A stretch of DNA of 35,882 bases from Candidatus Kapaibacterium sp. (GTDB lineage: Bacteria; Bacteroidota; Ignavibacteria; Kapaibacteriales; UBA4661), in contig JANYDO010000026.1 in assembly GCA_025363605.1 (NCBI GenBank), positions 1 to 35,882 of the forward strand. Reading direction: 5' to 3'. Shown piece after piece: positions 1 to 35,882 of this stretch; positions within the stretch are counted from its first letter, which is position 1, and the number at the start of each line of letters is the position of its first letter. The notes below the pieces were generated by a model. That model saw only the letters and a program-made list of their open reading frames with translations. It did not search any database and was not told the origin of the DNA. The position numbers were made by a program, and so were the translations under genes.

Positions 1-1268
1 GCTTCGAGTGGCGACATTCCTTGTTCGATTTTTTTGTAAATATTTTCCGTCACCACAATACCGTCGTCCACCACCAACCCCGTGGCAAGTACAATCGCAA
101 GCAGTGTCAGGACGTTTATCGAAAAACCAAAAATGTACATAATGAAAAATGCACCGATAAGCGACACCGGAATATCAATAAGCGGGCGCAACGCAATTTT
201 CCAATCACGAAAAAAGAGAAAAATGACGATAACGACCAGCACGAAAGCCACTGCTAGGGTTTCCTCCACTTCTTTAATCGAAGCCCGCACCGAGCGGCTG
301 CGGTCAATACCAACGGCAATAACAATATCGGGCGGCATTTCACGCTTGATAATCTCAAAACGGCGATAGAATTCATCGGCAATATTGACCAAATTCGCGC
401 CCGGCTGCGGAATAACTGCAATCGAAACACCCGGCGAGTTATTCCGCTTGAGCGAAGTTTCTTCGTTTTCAGGACCAAGCTCGGCTCGCCCAATGTCGCG
501 GAAACGAATAATACGGTTATTCGTTTGTACCAAAATCAGATTGTTGAAATCTTCTTCATTATCCAAACGACCGAAAGTTTTAACCGTCATTTCGGTTTGA
601 TTCCCGTAGATTTTACCACTCGGAAGCTCAACATTTTCACGACTTAGTGCATCTTGCACGTCTTGGATGGTGAGATTATAGGCGGCAAGACGCGAGGGGT
701 CAATCCACATCCGCATAGCATAGCGCTTTAGACCGAAAACCAATACCTGACTCACTCCGGGAATCGTTTGCAAACGCTCCTGCAAGACGTTTTCCGCATA
801 CGCCGAGAGTTGCAAGATATTCATGGAGCGACTCTGCACGGGCATAAAAATTATTGGATCGCCGCTTGCATCTGCCTTGGTGACAACGGGCGGCGCATCA
901 ATATCCTGCGGAAGCTGACGTAGCGCCTGCGAGACCTTATCCCGCACGTCATTGGCGGCTTGCTCTAAGTTTGCTTCTACGTTAAATTCCACCGTGATAC
1001 TACTCACCCCAAGTGCGCTCGTGGAAGAAATCGTGCGCACACCCTGTACGCCGTTTATTGCCTTCTCCAGAGGCTCCGTGATTTGCGATTCCACAATCTC
1101 AGGATTCGCACCGGAATACACGGTGCGGACGCTGATAACAGGCGGGTCAATGGCAGGAAATTCGCGTACACCCAAAAAGGTGTAGCCCATAATACCAAAG
1201 AGAGTAATGGTCAGCGACATCACAATCGCAAAAACGGGGCGTTTGAGGCTCAGACTGGGTAGATTCAT
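1..1268 (-). CDS. RND efflux permease, HAE1/AcrB-like (partial, N-terminal part)
   Basis: Inner-membrane proton-driven pump subunit of a tripartite efflux system; only the first ~422 residues are in the window and the C-terminal two thirds lie beyond base 1. The start is the ATG at 1268 (MNLPSLSLKRPVFAIVMSL), giving the usual cytoplasmic tip followed by TM1. The porter-domain sequence REFPAIDPPVISVRTVYSG and the stretch EPLEKAINGVQGVRTISSTS are typical of HAE1 permeases. TM2 and TM3 follow after about residue 335. The TM4 motif GLVVDDGIVVTEN carries the paired Asp residues D401 and D402 used for proton relay. The substrate cannot be told from sequence. No membrane-fusion partner is visible here; it may lie to the left. 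There is no clear ribosome binding site, and a 16-bp tandem repeat lies in the leader. Family is certain, substrate unknown. Confidence 0.93.
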   Translation of the reverse strand, partial: MNLPSLSLKRPVFAIVMSLTITLFGIMGYTFLGVREFPAIDPPVISVRTVYSGANPEIVESQITEPLEKAINGVQGVRTISSTSALGVSSITVEFNVEANLEQAANDVRDKVSQALRQLPQDIDAPPVVTKADASGDPIIFMPVQSRSMNILQLSAYAENVLQERLQTIPGVSQVLVFGLKRYAMRMWIDPSRLAAYNLTIQDVQDALSRENVELPSGKIYGNQTEMTVKTFGRLDNEEDFNNLILVQTNNRIIRFRDIGRAELGPENEETSLKRNNSPGVSIAVIPQPGANLVNIADEFYRRFEIIKREMPPDIVIAVGIDRSRSVRASIKEVEETLAVAFVLVVIVIFLFFRDWKIALRPLIDIPVSLIGAFFIMYIFGFSINVLTLLAIVLATGLVVDDGIVVTENIYKKIEQGMSPLE

Positions 1269-1290
1269 GGCGGGTGGTGATTATATAATG

Positions 1291-1338
1291 GAGAAAAACG
1301 TCAGCAGAGAAAAACGTCAGCAGAGAAAAATTTCAGCA
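1291..1338. repeat. 16-bp tandem repeat, three units
   Basis: Three head-to-tail units of GAGAAAAACGTCAGCA start at 1291, 1307 and 1323. The third reads TT instead of CG in its middle. The array begins 23 bp upstream of the RND permease start codon, so it is probably in that gene's promoter or leader. Confidence 0.85.
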
Positions 1339-1362
1339 GAGAGCGGTCAAAGAGTACGATTT

Positions 1363-1448
1363 GGACACGGATTTTAGAGATTGTTACGGATTGACAACAA
1401 CATTGCTGTATTAGTGGTTATCCGTTTTTATCCGTCAAATCCGTGTCC
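1363..1448. repeat. Inverted repeat rich in CGGAT/ATCCG, REP-like
   Basis: The 12-bp arms GGACACGGATTT (1363-1374) and AAATCCGTGTCC (1437-1448) are perfect reverse complements. The interior carries further CGGAT (about 1387) and ATCCG (about 1420 and 1430) words, so several alternative pairings are possible. It lies just past the stop of the beta-barrel gene and could end or protect that transcript. It lacks the U-run of a standard terminator. Confidence 0.7.
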
Positions 1449-1462
1449 TCATCTTTTTATCA

Positions 1463-2260
1463 CTAAAACTTATATTTCACCGAAAGTCCCGGGCGAAGCG
1501 AATTCACCGTCCACTTCAAATCCTTCACAACTGGCATCAGACCAAGGGAATAGAAAACTTCGGGATGCACCGTCAAGCGGTCAATAATCGGAATGGCATA
1601 GCTCAAGCCCGCAAACGGTGCGACAGCAAACGTCGTAGCGCTCGGTAGCGCTCCGGCTGTTGAATTTCGTGTGCGAATCGGCGTTGTGCCGGAGTAGAAG
1701 CTGCCATCGCTTGGCGCAATCAAAGTTTCACCTTGAGAATAATTCGCTTTGGTCATAAAACTCAGGCGCACACCGGCATGGACGGACAAACCTTCCCACA
1801 CATTGTAGTTTGCCATAGGTTCAATGTTGATAACCTGATAGTCGGTCGTAATCGCATATTCGCTTGTAGCATCGGCAAAGGAACCATCATCGCGCCCTAC
1901 GCGGTAGGTTGCTGTCGTCTTCAGCGTTGCGTTTTGCGTAGCATAGCCGCCACGCAAGCCCACACCGAAACGCTCGTCAAGCATATATTCCATCACCAGT
2001 CCAAAAGCGGGGTTCCAAGCGTTTGTATTAGAGAATGCTGCCGGTTCGTTCGTACCGCCCGTGCGCGGCGTAAAGATCGGCACATTAGGCAAATCGAGGA
2101 AATTTGCATTGTGCATATCCATACCGTATGTGCCATACAGACCAATAGAAAAGCGGCGTACGCGACTGATTTGCGCCTCAAGCGTAGGAGCTGTCCACGC
2201 AAGAAGCGTCACAAGCACAAACGCTAGAATCAGTGCGGTTTTGAAAGTGTTGCGTTGCAT
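1463..2260 (-). CDS. Outer-membrane beta-barrel protein (265 aa)
   Basis: Predicted outer-membrane barrel of unknown specific role. The N-terminus (MQRNTFKTALILAFVLVTLLAWTA) is a signal peptide with likely cleavage near LEAQ (about residue 30). The mature part alternates polar and hydrophobic residues in strand-length blocks, with aromatic girdle residues such as FSIGLYGTYGMDM, FGLVMEYMLDERFGVGLRGGY and VWEGLSVHAGVRLSFM. It ends GLSVKYKF, with the terminal Phe expected for BAM-inserted proteins. Length fits the 8-stranded PorT/OmpA-like barrels common in Bacteroidota. It sits between the RND permease and the secreted protease on the same strand, separated from both by repeat-bearing gaps, so co-transcription is uncertain. 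No clear Shine-Dalgarno precedes the ATG. The barrel call is strong; no precise function can be given. Confidence 0.8.
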   Translation of the reverse strand: MQRNTFKTALILAFVLVTLLAWTAPTLEAQISRVRRFSIGLYGTYGMDMHNANFLDLPNVPIFTPRTGGTNEPAAFSNTNAWNPAFGLVMEYMLDERFGVGLRGGYATQNATLKTTATYRVGRDDGSFADATSEYAITTDYQVINIEPMANYNVWEGLSVHAGVRLSFMTKANYSQGETLIAPSDGSFYSGTTPIRTRNSTAGALPSATTFAVAPFAGLSYAIPIIDRLTVHPEVFYSLGLMPVVKDLKWTVNSLRPGLSVKYKF

Positions 2261-2325
2261 AATTGTTGAAAATTGAGATAAAAAATTTCGTTATTCAGAT
2301 GTTCTCATATAGCCTACTTCTTTAT

Positions 2326-2382
2326 GGTAGCACAGACATTTTTGTCCGTGAATTTCGCAAGACAAATACTGCCTGTGCTACC
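2326..2382. repeat. Dispersed palindromic repeat, copy A
   Basis: The arms GGTAGCACAG (2326-2335) and CTGTGCTACC (2373-2382) are perfect reverse complements around a diverged centre. The left side continues as ACATTTTTGTCCGTG. The same arm sequence recurs at 11542-11645 and in half form at 28041-28064. It lies in the 3' flank of the protease gene, between it and the beta-barrel gene. Confidence 0.85.
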
Positions 2383-2410
2383 GAAGAATTATTGCCCGGG
2401 GAAGCCCAGA

Positions 2411-5400
2411 TTACCGCACTATCTGTACCGTTTGCGTTGCCTTGCCGTCATTAGAGCGCAGCGTCAGCAGATATGAGCCGCTTGGAAGCGTGCTCGTGGG
2501 AATGCGGATAGTATGCTCGCCTGATTTCAGGCTACTCATCAATTCCTCGCGAACAGGCTTTCCGGTAATGTCGCTCAGGACAACATTCATATCGCCTTCA
2601 TCCGCTTTACGGAAGGTGACAGTTATCACGTCGGTTGCAGGATTGGGACTGCTTTGCACAATCACCAAACTTGCCATAGGCGAGAAGAACAACTGCTGCC
2701 CTCCGGCTTGGTTGACATTTGTGAGAATAAAATTACCAAAAGACTGCAAGAGAATCAGGTCCCCAGCGCTAGGGTCAGCTAGCTTGATGGTATTCAACAA
2801 TGTAATGGTTGAGCCGGTTGCATTACCAATAGCCGCACGGAACGTCGGAGTAATGACCGTATCGGCAGCACTTCCGGGCGGAATAGCAAAAACAACCGTC
2901 CGCACAGCGCTTGCCACCGTATTCGAGACGGCAAGATTTGTAAGGTTGGTCGGCTCTAAGAGCGTTGCATTATAGCTCATAGAGATAAGCATTGTGCGTC
3001 CTTGCGGAATACGATGACGGTTGCGTACAAGAATCGGCATCGGAACGCTTGCGCCCGGCGACGCAGAATAGAGCGCATTGGACTGAGCGGCAGCTTTTTG
3101 CAAGAATGCTTGCGGAGCGCCCAAAATAGTGAGTCTTCCCGATACCGCACTGATATTTGCATTGGTTGCAAAGGAATCTTCGAGACGCAAAACCGTTGTG
3201 GTATCATTGCCAAGCACCGCACGGTAGCGTAAGCGAGCCATGACGGTATCTGTGCCATTCGGAGTGAACGTAAGGCGCACGACGCGCTGATTGTCGTACA
3301 CGCTACCGGTGGAGGCGGCATCAAGCGGCTGTAAGACTGTTGCATTCAGGCGAAGATTGGTGTAGATGGTCGTGTTTGCAGGCAAATTACGAATACCACG
3401 TAGTGTAATCGGTATCGTAATGTCGTCGCCGATTTGCGCCGTAGCGTCCACCGTTGCCAGCGTTGCGCGGGCGGCTGCGGCTTCTGCACTAGCACGTAAG
3501 TCCACTGTCATTACAGGGAACTCAGCATTGCTCCGCACTACTAACCGCGCTTCTTTCTGCCCGCCGGAAGTTGGCGCAAAATAGACGGTTGCCGTGGAAG
3601 AGATATTCGGTGCAATTCTCGTTCCTGCCGGAATTTCTCGCACGAGGCGGAATTCACTTGCGTTTTTGCCTTCAATCGAAACACTCGTTACCGTTACCGT
3701 ATCGCGTCCGGCGCTGCGAATCCCCATTCCAAGCGTCGCAGAAGTTGCATTGGGAGCGGTAGTGGCAAAGAACTGCGTAGTAAGCGGCACAACAAGACGA
3801 CGCAGCGCATTACCACTGCCGAAAAGTTGTACTGTTTCCGAACCGGGCGCGAGGTCGTGTGTGAGCGTCATTACGCCCATACGTACGCCAACATCTTTCG
3901 GGCGGAAATTCACCGTCAGACCAAAACTTTCATTCTGCGCAAGGCGAATCGGAAGCGCCGTGTTCACGGTAAATTCGCTCCCGTTCAAGCCGCCAAAATC
4001 GATGCGCGAAATGGTCATGCTGCCAGTACTGCTATTGCGCAGGTTAATGCGCTGCGTACCGGTGGTGTTCACGTTCACCAGACCGAAATTGAAAGAATAC
4101 GGACTCGGTGAAGAATTAATAACGTCCGCCGTTGCACGCGCTGTTACTTGTATTGCTCTTGGCAAACCACCGATGCTGCCAACGCGTAACCGTGCGGAGT
4201 CGGCTTTATCGCTATACATAATAATATCAACCAATTTCTCACCTGCTAGTATGGGCGAGTAGGCAATAGAAAGCGTTTGCGATGTTCCGGGCTGAATAGT
4301 AAAAGGAAGCGGTGTAAGCAAGCTAAACTCATTACTTTGGACGGTATTAAGCGTTGCGTGCAAAAACGCGGCTTTCGTTACGGTTATCGGCTCGGTTCCC
4401 ATGTTCCGAAGAGAAATGAGATTTACTATCCGCGTTGTACCAATAGGTACGAGACTGAGAGGGGGCAAAGCACCTGTGAGCGAGAACGGCGGCAAACGGT
4501 CGAAGCGACTAAAGAAACCCGATGTCCCGGTCAAATCTACTCCAACATCGTTAAAGTAGCGCAGAAGTGCTGTCGGGCGTTGCCCTTCACCTGAAAGCGG
4601 CATCAGAGACGTTACGCCGTCGTAGGTAATACGCAGTGCAGCATCACGTGAACGCGGTAAACTGGGCGAAAACGCAACTTGCACTTCTCTCGTGGCATTC
4701 GGAGCAATCGTTATCGGTGTTTGAGTAAGCACACGAAATTCGCCACTTGTGCCATCTACTGACGGCACAATGCTCAAATCGGCTATTGTCATCGGATTCG
4801 GGCTGATATTTGCCATTGTTACCGTTAGCGTCTTTACTGTGCCAATTGTTACGGGCAGAACAGAAACAACAGCTCCCGCAAGACGAATGGTGTTATTGAA
4901 ATCCAGCCCCGTTGCAAGCGGCGGATTAGTCCAGAGAACGCCACCAGAGCGAGCAGTTGCGGTTAGTTGCGTTGTGCGCTGGAATGACACCACACGCGGC
5001 GTATTAAGTGCAGCGAAATCACCCGGCGTATAGACATAGACTAAGCCCGACGGCGGAGCAATGTCAGGGAAAAGGTCGCAACGGTCGGTACTTGCTGCTG
5101 CTGGTGAGGAAGTAAGCCAGTTATTTTGCTGGAAATTTACTAAACGGCTATTAAAATCTGAGACGTTTTTCCCGCGCAAACCCACTTGCCCACGAATCAA
5201 GAACCCATCAAGCGTATAGCTCATTTTATCGTAGGCAAATTCAATGCGGTTGCTGCCCTCATAAAGTCGAATTTGGAAATTCAAGTCCGCATCCGGCGAA
5301 GCTCCGGTTGCGCCAACAACGGAAGTCCGTTTCCATTGCACAATAAACACGCGATTCGGAGCATCGCCTTTCGTGGCATAGCGAATAGTACCATCGGCAA

Positions 5401-8053
5401 GTGTGAAAAGGTCAAGTGCAAATCCTGCAATAATACCATCTGCGCCGTAGGTAGCATCACCAATCGGCGAACGCACGAAATCGGTTTCAGTAATAGATGA
5501 CCGCGCCGGATTAAATGCCAAAAAGCCGTTTGATACAAGGCGTACACTCGTGTAGGTATTAGGACCAAACTGGAACGGGAATGGCAATACAACATCTTTT
5601 TCATCATCATCCAAGTTAGCACCGGCGCTTGCAAATGGGAAATTATCATCGGTAATTTCTGTGTACGTTTCTTGACGCATAGAAAACTGATAGCCGTTTG
5701 CAATGGGTGTGCCAGCGCTACTTGTCGGCACAATACCATCAGACATTCCCACAACGTTAAAGTTTGCTGTGCGCTGCCCGGTCGCACCTACCGTAGGCTT
5801 GAAAATAATTTGCCGCGTCGTCGAAGCTCCCGGCTCAAGTTTCGTACCGTCAAGCACCGTAGCTAGATTAAATTCACTTGCATTCGCCCCTGTGAATGTC
5901 TGCGTGGCAGCCGTTACAGTAATGTTCTGATTTCCGGTGTTTGTAATGCGCACCGTGCCTGTTGTCGGCACGGGAGTCGTTCCTAAATCAATCGTAGGCG
6001 AGACCGCCAGTTGCGGTGTGGCGCTGCTGGCTGGCAATTGGAAGACGATACTTACACGCTCATAGTTCACGTAGGAACCGGAACGATAGGTAACAAGGAA
6101 ATCGGCAACGTCGGTAGTACCGGCAGAAGCACTCGCTCCGGGCTGAAGTTGAATGGTAAACTCCGCATCTTTGCGTTGCCCCGTAGCCAAATTACCAATG
6201 CTCACGGTAGGTTGCAAAGCCGTAATCGTGGGGTCAATCGGCGTAAGCGTGACGCTCACATCAGAAGCACCTGAAAGGATGTTTTTCACCGAAAGAATAA
6301 AACGCTTCGGCTCAAAACTTGTCAGCAAGCCGTTTACAGCATCAAGGCTATTGCCCGCGCCAACAATACCCGGCAGAAGCTCGCCTGTGCCGTTCAGAGT
6401 GCGGTTGATGTTCAATGCGCGGTAGGCGTTCATCCGCCCGAAATAGAACGAAGGACGTGCCGAAGCGCCCGGAACAAGGACATTTTCCGACGTTCCGCGA
6501 ATCTGCTGTGTTACTTGCTGCGGTGTCCATTCGGGGTGCAACGTGCGCACAAGAGCCGCAATGCCGCTCACCAACGGCGAAGCCATAGAAGTACCGCTAT
6601 ATTGAGTGTAACGACTTCCAATAACCGAACTAAGAATATTGCTTCCGGGTGCAAAAACTGATGTCTTTATACCAAAGTTGGAAAAGCCGGATGGAACGTC
6701 GTTTTCATCAGATGAACCAACAGACAAAACATTGTCGTAAGAAGCAGGCACAAAGTCGTCGTCCATAAGCACACCGGAATTACCCGCAGCCGCTACGACA
6801 AGGGTTCCGAGGGCTGTTGCTGTGTTGACAATATCCTGCGCTGCCTGACTAAAGCCACCGGAACCGCCCCACGAGCAATTCACGACAGAAGCACCCATCT
6901 GAGCGGCATAGAGAATACCTTCGTAGCCAAGAATAACGCTTGTAGCATTTGCAGGATCTTCTGTGGCTTGTTTTATGGGAAGAATACGGCAACGAAATCC
7001 CGAACCTAAGCCACCGACACTATTATTTGCCGTTGCTCCCGCGATACCCGCTACGTGCGAACCGTGATTGATACCGTCTTCCATATCAAGATCGCGGAAA
7101 GGACGAGGGCGGGGGTCATTGTCGGGGCGATAGATAGACGCAGCACGGTCAGCAGCGCTCACATTGCCGATAAAATCCCAGCCGCGCCAGTCATCTACTT
7201 TACCGTTATTGTCGTCGTCCACGCCATTCGTGCGCTTATCGCGTCCCATAGCATCCATGCCGGATTCGCCCGGATTTGTCCAGATATTATCTTTTAAGTC
7301 TTCATGTTCAATATCCACACCGCTATCGCAAATGGCGATAATCGTTTTTTCGCTGCCTTGCGTGATACCCCATGCTTTTTCTGCCTCTATTCGCGCCCAT
7401 TGGTATTGCTTGGTGAAAAGCGGATCTGTGGGGGTAACGCGGTCTTGTAAGACTTGATAGATGCGAATCGGCTCGGCATATTCCACTTCGGGATTCTTCG
7501 CAAGCTCATCACAGAGTTTCTGCACGTCCACACCCGGCTCGAAGCGCACTGCATAGAGCCGCCCCAGACCGTAGGTGTCGCTTGTGAGCATAGCACCGCT
7601 ATTGTGCGGCGTGGAAACGGGACGAATCTCGCGCACGTTCACGCCTTCCAGCGTACTCATCAGCACCGAGGATTGGAAGGTCTTTGCGCCTTTGCCCATA
7701 GTGAAAAGCTCACGGGTTTTGACATAAATAGCGCCCTTTTCGTATGTGCCTTCTTTGAGTGCTTGGCGGCGCGGAGCTTTAGCGAGGTTGTACATCCCAT
7801 TGGCAAGCTGGCTTCCCGGAATGAGAGAGCGTCTTTTTATTTGAACTATGGTGTTGGCACGTGCATCTTCCTTCGTACGCTTCTGTACAGTGGCACTTGC
7901 GTCGGCACTGGATGATTGCGCAAAAAGTTCAAAAGCAAAGGGCAAAAGGAGTGCCCAAGCCATGACAAAGCATATGGCAAAACGCACAGCGCACGAGCGC
8001 AAGATTGCAGACCGCAATGCACGAGAGGTCGCACCAGTACGGGGTTGATTCAT
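2411..8053 (-). CDS. Secreted subtilisin-like (S8) serine protease with T9SS sorting tail
   Basis: An 1880-aa exported peptidase. I start it at the ATG at 8053, preceded by AAGGAT at 7-bp spacing; the frame is open to 8131 but that extension is poor. Residues 1-46 form a signal peptide with a long basic n-region, cleaved near ELFAQ. The S8 catalytic domain spans about 215-550: Asp243 (ICDSGVD), His330 (NHGSHVAG), oxyanion Asn425 (AAAGNSG) and Ser489 (GTSMASP) are all present, so it should be active. Beyond it lie a choice-of-anchor-D domain (about 680-785), a nidogen-like beta domain (about 790-985), more anchor-D repeats (about 1030-1530), two cohesin-like copies (about 1535-1785) and a C-terminal type A T9SS signal starting SSPNPATDVITVTF. 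It is therefore expected to cross the outer membrane by T9SS and be surface-attached or released. The substrate is unknown. Confidence 0.93.
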   Translation of the reverse strand: MNQPRTGATSRALRSAILRSCAVRFAICFVMAWALLLPFAFELFAQSSSADASATVQKRTKEDARANTIVQIKRRSLIPGSQLANGMYNLAKAPRRQALKEGTYEKGAIYVKTRELFTMGKGAKTFQSSVLMSTLEGVNVREIRPVSTPHNSGAMLTSDTYGLGRLYAVRFEPGVDVQKLCDELAKNPEVEYAEPIRIYQVLQDRVTPTDPLFTKQYQWARIEAEKAWGITQGSEKTIIAICDSGVDIEHEDLKDNIWTNPGESGMDAMGRDKRTNGVDDDNNGKVDDWRGWDFIGNVSAADRAASIYRPDNDPRPRPFRDLDMEDGINHGSHVAGIAGATANNSVGGLGSGFRCRILPIKQATEDPANATSVILGYEGILYAAQMGASVVNCSWGGSGGFSQAAQDIVNTATALGTLVVAAAGNSGVLMDDDFVPASYDNVLSVGSSDENDVPSGFSNFGIKTSVFAPGSNILSSVIGSRYTQYSGTSMASPLVSGIAALVRTLHPEWTPQQVTQQIRGTSENVLVPGASARPSFYFGRMNAYRALNINRTLNGTGELLPGIVGAGNSLDAVNGLLTSFEPKRFILSVKNILSGASDVSVTLTPIDPTITALQPTVSIGNLATGQRKDAEFTIQLQPGASASAGTTDVADFLVTYRSGSYVNYERVSIVFQLPASSATPQLAVSPTIDLGTTPVPTTGTVRITNTGNQNITVTAATQTFTGANASEFNLATVLDGTKLEPGASTTRQIIFKPTVGATGQRTANFNVVGMSDGIVPTSSAGTPIANGYQFSMRQETYTEITDDNFPFASAGANLDDDEKDVVLPFPFQFGPNTYTSVRLVSNGFLAFNPARSSITETDFVRSPIGDATYGADGIIAGFALDLFTLADGTIRYATKGDAPNRVFIVQWKRTSVVGATGASPDADLNFQIRLYEGSNRIEFAYDKMSYTLDGFLIRGQVGLRGKNVSDFNSRLVNFQQNNWLTSSPAAASTDRCDLFPDIAPPSGLVYVYTPGDFAALNTPRVVSFQRTTQLTATARSGGVLWTNPPLATGLDFNNTIRLAGAVVSVLPVTIGTVKTLTVTMANISPNPMTIADLSIVPSVDGTSGEFRVLTQTPITIAPNATREVQVAFSPSLPRSRDAALRITYDGVTSLMPLSGEGQRPTALLRYFNDVGVDLTGTSGFFSRFDRLPPFSLTGALPPLSLVPIGTTRIVNLISLRNMGTEPITVTKAAFLHATLNTVQSNEFSLLTPLPFTIQPGTSQTLSIAYSPILAGEKLVDIIMYSDKADSARLRVGSIGGLPRAIQVTARATADVINSSPSPYSFNFGLVNVNTTGTQRINLRNSSTGSMTISRIDFGGLNGSEFTVNTALPIRLAQNESFGLTVNFRPKDVGVRMGVMTLTHDLAPGSETVQLFGSGNALRRLVVPLTTQFFATTAPNATSATLGMGIRSAGRDTVTVTSVSIEGKNASEFRLVREIPAGTRIAPNISSTATVYFAPTSGGQKEARLVVRSNAEFPVMTVDLRASAEAAAARATLATVDATAQIGDDITIPITLRGIRNLPANTTIYTNLRLNATVLQPLDAASTGSVYDNQRVVRLTFTPNGTDTVMARLRYRAVLGNDTTTVLRLEDSFATNANISAVSGRLTILGAPQAFLQKAAAQSNALYSASPGASVPMPILVRNRHRIPQGRTMLISMSYNATLLEPTNLTNLAVSNTVASAVRTVVFAIPPGSAADTVITPTFRAAIGNATGSTITLLNTIKLADPSAGDLILLQSFGNFILTNVNQAGGQQLFFSPMASLVIVQSSPNPATDVITVTFRKADEGDMNVVLSDITGKPVREELMSSLKSGEHTIRIPTSTLPSGSYLLTLRSNDGKATQTVQIVR

Positions 8054-8477
8054 TGAACTATCCTTATAGAAAAATGGAAAAATCACAATGTGAGAAATGT
8101 AAATGAGTATGTGTTTTTGGGTCGGTATCATTTTTCACCTTCAAGCGTAATGCCTTAGAATGTTGACAGTAATGGAGAACATGAGACAAAACGAGGTGGA
8201 ATTCTTTGTAGTCAAGAAGTGTACTCTTGCGAAGTGCGCAATAAGATTTGGAAACTAGGGAAATTTTCGCATAAAATCAATACCAAATCACCGTGCGCGT
8301 ACAATTCTCATAAATTTCTCCGTGAAAATCGTTTTTGCGTAATCTTCCTTTGTAGAGAATGTTTGTATGATTATTTTGAGCGTACTCCATAGAAAGCCGT
8401 CGTTCTATGGGTTTTTCGGCGCTTCATCCGTATTTTTGCCTACATTTTTTAGCGAATTTGAGGAGACCCAACCATCT
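8054..8477. other. Divergent intergenic region between protease and glmM
   Basis: This 424-bp region holds the upstream sequences of two divergently transcribed genes. For the plus strand a TTTG-N20-AATGTTTG promoter candidate is seen (8334-8365). For the minus strand only the protease ribosome binding site just before 8053 is clear; I find no TAnnTTTG box. The reading frame open from 8367 gives no recognisable protein before MSFIRS at 8478. Confidence 0.5.
8334..8365 (+). promoter_or_regulatory. Candidate Bacteroidota-type promoter for glmM operon
   Basis: TTTG at 8334-8337, then exactly 20 bp, then AATGTTTG at 8358-8365, one mismatch from the Bacteroidota -7 box TAnnTTTG. The spacing equals that of the better match upstream of the DHH gene. 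It would give a leader of about 105 nt before the ATG at 8478. Confidence 0.35.
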
Positions 8478-9866
8478 ATGTCATTTATCCGTTCTATCTC
8501 CGGAGTACGCGCAACGCTTGGCGATGCGCTCACGCCCTTTGTTGTGGCAGAATACACCGCCGCTTTTGCTTCCTATTTACCACCGGGTATTGTTGCCGTC
8601 GGGCGCGATGGCAGACCGTCGGGACAATGGATTGAAAAAATCGTTTGCGCCACGCTCGCCGCTTGCGGGCGCGAGGTACTGGAACTCGGCATCGTTCCTA
8701 CGCCAACGGTACAGCTTTTTGCCGAACATCAAGCCGTAGCGGGCGGTATCTCCATTTCTGCGTCGCATAATCCGGTCGAATGGAACGGTATGAAATTCAT
8801 TAACGGCGATGGTATCTTTCTAGGTGCCGATGAAAACGCCGCTTTTTGGCTTTGCTTAGAGGAACGCCGTTTTCGGTTTGTCAAAGACCAGCACGGCGAA
8901 AGCATGACCACGCACCAAAATCCCGCCTCACACCATACCGAATCTATCATGCTGCTACCGGTCTTTTCTAATTCCGGCAATGTGGAACTTATCCGCAAAC
9001 AGCAATTTCGCGTCGTCGTGGATGCTGTCAATGCTGCCGGCTCGCACTTTATACCGTACTTGCTGAAAGCATTTGGCTGCGAAGTTATCCCGCTCTACTG
9101 CGACGGTACGGGCGTTTTCCCACACACGCCGGAGCCAATACCGGAAAATCTGGGCGATTTGGCAAAAGCAGTCTTAGAGCATAAAGCAGATTTAGGTGTT
9201 GCCGTTGACCCCGATGCCGATCGTCTGGTACTCGTGGATGAGCGCGGGCGCGTGGTGTTCGAGGAGTTTACGATTGTGCTGGCAGCACTGTCCGCCTTGC
9301 GCAATAAACAATACTTCGGCGAAGCCGCAGACGCGCCCGTCGTGGTGAATCTCTCCACCACCCAAGCTGTCGAAGATGTAGCGGCACACTATGGCGTAAA
9401 GGTCATACGCACTCCCGTCGGCGAAATCAACGTCGTACGGGCAATGCTGGAGCATGGTGCACTGATTGGTGGCGAAGGTAGCGGGGGCGTGATTTTGCCT
9501 GCTTGCCATGCCGGACGGGATTCTCTCGTCGGCACAGCACTTGTGCTACTGCTGCTTGCTCAGGTCAAGCAAGAGCGCCCAAAAATGACGCTTTCCAGCG
9601 TCATCGCTGCCTTGCCGCGCTATTCGATGGTCAAGCGCAAGAAAGAATTTAGCGGTAATGTCCACGACGTTTTTGAAGCCGTCAAAGCTGTGTTCCCAAG
9701 CGCCGGTATCAATACCGAAGACGGACTGCGGCTCACGCTTCCCAATAAAGGCTGGGTGCATCTGCGCACTTCCAATACCGAGCCAATTATTCGCGTCATC
9801 GCCGAAGCGCAAAGCGATGAAGAAGCAGAAAAAATTGCCGCCGCCTGCATGGAGCAGATTCATTGA
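8478..9866 (+). CDS. glmM: Phosphoglucosamine mutase (phosphohexomutase family)
   Basis: Cytoplasmic alpha-D-phosphohexomutase of 462 aa, most likely interconverting glucosamine-6-P and glucosamine-1-P for UDP-GlcNAc, peptidoglycan and LPS. The ATG at 8478 is chosen because family homology begins at once (IRSISGVRATLG) and GAGGAG lies upstream, though 12 bp away; an upstream TTTFF-rich extension in frame is not family-like. Motifs in order: phosphoserine loop SASHNP with Ser96; metal-binding DPDADR (Asp244, Asp246, Asp248); sugar-binding GEGSGG (333-338); phosphate-binding RTSNTEP (430-436). All four are intact. It is the GlmM type found in Bacteroidota; phosphomannomutase or phosphoglucomutase activity cannot be excluded from sequence. 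It is first in a run with cdsA (53-bp gap) and an acyltransferase, an envelope-precursor operon. Confidence 0.88.
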   Translation: MSFIRSISGVRATLGDALTPFVVAEYTAAFASYLPPGIVAVGRDGRPSGQWIEKIVCATLAACGREVLELGIVPTPTVQLFAEHQAVAGGISISASHNPVEWNGMKFINGDGIFLGADENAAFWLCLEERRFRFVKDQHGESMTTHQNPASHHTESIMLLPVFSNSGNVELIRKQQFRVVVDAVNAAGSHFIPYLLKAFGCEVIPLYCDGTGVFPHTPEPIPENLGDLAKAVLEHKADLGVAVDPDADRLVLVDERGRVVFEEFTIVLAALSALRNKQYFGEAADAPVVVNLSTTQAVEDVAAHYGVKVIRTPVGEINVVRAMLEHGALIGGEGSGGVILPACHAGRDSLVGTALVLLLLAQVKQERPKMTLSSVIAALPRYSMVKRKKEFSGNVHDVFEAVKAVFPSAGINTEDGLRLTLPNKGWVHLRTSNTEPIIRVIAEAQSDEEAEKIAAACMEQIH

Positions 9867-9919
9867 CGCGTATCCGTTCATAAAGTTTACCATCTGTTTT
9901 TAACCTCAAAGCACTTCCC

Positions 9920-10831
9920 GTGAGTAATACCGCCACCCGCACTATCGTTGCCGTCATAGCCGCACCCATCATCATTGGTTTAGTCATTGTGGGCGGCGTT
10001 TGGTTTGGCATCTTTGCCGAAGCGCTTGCTATCTTGGCTTTGAAGGAATTATATGATTTAGGCAAGCACACATCTGCCGCACCGCAGCGTATTATCGGCT
10101 ATGTGGGAAGTTTTTGTGCCGGTGCATATTTTTTTGTGGCAGATACTCTGCCCCCCACCCTCGTTAGCCTACTGTTTCCGGCACTCGTGATGTTGTTCGT
10201 GCTGGCTGTTCTTATTACAGAACTTCTTCGCAATAAGCCGCATCCGCTCTGGAATGCTGCCATTACCACCTTTGGCGTGTTCTACGTTGGCGTGTTTCTC
10301 ACAAGCCTTCTCGGACTACGGATGACTTTTAGCGGACGAACACTTGCATTACCTGCCGTTGCGCCATTTCTGAATAATCTCTCTCCCGCAGAGCGTCTTG
10401 CCGCTGGAGACAAATGGGGCGCATGGCTTGTTTTTGCTACATTTATAGCTATCTGGACGTGCGACTCGCTGGCGTTTTTTGCCGGAAAAGCCTTCGGGAA
10501 GCACAAACTTTTCCCGCGCGTTAGCCCCAATAAATCGTGGGAGGGCGCTGTGGTGGGCTTTCTGGCTTCGTCGGCAGCATTTGTGGCGCTTGCGCACTAC
10601 CTTTTGCCGTTTTTGCCACCGCTTCATGCGGGAATTATCGGCGCGTTAGTGGGAATTATCGGGCAGTTTGGTGATTTAGTCGAATCCCTCTTCAAGCGCG
10701 ATGCGGGCGTAAAAGACAGTTCCAATATCATCCCCGGACATGGCGGCGTTTACGACCGCTTCGATGCGGCGATGTTTGTCGCACCTATTGTCTATGTCTA
10801 TGTGAATTTCTTTCTCCTTCTTACACGATGA
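9920..10831 (+). CDS. cdsA: Phosphatidate cytidylyltransferase (CDP-diacylglycerol synthase)
   Basis: Integral inner-membrane enzyme of 303 aa that makes CDP-diacylglycerol from phosphatidate and CTP, the branch point of phospholipid synthesis. The start is GTG at 9920. Multiple hydrophobic segments are seen (about 8-40, 58-102, 112-135, 168-190, 210-250, 283-300). The CdsA signature is complete: S257-L-F-K-R260, then K265-D266, then GHGG (273-276), then DRFD (279-282). The preceding SPNKSWEGAVVGF is the usual conserved block. Its stop codon overlaps the start of the following acyltransferase (ATGA at 10828-10831), so the two are probably translationally coupled; the neighbour makes the substrate of this enzyme. 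Confidence 0.95.
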   Translation: MSNTATRTIVAVIAAPIIIGLVIVGGVWFGIFAEALAILALKELYDLGKHTSAAPQRIIGYVGSFCAGAYFFVADTLPPTLVSLLFPALVMLFVLAVLITELLRNKPHPLWNAAITTFGVFYVGVFLTSLLGLRMTFSGRTLALPAVAPFLNNLSPAERLAAGDKWGAWLVFATFIAIWTCDSLAFFAGKAFGKHKLFPRVSPNKSWEGAVVGFLASSAAFVALAHYLLPFLPPLHAGIIGALVGIIGQFGDLVESLFKRDAGVKDSSNIIPGHGGVYDRFDAAMFVAPIVYVYVNFFLLLTR

Positions 10832-11493
10832 TTTCTGCTTCCCACCGAGGCTGGGCACACGCCATTTTTCGCCGCTATCTCCGTTTCCTTGTTAAAAAGC
10901 GCTTCCATGCGCTGCACGTGCTGGGCGAATTGCCACAAATCCCCCAAAACACGCCTATTCTCTTGCTTCCCAATCATTCTACGTGGTGGGATGGCTTCTT
11001 TCCGTATTTGCTCAACGATGCAGTTTGGCAACGCGAGTTTTTTATTATGATGCTGGAACATCGCTTACGTGAATTCTGGTTTTTCCGCTTTGTCGGCGCA
11101 TTTTCTATCAATCAGCAGTCCCCTAAAGGCATCGTGGAATCGCTTGATTACACCGTTTCCTTGCTTCAAGGCAACAAAATTGTCGTCCTCTTTCCGCAAG
11201 GCGAACTTGCTGCGTGGGGAAAGCGCCCGCTTAACTACAATCGAGGCGTAGAGCGGGTTCTCCGCAAATGCGCCGAAGCCGGAAAGCGCGTCGCAATCGT
11301 TCCCGTCGGAATGCGCTGCGAGTTTCTCGCCGATGAAAAGCCGCACGTGTTCTTGCTTTGCGGCACGCCTCTCTTTACCGACCTCACCATCACTTCAAGC
11401 ACAGCCAACGCATTGGAACGCATAGAAACAGTTCTTCTGGAAGAATTGGACGAGCGAATTATTGCGGGAGAACCGGGAATAACCTTGCTGTAA
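10828..11493 (+). CDS. 1-acyl-sn-glycerol-3-phosphate acyltransferase-like (PlsC family)
   Basis: Predicted membrane-associated acyltransferase of 221 aa, placed to convert lysophosphatidate to phosphatidate. The HX4D catalytic motif is NHSTWWD (His50, Asp55). The glycerol-phosphate-binding block FPQGE is at 122-126, and INQQSPKGI near 94-102 corresponds to the block before it. The N-terminus is basic and amphipathic (FRRYLRFLVKKRF) rather than a clear transmembrane helix. It overlaps cdsA by 4 bp, and cdsA uses phosphatidate, which supports the lipid role. The family also includes ornithine-lipid and other acyltransferases, so the exact acceptor is inferred from context. No standard terminator follows directly; the palindromic repeat copy B lies 48 bp downstream. 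Confidence 0.85.
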   Translation: MISASHRGWAHAIFRRYLRFLVKKRFHALHVLGELPQIPQNTPILLLPNHSTWWDGFFPYLLNDAVWQREFFIMMLEHRLREFWFFRFVGAFSINQQSPKGIVESLDYTVSLLQGNKIVVLFPQGELAAWGKRPLNYNRGVERVLRKCAEAGKRVAIVPVGMRCEFLADEKPHVFLLCGTPLFTDLTITSSTANALERIETVLLEELDERIIAGEPGITLL

Positions 11494-11541
11494 AGCCATT
11501 TCCTTAGGAACAAGTCAAAAATAAGTGGTCACACCTTTCTT

Positions 11542-11645
11542 GGTAGCACAGACATTCTTGTCTGTGTAGTCCTAAGCCTGAACATAACGCTCAGAGCGCT
11601 CAGAACACCGCTCCAAAACTCACAGATAAGAATGTCTGTGCTACC
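11542..11645. repeat. Dispersed palindromic repeat, copy B (near-perfect 25-bp arms)
   Basis: The left arm 11542-11566 and the right arm 11621-11645 are reverse complements over 25 bp with a single mismatch. Each arm is itself palindromic: CACAGACA-TTCT-TGTCTGTG on the left, with one G-to-A change on the right. The 54-bp interior is not obviously coding. It occupies the 432-bp gap between the plsC-like gene and the convergent giant gene, in which I see no other gene. Confidence 0.9.
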
Positions 11646-11754
11646 GAAGCCCAAAAACGTGGACACTTTATTTTTTTAGCTATCCTTAAGAGGTTTATCC
11701 GATAGCTCTCAGGGAAGCGAACACCCAGAATCAAGAACAAAAATCAAGAGACAA

Positions 11755-11803
11755 AAAAGCCCCGGCACGTTCAAGCGCTGTGCTTGTGTGTGCCGGGGCT
11801 TTT
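11755..11803. terminator. Bidirectional rho-independent terminator
   Basis: A 14-bp perfect stem AAAAGCCCCGGCAC (11755-11768) pairs with GTGCCGGGGCTTTT (11790-11803). The loop contains a second small stem (CAAGC/GCTTG). An A-run on the left and a T-run on the right let it work in both directions, between the convergent plsC-like and giant genes. Confidence 0.85.
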
Positions 11804-11877
11804 ACCCTATCTCATCATTCACTCACCTTGCGGGCGAGATTGAGAGACTTATTTCGATTGATATTCTACCGAAAATC

Positions 11878-11911
11878 AACGTGGAGCCTGCCTTGCGGTG
11901 GACTCCACGTT
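11878..11911 (-). terminator. Hairpin at 3' end of the giant surface-protein gene
   Basis: The 9-bp arms AACGTGGAG (11878-11886) and CTCCACGTT (11903-11911) begin 15 bp past the stop codon of the giant gene. On the minus strand the stem is followed by GATTTT, a modest U-run; on the plus strand by TTTCCTTTTTT. Probably the first terminator for the minus-strand gene. Confidence 0.6.
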
Positions 11912-11925
11912 TTCCTTTTTTGCTA

Positions 11926-14900
11926 TTAGCGTTTGATGAGTTTGTCGGTAAATCGGCGTTCACCATCGGTCATCTCGAAGAAGTACACACCCGAATGGAG
12001 CGCACTTACATCAAGTTGCTGCGAGAATTTGCCTGCGCCGACTGCTTGCGTGAAGAGTACAACGGTGTTCCCAAGAACATCCGTGATACGAACGCGCAAC
12101 TGTCCTGCTTTTGGCAGATTTGCCTCGAAGCTCACCATTTCTTCTATCGGGTTCGGATAGACGCTGCCGGTCATTACTTCGACTGTCATCACTTCACGAA
12201 CACTTGGTCGGAAAGCATTTGGAAGCGTAAATGAACGTCCATCAGGATTCACAATACGAATTGTTGGGTCTCCTAAGAAGAACCCTGCCGGAGCAATCGC
12301 TGTGATTTGATTTGCACCTGTGTTGACAATCCGAAGCGGAACACCACCGACTGTTACGGTTGCACCTTGCTGGAAGTTGGAACCGTTAATCGTAAAGGTG
12401 ACATCAAAGTTGTACTGCGGGCGTAAATCCGTCGGAGTTACACTGGAGATAATCGGACACAAAGAGCAAAGGACGTTCACCGAAGCCTGTGCAAACTGCG
12501 TGTCAGGATTGATTATCTGTACGATTGCTGTACCTTCTTGGCTATTGACACCTGCCGGAACGAATGCTGTTACCTGCGTTGGGTTTGCACCCAAGATTTG
12601 CAGCACCGTGCCGTTATAGCGGATTTGGAAGCCCGCAAGCGGCTGTCCCTGTGGTGTTACACCGAAATTCAGACCATTGACAGTGATAATAAACGGCGTA
12701 CCGGTTGCATTGGTCGTGGAAGGCGATACCGATGTAATAACCGGACGATTTGGCTGACCAATGGTGAAGGTAGATGATCCTTCAAATCCATCGGCATTCG
12801 CAAGCGTTATCGGGAAGACACCTTGCGTATTATTCAGTCCGGCTGGTACCTGAACAATCACCTGCGTATCGGAGGTCGAAACGACGGTTATCTGTACACC
12901 GTTAAACCGTACCGACAAACCTTGGCGGAATCCTGTGCCGGTTATTGCTAACTGGAACGGGAAGACCGAAGCTGCCGTTACGTTTTGACCGGATATTGCT
13001 CCACTTGCCGTCAGTACACTGGTAATGGTAGGCGCAGGATAGCCAACATTGAAGAGCGCTGCACCGGAGAAACCTCCCGGATTCGTAATCCGAAGCGGGA
13101 ACGTACCAAAGGATGTAAGCAGATTTGCCGGAATCACAGCCACGATTTGTGTTGTGGTGCGCACCGGATTAGCCAAGACCTGAATCGGAATGTTATTAAA
13201 GGTAACATCTGCATTCAAAAAGAAGCCCGAGCCGGCAATTGTAACAATAATAGCCGACGTACCCACAATCGCACGCGGTGGCGTAAGACTGCTGATAACG
13301 GGACGACCTGGATCGCTGATAACAATTGTCCCTTGTACTTGCTGACCGTCGGAATTCCGCACAACGATAGTGAGCGTTTGCGGCGTTTGGTTGAGGTCGG
13401 CAGGAATAATAACTCTTATTTGGTTAGCAATAGCAGACAAAATACTGATGGAGCGCCCATTTGCTGTGACCGTCGTACCGGCAGAACCAAAGAAGTTCGT
13501 ACCGTTGATGGTCGCAATAAAGGCAACACCACTTGCAGAGGTCACGCTTGGCGAAATACTCGTCAAGGTCGGCGTACCACCGGCAACAAGTTGGAAAGCA
13601 ATATTTGTGTATTGACCGTCAGCATTCAAGACCGTGATAAAGCGTTGCCCAATCATGTTATTGAACGTACCGGAAATCGTAGCGCGAATCTCCGTAGCCG
13701 ATACGCTTTGGATAGAAATACGCGACGATGGGCTAATAGCTTGCGGTGCATTAGAAAGCGAGAAGAAAACACCGGATTGAATATCGTTGGGAGCCGGATT
13801 CAAATTGATATTGAAGTTCGAGCCACGAATGATAATCGGAATATCTTGACCGTTGACCACAGCAGAGTTTGGTGTTACACTACTAATGACAGGAGCCAAG
13901 TTATACGTAAAGAGCTGAGTCGAAGTACTTACCCCACCGGAACCAGTAATTACGATAGGACCAACCCGCTGCGTGAGGGATGTACCGGAAACCAATACTG
14001 CCATCTCTGTACCGGCAGCATTGATACTCTGCACGGTACCGGTAATACCGGCAATCGTGACTGAGAAGATATTCGTCAACGTACCAAAATTTGTTCCTGT
14101 GATAGTAACAACAGTACCTGTACCACCAGCTGCTGGCGTAAAGGATGAAATAGTTGACGGCGTCCCGACAGTAAAGATAGCCGTGGATGTACCTGAACCA
14201 CCCGGATAGGTTACAGTCGTAGGACGAGATACCGTAACAAAGCCCGTAGATGCGCCGGCAGGAACCACTACTGAGATAAGATTATCACCAAGTACGGTAA
14301 AAGTCGTAGCAGGAGCACCGTTGAATAGAACAGTATTAACACCGGTGAAATTTGAGCCATTGATAAGAATCGTCGTTCCCGGCCCGCCCGTGGGCGGTGT
14401 AAATCCGGTAATAGTCGGGAAAATAGCAGCAGCAGATATGGTAACAATTGCCGAGGTTGCAGCAATCGGTCCGGCACCTGCTGTGGTGCTGACCACGAGC
14501 CGTACTTGCGTTGTCGGGGCACTTGGGTTTGTCCATGTTACCGTAACGCCATTCAGTCTAATACCTGACTGGTTCACGAAAACGCCGGAAGCATTACCGC
14601 CGACAGTGAACGTGTTGCCCGGTGTCACAGCTTGTGCTGTCAAAGTAACCGATGAGTTAGAAAGCGAATTTGCCAGAACACCATTTGCATCAAACAAACC
14701 AAGATCAACACTGAACGGTATGTTGTTTGCGATGTTTGGATTATTACCATTAATACCTTGTGTACCGGTCGAAGAAATTTGGCTAAATGCCAACGCTACC
14801 GGTATACTTGCTCCGGTTGACAGCGTGATAGTTGCATCTGTGGAAGCAATCACGCCATAGACCGGCGGTAAATTTTGCGGTGTCAAACGAACGACAACGC

Positions 14901-17900
14901 TAATTGGTCCGGCAACCGTAGGATTACGCCAGTTCAGAATAACATTTTGCAATGTTGCTTGACGAGCGCCGAAAATCAGAGGTATTGAGGAACTACCATC
15001 AATTGTTACGGTCTCTGTTGCAGGGGTAACGCTGACAATAGAAAGTTGCACGGGGTTACCTGCACCAGTTGCCAAGACATCCGCAGCATTGAAGAAGCCG
15101 AAATCAATGTTAAACGGACGACCGCTTGGTATATTGCGATTCCCGCCATTGATACCCGCGCCGCCAATAGCTGGGGTAGAGTGACCGGTTGTTGGTCCGA
15201 CGCTTGGATTAAACGAGGTTACCGTTGCTATAGAACCGGTCGTGGTCACCCATACTTGCGCAGTTGTGGAGAGAAGTGTTGTCTGACCACTTACAACCGA
15301 TAGAGTAACGATTGCCGCTCGCTGACCGGGGGAGTTTGCCGTGTAGAATATACGCGGGAACAATGACCCTGTACCGTCAACTTGAGAAACCGTTGTAGCT
15401 GTTGTGCCATCCATAGTGAACACATCCGTCGGATTGATAGGATCCGGCGCAATCGTGAGCTGTACCTGTGTTGGCGATGTCGGGCGAATGACCGCACCAT
15501 ACTCAACAAAGGAAGCAAAGTTCACGCGAACTTGTTGACCGCTTGTTATCGGGGTTCCTACGGTAAAGTTTCCGCCGTTAAAGCCCAAAGTGCCGGTTGC
15601 GGCATTAAGCAAATCACCGGAATTGACAGCATAACCGAGACGGGTAGGTACAGGAGCCGTGCTACTCGTGCTCAAGGTAACGGTTACCGTCGTTGAACCG
15701 ATACCGGGTGCAGTGAGTGTGATGAATGCTTTAGTAATACCACCATTAACCGGAGGGTTTGTCCAGTTAAATATTGGGAAGATAAAACCACCCGTTGCCC
15801 CAATAGCTACGGTTTGAGGATTGATAGCACCATTGGAGCCGCCCGGTGTAGTAGAGAAAATTGATCCCGGATTAGCAGGGTGAACGGCGATGCTGGCAAC
15901 AACGGACGTGATGTTTGTCGTAGCAACCAAGAAGTTTGTATTCGAGAAGAAACCAAAGTTAATCGGAATACCCACACCACCGGTGATATTGAACTGTCCC
16001 AAACCGCCGCCGTTGAAGCCGAATGTACCATTGCTGGAGTTTTGGACTTGCGTATAAGCAATGGTGGAAGCGCGAAGTGGTGGAGCGAGAATGGTCACTG
16101 TGAGTGTAGCCGATGTCAGCGTACCTGTTGGGTCGTAGAGACGCAGGATAGCTGTCGTGCTGGCTTGATTCCCAAAATTCAGCCAGTCGAAGGTAATATT
16201 GGTTGTTGTCGCGCTAATAGGATTTGCCGGAACGTTCAGAACAATCGGTGTAAAGACACTGCCAGTACCGGTAGTGTTAAAGACAGCCGTTGCTCCCGGA
16301 AGCGAGAAGAGGTGCGCCTGTACGTTCAGTGCAGCTAGGACAGGTGAACGCTGATTCAAACCATTGAAAGAGCTAATACGCAAGGTAAAGGGCGTACCGC
16401 TTGTGATGGTGAGATTGCCAGCTGCGGGGCTTGCAAAGCCGTTTGGCGTTGCGGGATTGAAACCGCCCGAACCACTACTTGAGAGTGAGTCCGCGGCGAG
16501 AATAATCGCGGTAGGCGGATTGAGTACCACAAACGGGGTATTGCTATACGAAGTAATTGGTAGAGAATTGATAGCGCTAAAGTATGTGCTACCAACACCA
16601 ATTGTGCTGGCTCCACCCAACGATGAATTGAGTAGGTTATTATACGTCGCTCCTGTCCATTGACCGACAAAAGCATTATTACGGACAAAGCCGGGTGCTT
16701 CGTGGCTAATTTCCCACATATACTGCATGAGGTCGGCAGTACTTGCGCCACTGTTTTTGTTTACCGTCCACTGAACATTGACACGCTGCGGATACGTTCC
16801 GGCTTGATTGGTAATCGTAGAAGCGGCATTAACAGAATAGAAATCGCTTGAGGCGCTACTATTAAATATCATTACCGGAGAGTAGAAGATTGCCGAACTA
16901 AGCGTGTTTGTCGTTCCCACGGGGAATGTGCGCCATGAACCTGCCGGAATCGGCATAATCAGACGTGCGCCAAGTGCCGTTTCGATAAAGTTATTATCAC
17001 GAATTGGCGTGTAGGTTGCGTTCGTAGCATTGACGTTAAACGTTACATTCGGCTCGAGGCGGATATTACCGCCACCGTTTGCCGGTGCAAAATTCGTCGT
17101 GTTCATGGAAAGCGTACCATTGACCGCCGTAGCGCTGGTAATCACCAAAAGTGGATTGGTGACAAGCGCCATAGCAGCATCAACCTGCATATTGTTCAGT
17201 TGATTACCTGCTCCGCCCGCCATGCGCAAGACAGACTGACGCGGGGAGGTGAAGGTAAGATTTGAAGTAGCACCACCAAACAGCGTACCGGAACCCGAAT
17301 TGATGAAACCACCAACCGTATTGTTACCAGTATAGCTGAGAGAGTTACCGTTCATTACCAATGATGCCGTTCCGTCCAAGAACATACGCCCTGCATCGGT
17401 AATAGCCGTTGCAGATTGGAAGGTTGCGTTTGTGCCGGAAGCCATCGTAACGTTTGCATTTGTCACGGTCAAGCATCCAAGGAATGGCACACCACCGCTT
17501 GCATCGAAACGAAGTGTTGTCGGTGTAGGGTTGTTGTACTCAATACAGCTATTGCTTGCTGCGCCCATACCGACACGGAACATACCAAGCGGTGAAGGCG
17601 AATTGAGTGCCGCACGCATTGTGAAGCGTACCCCTGCTGTTGCAAGGTCAATTGCACCATTCAGCAACTGGATAGTTGCGCCGGTGATAGTTTTGTTAGC
17701 GTCAATTTGCACGAGGTTATCAATAATACCCGGCAGAACACCGCCGCGTGCAAATCCCTTATCAACAATAAGCGTTGCACCAAAAAGGTTCGGGAATTCA
17801 ATCGGCGAGGTGCTGACCGTACGCTGACCGCCGTAGCGGAGAGTCGAAGTCGGGGCAAGATAAACAACAGGATTCGTCGTAATGCCACCCAGACCAACAC

Positions 17901-20900
17901 TAATGAGGTCAAGAGTGCCGGTTGTGCCAATCACAAGCCCAGTTGCCGTTGCGTTATTCAATGCAGGGAATGCAGCAGCCGTTTCACCGGCAAGCGTCAA
18001 ACGACCATCCACCAACACACGACCGGAGGTGATTGCACCGGCTGTAACGTCTCGGTAGAGCGTAAGTGTGTCGTTTTGCGCAATACGCAAACCGAAACTC
18101 AAATCAGCGTTAACTACATTTAAGCCCGCAGCCGCTAACACAGTTAAATTACGACTGGAATTAAGAACAACTTGTGGCAGTGGAGCTCCGGCAGTCAATG
18201 TTTGACCGATAACAAGAGAACCTAAACTGCGATCAAGAAGAGATGCACCCGTAAAACGCGGATTCGACGGACCTTGTCCGTTAATCGTTAATCTTGTTAA
18301 GGTCGAACCATTACCGATAAATGTTCCATTAACCGTTGCTGTTACAGCCGAAGTCTGACTGGTAGGAGCCGGACCGACGGTGAGTTGCTGATTGGAAAGA
18401 AGATTAAAACGACCGGCAAGGATATTGACATTATTATTAACCGTTATTGTGGTTGTTCCGGCAGTGCTGATGAAGAAATCTGTATTTGTACCTGTACGAT
18501 TCACAATCAAGTTTGCCGTGAGCGTTGGTGTTGCAGATCCCCACTCATTTGTGACGGCGGGTAATGTTGTTACCGATGTTGTCAAAGCATCCGCATACGC
18601 CAGCGTAGGCGGAATGGTCGGTGGAAGCGCTGTATAAGGAACAGGTGTATTGTAAATAAGTCCCGTATTCATGCCTTTGGTAAACGTACCACCTGCCATT
18701 TGCAAGGTTGCACCGCTAGCAACGACAAAACTTGCCGTAGCCATATTGACGGTGTGATTAAATGTCGAAGGCGGGTCAATGCGGAATGTACCGAAGACGA
18801 TACCGCGCTCAAAGTTTCCTGCTACGGTTGGGGTAATGTTCAAATTTGTTCCAGCCAAACGCAAGGTTGAACCGGTTGCAATATGAAGCGATTCACCGAA
18901 GAAGGTATTCACATCGGCAGCAATCATCTGCTGTGCAAGATTGAGCGTTGTGCCTTGAGCCAGTGTCGGCGAAGCGCCTCCCATGACCGTTAGTCGTTGA
19001 ATTGCAGTCGGAATATTTGTCGAAATCACGGGAGCATCAATTGAGCGGTCAAAAATTGCCCAGTCGTTGATGCCCGGAGGTGCTGCACTACCCGGTGTGC
19101 CGTTAGATGAGGAAGCCCAGTTAGAAGCTGTTCCCCAATCCGTATTGTTCCCACCAACCCAGTAAATCGGAAAAAGTGCATTGGATACAATAAACGGTGT
19201 GCTGGACAAATTACCATTATAGGTCGCTTGCAATGTGCGGGGCGGACCAAAGACGGGAAGTGTCGTCGGCAGAACGTTGGCATACGATGTTCCTGTCCAG
19301 CGACGAATACTCGTCAAAGCAGAATTGCTCGTGAGCGAGGTATTAAAAGCAACCGGTTCGTCAGCGAGATTCCACTGAAGTGTAATCGGCCCATTATAGG
19401 GTGCACTGCCTTTGCTGACTGTCCACTGAGCGTTGACGCTGCTTGTGACCAAATTAGCCGGAATTGCGGGAAGATTGACAATGGCTGTTGTTACGCTAAC
19501 CGTGTAATTTTCAGGCGCTACCGTGTTATTGATAGTAACAGGCAAGTAACGCGATGCTACACCTGCACCGACGTTTGCGCCGATAGGGAAGGTATAGCCT
19601 GTTACATTGATGTTCTGCACAATAAGCCGTCCGCCTCGTGAGGCATCAATAAAATTCCCTGCCGCTGAAGGAACTCCTGAAATATTGGAATTCGACAGCG
19701 TAAGATCGCCAGTACCAATTTGTAGAATTGCGTTATTCGAGAATGTTAGTGCCGGAGAATTATTAATTGTCAGAGGAGTAAGCAGAGAAACCAGATAGTC
19801 AATGGGTGTTGTTGGCATTGCTGTCGGTTGCAAAAACATATTTCCAATCACCTGACCACCCGGAACCATACGCACATATGAGCGAATTTGCGGCGCATTG
19901 AAGACAAGTTGCGTACCCGTGTTACCCAATATTCCTGCTGTATTCGTTGCCGGGATGTTTCCACCTTGTCCGATACCAGCACCAGCGACATTTGCACCGG
20001 AAAAAGCTAGCGTCATCGTACCGGTAGCAATAATATTACCGGTGTTATTAAGGAGAAGTTGCCCATTTGCATTGTTTGTTGCAAGATCATATGCGGCAAC
20101 ATAGTTTGTGCCATTAACCTCTACTCGCCCGCTCAAGCTAAGATTGCCAGTATTCGTAACCCCAAAGTGATTAAAAATAGTGAGCGTACTGTTCGTTGTT
20201 TGAATGGAAGTAGAAGCAGCATTATTGTACACAAATGCTGAACCGGTCGCAGCAGCACTGCCGGCAATATAACCACCGGTAGTTACTGTCGCCGTACCAT
20301 TCAGAATCATTCTGTTTCCGTTCATGCCAATACCACCGGAAACAAGATTGAGATTCCCATTCTGCGTTACCGGGCCATTGAGCAAGACCATATTCAAGTC
20401 AGCTGCATTGGGTCCCAAACGATTAACAGTGATAGAACCGTTCATAACGGGCGGTATTTCCTGCGGTGTACTTGGGCGTGCCATTAAGCCCGGATTTTGA
20501 GCATCTTGGAAATCCGCAATAGACGTTGCATCGGTGTAGAAGGTATTACCTGCACCGGGAGTAATCTGTGCAGTGTTTCCCCAAAACTGAATCCGTCCAC
20601 CGGAGCCAACGAGAAGACCCGAACTTGTTCCCGTACCGGCTGTATTGGTATTGCTAATTGTGGAACCTGTAGAGATAACCAAGGTACCATTCACAATCAG
20701 GCGACTCGTTGTGAAGTTACCGATGTTACCGACAGAGTTATTTCGTATTGAAACAGTTCGTCCTGCGCCAACAGTAATTTGACCACCTTGGTTCACACCG
20801 GCAACCGCAGCTGCATCGGCAGCCTCTATACCACTTGTGGCGGAACCAAAAATTTGCATATCGGTCAAAAGACTGACATTTAATGTCGCAACACGGTTGC

Positions 20901-22083
20901 GAAGCCTCGTCAACATTGCCGGGGGCGTAAAAGCCAAATCAGATGTCGTCGCACCAAGCGGCATAGCGGAAAGCTCTTGATAAATAAGCTCAATCGGCAT
21001 ACCCGGATTGTCCACAGTCGTAATCGTACCACCGGAAATCATACGGCTGGCAGCCATTGTCACGGTCGTATTGAGAGGAATCGAAAGAACAGATGTGATA
21101 TTTTGAACCGACAACGTCCCTGTAAGTTGATAATTACTGCCTCCTGTCATTTGCGTTACAGCAGCAACACTTCGACGAATGGTAAGATTTCCCAATGCGG
21201 TGGCAGGAATTTCGGCCGTACCACCCGGAGCGGGAATAGTTTGTGTAACGTTATCAGGACGGTCATAAATCAAAGTCCCACGAGCTCCTGTTGATGCGTA
21301 CTGAATTGCACCTGCGGCACTACCATAGGTACCGCCAGACATACGCAAAGCACCACCATCTTCAATGCTAAAATTGGCTGCAACGGCATTACTGACGATA
21401 CCCAACGGACCGAGCAGTCCGGTGCTACCAACAGCTATACTGCCGAATATCTGTGCGCTTAAAGGTGCACCACCAACGTTTGCTGCAATCGAAAGTGTAA
21501 CATTATTCCCGACAAACAGTGTGGAGTTCGGAGCAACGATAAGAGGAGAATTCAGATTATCGCCCACAATGCCATTGAGCTGCAGTACTGAAGCCGTACC
21601 ATCGCTCAGTGTGATTGTAACTCCCGATTGAACGACAACACGACCCACCTGAGCCGTTAAACCGCCCATGCTGATTGTGACTGCGCCAGTAAGGTTATCA
21701 AAAATTGCAATGTCATTTACGCCTGGAACGCCTGCGCTACCAGGGCCACCAGAAGTCGAGCTCCAATTAGGAGCTGAATTCCATGTACCTCCACCAACGC
21801 GGAAAAAAGTTGCTGCTGTCGCAATATTTGCCGTAGCGAAAAGTACCAAGACAAATGCCATTACCTGCGCGACAGAGCTTCGTGCTGCCGTGCGTGTCGC
21901 CTTCAAGACGGTACGCAGTGTGCGATGTAGCAAGGATACATCCTGCTGCATCGTATCCAAAGCCTCAAGCGAGGGACTCGCGGCTTTGGCACTGATACTG
22001 TCTCCGGCGCGTCCGCTCAGGGGGCGCAGAGCTACGCCACGAATGGGCGAGCGCTGCTGAGCAGAAGTGTGTAGAGAGTTCAT
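11926..22083 (-). CDS. Giant T9SS-secreted surface protein with beta-solenoid-like modules and IPT/TIG domains
   Basis: A 3385-aa protein, probably a surface adhesin or matrix protein; no enzymatic motif is visible. The ATG at 22083 has GGAG 9 bp upstream; the frame is open to 22173. A basic ~70-residue leader precedes the hydrophobic core (VAQVMAFVLVLFATANIATA). Order: an opening motif VGGGTWNSAPNW...AIFD (about 93-128); Gly/Asn/Thr-rich repeats resembling a beta-solenoid (130-870); a WTV.K domain ending in RWTGTSY (about 900-970); a second opening motif WVGGNNTDWGTASNW (about 975) with a second solenoid stretch; a second WTVNK/QWTGATY domain; five ~135-aa repeats of an unnamed type (about 1855-2550); eight IPT/TIG domains (about 2554-3290, core I.S.TP....G..I.I.G.NF); and a T9SS type A tail from SVYPNPIEEM to DKLIKR. 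It contains few cysteines. The domain calls for TIG and T9SS are firm; the biological role is inference. Confidence 0.9.
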   Translation of the reverse strand: MNSLHTSAQQRSPIRGVALRPLSGRAGDSISAKAASPSLEALDTMQQDVSLLHRTLRTVLKATRTAARSSVAQVMAFVLVLFATANIATAATFFRVGGGTWNSAPNWSSTSGGPGSAGVPGVNDIAIFDNLTGAVTISMGGLTAQVGRVVVQSGVTITLSDGTASVLQLNGIVGDNLNSPLIVAPNSTLFVGNNVTLSIAANVGGAPLSAQIFGSIAVGSTGLLGPLGIVSNAVAANFSIEDGGALRMSGGTYGSAAGAIQYASTGARGTLIYDRPDNVTQTIPAPGGTAEIPATALGNLTIRRSVAAVTQMTGGSNYQLTGTLSVQNITSVLSIPLNTTVTMAASRMISGGTITTVDNPGMPIELIYQELSAMPLGATTSDLAFTPPAMLTRLRNRVATLNVSLLTDMQIFGSATSGIEAADAAAVAGVNQGGQITVGAGRTVSIRNNSVGNIGNFTTSRLIVNGTLVISTGSTISNTNTAGTGTSSGLLVGSGGRIQFWGNTAQITPGAGNTFYTDATSIADFQDAQNPGLMARPSTPQEIPPVMNGSITVNRLGPNAADLNMVLLNGPVTQNGNLNLVSGGIGMNGNRMILNGTATVTTGGYIAGSAAATGSAFVYNNAASTSIQTTNSTLTIFNHFGVTNTGNLSLSGRVEVNGTNYVAAYDLATNNANGQLLLNNTGNIIATGTMTLAFSGANVAGAGIGQGGNIPATNTAGILGNTGTQLVFNAPQIRSYVRMVPGGQVIGNMFLQPTAMPTTPIDYLVSLLTPLTINNSPALTFSNNAILQIGTGDLTLSNSNISGVPSAAGNFIDASRGGRLIVQNINVTGYTFPIGANVGAGVASRYLPVTINNTVAPENYTVSVTTAIVNLPAIPANLVTSSVNAQWTVSKGSAPYNGPITLQWNLADEPVAFNTSLTSNSALTSIRRWTGTSYANVLPTTLPVFGPPRTLQATYNGNLSSTPFIVSNALFPIYWVGGNNTDWGTASNWASSSNGTPGSAAPPGINDWAIFDRSIDAPVISTNIPTAIQRLTVMGGASPTLAQGTTLNLAQQMIAADVNTFFGESLHIATGSTLRLAGTNLNITPTVAGNFERGIVFGTFRIDPPSTFNHTVNMATASFVVASGATLQMAGGTFTKGMNTGLIYNTPVPYTALPPTIPPTLAYADALTTSVTTLPAVTNEWGSATPTLTANLIVNRTGTNTDFFISTAGTTTITVNNNVNILAGRFNLLSNQQLTVGPAPTSQTSAVTATVNGTFIGNGSTLTRLTINGQGPSNPRFTGASLLDRSLGSLVIGQTLTAGAPLPQVVLNSSRNLTVLAAAGLNVVNADLSFGLRIAQNDTLTLYRDVTAGAITSGRVLVDGRLTLAGETAAAFPALNNATATGLVIGTTGTLDLISVGLGGITTNPVVYLAPTSTLRYGGQRTVSTSPIEFPNLFGATLIVDKGFARGGVLPGIIDNLVQIDANKTITGATIQLLNGAIDLATAGVRFTMRAALNSPSPLGMFRVGMGAASNSCIEYNNPTPTTLRFDASGGVPFLGCLTVTNANVTMASGTNATFQSATAITDAGRMFLDGTASLVMNGNSLSYTGNNTVGGFINSGSGTLFGGATSNLTFTSPRQSVLRMAGGAGNQLNNMQVDAAMALVTNPLLVITSATAVNGTLSMNTTNFAPANGGGNIRLEPNVTFNVNATNATYTPIRDNNFIETALGARLIMPIPAGSWRTFPVGTTNTLSSAIFYSPVMIFNSSASSDFYSVNAASTITNQAGTYPQRVNVQWTVNKNSGASTADLMQYMWEISHEAPGFVRNNAFVGQWTGATYNNLLNSSLGGASTIGVGSTYFSAINSLPITSYSNTPFVVLNPPTAIILAADSLSSSGSGGFNPATPNGFASPAAGNLTITSGTPFTLRISSFNGLNQRSPVLAALNVQAHLFSLPGATAVFNTTGTGSVFTPIVLNVPANPISATTTNITFDWLNFGNQASTTAILRLYDPTGTLTSATLTVTILAPPLRASTIAYTQVQNSSNGTFGFNGGGLGQFNITGGVGIPINFGFFSNTNFLVATTNITSVVASIAVHPANPGSIFSTTPGGSNGAINPQTVAIGATGGFIFPIFNWTNPPVNGGITKAFITLTAPGIGSTTVTVTLSTSSTAPVPTRLGYAVNSGDLLNAATGTLGFNGGNFTVGTPITSGQQVRVNFASFVEYGAVIRPTSPTQVQLTIAPDPINPTDVFTMDGTTATTVSQVDGTGSLFPRIFYTANSPGQRAAIVTLSVVSGQTTLLSTTAQVWVTTTGSIATVTSFNPSVGPTTGHSTPAIGGAGINGGNRNIPSGRPFNIDFGFFNAADVLATGAGNPVQLSIVSVTPATETVTIDGSSSIPLIFGARQATLQNVILNWRNPTVAGPISVVVRLTPQNLPPVYGVIASTDATITLSTGASIPVALAFSQISSTGTQGINGNNPNIANNIPFSVDLGLFDANGVLANSLSNSSVTLTAQAVTPGNTFTVGGNASGVFVNQSGIRLNGVTVTWTNPSAPTTQVRLVVSTTAGAGPIAATSAIVTISAAAIFPTITGFTPPTGGPGTTILINGSNFTGVNTVLFNGAPATTFTVLGDNLISVVVPAGASTGFVTVSRPTTVTYPGGSGTSTAIFTVGTPSTISSFTPAAGGTGTVVTITGTNFGTLTNIFSVTIAGITGTVQSINAAGTEMAVLVSGTSLTQRVGPIVITGSGGVSTSTQLFTYNLAPVISSVTPNSAVVNGQDIPIIIRGSNFNINLNPAPNDIQSGVFFSLSNAPQAISPSSRISIQSVSATEIRATISGTFNNMIGQRFITVLNADGQYTNIAFQLVAGGTPTLTSISPSVTSASGVAFIATINGTNFFGSAGTTVTANGRSISILSAIANQIRVIIPADLNQTPQTLTIVVRNSDGQQVQGTIVISDPGRPVISSLTPPRAIVGTSAIIVTIAGSGFFLNADVTFNNIPIQVLANPVRTTTQIVAVIPANLLTSFGTFPLRITNPGGFSGAALFNVGYPAPTITSVLTASGAISGQNVTAASVFPFQLAITGTGFRQGLSVRFNGVQITVVSTSDTQVIVQVPAGLNNTQGVFPITLANADGFEGSSTFTIGQPNRPVITSVSPSTTNATGTPFIITVNGLNFGVTPQGQPLAGFQIRYNGTVLQILGANPTQVTAFVPAGVNSQEGTAIVQIINPDTQFAQASVNVLCSLCPIISSVTPTDLRPQYNFDVTFTINGSNFQQGATVTVGGVPLRIVNTGANQITAIAPAGFFLGDPTIRIVNPDGRSFTLPNAFRPSVREVMTVEVMTGSVYPNPIEEMVSFEANLPKAGQLRVRITDVLGNTVVLFTQAVGAGKFSQQLDVSALHSGVYFFEMTDGERRFTDKLIKR

Positions 22084-22101
22084 ATAGTATATCTCCAAAA
22101 A

Positions 22102-22109
22102 CAAAAATA
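22102..22109 (-). promoter_or_regulatory. Possible -7 box upstream of giant gene
   Basis: On the minus strand the sequence TATTTTTG fits TAnnTTTG. No TTTG lies 17-23 bp further upstream, and the resulting leader would be only about 15 nt, placing the GGAG ribosome site almost at the 5' end. Weak support. Confidence 0.25.
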
Positions 22110-22335
22110 CTTGTGAATTGAAAAAGAGGGTTTTCTGTTCGTTGCTATAAAAAATTAGGTTGGAAGTCATCACTTGAGATGCTATGAAGAATATCAGGCA
22201 TTTGGCATTATTTCAGATAAGATCGACTTTCTAAAGCATTGTACTTTAATGCTACTACCCAACTCACCTCACGTTATCTACCAGCGCGTGGCAAAGATAC
22301 GCTTTATTTCACGAATCATGCTATGCCTTTGCGTA

Positions 22336-22356
22336 TTTTCCACAAAATTTTCCACA
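22336..22356. promoter_or_regulatory. Two DnaA-box-like words, 12 bp apart
   Basis: TTTTCCACA occurs at 22336-22344 and again at 22348-22356, followed by a third partial copy TTTTCCAGA. TTTTCCACA is one mismatch from the DnaA-box consensus TTATCCACA. No origin-type gene neighbours (dnaA, dnaN, gidA) are in the window. Confidence 0.3.
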
Positions 22357-22571
22357 TTTTCCAGAATGAAACATCATAAAGAACGAGTACTACATATTGC
22401 AGAAATTGAAATTGCAAAAAATGTGCCAAGTTGTCTTTCTTAAGCAAGCCTTTTTTGCACCCTGCGAGGAGTAATTATTCATCTATGATAATATTGCTCA
22501 TACTTTTGCTAACAAATGTAGTTAGGGTGTCCGCATTGGTGGGTAAAGGGACATATCCCCGTCTATTTTTG

Positions 22572-22698
22572 ATAGGACTTTCGCAAATCGAATCTGTCAT
22601 ACCGACGTAGGTCGGTATCCATGCCGTGTACACGTTTCCGATAGATTCCGACCTGCGTCGGAATGACAGCAAATATGGAGAGTTTGCGAAAGTCCTAT
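22572..22698. repeat. Nested inverted-repeat element (MITE- or REP-like)
   Basis: The outer arms ATAGGACTTTCGCAAA (22572-22587) and TTTGCGAAAGTCCTAT (22683-22698) are perfect over 16 bp. Inside, 22596-22619 and 22644-22667 form a second, imperfect inverted pair, and each of those arms is itself a hairpin: TACCGAC-GTAG-GTCGGTA and TTCCGAC-CTGC-GTCGGAA. No transposase is encoded. The structure suggests a non-autonomous mobile repeat. Confidence 0.75.
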
Positions 22699-22744
22699 TT
22701 GAAAAATATGGAGACATTGGAAATCTAAAAATTGGATGCACTAT

Positions 22745-22793
22745 AAAAAAAACGCAAAGAGCAGAAGGAGAAACCTTCTTAACCCTTTGCGTT
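22745..22793 (-). terminator. Rho-independent terminator of the 89-aa gene
   Basis: On the minus strand the stem AACGCAAAG...CTTTGCGTT (22793-22785 with 22759-22751) encloses an inner AGAAGG/CCTTCT pair and is followed by a run of eight T. It lies 50 bp past the stop codon of the minus-strand gene ending at 22843. Confidence 0.85.
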
Positions 22794-22842
22794 CGAGCTG
22801 TGCCGCAGCATATCAGCTAATCTTTAACTCATCTTTTTTTCT

Positions 22843-23112
22843 TCACGCATCGTATGGCAATAGTTCGGGATGCGCAGCCAGAAGTGTATTGATTTCTACA
22901 AGGAAGCGTTGGATTGCTTGCAAACGCTCGGGCGCAAGCAAGGTGCTGTATCGGCGAGTCATACTGAGAGCAAGCGCACCCGTTGCCAAATCAGCACGGG
23001 AAAGGCGCTCATTACGGTGAACTTTTAGGAGAATCTCACGAATCTCGTGCTCAAGCCATTCTCCGGCGTGACCGGTCGTTTTGGCGGCAGTGGAAGCTGC
23101 GTAAGCTGTCAT
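22843..23112 (-). CDS. Small helical protein of unknown function (89 aa)
   Basis: I do not recognise this protein. It starts MTAYAASTAAKTTGHAGEWL and is predicted mainly alpha-helical, with charged helix-like stretches such as EIREILLKVHRNERLSR and LQAIQRFLVEINTLLAAHP. It has no signal peptide, membrane segment or cysteines, so it is probably cytoplasmic. That it is a real gene is supported by a strong terminator 50 bp after the stop and by a weak ribosome site (TTTGGA) before the ATG. A 15-bp palindrome 72 bp upstream could be an operator. It is monocistronic and divergent from the NlpC/P60 lipoprotein gene. No function is proposed. Confidence 0.65.
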   Translation of the reverse strand: MTAYAASTAAKTTGHAGEWLEHEIREILLKVHRNERLSRADLATGALALSMTRRYSTLLAPERLQAIQRFLVEINTLLAAHPELLPYDA

Positions 23113-23183
23113 GGTTGTATTCCAAAAAATTATGAAGAAATAAACAGTAAACCAATAGGAGAATGATGTGCTTTACGTGCTGC

Positions 23184-23198
23184 CGTCTTAATTAGACG
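23184..23198. promoter_or_regulatory. 15-bp palindrome, possible operator
   Basis: CGTCTTAATTAGACG is an almost complete palindrome (arms CGTCT/AGACG around TAATT) in the 393-bp divergent gap between the 89-aa gene and the NlpC/P60 gene. It is flanked by GCTGC and ACAGC. It could bind a dimeric regulator for either gene. Nothing else is recognisable in this gap. Confidence 0.35.
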
Positions 23199-23505
23199 AA
23201 CAGCATAACAGATATTATAGTTTGTTGGTGCAAATATCGGAAAATTTCACGTTCTGTGATAGTATCTTGAAGTAATTTTTTTTATTGACCAAAAGTCATA
23301 GTGCTTTACGAAGAATTCAAACGAACAATCAATACCTCATGCAAAAGCTGAATATACATTGCTCGTAGCCGATAAAATCTTACTTGGCATAGCGTTTGTT
23401 CAATTATCTGGTAACGATTTTACTCTTTCGTTCACCATACTATCGGTGTGTTCCATGTTGATACGACATCGTTTTATTTCTCATGCTTTGTCTCACTTTG
23501 ACGAC

Positions 23506-24144
23506 ATGAAAGCTATTCATAGTTTATTCACAGCTACCACAATATTGGAATCACTTCCATATTACTCTTCACGGAACGTGAGACATTTTTGCCTCGCCAT
23601 GGCTGTTGTTATGCTACCTGCCTGTCAAAGCGCTATTCGCTTTAGCTCTACGGCAAAGGTCAATGTCATCCCGTCCGTAGCCGCTTCATCTTCACTTTCA
23701 CCCAAAAGCCATGCCAATTCAAGCAAAACCACATCATCAAAACCCTCTGTACCATTATCCGTCGCACAAGAGCGTATCATGCTTGCCGCCGAGCGCTGGA
23801 TTGGCACTCCCTATCGCTATGGCAGCACCGCCCGCACAGGTACAGACTGCTCAGGCTTTGTGATGAGAGTGTACGAAGAAACCGGCATGAACATTCCCCG
23901 CAGCACCAAAGACCAGTTTGTGAGCGGTGTTGTGGTCGAACGCGAAGAATTGACCGTTGGCGATTTACTCTTTTTCAATACTAACGGCACGGGTGTTTCT
24001 CACGTTGGCATCTATGCCGGACAAGACACCGTTATTCACGCCTCCAGCGCACACGGCGTTGTGAAGCAGTCTTTTTCGGATACCTACCTTGCCAAAACCT
24101 TTATCGGAGCACGGCGGATGATAGAGTCCAAAGCAACGCCGTAA
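23506..24144 (+). CDS. NlpC/P60 family lipoprotein, predicted peptidoglycan endopeptidase
   Basis: Envelope cysteine peptidase predicted to cut peptide bonds in peptidoglycan stems. From the ATG at 23506 it is 212 aa, with a lipobox LPAC (Cys40), a Ser-rich linker (about 45-85) and an NlpC/P60 domain (about 90-207). The catalytic set is complete: Cys115 in GTDCSGFV, His166 in SHVGIY, His178 in IHASS. The start is uncertain. The frame is open from a TTG at 23359, while GTG at 23578 would give a compact 15-residue lipoprotein signal (MRHFCLAMAVVMLPA before Cys), which is the better signal peptide. None has a clear ribosome site. The organisation resembles Spr/NlpC-type lipoproteins. The next gene, 125 bp downstream on the same strand, is an ATP-grasp-like enzyme. 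Confidence 0.88.
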   Translation: MKAIHSLFTATTILESLPYYSSRNVRHFCLAMAVVMLPACQSAIRFSSTAKVNVIPSVAASSSLSPKSHANSSKTTSSKPSVPLSVAQERIMLAAERWIGTPYRYGSTARTGTDCSGFVMRVYEETGMNIPRSTKDQFVSGVVVEREELTVGDLLFFNTNGTGVSHVGIYAGQDTVIHASSAHGVVKQSFSDTYLAKTFIGARRMIESKATP

Positions 24145-24269
24145 TTCCTGACAGAAAGGAGTCGCAAAAAATCCTTTGTTTCTTGGCAGTGAACGCCTAA
24201 ATTGCGCTGTGTTCAGAACCATTCTCACAATTCTTCTCTCAAACCATTTTCCGCGGGAGTCAGAGGGTT

Positions 24270-25478
24270 ATGCTTGAAAAATTACAGCGCAGTTTCACCA
24301 CCGAAAACTACACCGAAGAACGCTACAAAGCGCTCTTGAAGGATATTGACCAGACGCTCGGCACAACGGTTGAGTTTCGCATCTGCGAAATGCCGCTTTT
24401 CCTTTCCGGCGGCTTTGCCCGAAAACTCGAAGATGCTGCCGTTTCGATTTTACTGGAGTGCGTTACGCCCGAATATCTCGTCTATGCAAAACCCTCTCTC
24501 GAAGAACGCTACACCGTACCCAAACAGCATCCGCACCCGCTTTTCGGCATCGTGGACTTTGCTGTTACAAAAAATGAGCATGGTGAATACGAACCGAAAC
24601 TTATTGAATTACAAGGCTTTCCTTCGCTCTACGGCTTTCAGCATTTCTACTCCGTCAAGGCAATGGAGCACTTCCACCTTGACCCGCGCCTGTACTACAC
24701 GTTGAGCGGTAAAACGCCGGATGAGTATCTGACCACACTGCGTAAAAATCTTCTAAACGGTCACAACGTTGAAAATGTTGTGCTGATGGAGCTTACGCCC
24801 GACAAACAAAAAACTCTGCCCGATTTTCGTGCCACCGAACAGCTGACGGGCGTTCGCGCCGTTGATATTTGCTCCTTGAAAAAAGATGGCAATAAGCTGC
24901 TTTACGAGCGTGACGGCAAATGGACACCGATTCACCGAATCTTCAACCGCGCTATTATTGACGAACTCGACGACGCAAAAGCGGTTATTCCGTTCGACTG
25001 GACAGACGACCTTGATGTAGAATGGGCAGGGCATCCGAACTGGTACTTTCTCATTAGCAAGTATTCGATGCCGTATTTGAAACACAAAAGCGTTCCGAAG
25101 ACGCACTTTTTGCATACCCTCGCCGAAATCCCACACGACATCGAAAACTACGTTCTCAAGCCACTTTTCGCCTTTGCCGGTAAGGGCGTGAATGTCAACC
25201 CCACTCGTGCCGATGTGGAAAATGTTCCCGCCGCAGAACGTGACAAATGGATTCTCCAAGAGCGCGTTCACTATGCGGAATCGGTCTATACCCCAGAGGG
25301 CATGAATAAAGCAGAAGTGCGTATTCTCTGCATCTGGGAGCCGGACGTGGAGAAACCTGTTCCGTATATGTCGCTTTTGCGCTCCGGGCGCGGTCCGATG
25401 CTGGGCGCTCGCTACAATCGTAGCCCCTGGACAGGCGCGTCAAGCTGTTTCTTCGGTGACGAAGCAATTTTTGGATAA
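24270..25478 (+). CDS. ATP-grasp-like protein of unknown substrate
   Basis: A 402-aa cytoplasmic protein that I place, with moderate confidence, in the ATP-grasp fold. Supporting features are LIELQGFPSLYGFQ (111-124), FNRAIIDEL (225-233), the lysine-containing strand YVLKPLFAFAGKGV (294-307), which resembles the ATP-binding lysine and glycine loop, the following KWILQERV (326-333), and EVRILCIW (349-356), which resembles a late ATP-grasp strand. The order hints at a circularly permuted type like glutathionylspermidine synthase-related proteins. Such enzymes join a carboxylate to an amine using ATP; the substrate is not evident. Neighbours are an NlpC/P60 peptidase upstream and an MFS transporter 84 bp downstream, so a role in peptide or amine metabolism is possible but only inferred. 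AGGG lies just before the ATG. Confidence 0.6.
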   Translation: MLEKLQRSFTTENYTEERYKALLKDIDQTLGTTVEFRICEMPLFLSGGFARKLEDAAVSILLECVTPEYLVYAKPSLEERYTVPKQHPHPLFGIVDFAVTKNEHGEYEPKLIELQGFPSLYGFQHFYSVKAMEHFHLDPRLYYTLSGKTPDEYLTTLRKNLLNGHNVENVVLMELTPDKQKTLPDFRATEQLTGVRAVDICSLKKDGNKLLYERDGKWTPIHRIFNRAIIDELDDAKAVIPFDWTDDLDVEWAGHPNWYFLISKYSMPYLKHKSVPKTHFLHTLAEIPHDIENYVLKPLFAFAGKGVNVNPTRADVENVPAAERDKWILQERVHYAESVYTPEGMNKAEVRILCIWEPDVEKPVPYMSLLRSGRGPMLGARYNRSPWTGASSCFFGDEAIFG

Positions 25479-25482
25479 AAAC

Positions 25483-25518
25483 TTTTCGGTAGAAGCTCAA
25501 TTTTCGGTCGAGGCTCAA
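25483..25518. repeat. 18-bp direct repeat, two units
   Basis: TTTTCGGTAGAAGCTCAA is followed directly by a copy with two changes (A to C, A to G). It lies 5 bp after the stop of the ATP-grasp-like gene, in the short gap before the MFS gene. Confidence 0.75.
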
Positions 25519-25562
25519 TTTCACGTGCGGCTTCACCACCTCTCTATCACAACCACTATTCC

Positions 25563-26876
25563 ATGTCCACACCAAACTTCCCGCCTTCGCGCACGGGCTG
25601 GTATGCTGTTGCAATCTTGCTTCTGGCGTACACCTCGTCCATGATTGACCGCGTTATCTTGGGCTATCTCGTGGGTCCTATCAAGCAAACCTTTGGCGTT
25701 ACCGATTCGCATTTAAGCCTGCTTATGGGTATCGCCTTTACGCTTTTCTATACGCTTCTCGGTATTCCAGCCGGACGGCTTGCCGACAATGCCACACGGC
25801 GAAACGTGATTGCGGGCGGTATCGCACTCTGGTCGCTGGCGACAGTCTATTGCGGCATGGCAAAATCATACGTTCAGCTCTTCGTGGGACGTGTAGCCGT
25901 AGGCGTGGGCGAGGCAACGCTTAGTCCCAGCGCGTATTCGCTCATTGCCGACCTTTTTCCGCCCGAAAAGCGTACAACTGCTATGAGCGTTTATTCAATG
26001 GGAATTTCTATCGGTAACGGTACGGCGGTCATACTCGCAGGCACGATTGCCGGATTTGCTGCTACTGCCGGAATGATGACGCTTCCCATTGTGGGCGAAA
26101 TTCATGCGTGGCAATACATTTTCTTTCTTGTCGGCTTGCCCGGATTTGTTATCAGTATGCTCTTTTTTACCGTCAAAGAACCCGCCCGCATTGGCGCAGA
26201 CAATACGCGCAGCGTCCGCGTCCGCGAAGTGTTGGGCTATCTGAAACAGCACAAAAAAGCGGCACTCTGCCATACGATTGGCTTCGGAATGTTCTCCATA
26301 TTCAATCAAGGTGTAGGCTTTTGGTTTCCCGAATTTTTCTTGCGTACTTATGGTTGGAAGCGCCCTGAAATAGGGCTTTGGCAAGGTTCGACGAGTATTA
26401 TTTTCGGTACGCTTGGTCTGTGGGCTGGCAGCCGTCTTGCGGCATATTTCCTGAAGCGCGGGCATACCGACGCAAATATGCGTGTCATGCTCACAGCGGC
26501 GGCGTGTTTGCTACCCGTGGCAGTGATTATGCCTCATATGCCCAGCGGCACGACGGCAGCAATGTGTTTTGTCTGGACGGGATTTTTTGGGTTTATGCCC
26601 TACGGAGCCGCTCCGGCAGCGATTCAACAGCTTATGCCGAATAAAATGCGTGGACAAGCCGGTGCGATATTTCTTTTTGCTATTAACGTGATGGGCGGCG
26701 GCACGGGACCATTTATTGTGTCATCGTTCACCGATTTTGTTTTTCACAATGACGCAGCCCTACGCTATTCGATGAGCATCGTCGCGGCGCTGAGTTTAAC
26801 GGGAGCAGTTGTACTGTATCGGATTGGATTGAAACATTTTCGGGCGAGTCTTGCGGCGGGTATTACAGAGTTTTGA
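25563..26876 (+). CDS. MFS transporter, Spinster-like
   Basis: A 437-aa inner-membrane major facilitator protein with about 12 hydrophobic segments. The N-terminal half has the Spinster-type pattern: YTSSMIDRVILGYLVGPIK in TM1, then LSLLMGIAFTLFYTLLGIPA, then the loop 2-3 motif GRLADNATRRNVI. GRVAVGVGEATLSPSAYSLI corresponds to the TM4-TM5 region. Relatives move lipids, sphingosine-phosphate or organic acids, and many bacterial members have no known substrate, so none is assigned. The ATG at 25563 has no Shine-Dalgarno. It is downstream of the ATP-grasp-like gene on the same strand and convergent with the serine hydrolase gene, with only 48 bp between stop codons and no clear terminator there. 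Confidence 0.88.
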   Translation: MSTPNFPPSRTGWYAVAILLLAYTSSMIDRVILGYLVGPIKQTFGVTDSHLSLLMGIAFTLFYTLLGIPAGRLADNATRRNVIAGGIALWSLATVYCGMAKSYVQLFVGRVAVGVGEATLSPSAYSLIADLFPPEKRTTAMSVYSMGISIGNGTAVILAGTIAGFAATAGMMTLPIVGEIHAWQYIFFLVGLPGFVISMLFFTVKEPARIGADNTRSVRVREVLGYLKQHKKAALCHTIGFGMFSIFNQGVGFWFPEFFLRTYGWKRPEIGLWQGSTSIIFGTLGLWAGSRLAAYFLKRGHTDANMRVMLTAAACLLPVAVIMPHMPSGTTAAMCFVWTGFFGFMPYGAAPAAIQQLMPNKMRGQAGAIFLFAINVMGGGTGPFIVSSFTDFVFHNDAALRYSMSIVAALSLTGAVVLYRIGLKHFRASLAAGITEF

Positions 26877-26924
26877 ACGGAGTTTTGAAACACCGTCTGA
26901 ACTTGGTACGCAGGAAAAGAATTG

Positions 26925-28106
26925 TCAGTGCTTGCGGACGCTGGAAGTCGTTACGGTTGCTGCTGTTGCATTGAGATTAGCATGAGCAATAGCTGCCATG
27001 GGCAAGATGGGTACAATATCGCGCAGGAGTTTTCTGAGCGAACGATACGTCGGGGCAATTTGGCGAAGCGAGGTATGCGTAGCCAGTACGCCAATCACAC
27101 CGCGCTGCATATCGATCCACGGCGTGAAACCCATGCGCCCTTGTGAATTTACTTCGCTAAGATTTTGTAGAGGCGGCATCATTACTGAAGATTCTGCGGA
27201 AACCCTCCATGCGCCTACACCGTAGTCTGCCTTTTCCGCAGTCGTAAAATCGGTATCGAACACTTGCTGCTGATACTGCTTCAGCACAGGCACGCAGCCC
27301 GCTTGATTAGTGAGCATTTCATTGATTGCTGCTTCCGAAAGAATTCTCCGTCCATTCCAAACGCCTTTATTCATAAGCATATGCAGAAAACGTGCATAAT
27401 CCCTAGCTGACGACTGCGCCCCTCCGCCCACAAGCGGATTATCCGTAACGCCCAAACCATAAAAGTTTGTGTGCGCCATTCCCAAAGGCTTGGCGATACG
27501 TTCCTGAAATAGCTGCTCCCACGATTTTTGCCCAACGATTTCCACAATGCGCCCTCCTACCTGCATAGATGCACCGCCATACGCAAAGGCGGCTCCGGGT
27601 CTGTATTTCAAACGCTCTTGGCAAATTGCGTACGCAGCATTCTTCATGGTGAGCTTCATATCCCGCATTACGGGTATTTCTCCGGCGAAACCGGAGGTGT
27701 GCGAAAAAAGCTGGCGGACAGTGATAGTGGCTTTTGTGCCGGAAAGATACCGCAAATACTTTCCAATTGAATCAGAAAGTGCGATTTTATGTTCGTCCAC
27801 AAGCGTCAGCAAAAGCGCACCGGAAAGCCATTTGGAAGCAGAGGCAATCGGCATCACGGAATCAGTCGTGATAGCGCCAAAGCCTTTATCATAGATAATT
27901 TTGCCGTCGCGGATAAGAATGAGCGCACATCCGCCATCAAAACGAGAAAGTGAATCGCGCAAGAGCTTATCCACACGCGAAAAGTCGTAGGAATGAGCAT
28001 CAGGAGTTTGGGAGAACACAGAAGGCACAGACATAAAGGACACAGACAAGAGTGTCCGTGCTACGAAGAAAAAAGCTATACAAAGCCCACTACACCTGCT
28101 TTGCAA
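26925..28106 (-). CDS. Secreted serine hydrolase, beta-lactamase class C/PBP4b-like
   Basis: Predicted periplasmic serine hydrolase of the beta-lactamase-fold family (esterase, D-aminopeptidase or carboxypeptidase-like). Using the TTG at 28106 gives 393 aa. The frame is open to 28163 (another TTG), and the first ATG is at 28034; no start has a ribosome site. The nucleophile motif is SASK (Ser89, Lys92) and LFSHTSGF is the usual following block. The second motif is YGG (Tyr176) in place of Y-x-N, and the third motif (K/H-T-G) is not recognisable; the position reads GRMGFTPW. That argues against a true beta-lactamase. The signal-peptide segment FFFVARTLLSVSFMSVPSVFS is partly encoded by dispersed repeat copy C. 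It is convergent with the MFS gene. Confidence 0.82.
   Translation of the reverse strand: MQSRCSGLCIAFFFVARTLLSVSFMSVPSVFSQTPDAHSYDFSRVDKLLRDSLSRFDGGCALILIRDGKIIYDKGFGAITTDSVMPIASASKWLSGALLLTLVDEHKIALSDSIGKYLRYLSGTKATITVRQLFSHTSGFAGEIPVMRDMKLTMKNAAYAICQERLKYRPGAAFAYGGASMQVGGRIVEIVGQKSWEQLFQERIAKPLGMAHTNFYGLGVTDNPLVGGGAQSSARDYARFLHMLMNKGVWNGRRILSEAAINEMLTNQAGCVPVLKQYQQQVFDTDFTTAEKADYGVGAWRVSAESSVMMPPLQNLSEVNSQGRMGFTPWIDMQRGVIGVLATHTSLRQIAPTYRSLRKLLRDIVPILPMAAIAHANLNATAATVTTSSVRKH
28041..28064. repeat. Dispersed palindromic repeat, copy C (half element, inside coding sequence)
   Basis: CACAGACAAGAGTGTCCGTG followed by CTAC matches one arm of copies A and B (reverse complement GTAGCACGGACACTCTTGTC...). 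It lies within the region encoding the signal peptide of the serine hydrolase, where it is read as VARTLLSV. A further partial word GGCACAGACAT is next to it. Confidence 0.8.
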
Positions 28107-28403
28107 GCCATTTTTTTGCAGAAAGCTGCCAATATGCGAGAACTGCGCCAAGAATATATCCAATCAGAATACCGTACCAAAATTCCGTGAACTCTGAACA
28201 CACCCGACAGCACCGAAACACTCATATAAGCTGGTGCTGCTAAACTATTGGTCGGGGAGAACGTTCTGATTACGGGTGAAGAGTTGTGCAAAATACTCAC
28301 CACACGGAAAAACTGCAAGCCCTAAAATCACCACAACGATAATCATTTGCACCGTGACGGCGCGAAAAAATAGTCGTTGCCAACCGAATCCGAGTAGAAC
28401 CAT
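28090..28403 (-). pseudogene. Possible decayed small membrane protein
   Basis: Upstream of the serine hydrolase the minus strand shows membrane-like segments in different frames. 28403-28245 reads MVLLGFGWQRLFFRAVTVQM then IIVVVILGLAVF, stopping after 52 aa. 28221-28090 reads FTEFWYGILIGYILGAVLAY then WQLSAKKWLAKQV and stop. A third frame between them reads LAAPAYMSVSVLSGVF. Two single-base shifts would join these into one protein of about 100 aa with two or three helices, in the size range of AtpI-like proteins. Chance hydrophobic reading is a real alternative. Confidence 0.3.
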
Positions 28404-28413
28404 CTACTTCCTA

Positions 28414-28445
28414 TTTGCCTCGCAGCAATTCGCGGTGTATTTTTG
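28414..28445 (+). promoter_or_regulatory. Bacteroidota-type promoter for the DHH phosphoesterase gene
   Basis: TTTG (28414-28417), 20 bp, TATTTTTG (28438-28445) is a full match to TTTG-N17-23-TAnnTTTG. The expected transcription start near 28452 gives a leader of about 30 nt to the ATG at 28482 and rules out the in-frame TTG at 28443 as start. Confidence 0.65.
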
Positions 28446-28481
28446 AATAACCTTCCCAATATTTTTTCATTTCTAGACTTC

Positions 28482-29519
28482 ATGCAAACATTAACGTTTA
28501 CCCCTCTCGCCTCCATTCCCGCCTTTGATGCGGGCTTGGCGGAGTGCCTCGACATCATAACTCGCCACCAATCCTTTTGCATCGTCACGCACGTCAATTC
28601 CGACGGCGACTCGCTTGGTTCGCAGCTCGGACTCACGCACCTTTTGAGGCAACTTGGCAAAACGGTGCATTTGGTCAACCCCAGCCATGTACCAGAGAAC
28701 CTAAGTTTTATCCCCGGCAGCGAAGAAATTCACGTCTTTGAAGCGGAGCGAGATACGGCGCTGCTTGCCAGTGTGGATGTGCTTTTTGTGTTGGATGGCA
28801 ACAGCCCTTCCAGAATGCGCGGCATGGAGGAAGCAATCATGCGCTCTCCGGCAGTAAAAGCAGTGATTGACCACCACCAAGAACCTGCTCAATTTGCCGA
28901 CACCTACGCAATAGATACCAACGCCTGTTCGACTGCCGAACTTATCTACCGCTTGCTGGTGTTGTTTGAAAAACGCGATGGTAAGACGTACTGCACCAAA
29001 CCACTCGCCGAAGCGCTCTACACAGGCATTATGACGGATACGGGCAATTTTCGTTTCCCACGCACAACGCCTGATGTCCACCGCATTATTGCGCGGCTTA
29101 TTGAAGTTGGCGTTGAACCATATTATATTTTTGACAGCGTTTTCAATCAAAACCCGATGAACCGCTCACGATTACTGGGCAAGACGCTCGCCACGATGCA
29201 AACCTATCACGACGGAAAGCTGTGTCTGATGCTCGTGAGCCATGCAATGATGCTGGAAACAGGCACTAACCTTGACCACATCGAAGGCTTTGTCGAGCAG
29301 ACACTTGGCTTGCAAGGCGTACAAATGGGTGCAATCGTAGTGGAACTGCCAAATGAAATCAAGATGTCCTTACGCTCCAAAGGCGTGATTCCCGTGAATA
29401 AAATAGCCCAGCATTTTGGCGGCGGCGGGCATATTAACGCTGCCGGATGCCGCACAGCCACAATGAGTTTTGCCGAAGCAGAGGAAACGATTGTACGTCT
29501 TGCGAAGGAGTATGTATAG
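28482..29519 (+). CDS. nrnA: DHH/DHHA1 phosphoesterase, NrnA-like oligoribonuclease/pAp phosphatase
   Basis: Cytoplasmic metal-dependent phosphoesterase of 345 aa, expected to degrade short RNA oligonucleotides and/or 3'-phosphoadenosine 5'-phosphate. DHH domain motifs: HVNSDGDSLGSQ with Asp41 and Asp43; VLFVLDGNSP (motif II); VIDHHQEP with D130-H131-H132; IMTDTGNFRFPRTT with Asp186. The C-terminal DHHA1 domain has the nucleic-acid-binding FGGGGHINAAGC (GGGGH at 313-317). Length fits NrnA. The ATG at 28482 is preferred over the TTG at 28443 because the promoter box ends at 28445. The gene stands alone; the gap downstream carries the regulatory array of the next gene. Distinguishing nanoRNase from c-di-AMP or pAp specificity is not possible from sequence. 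Confidence 0.88.
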   Translation: MQTLTFTPLASIPAFDAGLAECLDIITRHQSFCIVTHVNSDGDSLGSQLGLTHLLRQLGKTVHLVNPSHVPENLSFIPGSEEIHVFEAERDTALLASVDVLFVLDGNSPSRMRGMEEAIMRSPAVKAVIDHHQEPAQFADTYAIDTNACSTAELIYRLLVLFEKRDGKTYCTKPLAEALYTGIMTDTGNFRFPRTTPDVHRIIARLIEVGVEPYYIFDSVFNQNPMNRSRLLGKTLATMQTYHDGKLCLMLVSHAMMLETGTNLDHIEGFVEQTLGLQGVQMGAIVVELPNEIKMSLRSKGVIPVNKIAQHFGGGGHINAAGCRTATMSFAEAEETIVRLAKEYV

Positions 29520-29553
29520 GCTGTCGGCAGCACGAAGAGAATTTTTTGCACCA

Positions 29554-29591
29554 TTAACATTTCCTTAACATCCTTTAACGTCTGCTTAACA
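29554..29591 (+). promoter_or_regulatory. Four phased TTAAC(A/G) direct repeats, PhoB/PhoP-like response-regulator site
   Basis: TTAACA at 29554, TTAACA at 29565, TTAACG at 29575 and TTAACA at 29586 stand 11, 10 and 11 bp apart, about one helical turn. This is the form of OmpR/PhoB-family binding sites; TTAACA repeats with 11-bp period define the Pho box of Bacillus PhoP. The last repeat ends 21 bp before the TATATTTG box, covering the place of the missing -33 element. Confidence 0.6.
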
Positions 29592-29612
29592 GCCAAAAAG
29601 CTGATGCCTCCG

Positions 29613-29620
29613 TATATTTG
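29613..29620 (+). promoter_or_regulatory. Promoter -7 box for the secreted coiled-coil protein gene
   Basis: TATATTTG fits TAnnTTTG exactly. No TTTG is present 17-23 bp upstream, where the TTAACA array ends, suggesting activator-dependent transcription. The expected start near 29627 gives a leader of about 45 nt to the ATG at 29672. Confidence 0.55.
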
Positions 29621-29671
29621 CGGGTAGAGAATCAACATATTATTTCTTCCCACAATTTTCGGAGCTACATC

Positions 29672-30484
29672 ATGTACCCCAAGACACAATTTTCGTTTTC
29701 TCGCATGAAAAGCACGGCATTATGCGCTATGGCGGGAGTATTTTTCACCACAGCCATTGTCCTCGCACAATCAGCACCCACAACTCCTTCAGCGCCTTCA
29801 GCACCTTCAGCGCCTTCAGCACCCGACGCACCCAAAGCACCGAAAAAACGTAACAACGTAACCATCATCAAAAACGGTGAGGTTGTTTACTCCAATTCCG
29901 ATGGTAACGCCGGCGATTGGAAGCGCCTCGAAGGTATATTTGAAAAAGAAGGCGACAGCCTCCGCTCACGATTTCATTCGGTGATGCGCGATGCCGGAAA
30001 GCGCGTTCACGTCAGCTCGACCAATAACACAATGACTATTATGATTGACAAAGACGGCGATGGAGACAGCGACCGCAATGTCGTCATGCAGTTCTCCGGC
30101 GACGATATGGAGCGCTGGGGACGGGAATTTAGCCGCTCGTTCGGTAGAGGTATGAATAACTTCCATTTCGATACACGCCCCTTCCAAGACATGGCGCGGA
30201 ACTTCCGCTTCTCTATGCCACACCCGCCCAGAATGCCCCACGCACCAAACATCTGGCGCTTCGATGACGATGATTTCGAGTCCAAAAAAGCGGAAGACTT
30301 AGCGGAGCAAGCAAATGACCTCTCCCGCGAAGCCGATGCCGTCCGCAAAGAAGCAGAAGCAATGCGTTTGGAAGCAGAAGCAATGAAAAAACGCGCTGAG
30401 GCGCTCCGTCTGGAAGCAGACGCTCGCAAAAACAAAAAATCTGACAGCAAAGACGACAAATCCAGCAGCAGCAAGAAAAAATAA
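29672..30484 (+). CDS. Secreted Pro/Ala-rich, coiled-coil protein of unknown function (270 aa)
   Basis: I do not recognise a family. The ATG at 29672 has GGAG 8 bp upstream and follows the promoter; an in-frame TTG at 29618 overlaps the promoter box and is rejected. A signal peptide (ALCAMAGVFFTTAIVLAQ) is cleaved near residue 32. Next comes a PSA tripeptide repeat stretch (about 36-52), then a compact region (about 57-130) beginning NNVTIIKNGEVVYSN and including an acidic DKDGDGDSDRN segment that resembles a calcium-binding loop. A Phe/Met/Pro/His-rich part (about 150-195) follows, then a heptad-like coiled coil with READAVRKEAEAMRLEAEAM and a Lys/Ser-rich end. It is likely periplasmic or outer-membrane associated. 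Its promoter suggests control by a two-component regulator. A strong terminator follows 42 bp after the stop. Confidence 0.75.
   Translation: MYPKTQFSFSRMKSTALCAMAGVFFTTAIVLAQSAPTTPSAPSAPSAPSAPDAPKAPKKRNNVTIIKNGEVVYSNSDGNAGDWKRLEGIFEKEGDSLRSRFHSVMRDAGKRVHVSSTNNTMTIMIDKDGDGDSDRNVVMQFSGDDMERWGREFSRSFGRGMNNFHFDTRPFQDMARNFRFSMPHPPRMPHAPNIWRFDDDDFESKKAEDLAEQANDLSREADAVRKEAEAMRLEAEAMKKRAEALRLEADARKNKKSDSKDDKSSSSKKK
29786..29821 (+). repeat. 9-bp in-frame tandem repeat (PSA tripeptide)
   Basis: Four units CCTTCAGC(G/A) stand head to tail at 29786, 29795, 29804 and 29813, alternating G and A at the last base. The unit is a multiple of three, so gain or loss only changes the number of Pro-Ser-Ala tripeptides in the linker after the signal peptide. 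Confidence 0.85.
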
Positions 30485-30525
30485 GCCTCCTCTTCAAGTT
30501 CTACGGCTCACAATCTATGCTGCAC

Positions 30526-30568
30526 AAAAGGCACTGCCCAAGCGCGAAGTCGCGTGGCAGTGCCTTTT
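30526..30568. terminator. Bidirectional rho-independent terminator
   Basis: AAAAGGCACTGCC (30526-30538) pairs perfectly with GGCAGTGCCTTTT (30556-30568). The loop contains an extra CGCG/CGCG pairing. It lies between the secreted coiled-coil gene and coaX. Confidence 0.88.
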
Positions 30569-30686
30569 GTATTGTGTGCAACAGCGAACGGAAAAATTTG
30601 TGCAAAAGGCGTACATTCGTCATATTCGCGCCTGTAAACGCCATTACTTTTTACCATATCACTTTTCACCATTTCCCCAAGGCGCT

Positions 30687-31526
30687 ATGAACCCCATTCT
30701 CGCCGGAGCAATAGACATCGGCAACACGCGCATTAAGATTCTTGCCGATGGGCAGTTTTTCGCTGCCGACCTGAATACTAATTGGCAAGAACCGATGCAC
30801 AAGTATTTGTGGAATTTTTCCGGCAAGCAAGTTTTATTCGGCGTTTCCTCCGTCAATCCCGAAGCGTATTCTCTGCTGGAAGGCGAGTTGAAAAAGCGCA
30901 GCAATATACGCTGGAAGCCGCTTGCAGACATCTTTCGTGAGCAATCGCTCATTGACGTTTCGGGAATTCAAGGTATCGGCAGTGACCGTGTGCTGAGTCT
31001 TATCGGGGCGTTACATCACAATCTTCAGCACAATCCCACGCTTGTCGCGCCGCTCATCACCATTGATTGCGGCACAGCCGTCACTATCAATGCCGCCAGC
31101 ACACGCCGTAAATGCTTGGGCGGGGCAATACTTCCGGGCGTAGGGACGCAATTACGCGCTCTGCACCACTTCACACAGCTTTTGCCCGAAGTCGAACCCG
31201 GATTCGAAGATGCTACCTGCGGAACAAACACAGCTCAGGCAATGCGTATTGGCGTGGTGCGAGGCATTGGCGGAGCCGTCAAGGAAATTGTTCAAAGCAT
31301 CGTAGAGAAAGAGTTTCAAGGCGAAAGCCCTCTTGTATTTATCACCGGCGGCGATGCCGGCATGGTACAGAAAGCGCTTGAAGGCTGGCATTTGCAACCG
31401 CAGCACGAGCCGCATCTGGTTCTCTATGGCGCAAGCGCACTTATGTCCCAATGGATGCAGGAGTATGCTATGGGGCGACCAACCGACAATGCGCTCGAAA
31501 GCGGCTTTGTGCAACTGACAACGTAA
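30687..31526 (+). CDS. coaX: Type III pantothenate kinase
   Basis: Cytoplasmic kinase of 279 aa that phosphorylates pantothenate, the first step of coenzyme A synthesis; type III enzymes need a monovalent cation and are insensitive to CoA feedback. ASKHA-fold motifs are complete: the phosphate loop DIGNTRIK (10-17), GIGSDRVLSLIGA (96-108), IDCGTAVTINA with Asp127, GGAILPG (145-151), and VFITGGDAG near the C-terminus. The ATG at 30687 is preceded by AAGG at 6 bp; the frame is open upstream to 30567 but that part overlaps the terminator and is not family-like. It appears monocistronic. Length is slightly above the usual 250-260 aa owing to the C-terminal tail. Confidence 0.93.
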   Translation: MNPILAGAIDIGNTRIKILADGQFFAADLNTNWQEPMHKYLWNFSGKQVLFGVSSVNPEAYSLLEGELKKRSNIRWKPLADIFREQSLIDVSGIQGIGSDRVLSLIGALHHNLQHNPTLVAPLITIDCGTAVTINAASTRRKCLGGAILPGVGTQLRALHHFTQLLPEVEPGFEDATCGTNTAQAMRIGVVRGIGGAVKEIVQSIVEKEFQGESPLVFITGGDAGMVQKALEGWHLQPQHEPHLVLYGASALMSQWMQEYAMGRPTDNALESGFVQLTT

Positions 31527-31605
31527 GCCGCTCTCAAGCACTTGTCTCAAGTACTTGCTTTCAAGCACTCACTTTGCAGCACTTTTATTTTCCATGAAAA
31601 ATCAC

Positions 31606-31613
31606 TACTTTTG
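31606..31613 (+). promoter_or_regulatory. Candidate -7 box for the 94-aa gene
   Basis: TACTTTTG fits TAnnTTTG, 48 bp upstream of the ATG at 31661; a T-rich TTTT, not TTTG, stands about 19 bp further upstream. Confidence 0.4.
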
Positions 31614-31660
31614 TGCTTGACAAATAGTCAAATACGGCAAATATACAAAGGAGAGTCGTT

Positions 31661-31945
31661 ATGGAAAACGACAAAAGAATGGTTGAGTTGCTAACGGATA
31701 TGGTTATGAAGTTAGACAAACTTGACATCGTGGCGCAAAAGCTGGAAGGACTAGAGGCGCAACAAAGCATGATGGCAACGGAACAAAAAATGATGGCAGC
31801 AGAACAGTTGCGGACGACAAATGCAATCATTTCCCTATCATCGCTGCTGCAAAAGGCAGTCATCGAGCCAGCCGACCGACAGGCAAAAGAAATTGTAGAA
31901 ATCAAAGAGCGCCTCAATCGTTTAGAGCAAGCAATTATCCATTAA
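31661..31945 (+). CDS. Small coiled-coil protein (94 aa), function unknown
   Basis: No family recognised with certainty. The whole protein is compatible with a long helix: heptad-spaced hydrophobics run through LLTDMVMKLDKLDIVAQKLE, a Met/Gln/Glu-rich middle with a near-duplicated MMATEQKMMAAEQ, and a C-terminal helix EIVEIKERLNRLEQAII. It has no signal peptide or cysteine, so it is probably a cytoplasmic oligomer or an adaptor. The ribosome site is the best in the window (AAAGGAGAG, about 7 bp before the ATG), and a TAnnTTTG-type box lies upstream. A weak hairpin follows, then a toxin-antitoxin pair; I see no evidence of a functional link. Confidence 0.75.
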   Translation: MENDKRMVELLTDMVMKLDKLDIVAQKLEGLEAQQSMMATEQKMMAAEQLRTTNAIISLSSLLQKAVIEPADRQAKEIVEIKERLNRLEQAIIH

Positions 31946-31983
31946 TGCAACATCTCTCAACACCGCAGCATCATGTAATACTT

Positions 31984-32024
31984 ACGCCCCTGTCCGGCTT
32001 GCAATCTTGTCCGGCGGTGGGCGT
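31984..32024 (+). terminator. Probable terminator after the 94-aa gene
   Basis: ACGCCC (31984-31989) pairs with GGGCGT (32019-32024), with an inner CCGG/CCGG pair, followed by TTCTTTTG. Short stem with an impure U-run. Confidence 0.45.
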
Positions 32025-32053
32025 TTCTTTTGAACTCTCTACTCTTCAATGCC

Positions 32054-32320
32054 ATGCTTACAGCCATTCAACAGCATACCATCGTCAAAAAAGGCGGCCT
32101 CATTGAAATTTCCGCACCTGATTTGCCCGAAGGCGCGGAAGTGGATGTTTCGGCGGTTTTATCTTTATCCGAAGCAGAAGAACGCGATGATACCACGTAT
32201 TTACGCTCTTCGCCTGAAACACACCAACAAATACTGGCGGCTATGCGCAATGCAAAAGAACAACCGGAAAATCTCATAACATTTACCATGGAAGAATGGA
32301 ATGAGAAATATCACCTTTGA
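32054..32320 (+). CDS. Antitoxin of a YoeB-type toxin-antitoxin pair
   Basis: An 88-aa protein starting at the ATG at 32054 (MLTAIQQHTIVKKGGLIEIS). The N-terminal half has a short beta-rich pattern, VKKGGLIEISAPDLPEGAEV, seen in many small antitoxins that pair with RelE-fold toxins. It is not the classic YefM/Phd sequence. The C-terminal part (ETHQQILAAMRNAKEQPENL...[10 protein letters not shown]) is the expected toxin-binding tail. It overlaps the toxin gene by 20 bp, typical of coupled toxin-antitoxin pairs. It should bind and neutralise the toxin and probably represses its own operon. The assignment rests largely on the neighbour. No clear ribosome site or promoter is visible. Confidence 0.8.
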   Translation: MLTAIQQHTIVKKGGLIEISAPDLPEGAEVDVSAVLSLSEAEERDDTTYLRSSPETHQQILAAMRNAKEQPENLITFTMEEWNEKYHL

Positions 32321-32564
32321 CCCCGTTGCTTTTGCGCAATTCAATGAATGGGGCATCAACGACAAGCAGATTCATGCAAAAATCATTGCACTCATTAACG
32401 ACATAGCACGTAATCCGTTCACTGGTCTTGGTAAGCCTGAAGCCCTCAAGTATGAATATCGTGGCGCGTGGTCGCGTCGCATAACCCAAGAACATCGCCT
32501 TGTGTACGAAGTAAACAATGATCAAATCTTGATTTTGAATTGTAAATATCACTATTCCAAATAA
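32301..32564 (+). CDS. yoeB: YoeB-type mRNA interferase toxin
   Basis: An 87-aa RelE-fold ribosome-dependent endoribonuclease, near the 84 aa of E. coli YoeB. The family pattern is clear throughout: [20 protein letters not shown], then [15 protein letters not shown], then CKYHY at the C-terminus. Residues matching the E. coli catalytic set are present: Glu47, Arg66, His84 and Tyr85, so it should be active. The ATG at 32301 lies inside the antitoxin gene. The stop codon ends only 4 bp before the carB start codon, an unusual position for a toxin gene. Cleavage of translated mRNA at the ribosomal A site is the known activity of the family. Confidence 0.93.
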
Positions 32565-32568
32565 CATC

Positions 32569-35500
32569 ATGCCCAAACGTACCGACCTCCACAGCGTTCT
32601 CGTCATCGGCTCCGGTCCTATCGTCATCGGACAAGCCTGCGAATTTGATTATAGCGGCACTCAAGCCTGTAAAGCCCTCCGCGAAGAGGGTCTGCGCGTC
32701 GTGCTGATTAACTCAAATCCCGCAACGATTATGACCGACCCCGACATAGCAGATGCAACCTACATTGAGCCGATAACATCGGAGTACATCGAAGCAATTA
32801 TCGCCAAAGAGCGCCCCGATGCTATTCTGCCAACCGTAGGCGGGCAAACGGCGCTCAATGCCGCTCTGGAGCTACATCGCTTGGGTATTTTAGAGAAATA
32901 CGGCGTGGAGCTTATCGGCTCAAAACCGGAATCTATCAAAATGGCAGAAGACCGCGAAGAGTTCCTTGAAGCAATGAAACGATGCGGCTTGGAGATGCCT
33001 AAAGGCGGTTTTGTGAACTCGCTTGAGGAAGGCTGGGTGATTGCAAAAGAAATCGGCACATTTCCGCTTATTATCCGCCCTTCGTTCACGCTGGGTGGCA
33101 CAGGTGGCGGCATTGCCTACGACGCAGAAGATTTCGTCCAAAAATTGGGTGCGGGCTTGGAAGCAAGCCCTGTGCGGCGTGTGCTTGTGGAAGAGAGCAT
33201 CATCGGCTGGAAAGAATACGAACTGGAAGTAATGCGGGATACAAAGGATAATTGCGTGATTGTCTGCTCCATCGAAAACTTCGACCCGATGGGTGTCCAC
33301 ACCGGAGACAGCATCACGGTCGCGCCCGCACAGACGCTCACCGACCGCGAATACCAGTTCATGCGCGACGCAGCACTGGCAATTATGCGCGAAATCGGCG
33401 TGGAAACGGGCGGCTCCAACGTACAATTTGCCGTGAACCCACAAGACGGACGCTTGATTATTATTGAGATGAACCCCCGCGTTTCGCGCTCGTCAGCACT
33501 AGCATCGAAAGCTACGGGCTTTCCGATTGCCAAAATTGCTGCGAAACTCGCTATCGGCTACACGCTCGACGAAATCACGAACGACATCACGAAGAAGACC
33601 CCCGCTTGCTTCGAGCCGACGATTGATTACGTCGTCGTGAAAGCGCCGCGCTGGGACTTTGAGAAATTCAAAGGTGTTGATGACGAGCTAACGGTGCAGA
33701 TGAAATCCGTCGGCGAAGCAATGTCCTTTGGGCGTACCTTCAAGGAGGCTTTGCAAAAGGCTTTGCGAAGTATTGAGAAAAGCCGTTACGGTTTCGGCTA
33801 TGACAATGCCTCGTATCTTGAACCCATTTCTACCTTCCGTGTTGACAAAGAAGTCCATTTGAAGCGCCTTTTCCGTCGCAAATCCGATTCTATTTTTGAC
33901 CTATGCGAAGCGCTCCGAATGGGCATGACAACGGACGAAATCCATGCAGCAACGAAGTATGACGTGTGGTTCATCGAGCAATGCCGCGAGATTGTGAACG
34001 AGGCGGAACAACTTCTGTCGGACTACCGCGCATTTCAAACTCAACACTCAACACTGAATACTCAAAATTTTCTTCAAACCCTTGATGCCACGCGGCTTTT
34101 TCACTTAAAGCGGCTTGGCTTTTCTGACCGCCAACTAGCATTGCTCACGGGCGTAACCGAAGCAGATGTTCGCAAACACCGCAAGCAGCAAGGCATTAAG
34201 CCTGTTTTCAAAACGATAGACACTTGCGCTGCAGAGTTTGAATCCGAAACGCCGTATCACTACTCCACCTACGAGCAGGAAAATGAGTCCGTGCGCTCTC
34301 CCCGCAAAAAAGTCGTAATTCTAGGTGGCGGTCCGAACCGTATCGGGCAGGGCATTGAGTTTGATTATTGCTGCGTCCAAGCCGTTTTCGCCTTGAAGCA
34401 AGCGGGTTACGAGGCGATTATGATTAACTGCAATCCCGAAACTGTTTCCACCGACTACGACATCACAGACAAGCTCTATTTTGAGCCGCTCACACTGGAA
34501 GACGTGCTGAATGTATTGGAACACGAGCAGCCCGACGGTGTCATCGTTACCTTCGGCGGACAAACTCCTCTGAAACTCGCCCACGCTATTGACGAAGCGG
34601 GCTTCCATATTCTTGGCACGTCGCCCGAAGGTATTGACCTCGCCGAAGACCGCAAACGCTTTGGCAAACTGATTGACGAACTCAAAATTCCTTGCCCCAA
34701 ATACGGCACAGCGACGACGGTGGACGAGGCAATTGTAATTGCGGCGCGTATCGGCTACCCGGTGCTTGTGCGCCCAAGCTACGTGCTGGGCGGGCGTTCG
34801 ATGCAGATTTGCTACAATGATGCTTCCTTGCGCGAATACATGGGCCGCGCTATCAATGTTTCGCCGGAGCGCCCGATTTTGGTTGACCAATTTCTGGAAA
34901 ACGCCTACGAATTTGACGTGGATGCGGTCTGCGACGGCGGTGAAGGCGACGCGAAGCGCATTGTGATTGGCGGCGTGATGCAGCACATCGAAGAAGCCGG
35001 TGTCCATTCGGGCGATTCCTCGTGTGTGCTGCCGCCGTACAACATCACTAACGAGCAATTTGACCGCCTCATCGAGTACACACGCACTCTGGCGCGGGCG
35101 CTGAATGTGGTGGGCCTCATGAACATTCAATTTGCCATGCAGGACGACGATATTTACGTACTGGAAGTCAATCCCCGTGCTTCTCGCACGGTTCCTTTTA
35201 TCTCCAAAGCGCGTGGTGTCTCGCTGGCGCAGATTGCAACATGGCTCATGGTTGGGAAATCCTTCGGCGACGAAGGCGTTCCCGCGATTGACGATTTTTC
35301 GCTGGCAACAAACCGCGTAGCAATTAAAGAATCGGTGTTTCCGTTCAATAAATTCCCGAAAGCGAATTTGTACCTAGGTCCCGAAATGCGCTCCACAGGC
35401 GAGGTGATGGGCATTGATACCACCTTCGGCAGTGCAATGATGAAAGCAAATATTTCCGCCGGAATCAACATTCCGCAAACCGGACGCATTTTCGCTTCGC

Positions 35501-35882
35501 TCTGCGACCGCGATAAAACCTCACGCGCAGCGCAGATGATTAAAAGCTACAACGACATGGGTTTTGAAATTCTCGCTACGCAAGGCACGGCGGATTGGCT
35601 CAAAGAGCACGGCGTGGAAGCCGCAACACTGCTAAAATACTACGAAGGCAGCCCGAATGTGATTGACCGCATTGAGCAGGGCGATATTCATCTTGTCATC
35701 AATACACCCAAAGGCGAAAACTCCCGCGTGGACGAAATGGTGATGGGACGCGCTGCGATGAAGTTCAAAGTGCCGTTCATTACGACGCTGGCTGCTGCGC
35801 AGGCGAGCTTGAAGGGGCTTCAGTTCATGCGCTCCGGCGGAACGGGGCAAGTGAAGCCGCTTCAGGAGTATTATGCGGAGTA
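32569..35882 (+). CDS. carB: Carbamoyl-phosphate synthase large subunit (3' end at window edge)
   Basis: Large subunit of carbamoyl-phosphate synthase, supplying carbamoyl phosphate for pyrimidine and arginine synthesis. 1104 codons are in the window; the last two bases, TA, probably begin the stop codon, since the protein ends QEYYAE as expected. First carboxyphosphate half: [20 protein letters not shown] at the start, [12 protein letters not shown] (about 168), [18 protein letters not shown] (about 300). Oligomerisation domain about 400-550, ending [17 protein letters not shown]. Second, carbamate half: [16 protein letters not shown] (about 585), [11 protein letters not shown] (about 735), [12 protein letters not shown] (about 866). 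The C-terminal MGS-like allosteric domain begins near 974. About 14 extra residues at 489-503 are encoded by a 7-bp repeat. The start codon has no ribosome site and follows the toxin stop by 4 bp, suggesting coupling. carA is not adjacent on this side. Confidence 0.97.
34039..34066 (+). repeat. Heptanucleotide repeat inside carB
   Basis: Four 7-bp units ACTCAAC, ACTCAAC, ACTGAAT, ACTCAAA stand head to tail. They encode part of [13 protein letters not shown] (489-501), residues with no counterpart in E. coli CarB as I recall it. Seven is not a multiple of three, so change by one unit would shift the frame. Confidence 0.8.

Follow-up and report, generated by a model that had tools for sequence, protein, structure and literature searches.

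What is the repeated domain in the middle of a giant surface protein of Candidatus Kapaibacterium sp., and what would it do there? The protein lies in a window of 35,882 nucleotides, by which we mean the whole stretch of DNA that was analysed, and is encoded on the minus strand by a 3,415-aa open reading frame (11926..22173) that opens with GTG. A hydrophobic stretch near residue 100, AQVMAFVLVLFATANIATAA, suggests that the true start is further in. The N-terminal half contains a duplicated module of ~865 aa (16519..21762, minus strand; 25% identity and E 3e-23 in self-comparison), which appears solenoid-like and may be a beta-solenoid. Each module starts with a (Y/F)W/RVGG..W....NW.S-like motif and ends with a QWTV...WTG.(S/T)Y segment. 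No Pfam family matched the first 1,887 residues, and hence no known adhesive domain was seen there, although one of an unknown type may be present. Directly behind the repeated domain, matches to the TIG profile delineate an array of about eight IPT/TIG domains (12184..14421, minus strand).

At its C-terminus the protein carries a sorting domain for type IX secretion (11929..12162, minus strand), which matched PF18962 at 6e-13 and TIGR04183 at 1e-9. The host genome contains a SprA_N match at 3e-18, representing a component of the type IX secretion system (T9SS), and Por_Secre_tail exceeds its cut-off there in more than 130 matches. The giant protein thus shows both features of a type IX substrate: it has the sorting domain at its C-terminus, and its genome encodes a T9SS. 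There are at least 150 TIG matches and at least 150 Por_Secre_tail matches, so that repeat proteins exported by the T9SS are numerous for a genome of 5.3 Mb. The window encodes another large T9SS substrate (2411-8131, minus strand), a subtilase of 1,906 aa that has HYDIN/ASH/Cep192-like Ig repeats and carries a T9SS sorting tail.

The original prediction had placed a five-copy repeat of ~135 aa after the solenoid-like part and before the TIG domains, and we found it there, at residues 1888-2583 (window 14425-16512, minus strand), entirely outside the PF01833 match, which begins at residue 2586. The units are 128-147 aa long and 21-35% identical in pairwise comparison, with the best BLASTP values among them being 4.5e-8 (U4/U5) and 1.1e-7 (U2/U3). 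U1 (residues 1889-2032; 16078..16509, minus strand) is the most diverged and has an insert of ~11 residues at the GFN turn. U2 (residues 2035-2170; 15664..16071, minus strand), U3 (residues 2176-2313; 15235..15648, minus strand) and U4 (residues 2332-2455; 14809..15180, minus strand) are supported by copy comparison and leave-one-out profiles and, for U2, by the tandem model described below; residues 2314-2331, before U4, are either a linker or a first strand. U5 (residues 2458-2583; 14425..14802, minus strand) is the copy that was modelled singly. The motif proposed for all five copies held only in part: the GFNG/GING turn is present in U2-U5 and reads GFNP in U1, 'PF' occurs in U1, U4 and U5 but not in U2 or U3, and 'W.NP' occurs in U2, U4 and U5 but is replaced by WLNF in U1 and YTAN in U3. 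Similarly, copies 1 and 3 had been named as the most diverged; the profile tests agree for U1, whereas U3 stands out less.

Leave-one-out profiles built from the window sequences alone scored U2-U5 at 27-51 bits, above the maximum of 11.3 bits reached by 500 composition-preserving shuffles per copy, and never rose above 2 bits in the rest of the giant protein. In this window-only test U1 scored 6.8 bits, which is not above the shuffles. A profile made only from non-orthologous outside proteins gave 34.1, 34.6, 32.6, 31.4 and 49.0 bits for U1 to U5, with shuffles at 11.7 bits or less, and the membership of U1 is secure once these outside sequences are included. The outside-profile test is not fully independent, since its members were gathered by iterating from the window copies; independence belongs to the initial search, which started from nothing but the five copies of the window and already detected the domain in other proteins.

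That five-copy profile detected four further copies in three other proteins of the same genome (E 8.8e-14 to 1.1e-10). In a set of 60 relatives, matches were obtained in each of the seven other species of the genus as well as in further families of the order. The members come from metagenome-assembled genomes labelled Ignavibacteria bacterium or Candidatus Kapaibacterium, and iteration brought the aligned family to 107. In draws of 294 genomes from the class and 395 from the phylum, in which the best 11-15 candidates per genome were scored, clear matches were confined to the order Kapabacteria ('Ca. Kapaibacterium'); two marginal matches (E ~4e-4) were left uncounted, of which one lay in a different family of this order and the other elsewhere within the phylum. 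Because the profile searches were made within the phylum and on the best 11-15 candidates per genome, these data make it likely, rather than proven, that the family is order-specific. The GTDB-wide scan covered a single U5-type peptide pattern, and a tblastn search with U5 in plasmids gave no match. In one relative an open reading frame extends over 15,437 codons (L061, L062; G016:C58:82000-113000), and in it single copies of the domain alternate with FG-GAP beta-propeller stretches at a period of ~545 residues.

The arrangement is conserved within the genus. Orthologues in six congeneric species (3,417-3,703 aa) contain five or six copies followed by eight TIG repeats and a T9SS tail, with the array at the same position in all six, and in the paralogues of the host genome the domain units again stand before TIG. 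In a maximum-likelihood tree the copies clustered according to their place in the array (U1 with U1, U2 with U2, and likewise for the others) and not by species, which indicates that the five copies predate the diversification of the genus and have been kept distinct since. In most of these groups a protein from another genus (G009) took a basal or nearly basal place, although the placement was poor for its fourth copy and for some of the deep forks. We looked for long near-identical DNA repeats between the copies and found none, as fits copies that have long been kept distinct. On this phylogenetic evidence, the array is of old origin and its copies have not been homogenised.

None of the five copies, the region as a whole or 59 family members reached the cut-off of any Pfam-A or NCBIfam model. 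The 59 members also shared no consistent match; there were only single, inconsistent matches at E 0.0036 or worse, the best being Myco_19_kDa (U5, E 0.015) and DA_N (another member, E 0.0036), and we regard them as chance. A profile search of PDB sequences gave Fibcon as its best match at a non-significant E of 0.14. No existing family in Pfam-A, NCBIfam or the PDB sequences thus strongly matched the GFNGG...PF core, and by the measure of these three collections the family appears to be undescribed at the sequence level.

The predicted fold, by contrast, is familiar. An AlphaFold2 model of U5, made from a 59-row alignment, consists entirely of strands, nine in number (pLDDT 92.7, pTM 0.87), and a less certain model of the U1-U2 tandem shows the nine-strand order twice (pLDDT 78.8, pTM 0.68). 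Compared with the PDB (Foldseek, VIA-align 2), U5 resembled Ig-like and E-set folds with Z up to 9.1. Judged by strand count and fold neighbours, the predicted U5 fits the Ig-like fold, which is defined as a Greek-key sandwich of two packed sheets with seven to nine strands. The neighbours include GH2 C-terminal domains, Runt, STAT, filamin and fimbrial chaperones, and because their Z values are tied across many Ig-like families they indicate 'Ig-like' and nothing finer. The top Foldseek folds (cucumisin, DraB, FaeE and GH2) were rejected as relatives, with TM-scores of ~0.5 and the same ties in Z. The tandem model aligned over both domains with FdeC (4e9l), InvE (5n40), complement C3/C5 and protocadherin at Z ~7, which is near background. 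The models predict that the copies are nine-strand Ig-like/E-set beta-sandwiches, with confidence for U5. Since this fold is very common, the family would be new by sequence only, and the description of the domain as being of an unrecognised type applies to its sequence but not to its predicted fold.

The composition of the copies is skewed (T 14.8, G 11.1, A 10.3, S 9.5%). They are also nearly without charge (D 2.0, E 0.3, K 0.1, R 2.3%, or D+E 2.3% and K+R 2.4%). The 696 residues of the array include no cysteine and one lysine, which excludes disulfides and intramolecular isopeptide bonds, and with them covalent stabilisation of these kinds, within the array; such bonds would need a pair of Cys, or a Lys with an Asn or Asp partner, in every domain. 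Calcium-stabilised linkers are unlikely, given the 2.3% of acidic residues and the lack of a conserved acidic column in the family. Following the first strand, the family alignment has a near-invariant G.N.G turn (G 99/104, N 83/104, G 84/100). It is most simply a structural turn, although it could also have a putative binding role.

The skewed composition of this Thr/Gly/Asn-rich sequence could by itself create the impression of a repeat, and U1 taken alone within the window does not exceed its shuffles. Sequences shuffled at the same composition nevertheless score far lower than the copies, and homologues of like architecture occur in six congeneric species, so we give practically no weight to a chance resemblance arising from low complexity. 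The copies might instead be degenerate TIG domains that extend the TIG array upstream, as their place directly before that array and the E-set-like character of both would allow. This is very improbable: a profile-profile comparison with the TIG repeats of the same protein gave a probability of 0.1%, and PF01833 matched the neighbouring repeats but none of the copies and none of the 59 members at E 0.1.

A further possibility is that the copies are themselves adhesive, each binding a ligand such as a glycan through the GFNGG loop, with avidity added by the five together. Domains that double as stalk and as adhesive domain are known (PMC8286594), few parts of this otherwise ~25% identical family are as well conserved as the G.N.G turn, and copies kept distinct by position across the genus would fit copy-specific functions. 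However, conservation falls on small residues that form turns and on aromatics that probably belong to the core, with no acidic or basic column among them, charged residues are very rare, and both context and copy number differ among proteins. We therefore consider adhesive copies unlikely. It is also rather improbable that the family constitutes a new class of ligand-binding Ig-like domain with the GFNGG loop as its putative site, an order-specific adhesive module missed by domain libraries.

We favour, with a probability of roughly 80%, the reading that the copies belong to a lineage-specific Ig-like (E-set-type) family that forms a stalk segment in a surface protein exported by the T9SS. 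Of this, the analysis shows the repeat and its homologues, their position ahead of the TIG domains and the T9SS tail, and a confidently predicted Ig-like fold. The Ig-like beads would be aligned head to tail as a spacer, in a putative geometry given the pTM of 0.68 for the tandem, and would hold the duplicated solenoid-like part away from the cell; the type IX machinery would process the C-terminal tail and attach it. Fibrillar adhesins combine an adhesive domain with tandem, often Ig-like, stalk domains (PMC8286594), and such stalks are the known design of these proteins (PMC8286594; PMC8877628). The giant protein has tandem stalk domains of this kind in its five Ig-like copies and about eight TIG repeats; as no adhesive domain is recognised by name, the appropriate statement is that the array probably works like a stalk, not that the protein is a fibrillar adhesin. 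Arguing against a TIG-adjacent stalk as the sole context, other families of the order alternate the domain with FG-GAP beta-propeller stretches.

Like the Ig-like stalks of fibrillar adhesins (Big and the invasin/intimin/FdeC type), the copies would be tandem Ig-like sandwiches of ~100-145 aa in a long exported surface protein, and they resemble FdeC and InvE in predicted fold and tandem arrangement. Unlike those stalks, they are tied to T9SS export, have no Cys and almost no Lys, and carry their own GFNGG signature; in addition, none of the Big or other Ig-like models of Pfam/NCBIfam matches their sequence significantly. With the IPT/TIG domains (PF01833) that adjoin them in the same protein they share the character of E-set-like repeats, but the units are ~125-145 aa rather than ~85 aa, with another signature and no profile similarity. 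The closest solved fold is the C-terminal Ig-like domain of GH2 beta-galactosidases (7rsk, 5t99, 6quc; Z 9.1 over 99 residues at 2.7 A), at an identity of 9-17% and in a context that is not common to the two.

Tandem Ig-like stalks are already well known, and no concept is changed by these results. What they add is a probable, uncatalogued Ig-like stalk family in one uncultured order, for which the 107 aligned members suffice for a Pfam entry; naming the domain would annotate part of the giant T9SS-exported proteins of Kapabacteria.
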